Positions 1 through 56,287 of a stretch of DNA of 56,287 nucleotides are shown in pieces. A program made the translations under genes and the position numbers. A model generated the notes under the pieces. That model saw only the letters and a program-made list of their open reading frames with translations, searched no databases and was not told where the DNA came from. The stretch is from an uncultured Rhodospirillales bacterium (GTDB lineage Bacteria; Pseudomonadota; Alphaproteobacteria; Acetobacterales; Acetobacteraceae), in the NCBI GenBank assembly GCA_903823665.1, contig CAIJTR010000096.1, positions 1 through 56,287 of the forward strand, given 5' to 3'. Numbering within the stretch: position 1 is the first letter of the stretch; the number at the start of each line of letters is the position of its first letter.

Positions 1-2
1 CC

Positions 3-2849
3 GGAACCGCCGCAGATGCCGCAAGTGAGGCACTGCCCGCCTTGCGTGAAGCCGAGGCTATCGCCCGCACCGCCCTCGAACGCCACCGCCTCGCAGGCGA
101 GCAGATCGAGGCCGAAATCGCCCGCGCCCGCGCAGGTCTGGAAGCCGCCACCGCCCAGCTTTCCCGCGTCGAGCAGGACCTCGCCCACGCCACCCGACAG
201 GCCAGCGAGGCCGAAGCCGCCATCGCGCGCCTCGACGCCGAAGCCGCACGCCTCGCCACCGAAGCAGCCAGCCATCCTGCTCTCATCGAGACGGCGCAGA
301 CCGAATCTGTCACCGCCGCAGACGCCGTGCGGACGCTGGAGGCTGAGACCAACCGCGCCACCGAGCACGCGGCCGAACTCGCTGCCCGACATCGCTCACT
401 CTCTGAACAGCTCAACACCGCCGAACAACGCGCCCGCCGCCTCCGAGAGCAGACGGCACGGCTGGCGGAGGAGCAGGCGAAACTCCAGGCCCAACTCGTC
501 CCGGCCGATCGCCTCACCCAGGCACAATCCGCCGCCACCGCAGCCGCTGTCAGCTTCGAGGCCGCTCGCGTGGCGCTGGAAGAGGCCGAGCGAGGCCGTG
601 CCACCGCGTTTGCCGACGCCGCCGCCAGTCGTGACGCCGCCCAGCAAAACGCCGCCCGCGCCCGCAGCGAGGCCCGCGCCGAAGCCGAACGCCTGCGCAC
701 CGAAGCCGCCAGCAGGCTCACCGCCGCGCGCAACCAATCCAGCGCCGCCGAACAGGCCCGCGCCCGGCTCGCCACCGAACACAACGCGCTGGCCGAAGTG
801 CTCGGCGTGAAGGACAATGAACGCTGGCCGCGCATGGTCGATCAGCTCGTCGTCCCCGCTGGTCTTGAAGCCGCGCTCGGTGCCGCGCTCGGCGAGGAAC
901 TCGACTCCGCCGCCGACACCGAAGCCGCCCGCCACTGGCGCGCCCTGCCGCCGTTGTCACCCCCGCCCGCGTTGCCGGATGGCTGCACGGCGCTCTCCAC
1001 GCTCGTGAAGGCACCAGACACACTCTCCCGCGCGCTCTCGCAGATCGGTCTGATCGAAGCCCCATCACCGCAAGCCGTCGAAGCGCTGAAGCCCGGCCAA
1101 ATGCTGATCTCGCGCGAGGGTGCCGTCTGGCGCTGGGATGGCTATACCGTCCTGCCCGGCACCCGCACCGCCGCCGCCGTCCGCCTGCAACAGCGCAACC
1201 GGCTGGCCGATCTCGCCGCCAAACTCGCCACCGCCAAATCCGCAGCCGACGCTGCCAAACTCGCCCTCACCGAAGCCGAAGCCGCCGAACGCGCCGCCCG
1301 CGTCGCTGCCGACACCACCGAACAATCCGCCCGCGCCGCCGCCGACCGCGCCGAGACCGAAGCCCGCGCCTCAGCCAAAGCCCGCGAGGATCAGGCCGCC
1401 GAAGCCGAACGCGCCGCCCGCCAATCCCGCGCCGCCGCCGAGCAGAATATGAGCCGCCTGCGCGTCGAAGCAGCGCAACTCGAAGCGCAATCCACCGCCG
1501 CCGCCGCCCGCGGGGCCGGTCTGGCCGAACAGCACGCCCGCCTCACCGCCGAACTGGCCGAGGCGGAGCAGGCACTCGCCACCATCCGCGCCGACCTCAC
1601 CGGCATCCCCGACCCGGAAGCCGCCCGCCGCACGCTCGCCACCACGCGCGACGCCCTCGCCGCCGCCCGCACGCGCGAGAAGCAGACCAGCACCGCCCTC
1701 GACCAACTGCGCGCCCAGGCCACCACCCGGGAGTCCCGCCTCGCCGCCATCGCTCCGGAGCAGGCGGAATGGCAGACCCGGCGTAGGGAAGCCGCGCTGC
1801 GCCACACCGACCTCACTGCCCGCCTGCAAACTGCTCGCGCTGAGATGGTGGCGTTGCAGGAAGCCCCCACACGCCTCGCCGAACAGGGCCGCGACGCCCA
1901 GCGCATCCTGTCCGAAGCCGAAGCCGCGCACCGCCAAAAGGCCGCACATCTCACCGAGGCCGAGCGCACGACAGCTGCCACCGACCGCGCCGCCCGCGCC
2001 GCCGAAGCCTCCCTCGCTGCCGCCCGCGAAGCGCTCGTTCGTGCCGAGGGCGACAAAACCCAGGCCGATCACAACTGGGGCAGCGTCGCCGAACGCATTC
2101 TCGAAAAGCTCGGCGTGAACCCCGAACTTCCCGCCCCGCCCAGCGATATCGGGCCAGATGCCGAGGACAAATTCCGCAGGCGTCACGAGCGCCTCCAGCG
2201 CGAGCGCGAGGAGATGGGCCCCGTCAATCTCCGTGCCGAGATCGAGGCCGAGGCGATGGAGGAGCAGATCGCCACCATCGTGCGCGAGCGTGAGGAGATC
2301 GCCACCGCCATCGCCAAACTCCGCGGCTCCATCGGCCATCTGAACCGCGAAGGCCGCGAACGCCTGTCGCAGGTGTTTGCCGAAGTGGACGGTCATTTCC
2401 AGCAACTCTTCGCCCGCATGTTCGGCGGCGGCAGAGCCCATCTGGCGCTCGTCGGCTCCGACGACCCGTTGCTGGCCGGGCTCGAAATCTACGCCCAGCC
2501 GCCCGGCAAAAAACTCACCGCGCTCAGCCTGCTTTCTGGCGGCGAACAGGCGCTGACGGCGCTTTCGCTCATCTTCGCGGTCTTCCGCTGCAACCCCGCC
2601 CCCATCTGCGTGCTCGACGAGGTGGACGCGCCACTGGACGACGCCAACGTCGACCGGTTCTGCACGCTGCTGGAAGACATGGTGCGCGAGACCGGCACGC
2701 GCTTCCTCGTCGTCACCCACCACGCCCACACCATGGCGCGGATGGACCGGCTTTATGGAGTGACGATGCAGGAACGCGGCGTCTCCCGGGTACTTTCCGT
2801 CGACCTCGCGCGGGCGGCCGCGATGGTCGATGCCATTGCAGCCGAATAG
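3..2849 (+). CDS. smc: Chromosome segregation ATPase SMC, C-terminal two thirds (truncated by window edge)
   Basis: The frame is open from the first bases, so the N-terminal Walker A head lies outside the window; about 948 residues are visible. They begin in an Ala/Glu/Arg-rich coiled coil. A hinge-like globular stretch follows (bases ~810-1170, around the NERWPRMVDQL motif), then a second long coiled coil. The C-terminal ABC head has the signature LSGGEQ (~2533) and the Walker B/D-loop CVLDEVDAPLDD (~2608). SMC dimers are clamped by ScpA/ScpB and organise and segregate the nucleoid. Several long antisense frames here are artefacts of the skewed codon use of the coiled coil. Identification rests on the head signature plus the coiled coil-hinge-coiled coil layout; a RecN- or SbcC-type protein is less likely because of the hinge and length. 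Confidence 0.95.
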   Translation, partial: GTAADAASEALPALREAEAIARTALERHRLAGEQIEAEIARARAGLEAATAQLSRVEQDLAHATRQASEAEAAIARLDAEAARLATEAASHPALIETAQTESVTAADAVRTLEAETNRATEHAAELAARHRSLSEQLNTAEQRARRLREQTARLAEEQAKLQAQLVPADRLTQAQSAATAAAVSFEAARVALEEAERGRATAFADAAASRDAAQQNAARARSEARAEAERLRTEAASRLTAARNQSSAAEQARARLATEHNALAEVLGVKDNERWPRMVDQLVVPAGLEAALGAALGEELDSAADTEAARHWRALPPLSPPPALPDGCTALSTLVKAPDTLSRALSQIGLIEAPSPQAVEALKPGQMLISREGAVWRWDGYTVLPGTRTAAAVRLQQRNRLADLAAKLATAKSAADAAKLALTEAEAAERAARVAADTTEQSARAAADRAETEARASAKAREDQAAEAERAARQSRAAAEQNMSRLRVEAAQLEAQSTAAAARGAGLAEQHARLTAELAEAEQALATIRADLTGIPDPEAARRTLATTRDALAAARTREKQTSTALDQLRAQATTRESRLAAIAPEQAEWQTRRREAALRHTDLTARLQTARAEMVALQEAPTRLAEQGRDAQRILSEAEAAHRQKAAHLTEAERTTAATDRAARAAEASLAAAREALVRAEGDKTQADHNWGSVAERILEKLGVNPELPAPPSDIGPDAEDKFRRRHERLQREREEMGPVNLRAEIEAEAMEEQIATIVREREEIATAIAKLRGSIGHLNREGRERLSQVFAEVDGHFQQLFARMFGGGRAHLALVGSDDPLLAGLEIYAQPPGKKLTALSLLSGGEQALTALSLIFAVFRCNPAPICVLDEVDAPLDDANVDRFCTLLEDMVRETGTRFLVVTHHAHTMARMDRLYGVTMQERGVSRVLSVDLARAAAMVDAIAAE

Positions 2850-2905
2850 CCGCATCCCCAATTCTGGGGCATATTGGCGACATCCATGCAGCAAGGAACG
2901 AGGCG

Positions 2906-3385
2906 ATGAGCTGGAACGAGCTGTTTGTGCTGCTGGGCTTTCTTGCCGTGTCGTTCATCGCGGCCTCCAGCGGCGCGATTTTCAAGCCCGGCCCATGGTA
3001 TGACGGCCTGACCAAGCCGTGGTGGACGCCGCCGAAATGGGCGTTCCCCGTCGTTTGGTCCGCGCTTTACGTCGCCATGTCCGTCGCCGCATGGCGGGTC
3101 TGGCTCGCCGTGGGCTTTGCCGCAGCCGAGGGCGCGTTTGCCATCTATCTGATCCAACTCGCCATCAACGCAGGCTGGTCGGCCGTGTTCTTCGGGCTGA
3201 AGCGGATGGATTGGGGCATGGTCGAGCTGATCGCCCTCTGGCTCGGTGTCGCCGCCACGATGGTGGCCTTTGCCCCGTATGACACGGTCGCCGTTTGGCT
3301 GCTGGCCCCCTACCTGCTCTGGGTGACCATCGCCGGCGCGCTGAACGCGGCGATGATCCGCCTTAATCCCACCGTAAAAGCGTAG
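2906..3385 (+). CDS. tspO: TspO/MBR family tryptophan-rich sensory protein
   Basis: A 159-residue, five-helix membrane protein of the normal family length. The family motif KPWWTPPKWAFPVVWSALY is at residues 37-55, and the protein is rich in Trp throughout. TspO proteins bind porphyrins and sterol-like ligands and, in alphaproteobacteria such as Rhodobacter, modulate tetrapyrrole export and oxygen-dependent gene control. Here it stands 56 bases behind smc with its own GAGG ribosome site (2899-2902), so it is probably independent of smc. It converges on the peroxiredoxin gene with only 7 bases between the stops. The family is certain from the motif; the ligand in this organism is not known. 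Confidence 0.93.
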   Translation: MSWNELFVLLGFLAVSFIAASSGAIFKPGPWYDGLTKPWWTPPKWAFPVVWSALYVAMSVAAWRVWLAVGFAAAEGAFAIYLIQLAINAGWSAVFFGLKRMDWGMVELIALWLGVAATMVAFAPYDTVAVWLLAPYLLWVTIAGALNAAMIRLNPTVKA

Positions 3386-3392
3386 GTCGAAC

Positions 3393-4043
3393 TCAGCCCG
3401 CCAAAGCCTTCAGCGACGGCATCATCAACGCAGGCTCCGGCCTTTGGGTGTAATCCGGGTTGACCTCGGAATAGACGACCACGCCGTTCTGGCCGACCAC
3501 GTAGCGGCCCGGCATCGGCAGCGTCCATGACGGCTCACCATTGACCATCGCAAGGTCATTGCCGAAGCCCTTGTAGATCGCGATCAGCTCGTCCGACAGG
3601 GCAAACCGCAGGCCGAACGCATGCGCCAGTTCGTTGCCCTTGTCGGTCAGAATGGGAAATGAAAGCTCGTTCTGGCGAACGGATTTGCGGCTGTTCGCAG
3701 CGTTTTCCGGCGAAATCGCCACCAACGATGCGCCCAGCGCCTGAAGCTCCGGAAGAATATCCTGCAGCGCCTGAAGCTCGGCATTGCAATACGGGCACCA
3801 CACGCCGCGATAGAATGTGATCACCAACGGACCCTTCGCCAGCAATTCAGCGGACGAAACCGGCGTGCCATCCGGCCCCGGCAGCGTGAACGCGGGCATC
3901 GCATCGCCCACCTTCAAAGCCCGCTCCGCCTGCCCGGTGGCAGCGAGATCGGCGTTGGCCTTCACCATCACCGCCCGCGTCTCCGGCGGCACCCTGCTCA
4001 CCGACCCTGCGGAAATGGCGGCAAGTTTCTCCTGTAGCGACAT
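3393..4043 (-). CDS. Peroxiredoxin-like (AhpC/TSA) family protein
   Basis: 216 residues from the ATG at 4043, chosen because an AGGAG site lies six bases upstream (4050-4054); the frame is open for ten further codons. A helical N-terminal extension of about 45 residues precedes a thioredoxin-fold AhpC/TSA domain. The active-site stretch FYRGVWCPYC carries Cys83 and Cys86 as a CxxC pair. Proteins with this layout are annotated as peroxiredoxin-like and presumably reduce hydroperoxides in the cytoplasm. The CxxC arrangement differs from classical 2-Cys peroxiredoxins, so a thiol-disulfide role is also possible. It is convergent with tspO and stands as a single gene. Confidence 0.88.
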   Translation of the reverse strand: MSLQEKLAAISAGSVSRVPPETRAVMVKANADLAATGQAERALKVGDAMPAFTLPGPDGTPVSSAELLAKGPLVITFYRGVWCPYCNAELQALQDILPELQALGASLVAISPENAANSRKSVRQNELSFPILTDKGNELAHAFGLRFALSDELIAIYKGFGNDLAMVNGEPSWTLPMPGRYVVGQNGVVVYSEVNPDYTQRPEPALMMPSLKALAG

Positions 4044-4139
4044 GACACTCTCCTGAATTGGCAGGACAGACATGGGCGCGTGCCTGCGGCCATCACAGTC
4101 CAGTTGGAGGAATAGCGCTGATGCCGGGCTGGAATGAAT

Positions 4140-4152
4140 GGGGGGGGGGGGG
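4140..4152. repeat. Run of 13 consecutive G
   Basis: An uninterrupted 13-base G homopolymer on the plus strand, in the 152-base gap between the start of the minus-strand peroxiredoxin-like gene (4043) and the stop of the minus-strand GST gene (4196). It lies upstream of the peroxiredoxin-like gene, about 100 bases before its start codon. Such tracts are prone to slippage and to sequencing error. Confidence 0.95.
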
Positions 4153-4195
4153 ATGTACGCCGGGCACCGCGCTGGACGGCGCCCGACCTACAAGA

Positions 4196-4876
4196 TCAGG
4201 CCGCGATGTGACGGAACATCGCGCGCTTGGCTTCGTCGTCGAACTCGGTCTTGAACGCGTGGCGGTCCTTGATCGCCAGCGCGCGCACCGCAGCCGGCCG
4301 GGCCGAGATCTCATCAAACAGGCGCTTGAGGTTCGGGAACTTCGTCCAGGCTGCGTCATCACCCATGATGAACGGCACCATCCGCGCCCAGCCCCACACG
4401 TCCATGTCGATGATCGTATAAGTATCGCCCAGCATATACTTGCTGGTCGCCAGATGCGCATCGAGAATGCCGTAATGGCGGTTCGCCTCAAAGGCGTAGC
4501 GGGTGAGCGCGTAATCCTTTGGCTCCGGTGCGAAATGGCGGAAATGCACGGCCTGGCCGGAATACGGACCCACGCCGGTTGCCACAAACATCAACCAAGA
4601 CAGCAGCTTGCCGCGCGCCACCGGCGTGTTCTCCGGCATGAACTTGCCGGTCTTTTCGCCGAGATAGAGCAGGATGGCGTTGCTGTCGAACACCACGGCG
4701 TCACCGTCGATGATGCAGGGCACCTTGTTGTTCGGGTTCAGCTTGCTGAACTCGGGCGAATGCTGCTCGCCCTTGCGCGTATCCACTGGGACCGCGTCGT
4801 ATTCCAGGCCCGCTTCTTCCAGAAACAGCGCCACCTTCATCGGGTTCGGCGCGAGGCTGTAGTAGAATTTCAACAT
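4196..4876 (-). CDS. Glutathione S-transferase family protein
   Basis: 226 residues from the ATG at 4876, which has a GGAGGA site at 4881-4886. The N-terminal thioredoxin-like domain begins MLKFYYSLAPNPMKVALFLEE, has the cis-proline loop NNKVPCI, and has the glutathione-gamma-glutamyl contact region FDSNAILLYLGE. A helical C-terminal domain follows. This resembles the bacterial theta/beta-like and YfcG/YghU-like GSTs; substrate cannot be told from sequence. The frame is open upstream to 5152, but that part has no family similarity and overlaps the start of the divergent PEP-CTERM gene. Function is cytoplasmic glutathione conjugation or disulfide reduction. Confidence 0.92.
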   Translation of the reverse strand: MLKFYYSLAPNPMKVALFLEEAGLEYDAVPVDTRKGEQHSPEFSKLNPNNKVPCIIDGDAVVFDSNAILLYLGEKTGKFMPENTPVARGKLLSWLMFVATGVGPYSGQAVHFRHFAPEPKDYALTRYAFEANRHYGILDAHLATSKYMLGDTYTIIDMDVWGWARMVPFIMGDDAAWTKFPNLKRLFDEISARPAAVRALAIKDRHAFKTEFDDEAKRAMFRHIAA

Positions 4877-5024
4877 GTGTTCCTCCTGTGAACGCAGCAA
4901 CGTTAGCAGTGCGTGCGGCCTTGCGCGTGTGAAATCTCCGAAACGCGTGTCTGCCTCGTTGCGATCATTGACACGCCGCCATGCCGTCCGGCCTACTGCA
5001 CCGCAACATTGCGGAGCGCGCACG

Positions 5025-5648
5025 ATGGCATACGCAACATGGCGGATATGGGGTGCTGCCTTGGGCACGATCATGGCTCTGCTCTGCGGCCGGCCCGCAA
5101 ACGCCGCTTTCACCGTTACCTTCGCCGAGGTTGGGCCGAACGTCGTGGCCACTGGCCGCGGCAGCTTGAATCTGGCTGGACTGAGCTTCTATGCCGTTGA
5201 TCCAGCCGCATACTCGTTCGCCGCCGTTAACCCGACGATCCCAAACTTCAGGCTCGGAGGTCTGCCGACGACAAGTGAAGATGTCTACGGCATCACCTCC
5301 AACGTCTTGACGTTCGGGCCGGGGGCCAACCAGGGCAGTATTTGCTGCACCACGCAGGTCAACACCACCATCGGCTCGGGAGACAGTTTCACCTTTGTTG
5401 CCAACACCGATATCGAGGTGCCACACGGCTACGTCTCCGGCACCGCGCTTTCCACCAGCAACACCTGGAACGATGCCAGCCTCTATTCTATGGGCCTCGC
5501 CGCCGGCACCTATGTCGAGACCTACGCCGTCACAGGCGGCACCGACAGCGTGACGGTGATCGTGCAATCCGTCCCCGAACCCGCCACCACGGCGCTGTTC
5601 GCCCTGCCTTTGGCCCTGCTAGGCTTCCTCCACGCCCGACGCGCCTAA
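5025..5648 (+). CDS. PEP-CTERM sorting domain protein (exported, function unknown)
   Basis: 207 residues from the ATG at 5025, preceded by GGAG at 5013-5016. A signal peptide covers roughly residues 1-26 (hydrophobic core ending RPANAA). The body is rich in Thr, Ser, Gly and Asn, with no enzymatic motif I recognise. The C-terminus is a textbook PEP-CTERM tail: VPEPAT, a hydrophobic segment, and the basic end HARRA. Such proteins are processed by an exosortase (EpsH family) and are associated with exopolysaccharide or biofilm. No exosortase gene lies in this window, so the sorting enzyme must be elsewhere. Confidence 0.85.
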   Translation: MAYATWRIWGAALGTIMALLCGRPANAAFTVTFAEVGPNVVATGRGSLNLAGLSFYAVDPAAYSFAAVNPTIPNFRLGGLPTTSEDVYGITSNVLTFGPGANQGSICCTTQVNTTIGSGDSFTFVANTDIEVPHGYVSGTALSTSNTWNDASLYSMGLAAGTYVETYAVTGGTDSVTVIVQSVPEPATTALFALPLALLGFLHARRA

Positions 5649-5696
5649 ACCATTCGTCACTTTGACGCCCCCGCAAGTCGCTGGTAGGGCAGTCAC

Positions 5697-6483
5697 ATGA
5701 ATTCTCTCCTCGATTTCATCGCCCTGATTGGCCGGGCCCTGCTCGGCGCGTGTTCCAGCGCGGGCAAGCTGACGTTGTTCGCACTCAGCGGCATCTCCCA
5801 CATCGTCCGCCCGCCCTTCTATGGCCGCATGTTCCTGCGCGCCTTCGTTGAGATCGGCTAATTTCTCACTGCCGGTGGTGGCCTTGACCGCGATTTTCAC
5901 CGGCATGGTGCTCGCCCTGCAAAGCTCCACCGGGCTGTCACGCTTTTCGGCGGATTCAGCGGTGGCAAGCCTCGTCGTGCTGTCCGTCACCCGCGAACTC
6001 GGCCCTGTGCTGGCGGGATTGATGGTGGCGGGACGTGTCGGTGCCTCGATCGCCGCTGAAATCGGCACCATGCGCGTCACCGATCAGATCGACGCACTAT
6101 CCACCCTGTCCACCAACCCGATGAAATATCTCGTGGCCCCCCGCCTGCTCGCGGGCCTTATCGCGGTGCCGTTGCTGGTGGTGGTGGCCGATATTCTGGG
6201 TGTGCTCGGCGGTTTCATCATCGCCACCGCCAAGCTGGGCTTCAGTGCGGAGAGCTATCTCAACAACACGCTCACCTTCATGCAGACCGAGGACGTCATC
6301 TCCGGCCTCGCCAAAGCCGCGGTGTTCGGCGTGCTCATCACGCTGATGGGCTGTTACCAGGGCTACAACTCCAAGGGCGGCGCGCAGGGCGTGGGTGCCG
6401 CCACCACCTCCGCCGTCGTCGCTGCCTCGGTGCTGATCCTGGCGTTTGACTACGTGCTCACCGAGTTGTTTTTCTCACGATGA
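5697..6483 (+). pseudogene. mlaE: MlaE-type ABC transporter permease, interrupted by a +1 frameshift
   Basis: The product is split over two frames. From the ATG at 5697 the frame reads 54 codons (MNSLLDFIALIGRALLG to FVEIG) and stops at TAA 5859-5861. The rest of the permease (FSLPVVALTAIFTGMVLALQ onward) continues in the next frame to 6483. Removing one A at 5860/5861 restores EIGYFSLPV, as in normal MlaE proteins, and gives 261 residues, the usual length. MlaE is the inner-membrane permease of the Mla phospholipid transport system, paired here with mlaF by a 4-base ATGA overlap. The frameshift is either a real inactivation or a base-calling error; the otherwise perfect conservation favours a recent event or an error. 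Confidence 0.85.
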
Positions 6484-7283
6484 GCGGCAGCGAAGGCTCA
6501 AAAACGATGAGCGCGTCTGTCCCCAAAATCCGCCTGCGCGGCGTGTCGAAATCCTTTGGCGACAAGAAGGTGCTGGACGGGATCGACCTCGACATCGAAA
6601 CCGGCACCTCAATGGTCGTCATCGGCGGCTCAGGCTCCGGCAAGTCCGTGCTGATCAAATGCATTCTAGGGCTGATCGAGCCGGACAGCGGCACGATTGA
6701 AATCGACGGAAAGAACATACTGACGCAAGACCGCGCCGAGCGTGAGGCCATGCGCAGCCGTATCGGCATGTTGTTTCAGAACGGCGCGTTGTTCGACAGC
6801 CTGACAGTGTGGGAAAACGTGGCGTTCGGCCTGCTCGCGCAGAACAAATGCACGCGAGCGGAGGCCCGGCCACGGGCAGACACCGTGCTCGCCGCTGTCG
6901 GGCTCGATGCAACAGTGGGCGATCTATCCCCAGCCGAACTCTCCGGCGGCATGCAAAAGCGCGTGGGCCTCGCCCGCGCCATCGCCGCACAGCCGGAGAT
7001 TTTGTTCTTCGACGAGCCCACCACCGGGCTCGACCCCATCATGGGCGCTGTGATTGACGGCCTGATCGTGGATTGCGTGAAAAAGCTGGGTAGCACCGCC
7101 ATCGCCATCACGCATGACATGCTCAGCGCCCAACGAATTGGGGACCGTGCGGCGATGCTTTATAAAGGGGCGATTGTCTGGCAGGGTGCTGCTGACACCC
7201 TGCTCAACAGCGGCAATGCCATGGTAGACCAGTTCACCCATGGCAGACGGGAAGGCCCCATCCAAATGGAGCTTCGCCGGTAG
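6480..7283 (+). CDS. mlaF: MlaF-type phospholipid ABC transporter ATP-binding protein
   Basis: 267 residues, starting inside the mlaE stop (ATGA, 6480-6483), so translation is probably coupled. Walker A is GGSGSGKS (residues 49-56), the Q-loop is MLFQNGALFD, the ABC signature is LSGGMQKRVGLARAIA, Walker B is ILFFDEPTTGLDP, and the switch His is in AITHD. This is the Mla/Ttg2A ATPase family that energises lipid traffic between the inner and outer membranes. The usual mlaD substrate-binding gene does not follow; the next gene is on the other strand. MlaD, B and C must be elsewhere if the system works. Confidence 0.93.
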   Translation: MSGSEGSKTMSASVPKIRLRGVSKSFGDKKVLDGIDLDIETGTSMVVIGGSGSGKSVLIKCILGLIEPDSGTIEIDGKNILTQDRAEREAMRSRIGMLFQNGALFDSLTVWENVAFGLLAQNKCTRAEARPRADTVLAAVGLDATVGDLSPAELSGGMQKRVGLARAIAAQPEILFFDEPTTGLDPIMGAVIDGLIVDCVKKLGSTAIAITHDMLSAQRIGDRAAMLYKGAIVWQGAADTLLNSGNAMVDQFTHGRREGPIQMELRR

Positions 7284-7298
7284 GCCAGCCCGGCTAGA

Positions 7299-7709
7299 TC
7301 ACTCCAGGTAGGTGTGAACCGCCTCGAACACCAAGCCAAGCAACGCCACCGCATAGGTGAATGGGAAGACGTATTTCTTCAGGATTTCCTCGTTGTCCTC
7401 AAGCAGGGCCATCATCTTGCGCGGCAGCGCCTCGAACACTTCCGCACCGCCCAGAATGGTCGAAGCCGCCAGACCGATCAGCGCCAGCGAGCCCAACCCC
7501 ATAATCGGGCCGAACACCGACCACATCCGCTCGCCTCCGGCCAGGAACACCGACGAAGCCAGCATCAGGCCAACCACACCGGCGAAACATGCGGTCACGG
7601 TGCGGCTGTTTGCGGTATCCGTGTCATTGCGGCCCCGGGTCTCCAAATGGCGCTCCATCGCACCGAGCAGGAACGCACCAAAAATGAAGTAGAATCCGAG
7701 GCTTTGCAT
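7299..7709 (-). CDS. Small integral membrane protein of unknown function
   Basis: 136 residues from the ATG at 7709 (start MQSLGFYFIFGAFLLG), with a purine-rich GGGGAAA upstream. Four hydrophobic segments are visible: near the N-terminus, VTACFAGVVGLMLASSVFLA, the stretch after GGERMWSVFG, and YVFPFTYAVALLGLVFEAV. A charged loop (LPRKMMALLEDNEEILKKY) lies before the last helix. I do not recognise a named family. The open frame extends upstream to 8318, but that part is antisense to radA and is not coding. It converges on mlaF (15 bases between the stops) and diverges from radA. Confidence 0.7.
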   Translation of the reverse strand: MQSLGFYFIFGAFLLGAMERHLETRGRNDTDTANSRTVTACFAGVVGLMLASSVFLAGGERMWSVFGPIMGLGSLALIGLAASTILGGAEVFEALPRKMMALLEDNEEILKKYVFPFTYAVALLGLVFEAVHTYLE

Positions 7710-7787
7710 CTTATCATTTCCCCAACCGGACAAGTCTCGCCAATCGTGGCACAACGTTTGAACGCTGAAAACAGCTTTGGAGCCCGA

Positions 7788-9269
7788 ATGGCCGCCCGAC
7801 CCGTATTTCGTTTCGTCTGTGGCCAATGTGGCGCGGTTACCGGCAAGTGGGCCGGGCGCTGTGAGAGTTGTGGCGAGTGGAATTCCATTTCGGAAGAACC
7901 GGCGGAACAGGCCCCGGGCATCGCCGCCAAGGGGGTTAAATCCGCCCATCGCAAGATCGCCTTCACCGATCTGGCCGGTGAAGCAGCCCCGCCGCCGCGC
8001 GCCCCCACCGGCATTGCCGAGCTCGACCGCGTGCTCGGCGGCGGCCTTGTGCCGGGCTCCGCCATCCTGCTCGGCGGCGATCCTGGCATCGGCAAATCCA
8101 CCATTCTGCTCCAGGCGGCGGCGTCGCTGGCCAATCTCGGCAAGCGCGTCCTCTATATCTCTGGCGAGGAAGCGGTGGAGCAGGTGCGAATGCGCGCGCG
8201 CAGGCTCGGCCTGTCCGGGGCCAAGATGGAACTCGCCGCCGCCATCAATTTGCGTGACATCATCGGCAGCCTCGAAGCGGCCGGAGACGCCACTTTGGTG
8301 GTGATCGACTCGATCCAAACCATGTGGCTGGACGAGATCGACTCAGCGCCGGGAACCGTAAGCCAGGTGCGCGCCTGCTCGTTTGAGCTCATCCGCGCCG
8401 CCAAAACCCGGGGTTTCGCGGTGGTGCTGGTTGGGCACGTGACGAAAGACGGTGCGATCGCTGGCCCACGCGTGCTCGAACACATGGTCGATGCGGTGCT
8501 GTATTTCGAAGGCGATCGCGGCCATCAGTTCCGCATCCTGCGTGGGGTGAAAAACCGATTTGGGGCGACCGACGAAATCGGCGTCTTTGAAATGGGCGAG
8601 ATGGGCCTGACCGAAGTGCCCAACCCGTCCGCCCTGTTCCTCGCCGAACGACGCGGCAACATCGCGGGCTCGGCGGTGTTCGCGGGTCTTGAGGGATCGC
8701 GCCCGGTGCTGGTTGAAATCCAGTGCCTGCTCGCCCCCAACCCCAGCGGCTCCCCCCGCCGCTCCGTGATCGGCTGGGATTCCGGCAGGCTTTCCATGCT
8801 GCTCGCCGTGCTGGAAACCCGCTGCGGCGTCCGCTTCAACGCGACGGACGTTTATCTCAACGTCGCCGGTGGCCTGCGCATTTCCGAACCCGCCGCCGAT
8901 CTGGCTGTGGCCGCAGCCCTCGTCTCGGCTGCCTACGACACGCCCACCGACCCCGGCATGGTGTTCTTCGGCGAGGTCGGGCTTTCGGGCGAGATCCGGC
9001 AGGTCGCCCAGGCCGAGGCGCGGCTGAAGGAGGCGGAAAAGCTGGGATTCGATAGCGCCTGCCTGCCGCGACGGGTGGCACGCGGCAATCGCCCACTTGC
9101 AGCCCCAGCCGGATTGATCCTGCGCGAGATCGGCCATCTGAGCGATCTCGTCGCGCGCTTTGCTGCACCCGGGGCTCCCGCAGGAAGTGGCAAGCCTGCC
9201 ACGCAAGCCTCCTCCGCGCGCGGGGCTGTCACGCCAACGTCATCACAGGCTGGTGCTGCGGCGCGATAG
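7788..9269 (+). CDS. radA: DNA repair protein RadA
   Basis: 493 residues from the ATG at 7788. The N-terminal zinc finger has Cys11, Cys14, Cys25 and Cys28. The RecA-like ATPase has Walker A GGDPGIGKS (residues 96-104), and the RadA-specific KNRFG motif starts at residue 255. The C-terminal part is the Lon-protease-like (inactive) domain ending near LVARF; a short Ala/Ser/Pro-rich tail follows. RadA is a helicase-like branch-migration factor that helps RecA in recombinational repair. It is followed by cvpA and purF in the same direction; the gap of about 48 bases to cvpA suggests co-transcription. The frame is open upstream to 7314, but that part is antisense to the small membrane protein. 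Confidence 0.97.
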   Translation: MAARPVFRFVCGQCGAVTGKWAGRCESCGEWNSISEEPAEQAPGIAAKGVKSAHRKIAFTDLAGEAAPPPRAPTGIAELDRVLGGGLVPGSAILLGGDPGIGKSTILLQAAASLANLGKRVLYISGEEAVEQVRMRARRLGLSGAKMELAAAINLRDIIGSLEAAGDATLVVIDSIQTMWLDEIDSAPGTVSQVRACSFELIRAAKTRGFAVVLVGHVTKDGAIAGPRVLEHMVDAVLYFEGDRGHQFRILRGVKNRFGATDEIGVFEMGEMGLTEVPNPSALFLAERRGNIAGSAVFAGLEGSRPVLVEIQCLLAPNPSGSPRRSVIGWDSGRLSMLLAVLETRCGVRFNATDVYLNVAGGLRISEPAADLAVAAALVSAAYDTPTDPGMVFFGEVGLSGEIRQVAQAEARLKEAEKLGFDSACLPRRVARGNRPLAAPAGLILREIGHLSDLVARFAAPGAPAGSGKPATQASSARGAVTPTSSQAGAAAR

Positions 9270-9317
9270 GACGATATATGCGTGGCGTCGCAGCACCCAC
9301 CACCCTGGGGATTACGC

Positions 9318-9887
9318 TTGAATTACGTCGATGTCGCCGTCATCGCTGTGCTTGCCCTCTCGGCCTTGCTGGCGTTTCTGCGCGGCTTCGTGCGCGAAGT
9401 GCTGGGCATTGCGGCCTGGGTCGGCGCAGGCTTTTTCGCAGCCTGGGCGCATCCGTATGTTATTGACCGGTTTCACGGCTGGATATCCAACCCTGACATT
9501 GCCGACCCGGTCGCCTACGGTGCAATGTTTCTGATCTGTCTGATCTTTTTGTCCATCATCTCCGGCATGGTCGGCTCACTCGTCAGCGGCTCTATGCTGA
9601 GCGGGCTCGACCGGACCGTCGGCATGGTGTTCGGCATTGTCCGAGGCATCGTCATGATCAGCTTTGCCTATCTGGTGGCAGGCTTCGTCACCCCGCCGGA
9701 ACATTGGCCGCCCGTCGTGCTGCAAGCGCGCAGCCTGCCCTATTTCCACGCGTCCGCTGAGTTGCTCGCAGGCTTGGTGCCAGAGGAATACCGGCCCAAG
9801 ATCGAATTGCCGCCGAACGCCATTGAGACCAAAGCTGCCGATCTGCTGCGTGCCACGCCGCAGGGTCGCGCCATCACGCGGCCCTGA
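9318..9887 (+). CDS. cvpA: CvpA family membrane protein
   Basis: 189 residues if translation begins at TTG 9318, chosen because GGGG lies seven bases upstream and the family begins close to this point (LNYVDVAVIAVLALSALLAFLRGFVREV read as M at the start). A GTG at 9282 would add 12 Pro/His-rich residues. Four hydrophobic helices follow the family pattern, with RGFVREVLG in the first loop. CvpA is an inner-membrane protein needed for colicin V production and for envelope stress tolerance. Its place directly before purF, 22 bases away, is the classical cvpA-purF arrangement. Confidence 0.9.
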   Translation: MNYVDVAVIAVLALSALLAFLRGFVREVLGIAAWVGAGFFAAWAHPYVIDRFHGWISNPDIADPVAYGAMFLICLIFLSIISGMVGSLVSGSMLSGLDRTVGMVFGIVRGIVMISFAYLVAGFVTPPEHWPPVVLQARSLPYFHASAELLAGLVPEEYRPKIELPPNAIETKAADLLRATPQGRAITRP

Positions 9888-9909
9888 ACCGGCCAAGGAG
9901 CTTCGAGCC

Positions 9910-11373
9910 ATGCAACACATCGAAATCGACGACGACAAAATGCACGAGGAGTGCGGCGTGTTCGGCGTCTGGAACTGCGCCGACGCCTCAGCCGTCACAG
10001 CCTTGGGCCTGCACGCTTTGCAGCATCGCGGACAGGAAGCCACCGGCATCGTGTCGTATGACGGCGCGCGCTTCCACTCGCATAAGGGCCTGGGTCTGGT
10101 GGGCGAGAACTATTCCGACGCCCGCGTCATGGCCCGCCTGCCCGGCAGCCGCGCGGTGGGCCACAACCGCTACGCCACCACCGGCGAGACGGCGCTGCGC
10201 AACGTGCAGCCGCTCTATGCCGATTTCGAATTCGGCGGCTTTGCTGTCGCTCATAACGGCAACCTCACCAATGCCGCCTCATTGCACCGCGCCCTCGTGC
10301 GCCGTGGCTGCCTGTTCCAATCGACCAGTGACAGCGAGGTGTTCATCCACCTCATCGCCATCAGCCTGTATTCAACCGTGCTGGACCGTCTGATTGACGC
10401 GCTGAAGCAGGTGATCGGGGCGTATTCGCTGATCGCTTTGTCCGACCAAGCCCTGTTCGGCGTGCGCGACCCGTTGGGCGTCCGCCCACTCATCCTCGGT
10501 AGGCTTACCCATGCGGACGGCACGCCCGGCTGGGTGCTGGCGTCCGAGACCTGCGCCCTTGACATCGTCGGTGCCGAGTTCGTGCGCGACATCGAACCCG
10601 GGGAAATCGTCGTCATCGACGATCGCGGCGTGCAGTCCATCATGCCGTTCAGCCATCAAAGCCGCCGGTTTTGCGTGTTCGAATACATCTATTTCGCCCG
10701 GCCTGATTCCGTCGTCGAGGGCATGCCGGTCTATGATGCCCGTAAGCGCATCGGGGCCGAGCTTGCGCGCGAAAGCCACATCGATGCCGATGTCATCGTC
10801 CCCGTGCCAGACAGCGGCGTGCCGTCTGCCATGGGCTATGCCGCGCAATCCGGCATCCCGTTCGAGCTTGGGATCATCCGCAACCATTATGTGGGCCGCA
10901 CCTTTATCGAGCCGACGGACAGCATTCGCCACCTTGGCGTGAAGCTGAAGCACTCCGCCAACCAGCCGGTGCTGAAGGGCAAGCGCGTCATCCTCGTCGA
11001 TGACAGCATCGTGCGCGGCACCACCAGCAAGAAAATCGTGGAAATGGTGCGCGCCGCCGGGGCTGCCGAGGTGCATATGCGCATCTCCAGCCCGCCCAAC
11101 ACCCATAGCTGCTTCTACGGCATCGACACGCCGGAGCGCAGCAAGCTGCTCGCCGCCCGGCATGACGTGGCTGAAATGGCGAAACTCATCGGCGTGGATA
11201 GCCTCGCCTTCGTCTCCATTGACGGGCTTTATCGCGCGCTCAACCACGAAAAGCGCAACGCCGCGCAGCCGCAATATTGCGATGCGTGCCTGACCGGCGA
11301 ATACCCCATCTCGCTCGCCGATCTCAGCGACGGCGACAACGCACAGCTTTCGTTGCTGGTCGGGCAAGTCTGA
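9910..11373 (+). CDS. purF: Amidophosphoribosyltransferase PurF
   Basis: 487 residues from the ATG at 9910, with AAGGAG at 9895-9900. A 14-residue propeptide ends before the nucleophile Cys15 (MHEECGVFG). The N-terminal glutaminase has ALQHRGQEATGI and VGHNRYATTG. The phosphoribosyltransferase domain has the PRPP loop VILVDDSIVRGTT. Cysteines in RFCVFEYIYFARPDS and at the C-terminal CDAC match the iron-sulfur ligands of Bacillus-type PurF, so this is probably a [4Fe-4S] enzyme with a cleaved propeptide. It makes 5-phosphoribosylamine, the first committed step of purine synthesis. It sits in a radA-cvpA-purF-SDR run. Confidence 0.98.
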   Translation: MQHIEIDDDKMHEECGVFGVWNCADASAVTALGLHALQHRGQEATGIVSYDGARFHSHKGLGLVGENYSDARVMARLPGSRAVGHNRYATTGETALRNVQPLYADFEFGGFAVAHNGNLTNAASLHRALVRRGCLFQSTSDSEVFIHLIAISLYSTVLDRLIDALKQVIGAYSLIALSDQALFGVRDPLGVRPLILGRLTHADGTPGWVLASETCALDIVGAEFVRDIEPGEIVVIDDRGVQSIMPFSHQSRRFCVFEYIYFARPDSVVEGMPVYDARKRIGAELARESHIDADVIVPVPDSGVPSAMGYAAQSGIPFELGIIRNHYVGRTFIEPTDSIRHLGVKLKHSANQPVLKGKRVILVDDSIVRGTTSKKIVEMVRAAGAAEVHMRISSPPNTHSCFYGIDTPERSKLLAARHDVAEMAKLIGVDSLAFVSIDGLYRALNHEKRNAAQPQYCDACLTGEYPISLADLSDGDNAQLSLLVGQV

Positions 11374-11383
11374 AGGACCGGAT

Positions 11384-12091
11384 ATGATTCTCAAGGACCA
11401 GATCGCCCTCGTCACCGGGGCCAGCCGTGGCATTGGCCGCGCCACTGCCATCGAACTCGCCCGTCGTGGTGCGCATGTCGTCATCACCGCCCGAACCCAA
11501 GGTGGGCTGGAGGAGACGGACGACGCCATTCGCGCCGTGGGCGGCACCGCAACCCTGTTGCCGCTCGACCTGATGGACGGGGCGCAGCTCGACCAGATCG
11601 GGCCAAGCCTGCTTGAGCGCTTCCGCAGGCTGGACATTTTGGTGGGAAACGCCGCAAGCCTTGGCCGTTTGACCCCCGTGCCTCACATCCTGCCGAAGGA
11701 TTGGGCGAGCGTCGTCGGCGTTAACCTCACCGCCACGTGGCATTTGATCCGCAGTTGCGGACCGTTGCTGACCATCGCCCCCGCCGGTCGCGCCGTGTTC
11801 ATTACCACTGCCCGCGTGCAACGCCCGCGCGCCTATTGGGGTGCCTATGGTGCCACCAAGGCTGGGATGGAGCACATGGTGCTCACCTGGGCGGATGAGA
11901 CGCGGGGCGGTAGTCTGCGCGTCAATCTGTTCGACCCCGGCGTTGTCCGCACCGCCATGCGGGCTGATGCCATGCCCGGCGAAGACCCGGAGAGCCTGCC
12001 GCCACCTGAAGCCATCGCGCCACAAATCGCCGATCTGTGCATGCCCGCCGTCACCCGCCATGGCAGTGTGGTGGAGGCGGATCCGGTCTGA
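11384..12091 (+). CDS. SDR family NAD(P)-dependent oxidoreductase
   Basis: 235 residues, starting ten bases after purF with AAGGA at 11373-11377, so it is very probably in the purF operon. The Rossmann motif TGASRGIG is at residues 11-18; NAA replaces the usual NNAG (LVGNAASLG); the catalytic YxxxK lies in AYGATKAG. The serine of the usual catalytic triad is replaced in this alignment (FITTARVQRPRAYWGAY), so the catalytic residues should be examined. The substrate is not identifiable. It converges on a 20-base hairpin at 12109-12128. Confidence 0.9.
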   Translation: MILKDQIALVTGASRGIGRATAIELARRGAHVVITARTQGGLEETDDAIRAVGGTATLLPLDLMDGAQLDQIGPSLLERFRRLDILVGNAASLGRLTPVPHILPKDWASVVGVNLTATWHLIRSCGPLLTIAPAGRAVFITTARVQRPRAYWGAYGATKAGMEHMVLTWADETRGGSLRVNLFDPGVVRTAMRADAMPGEDPESLPPPEAIAPQIADLCMPAVTRHGSVVEADPV

Positions 12092-12108
12092 ACACGGCGG
12101 CACTCGCC

Positions 12109-12128
12109 AAAGAGCACCCCTGTTCTTT
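12109..12128 (+). terminator. Possible terminator hairpin after the purF-SDR run
   Basis: AAAGAGCA, loop CCCC, TGTTCTTT forms an 8-bp stem (one G-U pair) 17 bases past the SDR stop. No T-run follows, so if it acts it would be an atypical or Rho-assisted terminator. Low confidence. Confidence 0.3.
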
Positions 12129-12158
12129 CAGTTCATCGCGGGTTTGGTTGGAACGAGT

Positions 12159-12341
12159 TTACGGTCGCGACTGAATGCTCGTCATCACGGCACCAAGCAT
12201 TGGCACGACCGCCGCACACAGCAGTGCAGCACTCACCCAAACAGCCACACTGCTCACATGAAGATGCGCCACCGCATAGGCGGGGTTTGTCGTGACGGTG
12301 CTCGCAACCAAGGCAGCCGGAAGACAACTCTTCATTTGCAT
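12159..12341 (-). CDS. Small putative membrane or exported protein (60 residues)
   Basis: The frame begins MQMKSCLPAALVASTV; the second Met (12335) is an equally good start. Two hydrophobic stretches are visible: residues ~6-25, ending NPAYAVAH like a signal peptide, and VSSVAVWVSAALLCAAVV, like a transmembrane helix. No strong Shine-Dalgarno is present. In favour of a real gene are a near-consensus promoter with 17-base spacing directly upstream (12383-12411) and an inverted repeat at the predicted transcription start (12353-12378). Against it are its short length and an overlapping Cys-rich open frame (12133-12357) on the same strand. I do not recognise a family. Confidence 0.38.
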   Translation of the reverse strand: MQMKSCLPAALVASTVTTNPAYAVAHLHVSSVAVWVSAALLCAAVVPMLGAVMTSIQSRP

Positions 12342-12352
12342 TGACGCAATAT

Positions 12353-12378
12353 TCCAAGAAAGTGAATTATTTCTTGGA
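12353..12378. promoter_or_regulatory. Inverted repeat at the predicted transcription start (operator-like)
   Basis: TCCAAGAAA (12353-12361) and its exact complement TTTCTTGGA (12370-12378) are separated by eight bases. The repeat lies just downstream of the -10 box of the minus-strand promoter and 12 bases upstream of the small ORF at 12341. Position and symmetry fit either a repressor site or a 5'-UTR hairpin. Confidence 0.5.
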
Positions 12379-12382
12379 CGAT

Positions 12383-12411
12383 ACTGTAGAGATGAAATAC
12401 TCTTGAGTCAA
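12383..12411 (-). promoter_or_regulatory. Sigma-70-like promoter reading toward the small ORF
   Basis: On the minus strand, TTGACT (12411-12406) is followed after 17 bases by TACAGT (12388-12383). This matches the -35/-10 consensus at 5/6 and 4/6 positions with ideal spacing, within an AT-rich patch (about 12340-12440) that contrasts with the GC-rich surroundings. A second TTGACT lies about 23 bases further upstream. The remaining bases of the gap, up to the SDR stop at 12561, show nothing else I can identify. Confidence 0.5.
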
Positions 12412-12560
12412 TAAAAGTAGTTGCTTGTAGTCAAGCTTATTCCCCGATATCTGCGGCACACTGCCATCGTACATGCGCTCGGCGCAGTCAAATGCGCGTG
12501 ACTGCGCCCGTTGTGCAGACCGATACGGGTTTCAGGACCAAGACGCCGGGCGGAGCGGTG

Positions 12561-13295
12561 TCAGGCGGTGCCGCCGGCATCCACCGTCATGACAGTTGCG
12601 GTGATGTTCCGCCCGTCCTCGCTGAACAAATATCCAACGGCTGCGGCAATGTCCGAAACTTCGGCCATCCGCTTCAGCGCACTCCGGCGGTCAATGGCGA
12701 TGCGCTGAGGCTCCGTCAGCCCATGCGTCATATCAGTGGCGATAAAGCCCGGTGCCACCGAGTTCACCGTAATGCCCAGCGGACCAAGCTCACGCCCCAA
12801 AGCCTTGGTGAAGCCCACCAGCGAGGATTTCGTCGCACTGTAGACAGACAGACCGCTATAGCCCGTCGCCGCCACCACTGACGAGATATTGACGATACGC
12901 CCGCCATCCTTTGCCCCACCGGCCATCATCGAACGGACGACATATTTGGTGACCGTCATCGGTGCGGTGACGTTGAGCCTGATCAATCGCTCAATTTCAT
13001 GATTCGGCATGGCCGACAGCAGACCGCCGGTGCCAAGGCCCGCGTTGTTGACGAGGCCGTAGAACGGTCCGAATTCCGTGTGCAGCGATTTCACAATCCC
13101 CGCGATCGCATCGGTATCCGCCAGATCGAACGGACGGAAATGAACTTCCCCGGGGGTGGCTGACACCCGCGCCGCCGCAAGCGCCTCAGTGTCCCGACGC
13201 GCCAGCACCATGACCCTGAACCCCTGGCTGGCCAATTTGATCGCGATTCCAAGGCCAAGGCCCTTGCTGCCGCCAGTTACCAGGACATTCCGCAT
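12561..13295 (-). CDS. FabG-like SDR ketoreductase of the ligase/carrier trio
   Basis: 244 residues from the ATG at 13295 (MRNVLVTGGSKGLG). A GTG at 13310 would overlap the ligase stop by eight bases. It shows TGGSKGLG at residues 7-14, NNAG, the serine of NISSVVA, the YSATK catalytic pair, and the PGFIATDM motif typical of 3-oxoacyl-[ACP] reductases. It lies seven bases behind the acyl-AMP ligase and probably forms one transcript with it and the carrier protein. It likely reduces a beta-keto or similar carbonyl on the carrier-bound acyl group with NADPH; substrate unknown. It is not in a normal fab operon, so I leave out the fabG symbol. Confidence 0.9.
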   Translation of the reverse strand: MRNVLVTGGSKGLGLGIAIKLASQGFRVMVLARRDTEALAAARVSATPGEVHFRPFDLADTDAIAGIVKSLHTEFGPFYGLVNNAGLGTGGLLSAMPNHEIERLIRLNVTAPMTVTKYVVRSMMAGGAKDGGRIVNISSVVAATGYSGLSVYSATKSSLVGFTKALGRELGPLGITVNSVAPGFIATDMTHGLTEPQRIAIDRRSALKRMAEVSDIAAAVGYLFSEDGRNITATVMTVDAGGTA

Positions 13296-13302
13296 TCGTT
13301 CA

Positions 13303-14688
13303 TCACGCACGTGTCTTCTCCACCTTGGTCCGCGCCAGTTTTCCCGATTGCGCCACATCCAAGGACGCCACGGGCCGCAAAACCACCGGCACCTTATGCT
13401 CAGCTAGGTGGGCGCGGCATTGCGTTAGAATATCGTCAATTAGATTCACAGCAGATTCACGCAACACCAAATCCGCCATCACAATCGCCCCGGTGATCGG
13501 GCTCGCGCGCCCCCACACCCGGCTCATCACAACGGCCGGGTGCGCATTCAGCACCGCTTCCACTTCTTCGGGGTGAACCTTGGCCCCACCGACGTTGATG
13601 ATGCCTTCACGCCGCCCCACGAAATAATAACGATCACCGCGCAATTCGAGCATATCGCCGGTGTCCACGAACCCTTCGGTATCGGCCAGCACACCGCGAT
13701 CACCGAGATAGCGCGAGCCGGTGCGCTTGGAGCGGATACGCAGCGAGCCATCGATCACCCGCATCTCCGCCCCACCGTCGGTGCGGTCGATCAATGAGGC
13801 CGGAAAGCCAGCCTTGCCGTCTCGCACATCAAACGCCACGCCCGCCTCGGTGGACGCAAACGCATGCGCCACGCTGGCCTTGGGATAGGCCGCCTGCAGA
13901 TGATCCAGAATGGCCTGATCTGCCACCTCACCTGAAAGCCGCACATAGGCCGGGGCCATTGCCGAAGCCGAGCCACTCAGCAGCGCCCGTCTCCAATGCG
14001 AAGGTGTGCCGGAAATATGCGTCACGCCGGACTGCCCGGCGCGCGTCAGAAACGAAGCCACCGGCTCGTCGGCCTGCGACAGGATCATCGAGCCGCCGCC
14101 GAGCATCGCCCGCAGCAAAATCTGCAGCCCGCCATAGCGCCGCACGTCATAGAACGTGCTCCAAACCGCACCGTCCGGCACCACCAGCCCGTCACTCAAT
14201 GGCCCGGTCAGGCTGGCGAGCGTGTGCAGCACCAGCTTGGGCCGCCCTGTCGTGCCGGAGGTGAAGAGCAGCCACTCCGTTGTCCCCGCCTCCGCACGCG
14301 CCCCGGCACGAGGCGACAGCGTCGTTCCGGCCTGCACCACGGCCACACCGGGCGGAATCTCGGTCAGACTGCCGTCGCTTACGATGCAATCCACCCCAGC
14401 CTCGGCGCAGATCTCCAACATATGCGCGGGCGACAGGTCCGGCGGGCAGAGCAGAATGCGTGCGGCCACACCGTCCAACTGCAACAGCGCCAACACGGAA
14501 GGCAGTTGCCGAGCGGACCACAGCAGCACGCACCGCCCACGCAGCGCCTCGGCGTTCAGCATCACGCCATGCGCTAGATCGGCCAGCGCCATCGAACCAT
14601 TGGCATCAGCAATCCGCCGAGCCGGCGAAAGCCCCGCCCGCTCCGCCAACTGCCAAAGCGTGCGATGCTCAGCCAGCGTGCGACTCAT
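13303..14688 (-). CDS. AMP-dependent acyl ligase (ANL superfamily)
   Basis: 461 residues from the ATG at 14688 (MSRTLAEHRTLWQ); an upstream Met at 14706 adds six. Adenylation core motifs: LLFTSGTTGRPKLV (P-loop), VDTGDM (hinge-adjacent Asp), GRREGIINVGGAKVHPEEVE, and the C-terminal lysine in QSGKLARTK. The N-terminal part is shorter than in typical long-chain acyl-CoA ligases. It overlaps the upstream carrier-protein gene by 20 bases, which suggests translational coupling and that the activated acyl group is loaded onto that carrier rather than onto CoA. Substrate is unknown. Confidence 0.9.
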   Translation of the reverse strand: MSRTLAEHRTLWQLAERAGLSPARRIADANGSMALADLAHGVMLNAEALRGRCVLLWSARQLPSVLALLQLDGVAARILLCPPDLSPAHMLEICAEAGVDCIVSDGSLTEIPPGVAVVQAGTTLSPRAGARAEAGTTEWLLFTSGTTGRPKLVLHTLASLTGPLSDGLVVPDGAVWSTFYDVRRYGGLQILLRAMLGGGSMILSQADEPVASFLTRAGQSGVTHISGTPSHWRRALLSGSASAMAPAYVRLSGEVADQAILDHLQAAYPKASVAHAFASTEAGVAFDVRDGKAGFPASLIDRTDGGAEMRVIDGSLRIRSKRTGSRYLGDRGVLADTEGFVDTGDMLELRGDRYYFVGRREGIINVGGAKVHPEEVEAVLNAHPAVVMSRVWGRASPITGAIVMADLVLRESAVNLIDDILTQCRAHLAEHKVPVVLRPVASLDVAQSGKLARTKVEKTRA

Positions 14689-14911
14689 ACAGCTGAACGA
14701 ACTCACCCAACGTCACCGGGAATTTCGACGTTCCGGCGCTGAACGGATCGATATCCAGGGTGTCATCCAGCGCCGCCACCAAAATCGCGAGGCACAATGA
14801 GTCGAGGCCAGATTCCAGCAGCTTCAGGTCATCCGTCAGCGGCGCCAACGTCTTCTTCTGCCGCTCAGCCACCAGCTGCATCTGCGCCAAAATCGCTTCT
14901 TTGATCGTCAT
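14669..14911 (-). CDS. Acyl carrier protein-like phosphopantetheine protein
   Basis: 80 residues from the ATG at 14911, with AAGGGT seven bases upstream. The prosthetic-group site is the Ser in LESGLDSLCLAIL, the GxDSL motif of carrier proteins; the expected helices flank it. The tail (FPVTLGEFVQLYE) matches the last helix of stand-alone ACPs. It is the first gene of the minus-strand trio and diverges from the RraA-like gene across 127 bases. It is not the housekeeping AcpP, which has a different acidic sequence around DSLD. It probably carries an acyl intermediate for the ligase and ketoreductase. Confidence 0.9.
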   Translation of the reverse strand: MTIKEAILAQMQLVAERQKKTLAPLTDDLKLLESGLDSLCLAILVAALDDTLDIDPFSAGTSKFPVTLGEFVQLYESHAG

Positions 14912-15038
14912 GGCTTGACCCTTCTGTCGAGCGCGGACCGTATTGAACCGCCCGTTTGCTTGTAAAGCCGCACATGGGTCGCAGCCATCAGGGATAACTG
15001 CTATCCCCGGCGCTCCAAGTGAAACGATGAGGACGCAC

Positions 15039-15761
15039 ATGACCAAGCTGATCCCCGCCACACGAGACAAGCTCCGCGGCGTCAGCACCGCGACGCTCGC
15101 CAGCGCACTCTACAAGCGCGGCTTGCGCAATCAGATGATCCAGGATGTGCGCCCACTCTCGGCTCCGAAAGCCACCAGCATGGTCGGCGAGGCCTACACC
15201 CTGCGCTACATCCCGGCGCGCGAAGACCTCAACCCGATGACAGTGTTCCGCGACCACAGCCACCCGCAGCGCCGCGCGGTGGAGGAATGTCCGGCAGGTG
15301 CCATCCTCGTCATCGACAGCCGCAAGGACGCGCGAGCAGCCTCAGCCGGTGGCATTCTCGTCACCCGCCTGATGGTGCGCGGCGTGGCTGGGATCGTGAC
15401 CGATGGCGGTTTTCGTGACAGTGCGGAAATCGCGGGAATGGATTTCCCGTCCTACCACAACCGCCCCTCCGCCCCGACCAACCTCACGCTGCATCAGGCC
15501 ATCGACATCAACGTGCCGATCGGCTGCGGCGACGCGCCGGTGTTCCCAGGTGACGTACTGGTGGGTGATGCTGACGGTGTGATCGTCATCCCCGCCGGCA
15601 TTGCCGATGAGATCGCCGACGAAGCGGTGGAGATGACCGCGTTCGAGGATTTCGTCATCGAGCGCGTGCGCGGCGGTCAGAAGACGCTGGGCCTCTACCC
15701 GCCGACCTATGAGAGCAATCTCGAAGCCTTCGCAGCGTGGCGCAAACTCCACGCCCGGTAA
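15039..15761 (+). CDS. RraA / HMG aldolase-like family protein
   Basis: 240 residues from the ATG at 15039, with GAGG at 15029-15032; an upstream ATG at 15027 is less well placed. The family core is clear: the start region TATLASALYKRG, the PMTVFRD segment, the RxxD-type motif GIVTDGGFRDSAEI, and the C-terminal GDVLVGDADGVIVIPAG. Members include the RNase E inhibitor RraA, 4-hydroxy-4-methyl-2-oxoglutarate aldolases and oxaloacetate decarboxylases, often mislabelled as dimethylmenaquinone methyltransferase. The long form with a C-terminal extension and the GGFRD metal-site motif fit the aldolase/decarboxylase branch better than RraA itself. It converges on bcp. Confidence 0.88.
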   Translation: MTKLIPATRDKLRGVSTATLASALYKRGLRNQMIQDVRPLSAPKATSMVGEAYTLRYIPAREDLNPMTVFRDHSHPQRRAVEECPAGAILVIDSRKDARAASAGGILVTRLMVRGVAGIVTDGGFRDSAEIAGMDFPSYHNRPSAPTNLTLHQAIDINVPIGCGDAPVFPGDVLVGDADGVIVIPAGIADEIADEAVEMTAFEDFVIERVRGGQKTLGLYPPTYESNLEAFAAWRKLHAR

Positions 15762-15767
15762 CGCCAG

Positions 15768-16232
15768 CTAGAGGGCCGCGACCGCCTTCGCCACTGCGGC
15801 GGCGTGGCCCTCGACCTTCACCTTGGGCCAGATCGCGGCGATCTTGCCCTCGGCGTCGATGAGGAACGTGGTGCGCTCCATGCCCATGTATTTCTTGCCA
15901 TACATGGATTTCTCGACCCACACGCCATAGGCCTCGGCGACCTGCGTCTCGGCATCTGAGGCGAGCGGAAACGTCAGGCCGTATTTCTCGGCGAACTTCT
16001 CAATCGGCTTCATCTTGTCCTTGGATACGCCGATCACCTCCACGCCCACCTTGCCCAGTTGCGGCGGGGCTTCCTGGAAGGCACAGGCCTGCTTGGTGCA
16101 GCCGGGGGTATCGGCCTTAGGGTAGAAATACAGCACGAAAGGCTTGCCCAGCAGCCCGGCCTTGCTGACCGTTCGGCCGCCACTGGCGGGCATCGTGAAA
16201 TCAGGGGCGGCGTCACCTACGGTAAGGCTCAT
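15768..16232 (-). CDS. bcp: Thioredoxin-dependent thiol peroxidase (Bcp/PrxQ)
   Basis: 154 residues, normal for the family. The peroxidatic Cys is in TPGCTKQACAF, with a second Cys five residues on, the alpha-type PrxQ spacing that forms an intramolecular disulfide. The family stretch YFYPKADTPGCT and the C-terminal TTFLIDAEGKI are present. It reduces organic hydroperoxides and H2O2 in the cytoplasm with thioredoxin. Its ATG overlaps the glnE stop by four bases (16229-16232), so the two are co-translated. Confidence 0.96.
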   Translation of the reverse strand: MSLTVGDAAPDFTMPASGGRTVSKAGLLGKPFVLYFYPKADTPGCTKQACAFQEAPPQLGKVGVEVIGVSKDKMKPIEKFAEKYGLTFPLASDAETQVAEAYGVWVEKSMYGKKYMGMERTTFLIDAEGKIAAIWPKVKVEGHAAAVAKAVAAL

Positions 16233-19153
16233 GACGGAATCGGTCCTATGATGCGAGTGAAACAGGCGCGCACCTGATGCGCCATGGTTTCGAGAATGGC
16301 GCGCAAAGCGGGCAAGTCAACCGCCGCAATCCCAGCCTCATTGGCACTGCGCAGCAGCGCGCTGGCGCTTGCATCAGACAGATCTGCGGGCGGCTTGGCC
16401 CCCTCCGTCAACCGCAACATACCCTGCAGACTGCGCCATACGCGATCCGCCCGGATCAGCAGCGCGGCATCCTCCGCAGGCAAATGGCCGGCACGGCTGA
16501 GCCCCGCCACCGCCAGCCGCAGCGTCGGCGAGACGGGACCGTGCTGAAGTTGCAGCGCCTGGGCCACGAACTCCACATCCATTTGCCCGCCCGGCCGCTG
16601 CTTCACATCCCACGGCCCCACCGCCTGCTTCTCCCGGCCGAGTCTGATCCGCATGTCCAGAATATCGGGCAAGATCTTCGCCGGATCGCCGCTGCTGATG
16701 GCAATGCGGATCGCCGCCTCGATCCGCGCGCGAAGCTTGGGCGGGCCCGCCACCACCCGCGCCCGCGTCAGCGCCATGCGCTCCCACGTCCAGGCGTCCT
16801 TGCGGTGATACCCCTCGAAACTGGCGAGTGAGACCGCCACCGGCCCTTTGTTGCCGGAAGGGCGCAGCCGCATGTCCACATCATACATCGGCCCCTCCGC
16901 ATCCGGAGCGGTCAGGGCGGCGACAAACGCATGCACCGCGCGGATGAACCATTGCGCAGCCGGAAGCCGCTTGCTGCCGGTGCTCTCGGTGGCCGTGGGG
17001 GCATGGTCGTAGATCAGCATCAGATCGAGGTCGGAGCCCGCCATCGTCTCCCGCCCACCGGCCTTGCCAAGCAGGACCACCGCCATCTGCCCGCCACGAA
17101 CCCGGCCAAATCGCTCGGCAAAATCAGACAGCGCACGCGGAAGCAGAGCGGCAAGCGCCGCGTCCGCCACATCCGCCCGCCGCAGCCCCGCAGCGTCGGC
17201 GTCAATCCGGCCTTCCAACGTGGCCACGCTGATGGCGAAATTCGCTTCGCGCACGGTCGAGCGGATCGTGGCCATCGCCTCCTCCAACCCATCCGCCATC
17301 GCCAGCCTTTGACGTAAAAGCTTGGCGGGTGGGATTGGATCGGGACCATCGAGCAGTCCCTCCAGGGACGATGGCGTGCGTGCCAGATGATCAGCCAGTT
17401 GCGGGGCCGCACCCAGCACATCGGCAATCCGCCCGACCAGTTCCAAATTGCGCTGCAACATTGAAAGCAGCTGCACCCCCGCCGGCAGCCGCTCCATGAA
17501 CCCCGCAAACCGCATGAACGCCGCATCCGGCTGACGCTGCCGTGCCAGCGCGTCAAGCAGACGTGGCAGCACCAGCGTCAGCAGCTCCCGCGCCCGGTTC
17601 GACCGCATCGCCCGCACCCGCCCGGCCTGCCATCCGGCCACGGTGTTGGCGATCCGGTCCGGATGCGCAAAGCCCATCGCCGAAAGTGCCGCGAGTGTGG
17701 ATGGCACCGGCTCCGCCCCGCTGAAATCCAGCCCCGGATGGCTTACCCCGCCCGGCACCGCGCTGAACAGCTCGGCATAGCGATGCTGCACCCGCCCCAG
17801 ATGACGCAGCAGAACCGCCGCGAATGCCGGCGCATCGGCATAGCCCATGAACACGGCAAACGCGCCCAGCTGCTCCACACTTTCCGGCAGCGAGTGAATT
17901 TGCCTGTCGGCCATCATCTGCAACCGATGCTCCACTCCGCGCAGGAACCGATACGCACTCGCCAATTCGGATGCTGCCCGCGCCGTCACGTGCCCGGCAC
18001 GCACCAGCAGACGCAGCGCCACCAGCGTCCGCCGGTCGCGCAAAACCGGATCACGCCCGCCCCACACCAATTGCAGCGTCTGCACCAAAAACTCGATCTC
18101 GCGGATGCCGCCTTGGCCCAGCTTCACGTTGTGGCCGAGGATACGCGTAACCGGGTCCGGCTCCTGGCTGAGCGCCGTCTTTTTATGCTCATCAATCCGC
18201 CGCTTCATGGCGTGAATATCCGCTACCGCTGCGAAATCCAGATGCCGTCGCCAGATGAACGGGCGAATGGCGTCAAGGAAGTGCTGCCCCATCGCCAGAT
18301 CGCCGGCAATCGGACGCGCCTTCAGCATGGCCGCCCGCTCCCAGTTCTGGCCCATGCTCTCATAATAGGACAACGCCGCGTGCAGGCTCACGCTTGGCGG
18401 TGTTGCCTCCGGGTCTGGCCTGAGCCGTAAATCGGTCCGGAACACATAGCCATCCGAATCCCGCGCCTCCATCAAAGTGACAAGATTGCGCGACAATCTG
18501 CTAAACCAGCTCGAACATTGGTCGCCCTGATAGACCCCGGCATCCGGGTCATGCAGGAGCACGAGATCGACATCGGAGGAATAATTCAGCTCGCCCGCCC
18601 CCAGCTTGCCCATCGCCAGCACCACGAACCCGCATCCATCCTCGGGGTTGCTGGGGTCTGGGAGGACAAGCGTGCCCTGGTCGTGACCAGCGCGCAGCAG
18701 GTGTGCCACCGACCGGCGCAGCGCGGCCTCGGCAAGATCGGACAATGCGGCGGTGACCTGATCCAGCGTCCACACGCCGCTGATATCGGCGATGGCAGTG
18801 GCAAGCGCGATTTGCCGCTTCGCCTCGCGCAACTGCCGGGCCAGCCTCGCCTGCTGCCACGTTGGCGGAATGGCGGCAAGGGTGGCCATGGTGCGACCCA
18901 CCACCTCATCCGGCCCGCGCTGAAACAGCAGGCGCAAGGCCGCGTGTTCACGAAAGGCAAGATCGGCCAGATAGGGGCTGTTGCCGCCGAGAGCCTCCAG
19001 CATCTCCCGTGCGGGGCCCTCGGCCAGCTTCGCCTCGCTGGCACCCAAATCAGAGAAACGTTCCAGCAACCGCTCGGAGGGGCCGGAATTGGCGGGCTTC
19101 GGCCACGGTGCGCGCATATGCGCAGGCCATTTGAATCGGGCGATTGTTGGCAT
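16229..19153 (-). CDS. glnE: Bifunctional glutamine synthetase adenylyltransferase/adenylyl-removing enzyme
   Basis: 974 residues from the ATG at 19153, typical of alphaproteobacterial GlnE; Met 19117 is a possible alternative, and neither has a strong ribosome site. Two nucleotidyltransferase domains are visible. The N-terminal (de-adenylylating) one has GAGELNYSSDVDLVLLHD near residue 186; the C-terminal (adenylylating) one has GGRETMAGSDLDLMLIYDH near residue 701. Each is followed by its helical domain. GlnE attaches and removes AMP on GlnA under PII control, so it gates ammonia assimilation. bcp overlaps its end. It diverges from the AsmA-like gene with only 14 bases between the start codons. 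Confidence 0.96.
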   Translation of the reverse strand: MPTIARFKWPAHMRAPWPKPANSGPSERLLERFSDLGASEAKLAEGPAREMLEALGGNSPYLADLAFREHAALRLLFQRGPDEVVGRTMATLAAIPPTWQQARLARQLREAKRQIALATAIADISGVWTLDQVTAALSDLAEAALRRSVAHLLRAGHDQGTLVLPDPSNPEDGCGFVVLAMGKLGAGELNYSSDVDLVLLHDPDAGVYQGDQCSSWFSRLSRNLVTLMEARDSDGYVFRTDLRLRPDPEATPPSVSLHAALSYYESMGQNWERAAMLKARPIAGDLAMGQHFLDAIRPFIWRRHLDFAAVADIHAMKRRIDEHKKTALSQEPDPVTRILGHNVKLGQGGIREIEFLVQTLQLVWGGRDPVLRDRRTLVALRLLVRAGHVTARAASELASAYRFLRGVEHRLQMMADRQIHSLPESVEQLGAFAVFMGYADAPAFAAVLLRHLGRVQHRYAELFSAVPGGVSHPGLDFSGAEPVPSTLAALSAMGFAHPDRIANTVAGWQAGRVRAMRSNRARELLTLVLPRLLDALARQRQPDAAFMRFAGFMERLPAGVQLLSMLQRNLELVGRIADVLGAAPQLADHLARTPSSLEGLLDGPDPIPPAKLLRQRLAMADGLEEAMATIRSTVREANFAISVATLEGRIDADAAGLRRADVADAALAALLPRALSDFAERFGRVRGGQMAVVLLGKAGGRETMAGSDLDLMLIYDHAPTATESTGSKRLPAAQWFIRAVHAFVAALTAPDAEGPMYDVDMRLRPSGNKGPVAVSLASFEGYHRKDAWTWERMALTRARVVAGPPKLRARIEAAIRIAISSGDPAKILPDILDMRIRLGREKQAVGPWDVKQRPGGQMDVEFVAQALQLQHGPVSPTLRLAVAGLSRAGHLPAEDAALLIRADRVWRSLQGMLRLTEGAKPPADLSDASASALLRSANEAGIAAVDLPALRAILETMAHQVRACFTRIIGPIPS

Positions 19154-19167
19154 TGGCAAGGCTGGCC

Positions 19168-22100
19168 ATGAGCGACCCGTCCGGTCAAGAGCCCACAGCA
19201 CGCCCCCCCGCTCGCATAACCGCACGCAAAACCGCCGCAGCCGGTGCGCGCTTGGCCATGGGCCGAGGCGGAAGGCTGCTGCATCTTCTGGCCCAGTTGG
19301 CATTGCTCATCGTGCTGCTCAGCGGCATCTGCATCGGTGCCTTGGCGTTCAGGCTGTCACAGGGGCCGTGGGATCTGACCTGGCTGGTGCGCCGTATCAG
19401 CCAGAACACCGACAGCCACGTGGCGATGGGCCGGGTGGAACTGGCGTGGCAAGGGCTGCATGGCGGTATCGATCGCCCGCTCGCCATTGTGCTGTCCGAT
19501 GTCATTTTGACCAATACGGGCAATCAAAAGCTCGCCACCATTCCGCGGGCCGAATTGTCGCTGGGCGTTGCATCTCTGCTGCGCGGCAAGATTGCGGTGC
19601 GGGCCATCAGGCTCAACGGCGCCATCCTTACCCTGGTGCGCGGCGAGGATGGCAAGCTCAGTCTGGGGGGCGACAACAGCGGCGGTGGCAGCCCCGCGAT
19701 CAGCCCCGAGACGTCCTATACCCTGCGCCGCGCGCAACTAACCGACTGCATGGTTAGCCTGGAAGATCGCAAACTCGGCGTCACTTGGCAGGCAAGCCAG
19801 ATTAACGCTGACATCTCCCGCGCCACCGCAGACGCCAGCGGTGTCGCCTCCGCCACCATCAGCGCCGGTGGTCAGACAGCACGGCTGGACGCAAAGCTCA
19901 CCATGCCCGTCACCGGCGGTGTCAACGCAGATGTGACGGCAAGCCCACTCAACCCCTCGCATCTCGCCTCTATTAGCCCGGATTTCGCACCGCTGGCGGC
20001 CATGGACGCGATGCTGACGCTGTCAGCCAGCGTCGCACTGGACGCTGCTTTTGCACCCATCCACGCCACACTGAGCGCCGATGCTGGCCCAGGCGCACTT
20101 CATATCGGGCCTGGCATTATGCCGATCCGTGCGGCAGCCCTTACTGCTGACGCGACCCCCAGCACGCTCGACCTCAAACTCACCCAGCTTCGCCTGCAGG
20201 CCCGCGATGCAGCACCGCCCACCACGATCACCGCCCACGTTCAGGCCAGCCGCGCAGATGGCAAGATCGCAGCGCAGATTGGCGTCGATATCGATCAGGT
20301 GGCGTTTGCGGACCTGCCAGCCCTTTGGCCCGAAGGCGTCGGCGGGCCAGGCACGCGGCCCTGGATCACCAAGAACATCACCGCAGGCAACGCGCATAAC
20401 GGCCACGTTACGCTGACACTCACCGCGCCGGAGGATTTCTCCGATGCCACCGTGACCAAGATCGCCGGAGGCATTGAGGGCAACGATGTTACCACATGGT
20501 GGCTGCGTCCTGTGCCGCCGATCGAACATGGCACTGCGCATGTCGTGTTCGTCGATCCTGATACTCTGGACGTGCTGGTTGATAACGGCACGCAGCAGGG
20601 TAGCAAGCTCACGCTCAAACCAAGCAAGGTTCGACTAACCGGGATTGCCGGCCACGACCAATTCGTCGCCATCCAGGCAAATCTCGGCGGCCCATTGCCA
20701 GACCTTCTCACTCTGCTCTCGAACAAAAAGATCCATCTGCTCGACCGCAGGCCCATCCCGATGCACGATCCGGTGGGAGACGTGACCGGTCTGCTCACCG
20801 TGTCCCTGCCGCTCAAGAACAACCTCGACATCGATCAGGTTGCTATCCGCGCTGTGGGCAAGCTCGCAGGCGGCCATCTCGGCGGCATCGCAGCAGGGCG
20901 CGATCTCGATCAGGCCAATCTCGATTTCGACGTCGGCAACGATGGGCTGAAAATCGCAGGCAATGGCATCATCGCCACCATCCCGGCAAAGCTTAAAATC
21001 GACATGGATTTCCGCAGCGGTCCGCCATCGCAGGTGCTAGAACACATCGTGGTAATGGCAGACGCCACGGCCAAACAGATCACCAATGCAGGGCTCGACA
21101 GCGGTGGCCGCATCTCCGGCAGCATGGGCGCGGCACTGGATTACACCACACGGCGCGACAACTCCGCCGATGTGCAGGTCACCGCCGATCTCACACGCAC
21201 CGGTATCGTTCTGCGCCCGACGAATTGGACCAAAGCCGAAGGCACCGCCGGTCGTGCGGAGGCGCATGTCCGGCTCGATCATGACCACATCACGCAGATC
21301 GACCGCGTATCCGCGACGGCACCGGGTCTTTTGATCCAGGCCAGCACGGATATGGCCGGCGGCAAGCCCGGGCTTTTGCACATTCAGCGCGCAATGATCG
21401 GTGACGGCACCGATTTGGCCGGTGATCTGCGCATCCCAGCGCAACAGGGCCAGCCCTATATTGCCACGATCACCGGCCCGAAGCTCGATCTGTCCTGGAT
21501 GTTCGCGCACTCAGCGCCGCAGCCGAAATCGCCCAAGCCCGAGCCACGCGGCCCGGCCTATCAACTGCAGGCCAAACTCGGCCACGTGCTGATGGCTGGG
21601 GACCGGATCTTCGACAATGTGGTGGCCGATGTTGCGAGTGACGGACTGATCACAACCCTCGCCGATGTTACGGCGCAGGCTGGCGGCAAGCTCTCCCTCT
21701 CAATCGCCCACCGCGGGACTGGCCGGTCGCTGCGAGCACAAGCTGATGATGCCGGCACCATGCTGCGGGCGTTTGATGTTGTAGACGAATTGACGGGCGG
21801 CAAACTCACTGTCACCGGAACGTTTGACGACAGCAACGCGACCCATCAGTTGCGAGGCCGCGCTGAAATCGTTGATTTCCGGATGGTCCACGCACCGATG
21901 GTTGCACGCCTGTTGCAGGCCATGTCGCTCTACGGGTTGATGGAGGTGGCGCAGGGTCCGGGTCTCGGCTTCACCCGCCTCGTCGCCCCGTTCGGCTATG
22001 GTGGAGACGCGCTGGTGCTGGAAGATGCCCGCGCCTACAGCCCATCACTTGGGGTGACCGTAAAAGGCCGCATCGATCTTACCACCCGCACACTTGATCT

Positions 22101-22329
22101 GCAGGGCACCGTCATTCCCGCCTATTTCTTCAACTCGCTCCTCGGCCGTGTGCCGCTCGTTGGTCGCATTTTCAGCCCGGAGGAAGGCGGCGGGCTGTTT
22201 GCCGCCGCTTACTCGGTGCAGGGCGCGGCGGATGATCCGAAAGTCAGCGTCAACCCGCTCTCGGCGCTGACGCCTGGGTTTCTGCGCGGCTTCTTCGACA
22301 TTTTTGACAGCCCCGCCAAACAACCCTGA
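19168..22329 (+). CDS. YhdP/AsmA-like inner-membrane-anchored lipid transfer protein
   Basis: 1053 residues from the ATG at 19168. An N-terminal basic stretch and one transmembrane helix (about residues 36-60, LLAQLALLIVLLSGIC) are followed by a very long beta-strand-rich periplasmic region. It has the DUF3971-like repeats and an AsmA-like C-terminal domain (FDDSNATHQLRGRAEI to LPLVGRI near the end). The C-terminal motif FRMVHAPMVARLLQAMSLYG is typical of the family in alphaproteobacteria. YhdP, TamB and other AsmA proteins form hydrophobic grooves that move phospholipids to the outer membrane. Family membership is by architecture; lipid transfer here is inferred. It is divergent from glnE. 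Confidence 0.88.
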   Translation: MSDPSGQEPTARPPARITARKTAAAGARLAMGRGGRLLHLLAQLALLIVLLSGICIGALAFRLSQGPWDLTWLVRRISQNTDSHVAMGRVELAWQGLHGGIDRPLAIVLSDVILTNTGNQKLATIPRAELSLGVASLLRGKIAVRAIRLNGAILTLVRGEDGKLSLGGDNSGGGSPAISPETSYTLRRAQLTDCMVSLEDRKLGVTWQASQINADISRATADASGVASATISAGGQTARLDAKLTMPVTGGVNADVTASPLNPSHLASISPDFAPLAAMDAMLTLSASVALDAAFAPIHATLSADAGPGALHIGPGIMPIRAAALTADATPSTLDLKLTQLRLQARDAAPPTTITAHVQASRADGKIAAQIGVDIDQVAFADLPALWPEGVGGPGTRPWITKNITAGNAHNGHVTLTLTAPEDFSDATVTKIAGGIEGNDVTTWWLRPVPPIEHGTAHVVFVDPDTLDVLVDNGTQQGSKLTLKPSKVRLTGIAGHDQFVAIQANLGGPLPDLLTLLSNKKIHLLDRRPIPMHDPVGDVTGLLTVSLPLKNNLDIDQVAIRAVGKLAGGHLGGIAAGRDLDQANLDFDVGNDGLKIAGNGIIATIPAKLKIDMDFRSGPPSQVLEHIVVMADATAKQITNAGLDSGGRISGSMGAALDYTTRRDNSADVQVTADLTRTGIVLRPTNWTKAEGTAGRAEAHVRLDHDHITQIDRVSATAPGLLIQASTDMAGGKPGLLHIQRAMIGDGTDLAGDLRIPAQQGQPYIATITGPKLDLSWMFAHSAPQPKSPKPEPRGPAYQLQAKLGHVLMAGDRIFDNVVADVASDGLITTLADVTAQAGGKLSLSIAHRGTGRSLRAQADDAGTMLRAFDVVDELTGGKLTVTGTFDDSNATHQLRGRAEIVDFRMVHAPMVARLLQAMSLYGLMEVAQGPGLGFTRLVAPFGYGGDALVLEDARAYSPSLGVTVKGRIDLTTRTLDLQGTVIPAYFFNSLLGRVPLVGRIFSPEEGGGLFAAAYSVQGAADDPKVSVNPLSALTPGFLRGFFDIFDSPAKQP

Positions 22330-22379
22330 TTTGGCAGGCGCTCCCCGTTCGTCCTAACTATGCGCTGGGAGACATCATC

Positions 22380-23087
22380 ATGCACGACGTCAAAGCCATC
22401 CTGTTCGACACCTTCGGCACCGTTACCGACTGGCGCACCAGCGTTGCCGCTGAGATGACCGTCTGGGCTGACGCGCGCGGCATTTCCGGCGATTGGCTGG
22501 CGTTCGCCGATGACTGGCGTAGTCGGTATCACCCGTCGATGGACCGCGTGCGTCGTGGTGAATTGCCCTGGACTATCCTTGATGTTCTGCACCGAGCCTC
22601 ACTAGAAGCGATGCTACCAGAGTACGGCATCTCTGGCCTCAATGACGCGGAACTCGACCACCTCACCAAGATCTGGCACCGCCTGCACCCTTGGCCCGAT
22701 TCAGTGGCCGGGCTTACACGCCTGAAGCGCCACTACATCATCGGCCCCATGTCGAACGGCAACGTGGCGCTGCTGGTCAACATGGCCAAGCACAGCGGAC
22801 TGCCGTGGGACATGGTGTTTGGCTCCGAAATCTCCCGCCACTTCAAGCCAGACCCGGAGGTTTATCTCGGGGCCTGCACAATGCTGGGGCTGAAACCCGG
22901 ACAGGTGATGATGGCCGCAGCCCACAACTACGACCTCAAAGCCGCCCAGGCCCTCGGCCTCAAAACCGCCTTCTTCGCCCGCCCCAGCGAGTATGGCCCG
23001 AAACAGACAAAGGACATCGCTCCCACCGGAGACTGGACCGTCGTGGCCCGCGACATCGAGGATCTGGCGACGCAGATGGGGGCTTAA
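22380..23087 (+). CDS. Haloacid dehalogenase type II family hydrolase
   Basis: 235 residues, starting with GGGAG upstream. The HAD nucleophile is Asp10 in the motif FDTFGTVTDWR; motif II is PMSNGN; the motif III lysine is in SRHFKPDPEVY; and motif IV is AAAHNYDLKAA. It is of the L-2-haloacid dehalogenase type by fold and spacing. However, the dehalogenase serine before the last Asn-Asp motif is Ala-His here, as in many uncharacterised family members, so halo-acid hydrolysis is not assured and a phosphatase role is possible. It converges on msrQ; the two stop codons share the TTAA at 23084-23087. Confidence 0.88.
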   Translation: MHDVKAILFDTFGTVTDWRTSVAAEMTVWADARGISGDWLAFADDWRSRYHPSMDRVRRGELPWTILDVLHRASLEAMLPEYGISGLNDAELDHLTKIWHRLHPWPDSVAGLTRLKRHYIIGPMSNGNVALLVNMAKHSGLPWDMVFGSEISRHFKPDPEVYLGACTMLGLKPGQVMMAAAHNYDLKAAQALGLKTAFFARPSEYGPKQTKDIAPTGDWTVVARDIEDLATQMGA

Positions 23088-23914
23088 GCCACCATTATAC
23101 GCCTTTGCCGCCAGCGACCAACCAATGCCACTGCCGACAGCGTCAGGCCGCATAGCAGGATCGACAGCGCCGGGCTCGGTCCATAGCTCACGTCGAAATT
23201 GCCCTGGAACACCCGCATCGGGTCAATCTTTGTGGCAAGCCCATACCACGCAACCTCCACCGCGGCCGTGGCCACACTCGCCCCCACCGCAATCAGCGGC
23301 AGCGGCCACCATTGCAGGCGGGAGGCGCGGGAGGTTAGGCGCCAGATCATCTCCCACAGGAAAAGTCCGGTGACGAACACCGCCGCACTCACGTCGACCT
23401 TGGACTGCAGGAAATAGTGAAACAGCGCCAGTGCAGCCAGCGGATAGGAAGCCTTGTGCAAAGGCTTCCACCGCTTGCCCAGCCGCTTCACCCAGCCATC
23501 GGTGGACGTGATCGCCAACGCCAGCAGCCCCAGGAACGTCACGAAGCCGATGGTGAGGTAGAACCGCAGCACGATCTCACTGGCAACCTTGATCAGATCG
23601 AACTTCTGGTCGATCACATAAAGTCCGAAATGGATGCCCGCGTAGCACGCAGCCCCAACCCCGATCATGCGCCGCAGCGGCACAATGCGCTGCCAGTCCA
23701 GCACCGAGCGCAACGGCGTGATGGCGAGTGACGCCAGCAGGAAATACACCGCGTAGTCACCAGTGCCATGCGTGAACTCCCGCACCGGGCGGCCACCGAG
23801 GCCACCGGTCAGCCACAGCGCCAGCAGCCGCAGAAACGGCACCACGAGGATGGTCAGCGTCACCGCGCGGATTGGCGAAAAGCGGCCTTTGCGGTCCTGG
23901 ATCAATGAAAACAT
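23084..23914 (-). CDS. msrQ: Heme-binding membrane subunit of the MsrPQ methionine sulfoxide reductase
   Basis: 276 residues, somewhat longer than the ~200 of enterobacterial MsrQ because of a C-terminal extension with two more hydrophobic segments. The ferric-reductase-like core has several helices with histidines in GIHFGLYV, KPLHKASYPL and LFHYFLQ, the heme ligands expected for the family, and the RRMIG motif. MsrQ passes quinone electrons to periplasmic MsrP, which repairs oxidised methionines. No msrP is next to it, which is unusual. Confidence 0.88.
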   Translation of the reverse strand: MFSLIQDRKGRFSPIRAVTLTILVVPFLRLLALWLTGGLGGRPVREFTHGTGDYAVYFLLASLAITPLRSVLDWQRIVPLRRMIGVGAACYAGIHFGLYVIDQKFDLIKVASEIVLRFYLTIGFVTFLGLLALAITSTDGWVKRLGKRWKPLHKASYPLAALALFHYFLQSKVDVSAAVFVTGLFLWEMIWRLTSRASRLQWWPLPLIAVGASVATAAVEVAWYGLATKIDPMRVFQGNFDVSYGPSPALSILLCGLTLSAVALVGRWRQRRIMVA

Positions 23915-23955
23915 CGGAAAGCCTGCTCGCTCTGTGTGCGGAACGGACTACGGTA

Positions 23956-24618
23956 TCATGGCTTGCGTGACACCGGGGCGGGCATGATTTTTCGGTAATT
24001 CGAAGGCACCCGGAAAACCGCCTCACCAAGCGGGGCGAACTTCACTGCCGTGGCTTCCGCCAGCACCAGCCCGTCCGCCTCCGCACGCAGCATCACGCCA
24101 TCAGATGTCATGCAAATCGAGACCTTCCGGCCTGACAGATCATTCGTCTGCCACAACGTGCAGGGCAGGCCCTGAATTTGTGCCACCTCACCTTTGGTGA
24201 AACGCCCACCCGGAGCGGCCCCGGGCAATGCCTTGTCACCGCCATCGACCTGCACCACGGAGCGATCGGCCTCCCGCACCGCCTGCATGATGTGGGTTTG
24301 CTGATCGATAATCATGTAAAGCCCGGGCGAGGGCGGATCGACGCGGAGTTTGCCAAGCGTTACCCCCCAGCGCAGCCGCTGCTCCAGCGGACCGTCTGGC
24401 CCGGCGATGCGATAGATCACGTCCACATCGCGCGTCGGCTGCGTGAGCGGGCGGTCCTCGGCGTAGGCGACATAGGACGACAACGTGAACGCGAAACACG
24501 CCGTCATTGCGAGGCGCGCTTGCGCCGTGGCAATCCACAGCCTTGCGGCCCAGCCTCGCCGTAATGTCATGGATTGCCACGCCCCCAAGCGGGGGCTCGC
24601 AATGACGGAGTTGGTCAT
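23956..24618 (-). CDS. Exported protein, paralogue of the upstream gene, with an in-frame repeat insertion in its N-terminus
   Basis: 220 residues if it starts at the ATG (24618) that overlaps the upstream stop as ATGA; a start at 24507 inside the repeat would give 183. The mature part aligns along its length with the product of 24615-25175: RD-x-x-I-x-YR near the start, PCT, a C-x-TSDG motif, and a C-terminal NYR-x-x-MP. The first ~37 codons are read through the 108-base palindromic element at 24501-24608, which is exactly 36 codons and contains no stop in this frame. A hydrophobic signal-like stretch TACFAFTLSSYVAYA follows. No named family recognised; the location is probably periplasmic. 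Confidence 0.75.
   Translation of the reverse strand: MTNSVIASPRLGAWQSMTLRRGWAARLWIATAQARLAMTACFAFTLSSYVAYAEDRPLTQPTRDVDVIYRIAGPDGPLEQRLRWGVTLGKLRVDPPSPGLYMIIDQQTHIMQAVREADRSVVQVDGGDKALPGAAPGGRFTKGEVAQIQGLPCTLWQTNDLSGRKVSICMTSDGVMLRAEADGLVLAEATAVKFAPLGEAVFRVPSNYRKIMPAPVSRKP
24501..24608. repeat. 108-base palindromic repeat element, copy A (in frame inside a coding region)
   Basis: The outer arms CCGTCATTGCGAG (24501-24513) and CTCGCAATGACGG (24596-24608) are exact complements. The inner arms GTGGCAATCCA (24527-24537) and TGGATTGCCAC (24570-24580) are also exact complements. Each half holds a small hairpin of its own (GGCGC/GCGCC and CCCCC-AAG-CGGGGG), so the whole could fold into a cloverleaf. 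A second, diverged copy is at 29161-29254. It lies six bases after the stop of the upstream exported protein and inside the start region of the next one. Confidence 0.9.
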
Positions 24619-25175
24619 TTGGATAGCGGCATGATTCGGTAATTGTCGGGCGGCGTGAACAAACCTGCGGGCTGTGTGGCCATCGTCACCGAAGTGGCCT
24701 CAATCCGCGCGCGGCGGCCATCGCGCCCCTGCCCTTCGCCGCGCAGCAGCAGACCGTCCGAGGTCAGGCACACCACGCCATGCGCGCGCGGAGCCGTGAC
24801 GTTGTAGACCGTGCAAGGCCGCCCCAGCACCTTATCAGCACCCTGCCGCTCGAATTGGAACTGGTCGGACAGAATGAACCCTGGCGTGATCCCACCACCG
24901 GGCGGCATCTCGATCACCAGCTTGGGCTGCGGCATCACGAAATCCACCCGCTCCATGGTACGATCGACCAGCACATAGCCCAGCGCCCCACCCTCGATGC
25001 GCAACCGGTCGGCGGCTGAGAAATACCGCACCGTGAAGCTCGGCGGCACCGACGCGTCAGAGCCTTCGGTGCGATAGGTGATCGCAGCATCCCGGCGCGG
25101 AAGATAACGCGGTGCGTCGGAAGCCTGCGCCGCACCGGCCAGCAAAACCGTCAAAACAAACAACAGGCGTTTCAT
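24615..25175 (-). CDS. Exported protein of unknown function, first of a tandem paralogous pair
   Basis: 186 residues, starting with an AAAGG site and overlapping the aat stop by ATGA. A clear Sec signal peptide ([19 protein letters not shown]) is followed by a beta-rich domain with the same landmarks as its downstream neighbour: [34 protein letters not shown], and the end NYRIMPL. The two Cys (PCT, VCLTSD) are shared with the paralogue and may form a disulfide. The pair looks like a tandem duplication. It may bind a small hydrophobic ligand by its lipoprotein-like beta content, but this is a guess. Confidence 0.85.
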
Positions 25176-25837
25176 GCAGAGCCTTTGGCAATGGTTACAA
25201 ACTCTGCCGAAAGCGCCGCTTCGCTGGGATGGGCGGGAAAATGCGCCTCAACCTCAACGGCCGCTTCCAGCAGGCGGCGATAATCCAGTCTCGGTACTTC
25301 CATGGCACCGAATTGCTGCAAATGTGTGGTGACCCATTGCGTGTCGAGCAGGGCAAACCCGCCCATGCGAAGCCGCGCCACCAGATGCACGAGCGCCACC
25401 TTGGATGCATCGCGCGCCACGCTGAACATGCTCTCGCCGAAGAACACCGCCCCCACCGCCACGCCATACAGCCCGCCCACCAACTGCCCATCCAGTCGCG
25501 TCTCCACCGAATGGCCAAAGCCCATGCGGTGCAACTCGGTGAACAGGCTCTCAATGCGCGGGTTGATCCAGGTGTCCATCCGCCCCGGGGCCGGGGCCGC
25601 GCAGGCCGCAATCACGCCGGCGAAATCGGTATCGACGGTGACAGTATACGGGCCGGACTGCACCGTGCGCAGCAATCGCCGCGGCAAATGAAACCCGCCC
25701 AGCGGCAAATGCCCCCGCAACTCCGGATCAAGCCAATATAGCTTCTCGCTGGTCCGGTTCTCCGCCATCGGAAACATGCCGATCCGATAGGCGCGCAGCA
25801 CCAAATCGGGCGTGACCTCTACGGTGCGACGTGACAT
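25172..25837 (-). CDS. aat: Leucyl/phenylalanyl-tRNA--protein transferase
   Basis: 221 residues, usual length. Family landmarks in order: [75 protein letters not shown], and [11 protein letters not shown]. The enzyme transfers Leu or Phe from tRNA to N-terminal Arg or Lys of proteins, marking them for ClpAP through ClpS. It is the first gene of a short minus-strand run, with the two exported paralogues coupled behind it by 4-base overlaps. Confidence 0.97.
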
Positions 25838-25879
25838 GCACTCAGTCTGCCGGATCAGCCGACCGATTGGAAGGATTCG

Positions 25880-26866
25880 CTAAGAACCCTCATCCGCTGC
25901 CGCGCGCTGCCGTCGCACCAAGCGTTTGCCCTCGCTCACCTGCCAGGACACCAATCCCGGCAAGCCCACCGCCAGTTCGCGCACCCGCTTGACCATCGAA
26001 AGTGCGATCGCCGTGTCCGCGTGAATGCCAAACAGGCCACACACCAAAATAAACCCGCCCTCCTGCACGCCAAGTGCTCCCGGCACCACGAAGCCCGCAC
26101 TGCGCGCTGCCATGCCGAGGCTTTCGATCACCAACGCCTCGGTCGGGCGGATGGCAACGCCCATCGCGGTCAGCGCCACCCAGACCTCGAACGTGCCAAT
26201 CATCCAGGTGAACAGGTGGATGCCGAATGCCTGTGCCAATGCACCGCGATTTGCTTGCAGCCGCATCAGCTCGGCATGCAGCCCACGCACCTGATCCATC
26301 GACAGCGATGGAAACACGCGCTGCAGCCGCGTTGCCAGCGCCTCGATCAGCCGCATCAGCCCGGCCCGCTGCGCCACCACGAAGCCCGCAAGACCGAGGC
26401 CCATGGCGATCATTCCGCCCTCCAGCCACGGCCGCCAGCTTTGGTCGGAGCTGATGGTGGCCAGCACGGCGATGCCGATCATGGTCCAGACAAACTGCGT
26501 CAATGCCTCAATGGTCAGGTCCAGCGTGGTGCCCGCTCCGGCGAGGGAGCCCGGCACGCCGCGCAGCACCAGCATGCGGATGCCGACCAGATTGCCGCCC
26601 ATCTGTGCCACCGGCAGCAGCGAGTTCACCGCCTCGCGGATCCAGCGCAGTCGGAAATAGATCGACGTGGACGGCTTTTCGGCCCCCACCGAGATGCGCC
26701 ACGCCACGCCCGAGAGGAAAAGCTGCAGCAAATGCAACGCGATGGTGGCCGGGATCGCCCAATCCGCGCGCAGCACGTCCTGCCCGATGGTCTGCGCGCC
26801 AAACCAGGCCACCAGCCCGATCAGCGCCGCACCGCCCAGGCCCACGGCCAGGATGGCGTATTTCAT
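25880..26866 (-). CDS. HpnL-like / UPF0104 flippase-type integral membrane protein
   Basis: 328 residues from the ATG at 26866; an upstream ATG at 26899 is possible, and neither has a good ribosome site. Multiple transmembrane helices and the lysylphosphatidylglycerol synthase-like membrane fold are visible. Landmarks are the REAVNSLLPVAQMGGNLVG stretch, the GTTLDLTIEALTQFVW segment, and SAGFVVPGALGVQEGGFI near the C-terminus. These fit the HpnL branch found in hopanoid-producing alphaproteobacteria. The usual role proposed is lipid (hopanoid or undecaprenyl-linked) handling in the inner membrane. No hopanoid synthesis genes are beside it here; ispH and dxs are elsewhere in the window. Confidence 0.8.
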   Translation of the reverse strand: MKYAILAVGLGGAALIGLVAWFGAQTIGQDVLRADWAIPATIALHLLQLFLSGVAWRISVGAEKPSTSIYFRLRWIREAVNSLLPVAQMGGNLVGIRMLVLRGVPGSLAGAGTTLDLTIEALTQFVWTMIGIAVLATISSDQSWRPWLEGGMIAMGLGLAGFVVAQRAGLMRLIEALATRLQRVFPSLSMDQVRGLHAELMRLQANRGALAQAFGIHLFTWMIGTFEVWVALTAMGVAIRPTEALVIESLGMAARSAGFVVPGALGVQEGGFILVCGLFGIHADTAIALSMVKRVRELAVGLPGLVSWQVSEGKRLVRRQRAAADEGS

Positions 26867-27027
26867 GTGAGGGAAAACCGGGTCATCGCAGTCGCGCATA
26901 GGCCCGCTTCACCGCGCCATGTCAATTTCTCACACGCATGATGCAGACCGGCCTCGCGCCACCTCGCATTGATTTGCGCGCGCGCGTGGCGGAGTAATGG
27001 CCCGAATTGTCCTGATCCGGAGTGCTC

Positions 27028-28371
27028 ATGCCCCGCCTGCGCCTGCACAACAATCACACGCGGAAATCCGAGGATTTCGTCCCGCTCGATCCTTCCCATG
27101 TGCGGATGTATGTGTGCGGCCCCACAGTGTATGACCGCGCCCATATCGGCAATGCCCGCGCCGAAGTGGTGTTTGACGTGCTGGCCCGCCTGCTCCGCGC
27201 GCTCTACCCGCGCGTGACCTACGTTCGCAACATCACCGACGTGGACGACAAGATCAACAAGCGCGCCGCCGATGAGGGCCGCAGCATCGGTGAGGTCACG
27301 GCCACAACGCTTGCCAATTTCCACGCCGATATGGCGGCCATGGGCAGCATTCCGCCGGACGTGGAGCCGCGCGCCACCGAGCATATCGGCGAGATGATCT
27401 CGCTGATCGAAAAGCTGATCGCCTCGGGCAACGCCTACCCCGCCGAGGGTCACGTCCTGTTCTCCGTCGGCAGCTTCGCCGATTACGGCAAACTCTCCGG
27501 CCGCAGCCCGGATGATCTGCTGGCTGGTGCCCGCGTGGATGTCGCCCCCTATAAGCGCGATGCCGGGGATTTCGTGCTGTGGAAGCCGTCTAGCCCCGAT
27601 CTTCCCGGATGGGACAGCCCGTGGGGTCGCGGCCGTCCCGGTTGGCACATCGAATGCTCCGCCATGTCCTGGCGCTATCTCGGCGAGAGCTTTGACATCC
27701 ACGGCGGCGGTGACGATCTGCTGTTCCCGCACCACGAGAACGAGCTCGCCCAATCCGTCTGCGCCTTCCCCGGCAGCCAGTTTGCGCGGGTTTGGGTGCA
27801 TAACGGCATGCTGACCATCAACGGCCAGAAGATGAGCAAGTCGCTCGGCAACTTTCTGACCGTGCAGCAGGTGCTCGCCATGGCCCCAGCCGAGGCGGCG
27901 CGCATGCTGCTGCTGCGGGCACAGTATTCGCAGACGCTGGATTTCTCAGAAGCAGCACTTGGCGAGTGCAAGCGCGACCTCGACCGGTTCTATCGCGCCC
28001 TCGAACGCACCCCGGCTGAGCCCGCTGCCAACGTGCCGATCTCGGTGATGGACGCGCTGTGCGACGACCTCAACACACCGCTCGCCTTCTCCGCCATGCA
28101 CGCACTCGCCGACGCCGCCATGGCCGGCAATGCCGAAGCCGCGTCCGGTTTGCTCGCCGCCGGCCATCTGCTCGGCCTGCTCATGCATAGCCCCGCTGAC
28201 TGGTTCCGTGGCGGCGATGACAGTGCCGAGATCGACGCTCTCGTGCAGGCCCGGATCGATGCCCGCAAGGCGCGCGACTTCAAAGGGGCCGACGCCATTC
28301 GCGCCCAGCTCGACGCACGCGGCATTCAGCTGGAGGACGGCCCCACCGGCACCATCTGGCGCCGCAGCTGA
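27028..28371 (+). CDS. cysS: Cysteinyl-tRNA synthetase
   Basis: 447 residues from the ATG at 27028, with GGAG at 27019-27022; a GTG two codons earlier is less likely. The zinc and catalytic features are all present: Cys30 in [16 protein letters not shown] (HIGH signature), WHIECSAM, the metal-site HHENE, and KMSKS at residues 268-272. The anticodon-binding domain is at the C-terminus ([18 protein letters not shown]). It charges tRNA-Cys. trmJ follows with its ATG overlapping the cysS stop by one base, so they form an operon. Confidence 0.97.
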
Positions 28372-29159
28372 TGACGGGAAAAGATGGCGGCGCGGACCTG
28401 CACCCGATCGGCAACTCCCCGGTCGTCATTCTCGTGCGCCCGCAACTGGCGGACAATATCGGTGCCGTCGCCCGCGCCATGGCCAATGGCGGGCTGTATC
28501 ATTTGCGCCTCGTCGCCCCGCGGGACGGCTGGCCGCAGGAGAAGGCGTGGCGCACCGCCTCGGGCGCAGACCGGCTGCTTGACGATTGCACGGTGCATGA
28601 GGACGTGGCCTCCGCCGTGGCCGATCTGCACCACGTCTACGCCACCTGCCCCCGGCCGCGTCACATCATCAAGCCGGTGCTCACCGCCCGCGGTGCCGCC
28701 GCCGAAGCCCGGCTGATCTGTGCGCGGGAGCTTCGCGTGGGCCTGATGTTCGGCCCAGAGCGCGCCGGGCTCGACAATGACGACATGGCCTGTTGCGACG
28801 CGCTGATCCGCTACCCGCTCAACCCGGATTTCATGAGCCTCAACCTCGCGCAAGCCGTGCTGGTGATGGCCTATGAGTGGTGGATGGCGGAGGATCAGAC
28901 CGTCGCCCGCACACTGATGACCAACGAAACCCGCATCGCCACCAAGGGCGAGCTGGAGAATTTCCTCGGCCACCTCACCCACGAACTCGACGAATGCGGC
29001 TTCCTCAAGAACCTGCCCAAACGCCCCGGCATGGTCCGCAACATCCGCCATTTGTTCCAGCGCGGCGAGGTGACGGAACAGGAGCTGCGCACACTGCACG
29101 GCATCGTGACGGAACTGGCGCTGGGGCGGCGGCTGAGGGGGCGGGTGGAACCTCCGTAG
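28371..29159 (+). CDS. trmJ: TrmJ-type tRNA 2'-O-methyltransferase (SPOUT/TrmH family)
   Basis: 262 residues, starting in the last base of the cysS stop. The SPOUT core motifs are all present: NIGAVARAMANGG (motif 1), GLMFGPERAGLDNDD (motif 2), and FMSLNLAQAVLVMAYE (motif 3). The C-terminal extension of ~100 residues (NFLGHLTHELDECGF, RNIRHLFQRG) is typical of TrmJ/LasT rather than TrmH. It methylates the ribose at position 32 of several tRNAs from S-adenosylmethionine. A palindromic repeat begins two bases after the stop. Confidence 0.93.
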   Translation: MTGKDGGADLHPIGNSPVVILVRPQLADNIGAVARAMANGGLYHLRLVAPRDGWPQEKAWRTASGADRLLDDCTVHEDVASAVADLHHVYATCPRPRHIIKPVLTARGAAAEARLICARELRVGLMFGPERAGLDNDDMACCDALIRYPLNPDFMSLNLAQAVLVMAYEWWMAEDQTVARTLMTNETRIATKGELENFLGHLTHELDECGFLKNLPKRPGMVRNIRHLFQRGEVTEQELRTLHGIVTELALGRRLRGRVEPP

Positions 29160-29160
29160 G

Positions 29161-29254
29161 CGTCATTGCGAGGCGCGCAAGCGCCGTGGCAATCCAGGAG
29201 CCGCATCGCGCACCTCTGGATTGCAACGGCCCCAAGCGGGGCCTCGCAATGACG
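29161..29254. repeat. Palindromic repeat element, copy B
   Basis: Outer arms CGTCATTGCGAGG (29161-29173) and CCTCGCAATGACG (29242-29254) are exact complements; inner arms GTGGCAATCCAG and CTGGATTGCAAC match with one mismatch. The internal hairpins are present (GGCGC/GCGCC and CCCC-AAG-CGGGG). Same orientation and design as the copy at 24501-24608, but 94 bases long and diverged in the middle. It lies in the gap between trmJ and the alpha/beta hydrolase. Confidence 0.9.
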
Positions 29255-29296
29255 GGTCAGGGCGGTCTAACCTCTCACCAAACAGGGAGGCAAACC

Positions 29297-30259
29297 ATGC
29301 TCGAACGCAGAACCGTCCTGACCGGCACCGTGCTTGCGGCTGCCATGACACGCCCTGCCCATGCGGCTGACACCCCGGACATCTGGAGTGCCAACTACAC
29401 CGCCACCAAGCCGGGCGGCATCAATCTCGCCGTCTATCGCAAGCGGCTCGGCGCACCCGACGGCAAGCCGCGTCCGGTGATGTTCTTTGTGCACGGATCG
29501 TCAGCCTCTGCCTTGCCGAGTTTCGACCTCGCTCTGCTGGGCCGGGACGATCTCTCCATTATGAATGTCGCGGCACGGTGGGGTTACGACGTCTGGACGA
29601 TGGACCATGAGGGTTACGGTCGCTCCACCCGCACCGACAACAATTCCAACATCCAGTCCGGCGTTGAGGATCTGAAGGCGGCGGCTGAGATCGTGAAGCG
29701 TGAGACCGGCGAAACACGAATGCACATGATGGGCGAAAGCTCCGGGGCCCTGCGCGTGGGAGCCTATGCCAGCGACCAGCCGGACCGCGTGGGGCGGCTC
29801 GTGCTGCAGGCGTTCACCTACACCGGCCAGGGCTCGGCGACCCTGTCAAAACGCGCCGAGCAGACCGCGTATTATCAGACGCATAATCGCAGGCCGCGCG
29901 ACGCGTCCATGCTCAACAGCATCTTCACGCGCGACAAACCGGGCCTGACGGATCAGGACGTGATCGACGCCTTCATCAAGGCCGAGATGGTCTATGGCGA
30001 CAGCGTGCCAGCCGGCACCTATCTCGATATGACCGCCAATCTGCCGGTGGTGCATCCAGACCGATTGCTCGCGCCGACATTGCTGGTCAGCGGCCAGTAT
30101 GACGGCATCGCGCAGCTTTCGGACATTTGCGACTTCTTCCAGAAGCTGCCGAACGGCGACAAGCAGATCACCATCATCCCCGGTGCCGCGCACACGCTGG
30201 TGAACTCCCAGCAGCGGTTTGCGTTCTGGCGGGTGCTGAAATCCTGGCTGGAGGGGTGA
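29297..30259 (+). CDS. Exported alpha/beta hydrolase
   Basis: 320 residues from the ATG at 29297, with a strong GGGAGG site. The N-terminus MLERRTVLTGTVLAAAMTRPAHA has a twin-arginine-like pair and a cleavage site before residue 25, so it is probably periplasmic. The alpha/beta-hydrolase core has the oxyanion strand MFFVHGSS, the nucleophile elbow GESSG with Ser148, the acid in VSGQYDGI, and the His in PGAAHTLVN. The substrate cannot be read from the sequence. The frame is open upstream through the repeat, but the ribosome site fixes this start. It converges on the amidohydrolase (7 bases between the stops). Confidence 0.9.
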   Translation: MLERRTVLTGTVLAAAMTRPAHAADTPDIWSANYTATKPGGINLAVYRKRLGAPDGKPRPVMFFVHGSSASALPSFDLALLGRDDLSIMNVAARWGYDVWTMDHEGYGRSTRTDNNSNIQSGVEDLKAAAEIVKRETGETRMHMMGESSGALRVGAYASDQPDRVGRLVLQAFTYTGQGSATLSKRAEQTAYYQTHNRRPRDASMLNSIFTRDKPGLTDQDVIDAFIKAEMVYGDSVPAGTYLDMTANLPVVHPDRLLAPTLLVSGQYDGIAQLSDICDFFQKLPNGDKQITIIPGAAHTLVNSQQRFAFWRVLKSWLEG

Positions 30260-30266
30260 TCGCGCG

Positions 30267-31520
30267 CTAAGCCGCCAGCACGGCAGGCGGCACGAGCGGG
30301 CTGCTGACCTCGTGGCGCTTGCCTGCCTTGAGGCAGAACGCGGGCATCAGCATCTGCGGCGAAACCACCGAGACACCGCTGTTGTCACTCAGCTCGAACT
30401 TTCCATCGAGCAGGTCGAGTACGGACACATCCGCTGCCATGCCCGGACGAAGGGCTCCTATCTCGTCTTCCATCCCCACCATGACGGCGGCGTTGGAGGT
30501 GACGGTGGCCACGATCTCCGACAATGGCAGGCCGAGTGCGAGCAGCTTGGTCATGGCGTTGGTGAGGTTGAACGGGGCCACGCCGAAGAATGGGTTGGCA
30601 CTCACATCGGCGGAGGCATCCGGCACGCGCACATTGTAGCCGTGCATGTCCGCCCCCAGCGTCGTTGGGCGAATACCGGCGGCAATCGTGCGGCGTGCCA
30701 TGTCGAAGCTGAAATGGCTGCCGTGGCCGACATCAACCGTCACGCCACGCTCCAGCGCCGCCCAGACCACCGGATGCACCTCGCCGGTTTCGGTGGAGAT
30801 GAATCCGCCGGGGTGGCGGGTGAACGGGTGCGCGAGAACGTCGCCCTTCTCCATGATCGGCACCAGCGCCTGCACCACTTCGTCGGCATCCACCGTGGCG
30901 CTCTCCTTGGTTGGCCAGAGCTGGCCCAGATGAATGTAAAGCGGCAACCCGGCCTCGGACGAAATGCGCTTGCCGAGCTTGATCACCTCCAGCCCCCAGC
31001 GCGAGGCCCCGCCGATTTCGGCATGTGCCTTGATGCCGCGCACGAGATCACGATTCTCCTTCGCGGCCTTCACCGTGGCCTCCACATTCACCTGTTCCGG
31101 CCCATACAGCTCGGGATACAGATGCCCCTCAAGGCCGCCAACGAGATAGGCCGACAGGAAGCACAGCACCCGCGTGTCAGCCGGTTCGGCCACGAATTTG
31201 CGAAAACCCGGCAGCGTCATGCAGCTTGGCCCGCCCTGGTCGAGCACGGTTGTCACGCCGGATTGCACGCCCACCATATCCGCCGACAGGCCAAACTTGC
31301 CGGTCACGTATTGGTAGATATGCCCGTGCGTGTCGATCATGCCGGGAATGACGATCTTGCCGCTGCAATCAATGATCTTGGTGTCCGGCCCGGCTGAAAG
31401 ATCGCGCCCCATTGCGGCAATCCGGTCGCCGCTGATCGCCACATCCGCCACACCGTCGAAGCCTTGTGCCGGATCGATCACCCGGCCACCACGAAGAATT
31501 GTGTCGATATGCAGGTCCAT
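30267..31520 (-). CDS. Amidohydrolase/deacetylase family metallohydrolase (dihydroorotase-like)
   Basis: 417 residues from the ATG at 31520, with GGGAG upstream. The metal centre of the amidohydrolase superfamily is visible: His65 and His67 in IDTHGHIY, the likely carboxylated Lys in GIKAHAEIGG, His in PLYIHLGQ and DVLAHPF, and Asp in LGADMHGYNV. The C-terminal beta-domain carries GALRPGMAADVSVLDL. Members include dihydroorotase-like, hydantoinase-like and N-acyl deacylase enzymes. The substrate is unknown. It diverges from the molybdenum hydroxylase operon over 90 bases, which suggests a shared control region and a common pathway. The frame is open far upstream, but that part is antisense to the hydroxylase. 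Confidence 0.9.
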   Translation of the reverse strand: MDLHIDTILRGGRVIDPAQGFDGVADVAISGDRIAAMGRDLSAGPDTKIIDCSGKIVIPGMIDTHGHIYQYVTGKFGLSADMVGVQSGVTTVLDQGGPSCMTLPGFRKFVAEPADTRVLCFLSAYLVGGLEGHLYPELYGPEQVNVEATVKAAKENRDLVRGIKAHAEIGGASRWGLEVIKLGKRISSEAGLPLYIHLGQLWPTKESATVDADEVVQALVPIMEKGDVLAHPFTRHPGGFISTETGEVHPVVWAALERGVTVDVGHGSHFSFDMARRTIAAGIRPTTLGADMHGYNVRVPDASADVSANPFFGVAPFNLTNAMTKLLALGLPLSEIVATVTSNAAVMVGMEDEIGALRPGMAADVSVLDLLDGKFELSDNSGVSVVSPQMLMPAFCLKAGKRHEVSSPLVPPAVLAA

Positions 31521-31610
31521 GGCAGGCTCCCGGTTGTGAAACTGGAATGATCGGTTGATCATCAGGATACGCATGGCTGTCATGCCACGCAATGAGAGGC
31601 GACGAGCTGA

Positions 31611-33953
31611 ATGGATGGCGTGCAGAGCAACGGCGAAGGCGTAGGCCGGTCGGTCCCCCGCAAGGAGGACGATCGTTATTTGCGCGGGCGCGGCCTGTTC
31701 ATCGCCGATATCAGGCCACAGGGCACGCAGGATTTGGCGTTCGTCCGCGCCCCCGTGGCCCATGCCCGCGTTACGGCCATCCGCAAACCGGCCGGGTTTG
31801 AGCATTGCGTGTTCACCGCCGCTGACCTCATGGGCGTGCTGCCGATCACCGCCGTCTCCGGCCTGCCGGGCTTCAAACAATCCTCGCAACTCGTGCTGGC
31901 GAATGGTCGCGTGCGCCATGTGGGCGAGGCGGTGGCCGTTTGCGTCGCTGATACGCGCGCTGAGGCGGAGGATATCGCCGAGCTTGTGGAGGTTGACTAC
32001 GAGGAAATGCCTGCCGTGTCGGATATGCTGGCCGGAATGGCAGTGGACGCGCCGCGGCTGCACGAGGGCTGGACGGACAACGCGTTCCTTTCCACCCGCG
32101 TGGATATTGGCGAAGCCTCCGTCCGGACCAATGCGGCGATTGTGGTTCGTCGCACGCTGCGCACCGCGCGTCAGCATATGGCACCGATTGAGGGGCGCGG
32201 CCTCGTTGTGCAATGGGACCGCAGGCTGGAACAGCTGGTCATGCACAGTTCTACCCAGATGCCGCACATCGTCCGCACTGGGCTTGCCGAATGCCTGGGC
32301 CTTCCGCAGGAAGCCGTGCGCATCATCGCCCCCGATGTCGGCGGCGGCTTCGGCTACAAGGGCATTTTGCTGCCGGAGGAAGTGGTCGCGGGCCACCTCG
32401 CCATGCGTCTTGGCCACCCCATTCGCTGGATAGAGGACCGGCGTGAGTCGCTGACGGGTGGGGCGAATTGCCGTGAGCATCATTATGAACTCACCGCCTA
32501 TGCCCACGCCGACGGCCGCCTGATCGCACTCGATTGCGAGGCGCATGTCGATGCCGGGGCGTATTCGATCTATCCGTTCTCCGCCTGCCTGGAAGCGGCA
32601 CAGGTGGCGAGCATTCTGCCCGGCCCCTATGATTTCGAGGCCTATCGCTGCTCCACCTGGTCGGTCGCCACCAACAAGCCGCCGATCCTGCCGTATCGTG
32701 GCGTGGCGCGTGCGGGCGTGGCCTACGCGATGGAGACGATGATCGACGCCATCGCACGCGAGGCAGGGCTGGAGCCGCATGAGGTGCGGCTGCGCAACCT
32801 CATCCCGCCTGAGGCGATGCCGTTCGACAACATCACCAACAAGCATTTCGACAGCGGTGACTATCCGCAATGCCTGCGCCGTGTGGTGGACGCTATCGAC
32901 GTGCCCGCTTTCCGCGCCCGCCAGCGCCAGGCCACCGGCCCTGTCCGTCTTGGCCTCGGCATGGCGATTTTCTGTGAGCAGGCGGCGCACGGCACCTCGG
33001 TCTATGCGGGCTGGGGTATTCCGATGGTGCCCGGCTTCGAGCAGGCGCAGGCCCGAATGTCGCCCGATGGCGGGCTGGAGTTGCGCGTCGGCATTCAGTC
33101 GCATGGCCAGGGGCTGGAGACGACGCTGGCGCAGGTGGCGCACTCCATCCTCGGCGTGCCGATTGCGCGGATGCGGGTGGTGCATGGTGATACTGGTGTG
33201 ACGCCTTATTCCACGGGAACCTGGGGCTCGCGTTGCATGGTGATGGCAGGTGGTGCCGTGGCTGAGGCCTGCACGCAGTTGGCCCACCGCATCGCCCGCA
33301 TTGGCGCGCATCTGCTTCAGTGCAGCGTGGCGGATGTGGTGGTGGGTGATGGCGAAGTGCGAGGCCCAACCGGCAGCGTTTCGATTGAGACGGTGGCCCG
33401 CACATTCTATCTCCGCCCGCAGGATCTGCCGGAGGATGTGGATGGCGGCGGGCTTGATGTCACTGCGGGCTATAAGCCGGAGCGGGACAGCGGCACGTTC
33501 AGCTACGCAGCGCACGCCTGCACGGTGTCGGTGGACACGCGCTCCGGCGAGATCAAGCTGCTCGATTACGCGATTTGTGAGGATGGCGGCGTGCTGGTGA
33601 ACCCGATGATCGCCGATGGCCAGGTGATCGGCGGCGTGGCACAGGGGATTGGCACGGCGCTGTATGAGGAGATGGCGTTCGATGCATTCGGCCAGCCTTC
33701 CGCCGCCACGCTCGCCGATTATTCCATCCCCGGTGCCACCGAAATTCCGGTGCTGCGCATCGACCATATGGAAACCCCATCGCCCTACACGCGCTTTGGC
33801 CAGAAGGGCATTGGCGAGGGCGGGGCGATTGGCCCACCGGCGGCGATTGCCAATGCGGTGAACGATGCACTGGCGGGAATTGGCGCGCGCGTGGACCGGT
33901 TGCCGATCACCGCTGCTCGCATTGTCACGGCGGTTATGGCGGCACGCGCATGA
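31611..33953 (+). CDS. Molybdopterin-binding large subunit of a xanthine dehydrogenase/CO dehydrogenase family enzyme
   Basis: 780 residues. The aldehyde oxidase/xanthine dehydrogenase a/b hammerhead domain starts DDRYLRGRGLFIADI, and molybdopterin-binding segments follow (DVGGGFGYKG, AHVDAGAYSIYPFSA, PYRGVARAGVAYAMET). The catalytic Glu736 is in FGQKGIGEGGAIG. The AYRCSFR copper-molybdenum loop of true CO dehydrogenase is absent, so CO is not the substrate. Molybdenum hydroxylases of this type oxidise N-heterocycles, aldehydes or similar compounds. It is the first gene of an operon with the FAD and iron-sulfur subunits, each overlapping the previous by four bases. Confidence 0.93.
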   Translation: MDGVQSNGEGVGRSVPRKEDDRYLRGRGLFIADIRPQGTQDLAFVRAPVAHARVTAIRKPAGFEHCVFTAADLMGVLPITAVSGLPGFKQSSQLVLANGRVRHVGEAVAVCVADTRAEAEDIAELVEVDYEEMPAVSDMLAGMAVDAPRLHEGWTDNAFLSTRVDIGEASVRTNAAIVVRRTLRTARQHMAPIEGRGLVVQWDRRLEQLVMHSSTQMPHIVRTGLAECLGLPQEAVRIIAPDVGGGFGYKGILLPEEVVAGHLAMRLGHPIRWIEDRRESLTGGANCREHHYELTAYAHADGRLIALDCEAHVDAGAYSIYPFSACLEAAQVASILPGPYDFEAYRCSTWSVATNKPPILPYRGVARAGVAYAMETMIDAIAREAGLEPHEVRLRNLIPPEAMPFDNITNKHFDSGDYPQCLRRVVDAIDVPAFRARQRQATGPVRLGLGMAIFCEQAAHGTSVYAGWGIPMVPGFEQAQARMSPDGGLELRVGIQSHGQGLETTLAQVAHSILGVPIARMRVVHGDTGVTPYSTGTWGSRCMVMAGGAVAEACTQLAHRIARIGAHLLQCSVADVVVGDGEVRGPTGSVSIETVARTFYLRPQDLPEDVDGGGLDVTAGYKPERDSGTFSYAAHACTVSVDTRSGEIKLLDYAICEDGGVLVNPMIADGQVIGGVAQGIGTALYEEMAFDAFGQPSAATLADYSIPGATEIPVLRIDHMETPSPYTRFGQKGIGEGGAIGPPAAIANAVNDALAGIGARVDRLPITAARIVTAVMAARA

Positions 33954-34702
33954 AAGCGGCTGCGTTCGATCTGGCGGTGCCTGAGGATATCAGTGACGCC
34001 GCTACTTTGCTTGCAGGGGAGGACCGTCGTGCGATGGCAGGCGGCCAGTCCCTCGGACCGATGCTCAATCTGCGCGCCACACGCCCGGCCTGGATTGTGC
34101 CGCTGACCGGGATTGCAGCGCTGCATGGAGCGGAGCAGACAAGCGACGCCATCACGCTGGGTGCCGCCACCACCCACGCCGCCTTGGCCGATGGTCGCAC
34201 GCCCGATTTGGAAGGCGGTGTCCTCGCCCGCATCGCCCAGGGCATTGCCTATCGCGCGGTGCGCAATCGCGGCACCATCGGTGGCAGTCTGTGTCATGCC
34301 GATCCGGCGGCGGACTGGCTGACGACGCTGACAGCCCTCGACGCTGTTGTGCTGACGACGACGCGCGCCGTGCCGCTCGAAGGTTTCGTCACCGGGGCCT
34401 ATCGCACGCTGCTGGTGCAAGGCGAGATCGTACGTGCCATTCGCATTCCTAAGCCCGCCACGGGCTTCCACTGGCGCTATCACAAGCTGTGCCGCAAACC
34501 CGGAGAATTCGCCCACGCCATGGCGGCCTGCCTTGCCACCACCGACGGCATCCGTCTCGCCATTGGCGCAGTAGGTGGCCCGCCTTTGCTGCTCACCGGC
34601 GATCATGTGAGCCTTGCCGGGGCGGAGGCGGTGCTCGGATTTCTGGACCCAGTTGATCGCTGCATTCAGCTTGAAGCCGTCTCACGGGTGCTGCCGGCAT
34701 GA
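33950..34702 (+). CDS. FAD-binding subunit of the molybdenum hydroxylase
   Basis: 250 residues, starting with an ATGA overlap at 33950-33953. The FAD-binding motifs of the CoxM/medium-subunit family are present: AGGQSLGPMLNLR (residues 30-42), TLGAATTHAAL, and RNRGTIGGSLCHADPAAD. The C-terminal CO-dehydrogenase flavoprotein domain is short. It takes electrons from the iron-sulfur subunit. Its stop is overlapped by the next gene (34699-34702). Confidence 0.93.
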   Translation: MKAAAFDLAVPEDISDAATLLAGEDRRAMAGGQSLGPMLNLRATRPAWIVPLTGIAALHGAEQTSDAITLGAATTHAALADGRTPDLEGGVLARIAQGIAYRAVRNRGTIGGSLCHADPAADWLTTLTALDAVVLTTTRAVPLEGFVTGAYRTLLVQGEIVRAIRIPKPATGFHWRYHKLCRKPGEFAHAMAACLATTDGIRLAIGAVGGPPLLLTGDHVSLAGAEAVLGFLDPVDRCIQLEAVSRVLPA

Positions 34703-35781
34703 CGCGCATTTCTCTCACCGTGAACGGCGCGCGCGGGGAGTACGACGTTGCCCCGCGCCAGCATCTGGCCGACTTCCTGCGCGAGAATCTGCTGCTCACC
34801 GGCACCCATCTCGGCTGTGAGCATGGCGTGTGCGGAGCCTGCACCATTCTGATCGACGGCGAGCCTGCGCGCTCCTGCATCACCTTCGCCGCCACCTGCA
34901 ACGCCTGCGATATCCGCACCATTGAGGGGCTGGAGCACGACCCGATCGCTGAACGTCTGCGCGTGGCCTTCACCGCCCATCACGCGTTGCAATGCGGCTA
35001 TTGCACGCCGGGGATGCTGGTGACGGCGCGGGACATCGTGCGCCGCCTACCCGATGCCAGCGACGATGATATCCGCCTGGAACTGGCGGGAAATCTGTGT
35101 CGCTGCACCGGCTATAACGGCATCGTCCGCGCCATTCGGCAGGTGCTGGACGAACGGTTGAATGTGGCTGGCCCATCGCGCGCGCCCGTCCCTTCCGTCA
35201 CGTTCGGCAAGGCTGTGCCGATTGCAGCAGCTGAAGCAGCTGAAGCGGCGACCCCGGGGCAGGGACTGCACCAGCGCCTGCTCTTCTCCACACCGCCTGC
35301 TCAGCTTTGGGCCATTCTGCGCGACCCGCAGGCCATCGTCTCGTGTATTCCCGGGGCATCGTTCACCACCATGGACGGCCATAACCTCACGGGCGAGATC
35401 ACGGTTGCCATCGGCCCGGTGCGCGCCCGCTTCACTGGTGCTGCGCAACTCACCTACGACGCCGCGGCCTTCGCCGGCATCGCCACCGGACAGGGGCAGG
35501 ATAAAGCCAGCGGCACCCGTCTGTCCGCCACCGCGAACTTCCGCGTTGAGCCGGACGGCGGCGGCTCGGTGCTTGGATTCGACATCGACTACAGCCTGAA
35601 AGGCCCGCTCGCCCAACTTGCCAAGCAGCGCGTGGTGGAGATGCTGGCCGATGAGATCACCGCCATGTTTGCCGCCAATCTGCGGGCAAGGCTGGCTGGG
35701 CAGAGGGCCACGCAAGCAGCACCGCTCTCAGCTTTCGCGCTCGCCATTCGGATGATCAGGCGCTTTTTGGGTCTGGGCTGA
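34699..35781 (+). CDS. Fused 2Fe-2S subunit and CoxG-like domain of the molybdenum hydroxylase
   Basis: 360 residues. The N-terminal ~155 residues are a small subunit with two [2Fe-2S] clusters: Cys40, Cys45, Cys48 and Cys60 for the plant-type cluster, then Cys99, Cys102, Cys134 and Cys136 (QCGYCTPGM and CRCTGY). After a linker, residues ~190-340 form an SRPBCC/CoxG domain (LWAILRDPQAIVSCIPG to LAKQRVVEMLADEITAMF). CoxG helps recruit or anchor maturation factors at the membrane in CO dehydrogenase clusters. A short basic end follows (RMIRRFLGLG). Its 3' end overlaps the convergent Rieske gene by 26 bases. Confidence 0.93.
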   Translation: MTRISLTVNGARGEYDVAPRQHLADFLRENLLLTGTHLGCEHGVCGACTILIDGEPARSCITFAATCNACDIRTIEGLEHDPIAERLRVAFTAHHALQCGYCTPGMLVTARDIVRRLPDASDDDIRLELAGNLCRCTGYNGIVRAIRQVLDERLNVAGPSRAPVPSVTFGKAVPIAAAEAAEAATPGQGLHQRLLFSTPPAQLWAILRDPQAIVSCIPGASFTTMDGHNLTGEITVAIGPVRARFTGAAQLTYDAAAFAGIATGQGQDKASGTRLSATANFRVEPDGGGSVLGFDIDYSLKGPLAQLAKQRVVEMLADEITAMFAANLRARLAGQRATQAAPLSAFALAIRMIRRFLGLG

Positions 35782-36088
35782 TCTCCACCCACACGCGCCC
35801 ACCCCGCACCTCCACCGGATAAACACGCAACGCATCGCAGGCGGGGCCGCGTGTTTGCGTGCCGGTGGGAATGTGGAACTGCCCCATATGGCGCGGGCAA
35901 TCGACGTGCTCGCCCGCGAACGAGCCCTGCGACAGAAACGCCGCGTGATGCGGGCAAATTGCGGCCGTGGCGTAAACCGCACCGTCAATGTCATAGATCA
36001 GAATGGCTGCCCGCCCCGCCTCCACCTCCAGCCAGCTTCGGGCGACGAGAACGGAATGGTCAGCCGCGTCGATCCAGGTCATGTCCAT
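35756..36088 (-). CDS. Rieske [2Fe-2S] ferredoxin-like protein
   Basis: 110 residues from the ATG at 36088. The Rieske motifs are clear: Cys45 and His47 in ICPHHAAF, and Cys64 and His67 in DCPRHMGQFHI. There is no signal peptide, so it is a small soluble ferredoxin, perhaps partner to an oxygenase or reductase. Its last 26 bases overlap the end of the molybdenum hydroxylase fusion on the other strand, so the two transcripts are complementary there. No oxygenase gene is in the window. The open frame continues upstream to 36706, but that is antisense to the PhnD-like gene. Confidence 0.88.
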   Translation of the reverse strand: MDMTWIDAADHSVLVARSWLEVEAGRAAILIYDIDGAVYATAAICPHHAAFLSQGSFAGEHVDCPRHMGQFHIPTGTQTRGPACDALRVYPVEVRGGRVWVEISPDPKSA

Positions 36089-36169
36089 GCCAAGCTGTTG
36101 CGCAATGCGACAAGCTTGCGGCAAGACGGCGATGGGTGAAAGACGGGACTGGCTGAAAGGGACAGCACC

Positions 36170-36973
36170 ATGCGCGCCAGCCTGCCGATGTACAACCTTC
36201 CCGAAATGCAGGCCGACAATGCCGCTTTCTGGGCCGCCATGCGCACAGAGTTGCGACGCGAAGGGGTGTCCGATGTGCCAGAGGCGTTGGAATTCGTCCG
36301 CAAGCCGGTGCCGGAGCGAATCGAGCCGGATACATTGTTCACCCAGGTTTGCGGCTGGCCGCTGCAGACCATCTTTGCAGGCCAAGGTCATATCCTCGGC
36401 GTGCCCGTCTATGACGCGCCCTATTGCTGTGGACCTCGCCATACCGGCGTGTTCATCGTCCGTGCGGACGCCACTTATGCCATGCTCGCCGATCTGCGCG
36501 GCACGCGTTTTGTGTTCAACAGCCTGCATTCCAACTCCGGCATGAACCTGCCACGACGGGCCATCGCCGATATCGCCGGTGGCCGCAGGTTCTTCGCTTC
36601 CTGCATCGAAACCCACAGCGCGCCCGCCAATCTGGATCGCGTGGCAGCAGGTGAGGCCGATGCGACCAGCGTTGATTGCGTCACCTTCGCCTTCTTCGCC
36701 CGCCATCGCCCGAATGCGGCGGGAAAGCTGCGCGTGCTGGCGGCCACACCGTCAACGCCGGCGCTGCCCTTCATCACCGCCGCCGGTACATCGCCCGAGA
36801 TCACAAAGGCGCTCCGCGCTGCCCTCACCCGTGTCGCCCGCGCGCCGGAGTGGGCGGCTGTCCGCGCCGCTCTGATGTTGGCGGATATCGTGCCATCAGA
36901 TGCGCTGGACTATGGTGAACAACGCCGGATGGAGTTGGAAGCGGCCTTTCAGGGCTACCCTGAATTGTGCTGA
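36170..36973 (+). CDS. PhnD/SsuA-like substrate-binding protein without signal peptide
   Basis: 267 residues from the ATG at 36170, with AAAGG at 36156-36160. The fold is that of phosphonate/transferrin-like binding proteins (MRASLPMYNLPEMQADN near the start; NLDRVAAGEADATSVDC, where the binding protein assesses a second domain). No signal peptide or lipobox is present, so it is probably a cytoplasmic binding or sensing protein rather than a transporter component, and no permease or ATPase genes accompany it. It lies downstream of the molybdenum hydroxylase operon and may belong to the same locus. Confidence 0.83.
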   Translation: MRASLPMYNLPEMQADNAAFWAAMRTELRREGVSDVPEALEFVRKPVPERIEPDTLFTQVCGWPLQTIFAGQGHILGVPVYDAPYCCGPRHTGVFIVRADATYAMLADLRGTRFVFNSLHSNSGMNLPRRAIADIAGGRRFFASCIETHSAPANLDRVAAGEADATSVDCVTFAFFARHRPNAAGKLRVLAATPSTPALPFITAAGTSPEITKALRAALTRVARAPEWAAVRAALMLADIVPSDALDYGEQRRMELEAAFQGYPELC

Positions 36974-37148
36974 TGCGCCCATGCCGGTCGCTAAGGGGCG
37001 AATCATGCCCACATATGGCCATCCGCGATCCTAAATATGTGATAGCCCCGCTTGCGCCTCTGGCCGCATTCTTCCACATGATTGACGTTACGGCATGCTG
37101 GGGAGAGCGGGCGATGATGCACATCAGTCAAGACAGGAGCACTGTGCG

Positions 37149-40100
37149 GTGAGTGTCTCGTCGCTATCCCTGCTGACCACCCGGCGGCTTGGTCCGCTCG
37201 CACTGGCCACCGTCACCGGCGCGTTCAACGACAATCTGGTGAAAACGGCCATCGTCACGCTGGTGATCTTCCGGCTTGGTGCCGGTGGAGCCGGGCTTTC
37301 GGCTCTGGCGAGCGCGCTTTTCATCGCTCCCTACGCGCTGCTGTCGGCCACCGCCGGACAGTTGGCAGACCGTTTCCGCAAACCGCGTGTCGTTCTCGCT
37401 GCCAAAGCCTGCGAACTTGTGCTGATGTTGGGGGCGGCGCTGGCGTTTCTGACCTCGAACGTCACCGCGATGTTCACCATTCTGTTCGGCCTCGGCCTGC
37501 AGGCCACGCTGTTTGGCCCGGTGAAATACGGCATCCTGCCTGAGCATTTGGCCGAGGATGAGTTGGTCGCTGGCAACGGGGCCATTGAGGCGGTGACGTT
37601 CCTCGCCATCGTGGCCGGAACTGTCGCCGGTGGCGGGCTGGCGTTGCTGGAGAGCGGGCGGGCGATTGTGGCGGGCCTGGGCGTCGCGTTTGCAGCCCTT
37701 GGGCTGTTCGCCGCCTGGCGCATTCCAACGGCACAGCCAGCCGAGCCAAGCCTTGTCATTGGCCGCAACGTGTTCGCCGAAAGCTGGCGCTGCGTTGCGG
37801 CTGCCACCAAGGTGAAGCCGATCTGGCAATCCATCATCGGCCTGTCCTGGTTTTGGACGATGGGTGCAACCCTTATCACCGAGTTCCCGGTTATTGTGCG
37901 CGACACGCTGCACGCGCCTGGGATTGTGCTGACATTGTTGCTGGCGGTGTTCGCCATCGGCGTGGGCGCGGGCTCGATGCTGTGCGCCCGCATTTTGCGC
38001 GGCAACGTGTCGCCACGCTTTGTGCCGTTCGCCATTTTCGGCCTTTCGATTTTCTGCGCCGATTTCGCACTGGCTGCCTCCGGTGCCGGCACGCTCGACA
38101 GCATCAATGCCGTGTTCAGCACCTTCCACGGCGTGCGGATGCTGGTTGATCTGGCGCTGCTTGCGATGTGCGGTGGCCTGTTCTCCGTGCCGCTTTACGC
38201 CATTATCCAGGACCGCTCCGAACCCCGGCTGCGTGCGCGCATGATCGCCGCCAACAACATTGTGAACGCCCTGTTCATGGTGGCCGGTGCCGCTGTGGCT
38301 GCCATCATGGCAGCGCTTGGGGCCAGTGCTCCGCTGGTGCTTGGTCTGGCCGCCCTGATCAACCTTTACGTCGCCATCCGGGCCGCCGGGATTTTGCGCA
38401 AGGAGGTCACGCGCATCCTCTGCCGGCTGTATTTCGACACGCTGCATGGCGTCGAAGTGCGTGGGCTTGAGCATTACACCACCGGCGACAAGCTGGTGAT
38501 CGTGGCCAACCATCACAGCTACGGCGATGCGGTGTTGATCTCCGCCTATCTGCCGGACAGCCCGACCTTTGCCGTTTATACCAAAACCGCCGATCTCTGG
38601 TGGGCCAAGCCGTTCCTCGCCGCCGTTGAGATGTTCAAGGTCGATGTGCAATCGCCCTACTCCGTCAAACGCATGGTGGAAGCCGTGCGCGACCGGGGCG
38701 AGCGGCTGATGATCTTCCCGGAAGGCCGCCTCACCAAAACTGGCGCGCTGATGAAGATCTACGAGGGCGCTGGCCTGATCGCTGACAAATCGGGCGCGAA
38801 AATCCAGCCGATTGCCATTGATGGCATGCAATACACGAGGCTCGGCCACATGAACGGCAAGCTGCGCATGCGGTGGTTCCCGAAGCTGTCGATCACCATC
38901 ATGCCGCAGGTGGATCTCACGCCGGAAAATGCGGAGGGCCTGACGCCGCGCCAACGTCGTGAGGCGGTGGGCCGCACGTTGCAGGAATTGATGGTCGGCA
39001 CCGTCTATCGGGCCAAGAACACGGATCGCACGCTGTTCTCAGCGTTTCTGGATGCGCGCGACATCCATGGCGGCAAGACGCTGATTGCCGAGGACGCACA
39101 GCGCCAGCCGATCTCGTATGGCCGCATCACGCTGGGGGCCGCCGTTCTGGGCCGCAAGCTGCTGCAGGGCCGCACCGAGGAGCGTCATATCGGCCTGATG
39201 CTGCCGAACTCCCAGGGCACGCTGGTCACGTTCATGGCACTGCAGGCCTATGCCCGGGTGCCCTGCATGCTGAACTACTCGGCAGGGGCGGACGCGATGA
39301 TCGCCGCGTGTCGCGCGGTGCCGCTGCGGACCATCGTTTCCAGCCGCCTGTTCATCGAAAAGGCCAAGCTGGAGCGGGTGGTGGAGCGGCTTTCGGCCGA
39401 GTTCAATTTCGTCTGGCTGGAGGACATCCGCGCCAGCATCGGTTTGAGTGACAAGCTGTTCGGCAAGCTTGCCGCAATGCGCCCACGCGCCATGCCGGGG
39501 GCCAAGGCTTCACCGGATGACTGGGCGGTGGTGATCTACACCTCCGGCTCCGAGGGGGAGCCGAAGGGCGTGGTGCACAGCCATCGCAGCCTGCTGTCGA
39601 ACTGCGCGCAGCTGTCTTCGATCGTGGATTTCACGGCGCAGGACCGCGTGTTCAACGCCATGCCGATGTTTCACAGCTTCGGCCTGACCGGGGCGACGCT
39701 GCTGCCGCTGCTGTCCGGCGTGCGCACGCTGCATTACCCGAGCCCGCTGCATTACCGCATCATTCCCGGCCTGATGTACGACTCGGATGCGTCCATCGCG
39801 TTCGGCACCGACACGTTTCTGGCGGGCTGGGCGCGCTATGCCCATGCATATGATTTCTATTCCATGCGCTACATTTTCGGCGGTGCTGAGAAGATTCGTG
39901 AGGAAACCCGCAGGCTTTATGCCGACCGCTTCGGCGTGCGGCTGCTGGAGGGGTATGGAGCCACCGAGACGGCCCCTGTGCTCGCCATGAACACGCCAAG
40001 CCACAGCAAGCCCGGCACGGTTGGGCGGTTCTTGCCAGGCATCGAGCACCGGCTGCAGCCAGTGCCGGGCATCGACGAGGGCGGGCAGCTTTTTGTCAGT

Positions 40101-40574
40101 GGCCCGAACCTCATGCTCGGCTATCTGCGCGCCTCCCACCCGGGCGTACTCGACCGCTGCGCTGGCGAGTATGACACCGGCGATATCTGCACAGTTGATG
40201 ACCAGGGCTACGTCTCCATCACCGGCCGGGCCAAGCGGTTTGCCAAAATCGGCGGCGAGAAGGTGTCGATGGTCGCCGCCGAGGCGCTCGCCGTCTCGCT
40301 CTGGCCAGACGATCAGCACGCCGTGATTGCGGTGGCGGACACGCGCAAAGGCGAGGCGTTGCTGCTCGCCACCACCCGCAAGGAAGCCGACACCAGCACA
40401 TTGTTGCGCTTCGCCCGGGAACGCGGGATGGCGGAGATCATGGTGCCACGCACACTCCTCAAGCTTGACTCGATCCCACTGCTCGGCAGCGGCAAGATCG
40501 ACTACCCAAGCCTTGCCCGTCTCGCCGCCTCCGCGATCGCAGCCCCGATGCCCGCCGCTTTGCTGTTCGAGTGA
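37149..40574 (+). CDS. Three-domain MFS transporter / acyltransferase / acyl-ACP ligase (Aas-like)
   Basis: 1141 residues from the GTG at 37149, with AGGAG at 37135-37139. Residues ~1-410 are a 12-helix MFS transporter (FNDNLVKTAIVTLV), like LplT. Residues ~420-640 are a PlsC acyltransferase with NHHSYGD near residue 454 and FPEGR at 523. Residues ~650-1130 are an ANL acyl-ACP ligase with IYTSGSEGEPKGVVHSH near 798 and GYGATETAPVLAMN. This combines in one chain the lysophospholipid importer and the 2-acyl-GPE acyltransferase/acyl-ACP synthetase that are separate in E. coli (LplT and Aas). The likely role is uptake and re-acylation of lysophospholipids at the inner membrane. Confidence 0.92.
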   Translation: MSVSSLSLLTTRRLGPLALATVTGAFNDNLVKTAIVTLVIFRLGAGGAGLSALASALFIAPYALLSATAGQLADRFRKPRVVLAAKACELVLMLGAALAFLTSNVTAMFTILFGLGLQATLFGPVKYGILPEHLAEDELVAGNGAIEAVTFLAIVAGTVAGGGLALLESGRAIVAGLGVAFAALGLFAAWRIPTAQPAEPSLVIGRNVFAESWRCVAAATKVKPIWQSIIGLSWFWTMGATLITEFPVIVRDTLHAPGIVLTLLLAVFAIGVGAGSMLCARILRGNVSPRFVPFAIFGLSIFCADFALAASGAGTLDSINAVFSTFHGVRMLVDLALLAMCGGLFSVPLYAIIQDRSEPRLRARMIAANNIVNALFMVAGAAVAAIMAALGASAPLVLGLAALINLYVAIRAAGILRKEVTRILCRLYFDTLHGVEVRGLEHYTTGDKLVIVANHHSYGDAVLISAYLPDSPTFAVYTKTADLWWAKPFLAAVEMFKVDVQSPYSVKRMVEAVRDRGERLMIFPEGRLTKTGALMKIYEGAGLIADKSGAKIQPIAIDGMQYTRLGHMNGKLRMRWFPKLSITIMPQVDLTPENAEGLTPRQRREAVGRTLQELMVGTVYRAKNTDRTLFSAFLDARDIHGGKTLIAEDAQRQPISYGRITLGAAVLGRKLLQGRTEERHIGLMLPNSQGTLVTFMALQAYARVPCMLNYSAGADAMIAACRAVPLRTIVSSRLFIEKAKLERVVERLSAEFNFVWLEDIRASIGLSDKLFGKLAAMRPRAMPGAKASPDDWAVVIYTSGSEGEPKGVVHSHRSLLSNCAQLSSIVDFTAQDRVFNAMPMFHSFGLTGATLLPLLSGVRTLHYPSPLHYRIIPGLMYDSDASIAFGTDTFLAGWARYAHAYDFYSMRYIFGGAEKIREETRRLYADRFGVRLLEGYGATETAPVLAMNTPSHSKPGTVGRFLPGIEHRLQPVPGIDEGGQLFVSGPNLMLGYLRASHPGVLDRCAGEYDTGDICTVDDQGYVSITGRAKRFAKIGGEKVSMVAAEALAVSLWPDDQHAVIAVADTRKGEALLLATTRKEADTSTLLRFARERGMAEIMVPRTLLKLDSIPLLGSGKIDYPSLARLAASAIAAPMPAALLFE

Positions 40575-40647
40575 GGGCGGCGCGGCCAGCAATGACAGGC
40601 TTCGTTGCAGGTAACGGCACTGATCAAGCACCAAGGGAGCCACGCCG

Positions 40648-41010
40648 ATGCTGTCTCGCCTGCTTCTCCTGATTGCCCTGCTCGCTGCCCCCACCGGGGC
40701 GGCACTGGCGCACGCGCAACTGCGCGCTGCCTCACCCGCCGTGGGGGCCACGGTCACCACGACGCCGACCGAAATTGCCATCACCTTTTCCGAGGGGGTG
40801 GAGCCGAAGTTCAGCAGCATCGAGGTGCGTGACGACAGCGGCGCGCGGATCGACAATGCCGATCCGCACAATGGCAGCGAGGGGCAGACGAAGCTGATCG
40901 TGAGCCTGCTGCCGCTGCGCCCAGGCGTTTACACGGTGCGCTGGCAAGTGCTGTCGGTGGACACGCATCGCACCACCGGCAGCTATCGCTTCACGCTCTC
41001 GGCCCCCTGA
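40648..41010 (+). CDS. copC: CopC-type copper-binding protein
   Basis: 120 residues. The signal peptide (1-21) ends ALA, so the mature protein begins with His22 (HAQLRAASP), the His-brace residue of CopC. Asp/His follow in SVDTHRTTGSYRF, with the family stretch PTEIAITFSEGVEPKFSSI. It binds Cu(II) in the periplasm and supplies the CopD importer encoded next. The gap to the next gene is 19 bases. Confidence 0.93.
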   Translation: MLSRLLLLIALLAAPTGAALAHAQLRAASPAVGATVTTTPTEIAITFSEGVEPKFSSIEVRDDSGARIDNADPHNGSEGQTKLIVSLLPLRPGVYTVRWQVLSVDTHRTTGSYRFTLSAP

Positions 41011-41029
41011 CGCGGAATCCTTCTTCCTG

Positions 41030-42595
41030 ATGATATTCAACGGTGCCGCCCCCGGCTTCGGCCTGGAGCCGGGGGGCCTCTGGCTCGTGCTTGCGCGCAG
41101 TGTTTCGGTGGCCGGGCTGCTGCAGCTGTTCGGCGTGCTGATATTCCGCCAATGGGTTTGCCCAAGCGCCCTCGCGCGCGCCACGGCGAGTGAGCGCGCG
41201 GTGCTGAACGCAGCACTGACCCGCAGCGTCGCGTTGAGCTTGGCACTGGCCATCGGCGGATTGCTGCTCTGGCTGCCGCTGCAAAGTGCTGACATCGCAT
41301 CCGTCGGAACGCTGACAGCAACGCTTGCGGCAATTCCATCGGTGCTGCGCGACACCAGGTTCGGCCATGTGCTGCTTGCGCAATTTGCCTGCCTCACGGC
41401 CGCCACCATGCTTTGGCGCGCAATGCGACCATGGAGTGCGCTGCTCCTGGCCGGTGCGGCGCTGGTGCTGCATGCCGGCCACAGCCACGCGGCGAGCATG
41501 CAGCCATTGCTGCCCGTTCTGATCGGGTCCGACATCATTCATTTGCTGGCGGCGGGAGGCTGGCTTGGCGCGTTGTTGCCGCTGCTGGCGATGGTTCGCA
41601 TCGGCACGCCCGTCATCGGGGCTGCGATGTGCCGGTATTACTCGCCGCTCGGAAAGCTGTGCGTGACCGCCCTGCTGGCCAGCGCCGTGGTGCAGTTCGG
41701 CGAGATGATCGGCGGCGTGCCGCGGCTGGTCGGCACCGGCTATGGCTGGCTGGCATTGGCGAAGATGGCGCTGTTCGCGGTGCTGTTCGCCTGTGCGTGG
41801 CGCAATCGCTACCGCCTCGCCCCCGGCTTGCGCGCCTCTGATCCGCAGCCCTCGCGCCGGGCGCTGATCCGCAGCATCGGCTGGCAGACGGCGGCAGGCG
41901 TGGCCGTGGTGTTCGCCGCCAGCATGCTCAGCCAGCTCCCGCCGGCCATGCACACGCAACCGGTCTGGCCGTTCACCGAACAATTCAGCCTCGTTACCAT
42001 CAACGAGGACGCCGACCTGCGCGATGAGGTGCTGCAGGCCTCAGCATTGCTGCTGGTTGTGATCGCTATGGCCGGGCTGGGTGTTGCGCAGCTGCTGGGA
42101 CGGCTTGGCCGCCATCGATGGCCTGGCGTGCTGGCAATCGCATTGGCCATCCCGCTCGCGGTGGTACAGGCCGGGCATCTCGACCTGTTGTTCGTCCCCG
42201 CCGGGCCGGAGAGTTTTTACACCTCACCCACCGGGTTCAGCGCCGAGAGCATTGCTGCAGGGGCAACACTTTATACGCAGAACTGCGTCTCATGCCATGG
42301 CAGCACGGGCCGCGGCGACGGGCTGGTGGCGCACACCCTGCCCATTCCACCGGCCGATCTCACCGCCCCGCATCTTTGGGCGCACACAGATGGCGAGCTG
42401 TTCGGCTGGATTGCGCACGGCATGGCAAATCCGCGCGGCGGCCTCGCCATGCCCGGCTTCAGCGATCATCTGAGCGACGATGACATCTGGGCGCTGATCG
42501 ATTTCATCCGCGCCCGCAACCCGGCCACCCCGCATGACAGCGCCGGTCGCCCGATCCCGCCGCCGGACCGGACAACCATGCATCACGACATGTAA
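41030..42595 (+). CDS. CopD copper importer fused to a C-terminal cytochrome c domain
   Basis: 521 residues. The N-terminal ~390 residues are a multi-helix CopD membrane protein (start AAPGFGLEPGGLWLVLARS; HAGHSHAA; IHLLAAGGWLGALLPL, the CopD core motif with HxxGGxxW). After the last helix, a periplasmic cytochrome c domain begins near residue 400. The heme site CVSCH is at residues 419-423 and the distal ligand Met474 is in AMPGF. CopD normally imports copper with CopC; a tethered monoheme cytochrome suggests copper handling linked to a redox step, for instance Cu(II) reduction before uptake. This redox link is inference. It forms an operon with copC and ends at a hairpin. Confidence 0.9.
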   Translation: MIFNGAAPGFGLEPGGLWLVLARSVSVAGLLQLFGVLIFRQWVCPSALARATASERAVLNAALTRSVALSLALAIGGLLLWLPLQSADIASVGTLTATLAAIPSVLRDTRFGHVLLAQFACLTAATMLWRAMRPWSALLLAGAALVLHAGHSHAASMQPLLPVLIGSDIIHLLAAGGWLGALLPLLAMVRIGTPVIGAAMCRYYSPLGKLCVTALLASAVVQFGEMIGGVPRLVGTGYGWLALAKMALFAVLFACAWRNRYRLAPGLRASDPQPSRRALIRSIGWQTAAGVAVVFAASMLSQLPPAMHTQPVWPFTEQFSLVTINEDADLRDEVLQASALLLVVIAMAGLGVAQLLGRLGRHRWPGVLAIALAIPLAVVQAGHLDLLFVPAGPESFYTSPTGFSAESIAAGATLYTQNCVSCHGSTGRGDGLVAHTLPIPPADLTAPHLWAHTDGELFGWIAHGMANPRGGLAMPGFSDHLSDDDIWALIDFIRARNPATPHDSAGRPIPPPDRTTMHHDM

Positions 42596-42603
42596 GTCGG
42601 CCG

Positions 42604-42619
42604 CTAAACATATGTTTAG
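42604..42619. repeat. 16-base perfect palindrome
   Basis: CTAAACATATGTTTAG reads the same on both strands. It lies nine bases after the copD stop and just before the larger hairpin at 42632-42658. It may act as part of the transcript end or as a protein site; the sequence alone does not decide. Confidence 0.7.
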
Positions 42620-42631
42620 AGGGCATCTCAT

Positions 42632-42658
42632 CGGGTTTGGTTGACTCAACCAAACCCG
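42632..42658. terminator. Bidirectional terminator hairpin between convergent genes
   Basis: CGGGTTTGGTTGA (42632-42644), one C, and TCAACCAAACCCG (42646-42658) form a 13-bp perfect stem. It is placed between the copD stop (42595) and the stop of the minus-strand FkbM gene (42667), as expected for a shared terminator. There is no long T-run on either side, so Rho-independent termination would be atypical. Confidence 0.7.
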
Positions 42659-42666
42659 GATGCACT

Positions 42667-44067
42667 CTAGCGCGGCGTGGCCAGGTAGTCCCACTGGGCG
42701 ATGCCGGAATGCGCCGTCTCCGTCATCTCGTAGTTCAGCTCGGCGAAGAAGCGCTGGAAATCCTCCAGGCTGTCGCCTTGATTGGCCGCCAACGCCTGCT
42801 CGAATTCAAGCGCAATCACCGGGCGACAGGCGGCGATGGTGGCACGCCCACCCTGCAGGACACGCAGATCGCAGCCCTGTGTGTCCACTTTGATGAAGCC
42901 GACATCGGTAAGGCCCAGGCTGTCGATGGTCATTGACTTCAGCGCGGCCGAGCCCGCCGCATTTTGCGCCGGCATGAAAGAGAGCGCGGCGGCGTTGCCA
43001 ATGGCGGCGTAATCCACCTGACCGTCCTGCTTCGGCACCGGGATCTGCTGGAACTCATCCGCCGCCAGATCCATCTCGATCTCGCGGTCATACAGGGGGG
43101 CGTTGTAGGTGCGCACATTGCGGCAGCCATTCAGCTCCACATTGGCGTTGAGCAGCCGGAACAGCCGGGCCTGCGGCTCGAATGACACCACGTTTTTGAA
43201 ATGGCGCGACAGAAACACCGTGTGAAAACCAATATAGCCGCCGGCATCAATGGCGGTGCGCGTGGGATCGGCATAGCGTTCGATAATCGGCTTCAGATGC
43301 GCATCCCAGAATTCACCGCGCTCGATGGCCCCACCCACCAGATCAGGGATGATGGTGAGGAACCGGCCATACGGGCCTTCGGACAGGTGAAGCTGTGCGT
43401 CCTCCAGCACCTGAATATGGACCAGCGGCGGCGGTGGTGGCGGAGGCGCAGGCGTCGCTTCCGGGGCTGGCGGCGGCATCTGGCTACGCAGCGTCGCCAT
43501 TTCCTCCTCCATGCTCAGCAGGCGAGAGGCCACCGCCATCTGCTCCTTGCGCTGACGCTGCAACTGCTGCTCCAGCTTCGCGCTCTCGGCGGCGAACCCG
43601 TCCAGCAGCGGCTTGGGATCGAACGGTGCCGGTTGCGGCAATTCGGCAACAAACTGGCGCGTGGCGGCGTCGTGTGAAAGCTGTGCCATCCATGTCGCGA
43701 GCATCGCGGCCTGGGCGCTCCAAAGCGACAGGTCGGGCGCGGCGGACGGCACGCCGAGCTCACGCCTGAGCCTGCGCCGGATGCGTCCACCGAGGCTCAT
43801 GTCGGGTGCCGCGACCACGGATTGTTTTTGCAAACGCGCGGTCACCGACCCATCGGACGCCTTCCGCCCACGATATTCCGCACTGTCCAGAATATCCCGC
43901 ACCGGTGCCAGCGGATCGCCGGAATGCAGGATCACGCCACTGAAATGCTCCAGGGCCACAGGATCGGGCTCACGCCCCAGCAATCCACGAAACGCGGCGC
44001 GCACGTAGAACTCGGCGTCCTGCCGGTTGAGCGGCGTGTTAGAGGCAGGCGTCATCGCATCGTCCAC
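42667..44067 (-). CDS. FkbM family methyltransferase with N-terminal DUF4214-like and coiled-coil regions
   Basis: 466 residues. The N-terminal ~65 residues resemble DUF4214 (AEFYVRAAFRGLLGREPDPVALEHF). A coiled coil follows (residues ~160-200, LEQQLQRQRKEQ), then a proline-rich linker at ~205-223 (PPPPPPPP) and a SAM-dependent FkbM methyltransferase with AIDAGGYIGFHTVFLSRHF, VVSFEPQARLFRLLNANVEL and IKVDTQGCDLRVLQGG. FkbM enzymes O-methylate sugars or polyketides; here the neighbours are GT4 glycosyltransferases, so methylation of a surface glycan is likely. It is the last gene of the minus-strand run, ten bases after the GT4 gene. Confidence 0.9.
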   Translation of the reverse strand: MDDAMTPASNTPLNRQDAEFYVRAAFRGLLGREPDPVALEHFSGVILHSGDPLAPVRDILDSAEYRGRKASDGSVTARLQKQSVVAAPDMSLGGRIRRRLRRELGVPSAAPDLSLWSAQAAMLATWMAQLSHDAATRQFVAELPQPAPFDPKPLLDGFAAESAKLEQQLQRQRKEQMAVASRLLSMEEEMATLRSQMPPPAPEATPAPPPPPPPLVHIQVLEDAQLHLSEGPYGRFLTIIPDLVGGAIERGEFWDAHLKPIIERYADPTRTAIDAGGYIGFHTVFLSRHFKNVVSFEPQARLFRLLNANVELNGCRNVRTYNAPLYDREIEMDLAADEFQQIPVPKQDGQVDYAAIGNAAALSFMPAQNAAGSAALKSMTIDSLGLTDVGFIKVDTQGCDLRVLQGGRATIAACRPVIALEFEQALAANQGDSLEDFQRFFAELNYEMTETAHSGIAQWDYLATPR

Positions 44068-44076
44068 TTCATGAAA

Positions 44077-45333
44077 TCAGTCTGTCACACCCGCCAGCAG
44101 CGCCAGCGACAAATGATGCTTGTAGAAGGCGAGCGGCAGCGCGCGTGGGTCGGCCACACGCTCGACTGACCATGGCTTTAGCTGCGACTGCAAGCCAGCC
44201 ATCAGCTTGTTCAGATGGCCCTGCAATGTGAGATCCTGCCGCACCATCGCCTTTGCCGCTGCTTCCATCCGGGGCAGCTCGATCTCGCTGGCCACCGCCC
44301 GGCGCATCGCATCGGCCAGCGCCTCCGCTGTGCGCGGTATCTTCAGCCCATGCACGCCATCGACGATCTTTTCAGCACAGCCACAATCCTCCGTCAGGAT
44401 CGGCACGCAGCCATAGGCGGCGGCCTCGAACGGCACAAAGGCAAACGGCTCACGCGTCCAGGTGGGAAACACGAACATATCATGGAGCTGGAACTGGCGG
44501 TGCAACTCCGCCTGCGGCACGGCACCAAGGAATTTCACGTGCCCGCTGACGCCCAGCACGTGCGCGTAATTGACGTAATACGCCACCTCGCCCTCGCCGT
44601 AGACGTCGAGCACGAAGTCGTCCACGCCCTGTGCCAACAGCAGCGCCACCGCCTCGCACGCCAGATGGATGCCTTTGTGCTCAGACACGCGGGCGGCGAA
44701 CATGAAACGCAGTGGCCGACCTTCACGCGCTGGGCGGTCCTCGATGATCTCGCCCACCTGCGCCACGCCATGGACGATGGACGGCGGCACCGGGAAGGTG
44801 AAATGGCCGAGCGTTTCCATCTCATCGACCAGATGCTGGCTGACCGACATCATGCCGCCGGACGCGAACCACTGCGGATCCGTTCCGCGGAACACCGCGC
44901 GGGCATGGGCAGGGGCGGCGTTGATCATCTGCTCATACACACGATCGCCCAGAAAGAACGCCCAAGGCACCTCATGCACATTGAGGAAATCGATTAGATG
45001 CAGGGTTCCGATGCCGTGCGTGTTCCACAGAAACACCACATCCGGCACGAAGCTGACGAGCAAGTGTTGCAGTGCCGAGACATTCTCGAAGATCGAAATA
45101 TCGGTCTTGTGCCAATAACTTCCCGAATAGTCATAGACCGGAACATGTGCCGCCATTGTCAGGCATCGCGTCACGTAATCCGGGTCAGGCGGCCCCGGCA
45201 CGCGGCTGGGGCTGGTGGCGACCATGACATCATGCCCGCGAACCCGCAGCGCGCGCGTGATGTTGGAGCAGTTCAGCTCATACCCGCCCAGCATGAATGG
45301 CGGATAGAGGTTGGAGATCATCAGGATTTTCAT
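44077..45333 (-). CDS. GT4 family glycosyltransferase
   Basis: 418 residues. The GT-B donor domain shows ILMISNLYPPFMLGGYE (N-terminal nucleotide-binding strand), then LRFMFAARVSEHKGIHLA, EGEVAYYVN and VKFLGAVPQAELHRQF, with the catalytic EPFAFVPFEAAAYGCVPI region (EX7E-like). It overlaps the next gene (45330-45333) by ATGA. Sugar donor and acceptor are unknown; the run of glycan genes suggests capsular or lipopolysaccharide synthesis. Confidence 0.92.
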   Translation of the reverse strand: MKILMISNLYPPFMLGGYELNCSNITRALRVRGHDVMVATSPSRVPGPPDPDYVTRCLTMAAHVPVYDYSGSYWHKTDISIFENVSALQHLLVSFVPDVVFLWNTHGIGTLHLIDFLNVHEVPWAFFLGDRVYEQMINAAPAHARAVFRGTDPQWFASGGMMSVSQHLVDEMETLGHFTFPVPPSIVHGVAQVGEIIEDRPAREGRPLRFMFAARVSEHKGIHLACEAVALLLAQGVDDFVLDVYGEGEVAYYVNYAHVLGVSGHVKFLGAVPQAELHRQFQLHDMFVFPTWTREPFAFVPFEAAAYGCVPILTEDCGCAEKIVDGVHGLKIPRTAEALADAMRRAVASEIELPRMEAAAKAMVRQDLTLQGHLNKLMAGLQSQLKPWSVERVADPRALPLAFYKHHLSLALLAGVTD

Positions 45334-46469
45334 GCGGCCTGCCGCCCGGCGTGAACCTGGGCATAGAATTCGGCGATGCGCCGGCCCACCACGGGGAAGC
45401 TGTAGTTTTCCACCGTGTGCGCGCGGGCCAGCCCGGCCACATCCTCAGACGGCCAGCGCCCGGCCTTGTAGTCCTCCAGCACAACCCGCAGCCCCGCCAC
45501 CTCATCGAACACGCGGGAGAAGCGAGGATCAGGGGCGAGTTCGGGCAGGGAGGCGGTGTTGGACACCGCCACAGGCATGCCACAGGCCAGCGCCTCCAGC
45601 GTCGTCAATCCCATCAGCTCCGGCTTGGCGATGCGGTTGCCGTAAATGTCGGTGAAGGTGGAGGCGTGCACGTAAAGGCCGGCGGTGTGGTAGAACGCCT
45701 TGAGCGCCACATCATCGGCATCCGTGACGAAGGTGACGTTCTTGCCCTTCGCCCGCTTCTGCAACAGGTCGAAATACGCATTGTCATAGGCCCGCCCGAC
45801 AAGGCGCAGGGCCAGACCATCCGGGAGCGCGTCGATCACGCGGTCACAGCCTTTATGTGGCAGCAGGCGGCCAACCGAGAGCACTTCGCGACTGCGTTTG
45901 ATGTCAGGCCGGGGCTGAAACAGCTCGGTGTCCACCGGGCCGATGACGGCGATGTGTGGGCCTTTGAAATAGGTTTTGGTGATGGCGCGGGCGAACTCTG
46001 AGATCGAGATGATGCCGTCCACCATGCACAGCCCGCCATGGCCGAGCATAAGGGTGTTCTCGCCGCCACCGAGGTCGGTCACGATGACGGTTTTGCCGAG
46101 CGAGCGACCGATGACGGCGCAATAGGCCCCGAAGAAGGTGAGGCCCTGCTGGATGTGGATGACATCGAACGGGGCCAGCGCCTGCCACAGATGGTGCGAC
46201 ATGGCGGCCATGGCGTGGCGCTGTGGGTTTTCATTGGGGAACACCGTCACCGGCACGTCACCATCCAGGAACGACAAGGCGCGCTCACCGAGGGCGAACA
46301 CTTCCAGATCAAGCGCGAAGGGGAGATCGGGCGTGGCCTGGCGCAACGCGCGTGCCAGATAGGACACGTAGCGTTCACCGCCGCCGATCAGCGAATCCTC
46401 GGCGAAATAACTTGGCGATACCAGCGCCACCCGCAACGCACCCTGATCCAACCGCCACCTGTCCGCCAA
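45330..46469 (-). CDS. GT4 family glycosyltransferase
   Basis: 379 residues from the TTG at 46469, the longest start; a GTG about 12 codons inside (VALVSPSYF) is a possible alternative, and the ribosome sites are weak. GT-B features are GGGERYVSYLARAL, VIHIQQGLTFFGAYC, VLSVGRLLPHKGCDRVI, and the donor-site GNRIAKPELMGLTTLEALACG. The tail continues to EFYAQVHAGRQAA. It starts a minus-strand glycan unit with the second GT4 and the FkbM methyltransferase. The 189 bases upstream, to 46659, contain no gene that I can support. Confidence 0.9.
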   Translation of the reverse strand: MADRWRLDQGALRVALVSPSYFAEDSLIGGGERYVSYLARALRQATPDLPFALDLEVFALGERALSFLDGDVPVTVFPNENPQRHAMAAMSHHLWQALAPFDVIHIQQGLTFFGAYCAVIGRSLGKTVIVTDLGGGENTLMLGHGGLCMVDGIISISEFARAITKTYFKGPHIAVIGPVDTELFQPRPDIKRSREVLSVGRLLPHKGCDRVIDALPDGLALRLVGRAYDNAYFDLLQKRAKGKNVTFVTDADDVALKAFYHTAGLYVHASTFTDIYGNRIAKPELMGLTTLEALACGMPVAVSNTASLPELAPDPRFSRVFDEVAGLRVVLEDYKAGRWPSEDVAGLARAHTVENYSFPVVGRRIAEFYAQVHAGRQAA

Positions 46470-46616
46470 TGTTGCAGCGGCAGAGCCCTAGCAGCCATGG
46501 TGGTGATTGACCAGAGAAGGCGGGTACGTGGGCGTGGTGGTAGCGTGTTGCCGATACCGTTGCAGCGCGACGGTCTGCGCGCTTTCACGATGGCGGTGGC
46601 GGTATGAGGGAACCGC

Positions 46617-46632
46617 CGGTGTTGACACCGGA
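46617..46632 (-). terminator. Weak hairpin after the unknown gene pair
   Basis: CCGGTGT, two bases, ACACCGG. It lies 26 bases past the minus-strand stop at 46659 and could end that transcript; no T-run is present. Low confidence. Confidence 0.25.
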
Positions 46633-46658
46633 TACCCAGGCGAAGGCTCAATCTTCCT

Positions 46659-47930
46659 TTAGTGCGTCTCGAGCCGCAAAAACGCGAGGCCGGCCTCTGG
46701 CCCATGCAGAATTTCCAACAACCTCGCATGGTCCATCACTGCAGTGCGGCCCGCTGGTTTGACCTCCGCCAGTTCACGAGAGAGCAGGCCGAGCATGCGC
46801 TCGTAATGGGCGGTGCCGCCAAAGCTGCGGCTGGTGAGTTCGAAGGTGCGAAGTGCCAACGCCTGTTGTTCGAGGGCCACGGCATCATCAGCCTCTCGCG
46901 CAGCCGCGTTGGCAGTCATTGCCTCCACAAACCCAGTCATTTCCGCCTCAAACCGCACACGGCATGAGGTGTCCAATTCCCGGCGGAGTTGCGCCACACG
47001 CGCCTTGCTTGTGGGCCGCTGCGATGGGCCAGGGCGCTCCAACGCGTCGAACAGCGTGGCCAGACGTGCCAGCGCCTCGGTGGCATCGCACAGCTCGAGC
47101 GTGCTGGTGAACGGCTCCCCGGCGCGGTCGAGCAGCAGGTCAATCGCCATGTCTGATGCCAGCCGCGCGGCCTGGCTGTCCATAGATGCAGCAAGATCAC
47201 TGACCAGCATGATCAGCAGCTCAGACTGACCAACACGGGCGAGCAGCACCGCCATCACCATGCCCATCGCCCGCGTGGCCCATTCATGCCGGGCGGACTG
47301 GTTGATGGCATCGATCAGGCAATCCCGCAGCGGGGCGGCGAGCACTGTGGTGCCGGCCTCATGCTGAAGCGCCATCGCCTCGACCGCCCCGCCCTGACGC
47401 AACAGCACCGAGAGTGGGCGCACGATGCCAGCATGATCGGCCGCGTTGAGGCCGGTACTTTCGGGCCAGTCCGGCGGCATTGGCGCTGTGTCGAGGATGT
47501 TTGCGGCCAAGGGCCACAGCATCTGGCCACAACGCAGCATGGTTTGATGATCGGCACTGGTCGCACCGGCAAGTTCGGCGTTGATGGACACCGTGGCATC
47601 ACCCAAAGCGGTGCGTATCTGGGTGGCGAGGCAGCTTATGGCGGTGCGCGGGACCGTCAGTGTGTCGCGGCGCCATTGCGGGGCGGGCACGATGACAGGG
47701 TCCGCCGGCATAAAGATCATGCGGTTGAGGCTGAGTTTGCGCGCCGGACGCAGCACCATGAGCCGGCTGCGCAGCGGGGCGATCAGTGCATCCGCCATGC
47801 CGCGCTCGGTCATGCCATCAACGAGCGAGACAACCTCCACCAGCCTCGCATCCTCTGCGTTAGCGAGCGTGCGGTTGAGCTCCCGGATGTCGGTGCGCGG
47901 GCCTGTACTGCGAATTGCGAGAGGCGACAT
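46659..47930 (-). CDS. Protein of unknown function, second of an unrecognised pair
   Basis: 423 residues from the ATG at 47930, seven bases after the stop of the upstream gene; the frame is open upstream to 48002 but that part overlaps the neighbour. The sequence is mostly alpha-helical and soluble, with no signal peptide and no transmembrane segment. The N-terminal portion has a basic/hydrophobic stretch ARKLSLNRMIFMPADPVIV; the rest is Ala/Leu-rich with regularly spaced Arg and Glu. I find no catalytic motif. It probably works together with the upstream gene, since the two are tightly linked. Confidence 0.8.
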   Translation of the reverse strand: MSPLAIRSTGPRTDIRELNRTLANAEDARLVEVVSLVDGMTERGMADALIAPLRSRLMVLRPARKLSLNRMIFMPADPVIVPAPQWRRDTLTVPRTAISCLATQIRTALGDATVSINAELAGATSADHQTMLRCGQMLWPLAANILDTAPMPPDWPESTGLNAADHAGIVRPLSVLLRQGGAVEAMALQHEAGTTVLAAPLRDCLIDAINQSARHEWATRAMGMVMAVLLARVGQSELLIMLVSDLAASMDSQAARLASDMAIDLLLDRAGEPFTSTLELCDATEALARLATLFDALERPGPSQRPTSKARVAQLRRELDTSCRVRFEAEMTGFVEAMTANAAAREADDAVALEQQALALRTFELTSRSFGGTAHYERMLGLLSRELAEVKPAGRTAVMDHARLLEILHGPEAGLAFLRLETH

Positions 47931-47937
47931 GCGCACC

Positions 47938-49107
47938 CTAACCCGCCATTGCTCGAAGAGTTTCGTTGCGGGCAATGGCGACAAGCCCTGCCTGCGCACC
48001 ACGCGGCGGACCAGATAAGGTCGCCTGATGCTGAAACAACTTATCAGCGGTGCCGACGGGGAGGCTCAACCATTCCTCCGCCTCATCCGGCAACAGCGGC
48101 AGCTGACGCACAATCTCCTGCACGGCAGTGTGACGTTGTGGCTCGGCGGCAGAGGCGCGCCAGATGAGGCAAATCCGGTCCCATCCATCAAGCAGCAGTG
48201 CGGGGCGGTCATTCAGTGCTGACACCTCCGCAGGATTGGACAGGGCTGTGCGGATGAACGTCTGCATGTCCGCAAGCTGGCCGCGCGCGGTATCCAAAAG
48301 CATCTGCGCCATGCGCGCGGCGAGTTCGGCTGCCGTCGCCACCACCTGCGCATCCCGGCAAGATGAGTTGCTGGCGCTGTTGTTGCCGATCGGTGCCTCT
48401 GTCTGCGCCCACGCGACCAGCCCATGCTGGAGCATCGCCATATCCGCCACAAGCCGCGCCAGACGGGCCTGTTCCTGGCCGAGGCCGAAGCCAATATCGA
48501 CGAAATGCAGCGCCAGCCTATCCAGCGTCTGATCGACGAGATTGGCGGGTTGGCCTAGATTGGCCGCGAGTTGCAGCAACGCCCTGCCGCCGCGCTGCTG
48601 GATTTCGGCCGGTGACGCCTGCTCCAAAGGTTCTCCAGCAAATGACCGTGCAGCCTCAATCTGCTCGGTCACCCTCATCAATAGCGCGAACCGCGTGGCG
48701 GTCAGCCCATCGGCGTGGGCCTTCTCCGCACGCACTGCCGCATCGGCCGCAGCCCGTCCAGCCAGCCCGAATGCGGCCACCTGCCGTGCTGCCGTGCGCA
48801 TCGCAGATGGGGAGAGAGGCACTGCCTGCTCATCAAGCATGACCGCAAGCACCCGTCCCAATTCCACATCATGCATCGTCGGCCGCCAGATGCCGCCAAT
48901 ATCTCCCCAAGGCAGGATATAAAAGCCTTTGCCGCCCGACGGGTTGGGCACCACCAGTTCCAGGTCATGGCCCGCAGCCCCGACCCGCGGCACCCAGCGC
49001 AGACGGCCACCGGACAGCAACGGTGAGGTGAACGGGGCCACCACCCCGCGCTCCCGAAAGCTGCGCGGTCGGTAGCGCTGGATCAACGGGCGGCTGATGT
49101 CGGACAT
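47938..49107 (-). CDS. Protein of unknown function, first of an unrecognised pair
   Basis: 389 residues from the ATG at 49107. The N-terminal ~90 residues contain RYRPRSFRERGVVAPF, TSPLLSGGRLRWVPR and GGKGFYILPWGDIGGIW, and look like a small beta domain. The remainder is Ala/Leu-rich helices with many Gln and Arg. No signal peptide, membrane helix or known catalytic motif is seen. It precedes the 46659-47930 gene by only seven bases, so the two form an operon. I do not recognise a family. Confidence 0.8.
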   Translation of the reverse strand: MSDISRPLIQRYRPRSFRERGVVAPFTSPLLSGGRLRWVPRVGAAGHDLELVVPNPSGGKGFYILPWGDIGGIWRPTMHDVELGRVLAVMLDEQAVPLSPSAMRTAARQVAAFGLAGRAAADAAVRAEKAHADGLTATRFALLMRVTEQIEAARSFAGEPLEQASPAEIQQRGGRALLQLAANLGQPANLVDQTLDRLALHFVDIGFGLGQEQARLARLVADMAMLQHGLVAWAQTEAPIGNNSASNSSCRDAQVVATAAELAARMAQMLLDTARGQLADMQTFIRTALSNPAEVSALNDRPALLLDGWDRICLIWRASAAEPQRHTAVQEIVRQLPLLPDEAEEWLSLPVGTADKLFQHQATLSGPPRGAQAGLVAIARNETLRAMAG

Positions 49108-49191
49108 TCGTGGAGAAGCAATCCCTGATTAGAAGATCCTTTTTTACCCGCAAGGAATGAACAAGACGTAAACCCAGCAACGGCACCTCGC

Positions 49192-49983
49192 CTATCGCCC
49201 GTGCCACACCGGCTTGCGCCGCGCCTTGAACGCCTGCACGGCCCCCTGGAAATCCTCGGTCAGCGCGAAGCCGCTGGAGGCCAGCTCTTCGGCCTCGGTG
49301 ATCGGACCGCCCTCGCCCAGCCTGCGGATGGCGGCCTTGTGGAAACGTGCGGCCAAAGGCGCGCCCTCCGCGATGCGCCCGGCCAGCGCGAGGGCCTCCT
49401 CCTGCACCTTGCCGTCAGCCGCCAGCCGCGACAGCAGGCCCTTTTCGTAGGCCTCGCGGCCGTTGAAAATCCGCCCTTCGATCAGCATTTCGGTCACCAC
49501 CGCACTTCCAACCAGAGCGATCACCGGCGCGATTTCCGCGTAAGGATACCAAAGGCTAAGCTTGCAGGCCGTGATTCCCATGCGAATGCCGATGTCACCG
49601 ACGCGGAAGTCGCACATGGTGGCGATGCCGGCCCCGCCGCCCATGCACACGCCCTCAATGGCGGCCACCACCGGGTGCTGGCAGAGCCGGACGGACTGCA
49701 TGCCGTCATGGAACACGCGGGCGTAGATCGCTTCTGACGCAGCCGTGCCGCGTTCGGTCTCGAAGCCCTTGATGTCGGCACCTGCACTGAACGATTCAGG
49801 CCCGGAGCCGCGCAGGATCACGCAGCGCAGCGTGTCATCGGCGGAGAGCGCTGCCATCGTGTCCGCCAGCCCCTGCCACATGGACAGATTGAAGGCATTG
49901 CGCGCCTCGGGCCGGTTGAACGTGACCGTGGCGATGTCGCCGTCACGCGTGATCGGCAGATTGGGGTGGTGGCTTTCGGTCAT
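49192..49983 (-). CDS. Enoyl-CoA hydratase/isomerase family protein
   Basis: 263 residues from the ATG at 49983, chosen for the GGAGG site six bases upstream; the frame is open further through the tandem repeat region. The crotonase fold shows NRPEARNAFNLSMW, the oxyanion-hole stretches SAGADIKGFE and IEGVCMGGGAGIATMCD, and the C-terminal helices. It is a two-domain crotonase of normal length; the catalytic Glu positions are not clear enough to say hydratase or isomerase. It likely serves fatty-acid or aromatic degradation. The AlkA-like gene lies just upstream in the same direction. Confidence 0.88.
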   Translation of the reverse strand: MTESHHPNLPITRDGDIATVTFNRPEARNAFNLSMWQGLADTMAALSADDTLRCVILRGSGPESFSAGADIKGFETERGTAASEAIYARVFHDGMQSVRLCQHPVVAAIEGVCMGGGAGIATMCDFRVGDIGIRMGITACKLSLWYPYAEIAPVIALVGSAVVTEMLIEGRIFNGREAYEKGLLSRLAADGKVQEEALALAGRIAEGAPLAARFHKAAIRRLGEGGPITEAEELASSGFALTEDFQGAVQAFKARRKPVWHGR

Positions 49984-50006
49984 GGTTTCCTCCATGGCCG
50001 AAATTG

Positions 50007-50762
50007 TCACGCCACTGGGAGGTCGTCCACCGCCGGTGGACCCGGCAGATCGTCCACCGCCGGTGGAACCGGCAGATCGTCCACCGCCGGTGGACCCGGC
50101 AGATCGTCCACCGCCGGTGGACCCGGCAGATCGTCCATCGCGGGCCTGCCGGTGAGGAAGCGCCAATGATGCCAGAGCAGTCGCGCCGCCAGCGCCCGGT
50201 ATGGCCGCCAGATTTCAGCGAGGGCACGAAGTTCGACCGGGCCGGGGCGCGCGGCCAAGCCCTTGATCGAGGCCGCTGCACCGGCAACCGCGATGTCACC
50301 TGCGGGAAAGACGTCGATGCGTTGATGGGCGAACAGGAGATAGACCTCCGCCGTCCAGCGACCCATGCCGCGCACGGCGACGATGGAGGCAATGGCCTGC
50401 TCATCGTCCATCGCCTCAAGTGCTGCGGCATCCAGCCGCCCCTCTGCAAACGCCTCCGCCAGCGCGCGGGAATGCGCCATTTTGGGGCGGGACAGGCCAG
50501 CGGCGCGCAAGGCTTCGTCGTCCAGCAAAAGCAGTCCTTGTGGCGTCAATGCGCCCTCGGTGGCAGCGAGCCTGCGCCAGATGGAGGATGCGGCGGCATT
50601 GCTGATCTGTTGCGCCATGATGGCTTGCAGCAGGCCGGGAAAGCCGCGCGGCCTTGTGCGCCAGGGCAGCGGCCCGGCGGCAGGCTCGATCCCGGCCAGA
50701 TCGGGGTCAGCGATCACCAGCGCGTCCAGCCCGGTTCGCGCCCGCTCGGGCAACGCTGTCAC
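50007..50762 (-). CDS. AlkA-like DNA-3-methyladenine glycosylase with a 9-residue repeat tail
   Basis: 251 residues from the GTG at 50762, with AAGGA upstream. Residues ~40-205 form the HhH-GPD glycosylase: AIMAQQISNAAASS, the hairpin VRGMGRWTAEVYLLF (~130-145), and the catalytic Asp156 in FPAGDIAV. It removes 3-methyladenine and other alkylated bases from DNA. The last 42 residues (210-251) are four copies of DDLPGPPAV (with one Gly-to-Val variant) and a partial fifth. They are encoded by the 27-bp tandem repeats at 50024-50137. The tail is not part of the known family and is probably disordered. It may affect partner binding or be functionless. Confidence 0.9.
   Translation of the reverse strand: MTALPERARTGLDALVIADPDLAGIEPAAGPLPWRTRPRGFPGLLQAIMAQQISNAAASSIWRRLAATEGALTPQGLLLLDDEALRAAGLSRPKMAHSRALAEAFAEGRLDAAALEAMDDEQAIASIVAVRGMGRWTAEVYLLFAHQRIDVFPAGDIAVAGAAASIKGLAARPGPVELRALAEIWRPYRALAARLLWHHWRFLTGRPAMDDLPGPPAVDDLPGPPAVDDLPVPPAVDDLPGPPAVDDLPVA
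50024..50137 (-). repeat. 27-bp tandem repeats encoding the tail of the AlkA-like protein
   Basis: Units begin at 50024, 50051, 50078 and 50105, with a partial fifth at 50132. Each is 27 bases and carries the palindromic core TCCACCGCCGGTGGA. The unit is nine codons, so copy-number change keeps the reading frame. The copies differ by single bases only. There are no spacers between units, so this is not a CRISPR array. Confidence 0.93.
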
Positions 50763-50837
50763 AGATCCTTACCTTTCCACACGGATTGGAACCGCGAAGC
50801 CGCTGTTACAATTGCTGCGATCCATTATGCTTCGGCC

Positions 50838-51590
50838 ATGGAACAAGCACCATCGCCCAACACGCCGCAGCCGCATATCCTCATCGTCGATGATGACCGC
50901 GAAATTCGCGAGTTGCTGGCGAAGTTTCTGGAACGCCACGGGCTGCGCGTCACTGCGGTGCGCGATGCGCGCGAAGCACGGCGGATGCTGCCGCACGGGC
51001 ATTTCCAGATGATTGTGCTCGACCTCATGCTCCCCGGCGAGACCGGCCTGGATTTTGCGCGCTGGCTGCGCAGCGAGGCCAGTGGCCACGCCAATCTCGG
51101 CCTCGTTATGCTCACCGCCATGGGGGAGGAGACGGACCGGATCATTGGCCTGGAGCTTGGGGCCGATGACTATGTGCCCAAGCCGTTCAACCCGCGTGAA
51201 TTGCTGGCCCGCATGCGCGCCGTGCTGCGCCGGGCCGGTGATTCGCCCTCGCAGAAACGCGACAATCAGCCGCAATTCTGGCGGTTTGGCGGATGGACGC
51301 TGGATCCCATGCGGCGCCGCCTGCTCAGCCCGGATCATGTCGAGGTGCCCGTCACCGGCGGGGAATATGATCTGCTGCTGGCCCTGGTGGAGCGCGCCAA
51401 CCGGGTGCTGACGCGCGACATGCTGCTCGATCTGCTGCGGGGCCGTCAGGCTGGGCCGTTCGACCGCGCGATTGACGTGGCCATCAGCCGGCTGCGGCGC
51501 AAGCTGGAGGATGACGGCAGGCACGCGCAGTTGATCAAAACGGTTCGTGGCGGCGGGTATGTTCTGGCCTGTGAGGTGGAGCGGCTTTGA
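50838..51590 (+). CDS. OmpR-family response regulator
   Basis: 250 residues from the ATG at 50838. The receiver domain has VDDDREIRE, the phosphoacceptor Asp62 in MIVLDLMLP, the Thr in VMLTAMG and the Lys in VPKPFNPREL. The C-terminal winged helix has GGEYDLLLALVERANRVLTRDML and the RKLEDDGRHAQLIKTVRGGGY recognition region. It pairs with the histidine kinase that follows, which starts inside its stop codon (TTGA, 51587-51590). Target genes are unknown. Confidence 0.93.
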   Translation: MEQAPSPNTPQPHILIVDDDREIRELLAKFLERHGLRVTAVRDAREARRMLPHGHFQMIVLDLMLPGETGLDFARWLRSEASGHANLGLVMLTAMGEETDRIIGLELGADDYVPKPFNPRELLARMRAVLRRAGDSPSQKRDNQPQFWRFGGWTLDPMRRRLLSPDHVEVPVTGGEYDLLLALVERANRVLTRDMLLDLLRGRQAGPFDRAIDVAISRLRRKLEDDGRHAQLIKTVRGGGYVLACEVERL

Positions 51591-52918
51591 GACTTTGGCC
51601 GCGGAGCCTCGCCGGACGCACCGCTTTGGTGCTGGCCGTCTCGCTTGCGGTTGTTCAAACGGCGGGACTGGGTATTCACGCCTTCGACCGGATTGATTTG
51701 CTGCGCATTGCGCAAACCCGCGACATCGGCGTGCAGCTGATGAGCCAGTATCGCAGCATCACGTTGACACCGCCCGATCAGCGCGAGGCCGTGCTGGAGG
51801 AGCAAAGCCAGCGTGATGGTGTCACAGCCAAGCTACAAAATGCGCCGCCGAGCGATGATCTGCCACCGACGCAGCAGCCATTGCGCCGACAGATTGTGGT
51901 CAGCATGGGCTTGATCGGTGTGCCTCCCGCGCGCCGCCAGCGGGAAGTGGTGATGCTCGGCGGCCCGGCGGATGAGCGGATCGTGATGGGTATGCGTCTG
52001 CCGGAGGGCCAGTGGCTCAACATGAGCGTGCCGATGCCACCGCCGCGCTTTTGGTCGTCAGGTTCGTTCCTGGCCGCTTTCGCGTTGATGAGCATCACAA
52101 GTGGGCTGCTGATGGTGTGGGCCATGCGCAGGCTCACAGCCCCGGTGGCGACCCTGGCACGTGCCGCCGAGGCGCTGGGGCGAGACGTGAATGCGCCGCC
52201 GTTGCCGGAAGATGGCCCGACCGAAATTGCAACCGCTGCCGCGGCCTTTAATACCATGGCCGAGCGCATCCGGCGCTTTGTGCAGGATCGCACCTTCATG
52301 CTGACCGCCATCGGCCATGATTTGCGCACGCCCATCACGCGGCTGAAGCTGCGCGCGGAGTTTATTGAGGACGACGAAATTCGCCGGAAGATGTTGCTCG
52401 ATCTCGACGAGCTTGCGGCGATGGTGGGTGCCACGCTGGCGTTCGGGCGAGATGTGACGACGGACGAGGCGGTGACGTCCGTTGATCTTGCGGAACTGAA
52501 CCGCACCATTTTGGACGAGGCCGGTGACGCGCGGCCCGGCGAGGCCGACCAGATCAGCTATACCGGTCCCGACCATCTGCCTGTGATGGGCCGCCCGGTG
52601 GCACTGAAGCGCGCGTTGACCAACCTCATCATGAATGCGCTGAACTATGGGCACTCGGCGCATGTGACGCTGCAGCCACCCAGCGGCGGGATGGTGGCGC
52701 TGTTGGTTGAGGATAACGGGCCGGGGATTCCAGAAACCGAGCTCGACCGTGTGTTTCAGCCTTTCCAGCGGATCGAGGAAAGCCGGAACAATGAGACCGG
52801 CGGGATGGGTCTGGGTCTGCCGATTGCCCGGAATATTCTTCGCGCGCATGGCGGTGACGTCACGCTGACAAACCGGCGGACCGGTGGGGCAAGAGCCACG
52901 GTTACGTTGCCTGTTTAA
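51587..52918 (+). CDS. Sensor histidine kinase (EnvZ-like)
   Basis: 443 residues from the TTG at 51587, overlapping the regulator stop by four bases. An N-terminal transmembrane helix (TALVLAVSLAVVQTAGLG) is followed by a periplasmic domain of ~120 residues. A second helix (SFLAAFALMSITSGLLMVW) leads to a HAMP linker, the dimerisation helix with phosphorylated His244 in IGHDLRTPITRL, and an ATPase domain with LTNLIMNALNYG (N box), EDNGPGIPE (G1) and GGMGLGLPIARNI (G2). It senses an unknown periplasmic cue and phosphorylates the regulator encoded before it. Confidence 0.93.
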   Translation: MRLWPRSLAGRTALVLAVSLAVVQTAGLGIHAFDRIDLLRIAQTRDIGVQLMSQYRSITLTPPDQREAVLEEQSQRDGVTAKLQNAPPSDDLPPTQQPLRRQIVVSMGLIGVPPARRQREVVMLGGPADERIVMGMRLPEGQWLNMSVPMPPPRFWSSGSFLAAFALMSITSGLLMVWAMRRLTAPVATLARAAEALGRDVNAPPLPEDGPTEIATAAAAFNTMAERIRRFVQDRTFMLTAIGHDLRTPITRLKLRAEFIEDDEIRRKMLLDLDELAAMVGATLAFGRDVTTDEAVTSVDLAELNRTILDEAGDARPGEADQISYTGPDHLPVMGRPVALKRALTNLIMNALNYGHSAHVTLQPPSGGMVALLVEDNGPGIPETELDRVFQPFQRIEESRNNETGGMGLGLPIARNILRAHGGDVTLTNRRTGGARATVTLPV

Positions 52919-53371
52919 GCCTGCTGACCGGACCGGTGCTGCCCCTTGCGCCGTCAGTTTTGTCAGGCCTGCGAGGGCGCGCCTGGGGGCCAACGAAGCG
53001 GAATACCATCAAGCCTGATATGGGATTGGTCGCAACGTCGTGAGATCAATCGACCACGCGGACGGCTTGACCGCAGGCCCTCCCCCACCGGGAATATTCC
53101 GCGCGTACATTGCGACAATGCAACGCTTACAAAACGCAAAATAAGTTTAATGCCTGCCGCAATTGCGCTATCAATTTAGTTTACAGACATCACGTGGCCG
53201 CAAAACGATCTACCTAAAAAATATATTAATAATTTTATTGAATTTTGATTACATAAACTCTGATCACAAGGACGTTAGATTGTTCAGGTCTATTTGATAC
53301 GCATCGTGATTTGGGTTTAATGTGTCGCTGCTCATGCTCCGAATCGGGGCTCATTGGAGTGACATATCAGC
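52919..53371. other. AT-rich intergenic region with no gene that I can support
   Basis: A 453-base gap between the histidine kinase and the GT2 gene. Bases ~53190-53330 are markedly AT-rich compared with the rest of the window, with long A/T runs around 53215-53262. I could find no open frame, tRNA or clear terminator here. It is likely to contain the promoter of the GT2 gene, or to mark the border of an acquired segment. Confidence 0.7.
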
Positions 53372-54334
53372 GTGTCCACGATCAGTGTTGTCATTCCAGC
53401 CTTCAATCGCGCCGACATGATTGGCGAGACGTTGGCCTCGGTTTTCGCCCAGACGCTGGCCCCGTTGGAGATCATTGTCGTCGATGACGGATCGACCGAC
53501 GGCACGGCTGAGCTGCTGGCGCGTATGAGCAATCGTGTGCGCAGCATCCGCATTCCCAACAGTGGCCACCAGACCGCGCGCAATGTTGGGCTTCGCGCGG
53601 CACAGGGCGAGCTCGTGGCGTTTTGTGATGACGACGATCTCTGGATGCCAGAATTTTTGGAAGCAATGGCAGCGCAATGGGATGCGCGCCCGGATCTCGT
53701 ATCCTGTTACTCAAACTTCCGCATTCTGCGCGATGGCCAAATGCAGGCCACCAGCAAATTCGATGAGGCCCGCCGCTATCAGTGGAACGAACTGGCGGAT
53801 GCTGGGCCAGATGGCATGGTGTTCGAAACCCCCATTGTTGACCGCCTGATCGCATTTCAGCCGCTCTTTCCGTCGGCCATGGTTGTGCGTCGTGAGGCTT
53901 TTCTGGATGCCGGCGGATGGGATGACAGCGTCAACCGGCACCATATCAGCGTTGATTTCGCAACGGCCCTGCGGGTCGCCAATCTGCCACCGCTGGCCGT
54001 TGTGAGCCGGCCGCTGGTTGCTATTCGCAAGCACGCAGGCAACCGGTCTGGCGACAATCAGAAGATGAACACGGGTGAGGCGCATGTGCTCGAACACGTT
54101 CTGCGCACCCGCCCCGAACTGGCACCGCATGAGAAGTTGATCCGCGACTCGATCGCCCGGCGCAGGCACGATGCGTTAAGGCTCGCGTTCTGGCGGCGTG
54201 ACTTCAAAGCGGTCATAGAGCTTTATTCGCTGCTGCCTGTGAGTTTTAGAGGCTGGAAAGAGGTGATGAAATACGCCATCGCCACCCTGCCCGCCCCGAT
54301 CAGCGCGGTCGCAGCCGCCCTCGTCAGCCTGTAA
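53372..54334 (+). CDS. GT2 family glycosyltransferase
   Basis: 320 residues from the GTG at 53372, with GGAG at 53356-53359. The GT-A core shows ISVVIPAFNRADMIGETLAS, VDDGSTDGTAELL (DDG motif, residues 38-40), the acidic metal-site DDDDLW, and RHHISVDFATALR further on. Sugar donor and acceptor are unknown; the other glycan genes of the window are at 42667-46469 and it is not linked to them. Its 3' end overlaps the convergent DUF2161 gene by 11 bases. Confidence 0.92.
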   Translation: MSTISVVIPAFNRADMIGETLASVFAQTLAPLEIIVVDDGSTDGTAELLARMSNRVRSIRIPNSGHQTARNVGLRAAQGELVAFCDDDDLWMPEFLEAMAAQWDARPDLVSCYSNFRILRDGQMQATSKFDEARRYQWNELADAGPDGMVFETPIVDRLIAFQPLFPSAMVVRREAFLDAGGWDDSVNRHHISVDFATALRVANLPPLAVVSRPLVAIRKHAGNRSGDNQKMNTGEAHVLEHVLRTRPELAPHEKLIRDSIARRRHDALRLAFWRRDFKAVIELYSLLPVSFRGWKEVMKYAIATLPAPISAVAAALVSL

Positions 54335-55007
54335 TGGGCGCTTCTCGCCACGCGAGCGCCGCTTGCCTGCCGGGCTCGGTCAGGCTGTAAAGCCCTGGCT
54401 GAACGCGCTCAAACCAGCCATGAACGTTGCGTAATAACATTGTGCCGGCATCCTCCGCCAACGGCTTGAGGTCACGCGGGCGCTGTGGGGCATCAAGCAT
54501 CGCCACCGCCAAATCCAGCGCGCGCTGGCGATAAGCGGTCATGATCGGCTGACGGGTGGAGCCACCGGCGACCGGATCGCCGCGCCTGTTGCCGAATTCC
54601 TTCACGATTCGCCGACGCTCCGGCAAATTGGGGCGTGGCTTGTAGGCCATGGGCTCGGCCAGCACCTCCACCCGCTGATGGCGGGGTTCAACTGCGAGCA
54701 AGCCGAGCCCGAGCAAGCGGCATAATTTCAGCACCCGGCCATCGCGATCACGCCCACGACGACTGCTGACGACGGCAAGCCAGACCTCGTCGGCCAGGCG
54801 CAGCCTGTCCACCGCCTGCAGCACAAGTTCGAGCGTGAAGGATAATTTGAGTTCGGTGATCACCAATAATGGCGGCTCGCCCGCCCGGGTGGCCACCACA
54901 TCGCAGCCGCGCACTTCGCCTTTTACGGCAAAGCCGCGCTCCTCCAGGAAGCGTTTAACGGCTGGGTAGAGGGCGGTTTCCAACAATGGCGGCAGCGAAT
55001 CGGGCAT
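54324..55007 (-). CDS. DUF2161 PD-(D/E)XK nuclease-fold protein
   Basis: 227 residues. A PD-(D/E)XK-like core can be seen in CDVVATR, followed by LLVITELKLSF with the E-x-K catalytic pair, and a conserved KPRPNLPERRRIVKEF stretch. The C-terminal part is a winged-helix-like domain with ALDLAVAMLDAP and GWFERVQPGLYSLTEPG. DUF2161 proteins (COG5482) are mostly alphaproteobacterial, presumed phosphodiesterases of unknown substrate. Convergent with GT2, and 34 bases before the ispH stop in the same direction. Confidence 0.88.
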   Translation of the reverse strand: MPDSLPPLLETALYPAVKRFLEERGFAVKGEVRGCDVVATRAGEPPLLVITELKLSFTLELVLQAVDRLRLADEVWLAVVSSRRGRDRDGRVLKLCRLLGLGLLAVEPRHQRVEVLAEPMAYKPRPNLPERRRIVKEFGNRRGDPVAGGSTRQPIMTAYRQRALDLAVAMLDAPQRPRDLKPLAEDAGTMLLRNVHGWFERVQPGLYSLTEPGRQAALAWREAPITG

Positions 55008-55041
55008 GCCACCATGCTAGCAGACTGGCATGCCCGCCAAA

Positions 55042-55971
55042 TCAAGCGTCAGCGAGTTCCGCCGGGAAGCGGAATTTCACGTCCTCGGCCACGCCATCCA
55101 GCGTGGAGACTTCGACCGGGCCAAAGCTGCGCAGGCCTTCGATGACGCCCTGCACCAAGGTTTCCGGGGCGGAGGCCCCGGCGGTGAGGCCAACGACGGA
55201 CTTGCCGACAAACCACTCGGCCTGCAGATGGCTGGCGTCGTCGATAAGATAGGCGGACTTGCCGAGTTCCTCACCGATTTCCCGCAAGCGGTTGGAGTTC
55301 GAGCTGTTCTTGGAGCCGACCACCAATATCACGTCACACGCCTCGGCAAGATCACGCACCGCCTGCTGACGGTTCTGCGTGGCGTAGCAGATATCGCGCA
55401 CGTCAGGCCCGGTGATGGTGGGGAATTTGGTCTTCAGCGCCTGGATGATGCCACGTGTGTCGTCCACCGAGAGCGTGGTTTGGGTGATGTAGGCCAATTT
55501 GTCAGGCGTTTCCGGCACCAGTGCCTCAACATCCTCGACCGTCTGCACGAGGTGAACCTTCCCGGGCATTTGACCGATGGTGCCCTCAACCTCAGCGTGA
55601 CCGGCATGGCCGACCAGCACCAATTCGCGGCCATTTGCGGCATAGCGGCGGCCCTCGTTATGCACCTTGGTGACCAGCGGGCAGGTGGCATCAATCACTG
55701 GGAGGCCACGCTCCTTGGCGACTTCTTCCACGCGCTTTGCCACACCGTGGGCGGAGAACACGGTCATGGCACCGGGCGGAATTTCGTCGAGTTCATCAAC
55801 GAAAACAGCGCCACGGGTGCGCAAATCCTCAACAACGTGGCGATTATGGACAATTTCGTGGCGCACATAGATCGGCGGGCCAAACTTTTTCAGCGCCCGC
55901 TCGACAATCTCAATCGCGCGCTCGACACCGGCGCAAAAACCGCGGGGCTGGGCCAAAACCACCTTCAACAT
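55042..55971 (-). CDS. ispH: 4-hydroxy-3-methylbut-2-enyl diphosphate reductase
   Basis: 309 residues from the ATG at 55971. The cluster ligands are Cys13 in RGFCAGVE, Cys97 in DATCPLV and Cys195 in [11 protein letters not shown]; substrate-binding His lie in HEIVHN and GHAGH. The C-terminal family motif [19 protein letters not shown] is complete. It makes isopentenyl and dimethylallyl diphosphate in the last step of the MEP pathway. It diverges from dxs, the first enzyme of the same pathway, across 197 bases; the frame is open upstream to 56067 but that part has no family similarity. Confidence 0.97.
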
Positions 55972-56168
55972 GCACACTCTCCGAACCGCGTGGACCAGAC
56001 ATATAGGATGCCCGGCAGCTGGGTGCCACCGCCGCAGGCGCAGGCCCGGCTTGCGACAGCGTTCCAAGCGGCATATGGCACAGTTCGCGCGGTCGGAGTA
56101 GTGTCCGCCAATTCGTGGTCGCTCTGTCGGCCCAATTCAGGCCTGCCCGGCGGAGCTGCAAGCAACTT
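55972..56168. promoter_or_regulatory. Shared 5' region of the divergent ispH and dxs genes
   Basis: A 197-base gap between two divergent start codons, both for MEP-pathway enzymes. It must contain both promoters unless one lies inside a gene; I could not define -35/-10 boxes by eye. Confidence 0.5.
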
Positions 56169-56287
56169 ATGAACGCCCCCATTGACCGCGCCCGTCCAAA
56201 GACGCCCACTCTGGACCGGGTCCGTTATCCTGCCGACATGCGCAATTTCTCCGCCGAGCAGCTGCGCGATTTGGCCGATGAGTTGCG
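56169..56287 (+). CDS. dxs: 1-deoxy-D-xylulose-5-phosphate synthase, N-terminus (truncated by window edge)
   Basis: 39 codons from the ATG at 56169 to the right window edge. The reading MNAPIDRARPKTPTLDR, then YPADMRNFSAEQLRDLADE, matches the conserved start of Dxs (TPTLDRVRYPADMR-like), which condenses pyruvate and glyceraldehyde 3-phosphate with thiamine diphosphate. Only the first ~6% of the gene is present, so the call rests on the N-terminal match and on the ispH neighbour. Confidence 0.85.
   Translation, partial: MNAPIDRARPKTPTLDRVRYPADMRNFSAEQLRDLADEL

What the first reader, a model, noticed from the sequence alone, without database searches (positions are those of the whole stretch)
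24501..24608. A 108-base palindromic repeat sits in frame inside a coding sequence
Seen: nested inverted arms (13 and 11 bp exact), an internal hairpin in each half, and a length of exactly 36 codons with no stop in the frame of the gene at 23956-24618. That frame starts with an ATGA overlap with the upstream gene's stop, then runs through the element into a signal-like stretch. Known: Rickettsia palindromic elements (RPE) are repeats inserted in frame in proteins. Inference: this is an independent example of a coding-compatible palindromic repeat that added about 36 residues to the N-terminus of an exported protein. Alternatively it supplies a new start codon (ATG at 24505-24507 lies in the left arm).
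Basis: partly seen in the sequence, partly recalled or inferred. Interest (0 to 1): 0.72.

Follow-up and report, generated by a model that had tools for sequence, protein, structure and literature searches.

The report
Mobile palindrome inside a signal peptide
A common kind of short, self-folding DNA repeat has landed just after the start codon of a gene for a probably exported protein, and the gene seems to have survived because the repeat can be read through, or can lend the gene a new start codon.

Summary
Window 24501-24608 is a 108-bp nested palindrome, open and in frame in gene 23956-24618 (minus strand). It is one of 41 dispersed copies found in this genome, an uncultured Acetobacteraceae-like MAG. 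Its anatomy is that of a head-to-head dimer of CGTC-tagged REP units, the superfamily in which PMC3733652 places Rickettsia RPE-4 and RPE-6, though its stems differ from the four published CGTC families. Copies normally lie between genes, a median 16 nt after a stop codon. Here two genes overlap by ATGA, so a copy 7 nt after the stop falls inside the next gene. In 4 of 4 same-genus genomes with both genes, the gene starts in that ATGA without the element. Joining the flanks gives a 17-residue presequence, as long as in two of the four. Read-through from that start probably adds 36 residues to a presequence expected to be cleaved. The alternative has support too: dimers carry outward ATGs at their tips, and at two other junctions (three copies in two genomes) the gene appears to begin on that ATG, where several relatives have their own start. 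Which start works here is unresolved.

The parts
24501..24608 (.). Whole element: head-to-head dimer of two CGTC-tagged REP units (core CGTC...GACG 24502-24607), 36 codons in the host frame
24502..24537 (+). First REP unit: CGTC tag, interrupted stem, 4-nt loop, CCA tail
24538..24569 (.). Variable spacer between the two units
24570..24607 (-). Second REP unit, opposite orientation, with a different stem (heterodimer)
23956..24618 (-). Host gene, 220 aa precursor, no Pfam or NCBIfam hit; orthologues 53-60% identical in four same-genus genomes
24615..25175 (-). Upstream tandem paralogue (weak DUF4412 hit, below cut-off)
24615..24618 (-). ATGA overlap: stop of the paralogue and ancestral start of the host gene
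24568..24570 (-). Second in-frame ATG (codon 17), inside the element
24505..24507 (-). Tip ATG of the element, outward-facing and in frame: candidate replacement start
24460..24507 (-). MTACFAFTLSSYVAYA: remaining hydrophobic and cleavage region of the presumed signal peptide (AYA before ED, judged by eye)
29161..29254 (.). Second dimer in the window, intergenic, 0-1 nt after the stop of gene 28371-29159

Best explanation
A CGTC-tagged REP head-to-head dimer, normally an intergenic element lying a few bases after stop codons, was inserted 7 nt after the stop codon of the upstream paralogue. Because the two genes overlap by ATGA, that spot lies inside the fourth codon of the downstream gene, in the n-region of its presumed signal peptide. 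The 108-bp insertion keeps the frame. Most likely, ribosomes terminating on the paralogue restart at the overlapping ATG (24616-24618), as in relatives, read through the 36 element codons and reach the old hydrophobic region; the enlarged presequence is then removed at AYA/ED, leaving the exported protein unchanged. Shown: the element family, in-frame position, conserved ATGA start, and a presequence length matching two of four relatives. Inferred: start choice, export, cleavage, and why the insertion was tolerated.
For: 41 distinct dimers in this genome (79 model hits, both strands, merged by me). Tips are CGTC on 25 of 25 aligned copies and GACG on 22 of 25 (GACA on 3), with GGCAATCCA in 25 of 25 and unconserved flanks. 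The gap from upstream stop to element has median 16 nt, quartiles 9 and 30.5, n=185 ends, boundaries approximate; here it is 7. Same-genus orthologues G002, G003, G005 and G007 (4 of 4 with both genes) start in the ATGA junction and lead into a hydrophobic presequence. Flanks joined at 108 bp give MTNSCFAFTLSSYVAYA before EDRPL, 17 residues, like G003 (MKHWVVGFLLIAVPALA) and G002 (MMRRLLLLLLIAGPASA); joining at 106 bp breaks the frame. G007 has a natural presequence of about 40 residues from the same ATGA, so long n-regions occur in this family. No candidate start has a clear Shine-Dalgarno stretch by eye (the codon-17 ATG has a GGGGG run 11 nt upstream, inside a hairpin), which favours coupling at the ATGA.
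Against: The tip ATG gives a 16-residue presequence close to the native 17, without the extra 36 residues, and my crude coding score prefers it. Presequence lengths in G005 (about 30) and G007 (about 40) do not match 17. The hydrophobic core is weak (best 10-residue mean 1.4-1.8, against 2.5-3.1 in G002, G003, G005 and the paralogue), so export may be impaired. No signal-peptide predictor, expression or proteome data were available.
Confidence: 0.52

Rival explanations
1. Start donation: the element separated the gene from its old start, and translation now begins on the outward-facing ATG at the element's tip (24505-24507), giving MTACFAFTLSSYVAYA and an almost native-length signal peptide. 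A ribosome terminating 7 nt before the hairpin may open its base and free the tip ATG.
For: 278 of 296 tips in 148 dimers have an outward ATGA. The HI0933-type flavoprotein after (by eye) ftsY begins on the tip ATG in G001 and G004 (MTGNRYD, MTINTFD). Among six relatives read without an element, the nearest start codon by eye is at the same codon in G006 (GTGA at the same ftsY junction), G000 (different neighbour) and G038, and one to two codons nearer in G002, G003 and G007. In G004 no in-frame start lies upstream of the element; in G001 only a TTG does. The ABC permease in G004 begins MTTLLKARRAR on the tip; by eye five of six relatives (G000, G001, G002, G003, G007) start at the same codon and G005 one codon earlier, and no in-frame start lies upstream of the G004 element. 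A second G000 copy (L127) gives MTRSAALVTLALTLPAQA; its 34%-identical G005 orthologue, also beside rsmA, reads MRLGLVLALTLAIPAVSHA.
Against: Here the ancestral ATGA start is intact and in frame, unlike at the permease. The tip ATG lies in the basal stem and has no Shine-Dalgarno-like stretch. Other starts inside the elements are possible in the support cases: GTG at -16 in the G004 flavoprotein, ATG at -11 and TTG codons 4-5 in the permease. Frame 0 is not enriched: of 98 outward ends facing a gene on the same strand 24 are frame 0 (10 open, 2 of them shadow ORFs by eye), 34 frame 2 (22 open), 40 frame 1 (none open).
Confidence: 0.33
2. RNA-level role: the hairpin between the two cistrons tunes expression of the pair (mRNA stability, termination or ribosome stalling), and its coding phase is incidental.
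For: Strong fold on the transcribed strand; 22 of 41 copies lie between same-direction genes and 16 between convergent genes, as PMC3733652 describes for REPs it takes to be transcribed.
Against: Four relatives run the same gene pair without it; the spacer varies, only 2 pairs of the left hairpin enter the consensus, and the covariation term is tiny (-0.23 kcal/mol, 3 of 30 pairs with a two-sided change).
Confidence: 0.1
3. The insertion damaged the gene, which is a recent pseudogene, or the join is a MAG assembly artefact at a repeat.
For: Weak signal-peptide core; the genome is in 211 contigs and the repeat has dozens of copies.
Against: Both flanks belong to one conserved junction (paralogue then gene) found in G002, G003, G005 and G007; the mature part is 53-60% identical to them, stop-free, and scores as coding.
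Confidence: 0.05

Closest known systems
CGTC-tagged REPs, CGTC-1 to CGTC-4 (Di Nocera, De Gregorio, Rocco 2013, PMC3733652; abstract, background, most of the results and the discussion read; figures and supplements not seen)
   Same: CGTC tag, stem starting A-T then T-A, 4-nt loop, CCA tail, head-to-head dimers, mainly intergenic close to 3' ends, occasionally in frame inside genes, no dedicated transposase seen
   Different: Stem interrupted and longer than the published 8-9 bp; host family Acetobacteraceae, which the paper lists among groups lacking CGTC repeats. The words start codon, initiation and ATG do not occur in its main text
Rickettsia palindromic elements RPE-4 and RPE-6
   Same: PMC3733652 equates them with CGTC-4 and CGTC-1; in-frame insertions in genes
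MITEAba12 (PMC6382973, passages read)
   Same: Outward reading from its terminal repeat supplies the first four residues (MQQS) of neighbouring genes
   Different: Unrelated IS-derived MITE; a precedent for start donation by another element type
YPAL/RU-2 of Yersinia (review PMC2229807, passages read)
   Same: Repeat sequence forms part of the signal peptide of a putative exported protein
   Different: Different element; there the fusion is proposed to have made a new protein
Pneumococcal BOX elements (PMC3049150, one passage read)
   Same: boxC can encode the start codon of an expressed open reading frame running out of the element
   Different: Unrelated repeat; the frames described there are potential new CDSs

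Membership tests
CGTC-tagged REP superfamily | CGTC (or TGTC/CCTC) at one end of each palindromic unit | tested here: met
   25 of 25 aligned own-genome copies CGTC on one side; 22 GACG and 3 GACA on the other
CGTC-tagged REP superfamily | CCA tail opposite the tag; stem beginning A-T, T-A; loop 4-5 nt | tested here: met
   GGCAATCCA in 25 of 25 and TGGATTGCC in 23 of 25 copies; ATTGC/GCAAT stem and 4-nt loop in the window copy
CGTC-1 to CGTC-4 as published | Stem of 8 or 9 bp | tested here: not met
   The two units of the window copy fold as 5 bp, a mismatch, then 5-7 bp; not filed under any of the four families
CGTC-tagged REP superfamily | Head-to-head dimers predominate; mainly intergenic, near 3' ends | tested here: inconclusive
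   Head-to-head dimers, intergenic and near 3' ends: yes. But the search model was itself a dimer, so the share of single units was not measured
CGTC-tagged REP superfamily | No dedicated tyrosine (Y1/RAYT) transposase | tested here: met
   0 matches to PF01797 in G000; the same search rings in 5 of 14 control genomes. The assembly is 97.7% complete; other transposase families were not searched
Rickettsia palindromic elements | Sequence homology to a named RPE family | not tested
   Link rests on the equivalence stated in PMC3733652; no RPE sequence was fetched
RAYT-mobilised GTAG REPs | GTAG tag and RAYT gene | tested here: not met
   Tag is CGTC; no Y1_Tnp found

The most novel reading that the evidence does not exclude
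CGTC REP dimers are portable start codons: nearly every tip carries an outward ATG-A, usually ATG-ACG, and because the dimers settle just after stop codons in tight operons they can displace the next gene's start and replace it. The hairpin ends lie side by side, so a ribosome terminating about 7-12 nt before it could open the base and restart on the far tip, keeping the two genes coupled across a looped-out insertion. The window gene would be one of four such junctions seen here, at three of which (and one of the two flavoprotein copies at the fourth) the gap to the upstream stop is 7-12 nt.
Probability: 0.35. Interest if true: 0.62.

Novelty: new member of a known kind. Interest (0 to 1): 0.42.

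Why it matters
It shows how an otherwise intergenic mobile palindrome can enter coding sequence: overlapping ATGA junctions turn its usual landing zone, just past a stop codon, into the N-terminus of the next gene, and a cleaved signal peptide is an inexpensive place to absorb it. The outward tip ATG is a simple sequence property that makes start-codon capture by CGTC repeats directly testable in any genome that has them. It also records CGTC dimers in Acetobacteraceae-like bacteria, listed as lacking them in 2013 (RepRanger, PMC12306157, later counted 1,369 REPs of a class not stated in the passage in Lichenicola cladoniae, an acetobacteracean), and warns that gene starts annotated inside such repeats need checking.

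Tried and rejected
Rfam, searched for 23900-25200 only, gave one chance-level match (18.1 bits, gathering 100, E 2.2). A literature search for the 11-base tip string gave 8 papers, none on repeats by title; I saw the listing only. Direct repeats next to the element, as from target-site duplication, were not seen by eye in the 25-copy alignment.

Four of 148 dimers were flagged as lying inside a predicted gene by my own simple coding model. I set aside L203, L215 and L232 by eye as antisense shadow ORFs; L215 proved to be the flavoprotein junction on the other strand. In L198 only the part after the element looks like a protein (a methyltransferase by eye); its frame opens from a GTGA just upstream, so it may be a further read-through case, unproved. 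That gene finder is crude, and all context counts rest on it.

Selection for coding was considered and not supported: lengths are even modulo 3, openness is intrinsic, and frame 0 is not enriched at outward ends.

Sampling limits: one search examined 102 outward ends facing a gene on the same strand, 98 of them with a start-like codon at the tip; one search examined all 296 ends. Of 58 tip ORFs of 90 aa or more, I judged 10 to be real genes by score and sequence; 5 of these have their own ATG 9-16 codons on (L172, L174, L186, L206, window 29160) and 5 do not (L182, L215, L227, L127, the window gene). L182 and L215 are the same junction in two species, with very different element sequences; one old insertion or two could explain them (alignment). 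Junctions where a native start was displaced and the tip is out of frame were not counted, so the 1-in-3 expectation was not tested. The 148 dimers are G000 41, G001 43, G004 31, G009 19 and G002 14; the searches listed further places in G001, G002 and G004 that I did not fetch (and the G004/G002 list was cut), and genomes G003, G006, G011, G017, G021, G024, G037, G038, G040 and G046 with hits were not examined.

The first genome-contig scan found no relative. Searches on ribosome stalling at REPs, palindromes in signal peptides and reinitiation gave listings only, apart from PMC2229807.

Full report
What is there. The window element is a nested palindrome of 108 bp (24501-24608) with a conserved core of 106 bp (24502-24607). 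The fold is far beyond shuffled sequence.

It is a repeat family. A sequence search of the window's own genome (4.54 Mb, 211 contigs, 97.7% complete) gave 68 matches on both strands. A covariance model built from 25 copies gave 79, which I merged into 41 places. The 25 aligned copies have fixed tips CGTC...GACG (GACA in 3), inner arms GGCAATCCA (25 of 25) and TGGATTGCC (23 of 25), two different hairpins and a variable spacer, with unconserved flanks. Each half of the window copy folds alone as a tagged stem-loop with a CCA tail. Counting the own genome in, 12 of 35 genomes match the model and 12 of 60 match by plain DNA search; that is 11 of 34 and 11 of 59 relatives, and G005 and G007 of the same genus have none by either search.

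The host. The 28 loci also include records labelled Xanthobacteraceae, Solirubrobacterales and Acidobacteria. The host is therefore very probably an uncultured Acetobacteraceae member.

What kind. The anatomy is that of a CGTC-tagged REP head-to-head dimer as defined in PMC3733652 (abstract, background, most results and discussion read). That paper equates RPE-6 and RPE-4 of Rickettsia conorii with CGTC-1 and CGTC-4. The stems here are interrupted, 5 bp plus 5-7 bp, against 8-9 bp in the paper, so I place the element in the superfamily but in none of its four families. The paper lists Acetobacteraceae among groups without CGTC repeats. It found no dedicated transposase for CGTC repeats; here too no Y1_Tnp gene was found in the genome.

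Where copies sit. By a simple self-trained coding model, none of the 41 own-genome copies lies wholly inside a predicted gene; this includes the window copy, because the model begins the window gene on the element's tip ATG. 22 are between same-direction genes, 16 convergent, 3 divergent. Over 148 dimers from five genomes, the distance from an upstream stop codon to the element has median 16 nt and quartiles 9 and 30.5 (n=185 of 296 ends; boundaries approximate). In the window it is 7 nt. What is unusual is the junction: the paralogue's stop and the next gene's start overlap as ATGA, so 7 nt past the stop is already inside the next gene.

The ancestral start. In all four same-genus genomes that hold both genes (G002, G003, G005, G007), the downstream gene starts in the same ATGA and leads into a hydrophobic presequence. 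G001 and G006 gave no match and G004 one weak match. Removing 108 bp from the window gene in a script restores the frame and gives MTNSCFAFTLSSYVAYA before EDRPL, 17 residues, the length seen in G003 and G002; removing 106 bp does not restore it. G005 and G007 have longer presequences (about 30 and 40), so the match is to two of four. The insertion therefore lies in the n-region of a presumed signal peptide. No predictor was available; the cleavage site AYA/ED is judged by eye, and the hydrophobic core is weaker than in G002, G003, G005 and the paralogue.

Is it adapted to coding? Not detectably. About 55% of oriented copies are open in any given phase (143-147 of 260), dimer lengths are even modulo 3 (37/30/30 of 97), and the element part of the gene has a negative coding score. 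A random in-frame, open landing is not rare, roughly one in five (one third times 0.55), given that the gene had to survive.

Which start now? Three in-frame ATGs exist: the ATGA (24616-24618), codon 17 (24568-24570) and the tip (24505-24507). None has a clear Shine-Dalgarno stretch by eye. The conserved overlap favours the first; the resulting precursor carries element-encoded arginines ahead of the hydrophobic stretch. The tip ATG would give an almost native 16-residue presequence. I weigh them about 0.5 to 0.3.

Evidence that tips can be starts. Because a CGTC tip reads AATGACG outward, an ATG faces outward at both ends; 278 of 296 tips keep ATGA. At the junction after ftsY (named by eye), the HI0933-type flavoprotein (PF03486) begins MTGNRYD in G001 and MTINTFD in G004 on the tip ATG. 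Of six relatives read without an element there, the nearest start by eye is at the same codon in G006 (GTGA at the same junction, VNIHHYD), G000 (another neighbour, VTTSQFD) and G038, and one to two codons nearer in G002, G003 and G007. In G004 no in-frame start lies upstream of the element; in G001 only a TTG does. In G004 an ABC permease (PF00528) begins MTTLLKARRARVGW on the tip; G001 has MANLLTARRARIGW and G000 MVKLLTATRGKNGW, five of six relatives starting at the same codon by eye and G005 one earlier, again with no in-frame start upstream of the element. Other starts inside or just after these elements (a GTG, an ATG, two TTGs) are not excluded. In G000 itself a second copy (L127) sits after rsmA (named by eye), and the tip gives MTRSAALVTLALTLPAQA; the 34%-identical G005 orthologue beside rsmA reads MRLGLVLALTLAIPAVSHA. 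That copy too is open in frame from an ATGA at the upstream stop. Against a general mechanism, tips are not enriched in frame 0 (24, 34 and 40 of 98 in frames 0, 2 and 1; frame 1 is always closed by TGA), so these look like occasional rescues kept by selection.

Literature. Terminal start donation is reported for MITEAba12 (PMC6382973, passages), a BOX-encoded start codon for pneumococcus (PMC3049150, one passage), and a repeat forming part of a signal peptide for Yersinia RU-2 (PMC2229807, passages). PMC3733652 notes that GTAG tips supply stop codons and that many N-terminal REPs may be misannotated, but its main text contains none of the words start codon, initiation or ATG. RepRanger (PMC12306157, passages) holds CGTC once, in its reference list, and start codon not at all. 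Searches listed, by title and abstract start, no paper on start donation by CGTC repeats; the library is open-access only.

Verdict. The object is an ordinary kind of mobile palindrome in an instructive place. The open and testable question is whether such dimers act as portable start codons.

Noticed in passing
window 29161-29254: Second dimer of the same family, 0-1 nt after the stop of gene 28371-29159 and about 42 nt before gene 29297-30259, which has its own AGGGAGG-like stretch and ATG.
   Followed up: partly
L127:3001-3090 (G000 C53:6125-6214): Another copy between rsmA (by eye) and a small exported protein; an ATGA at the rsmA stop is open in frame through the element, and the tip ATG begins a clean signal peptide by eye.
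   Followed up: partly
L215 upstream of 1501 (G004 C629): A degenerate extra partial repeat lies directly upstream of the dimer at the ftsY/flavoprotein junction.
   Followed up: no
L189-L206, L062 (G009): In this sister genus 15 of 19 left tips read CGTCATC instead of CGTCATT, a lineage variant.
   Followed up: no
L198:1504-1597 (G009 C70): Dimer just after a GTGA junction, open in frame into a probable methyltransferase (by eye): possible further read-through case, with the tip ATG out of frame.
   Followed up: partly
L032 (G007): The orthologue of the window gene has a natural presequence of about 40 residues from the same ATGA start, without any repeat.
   Followed up: partly
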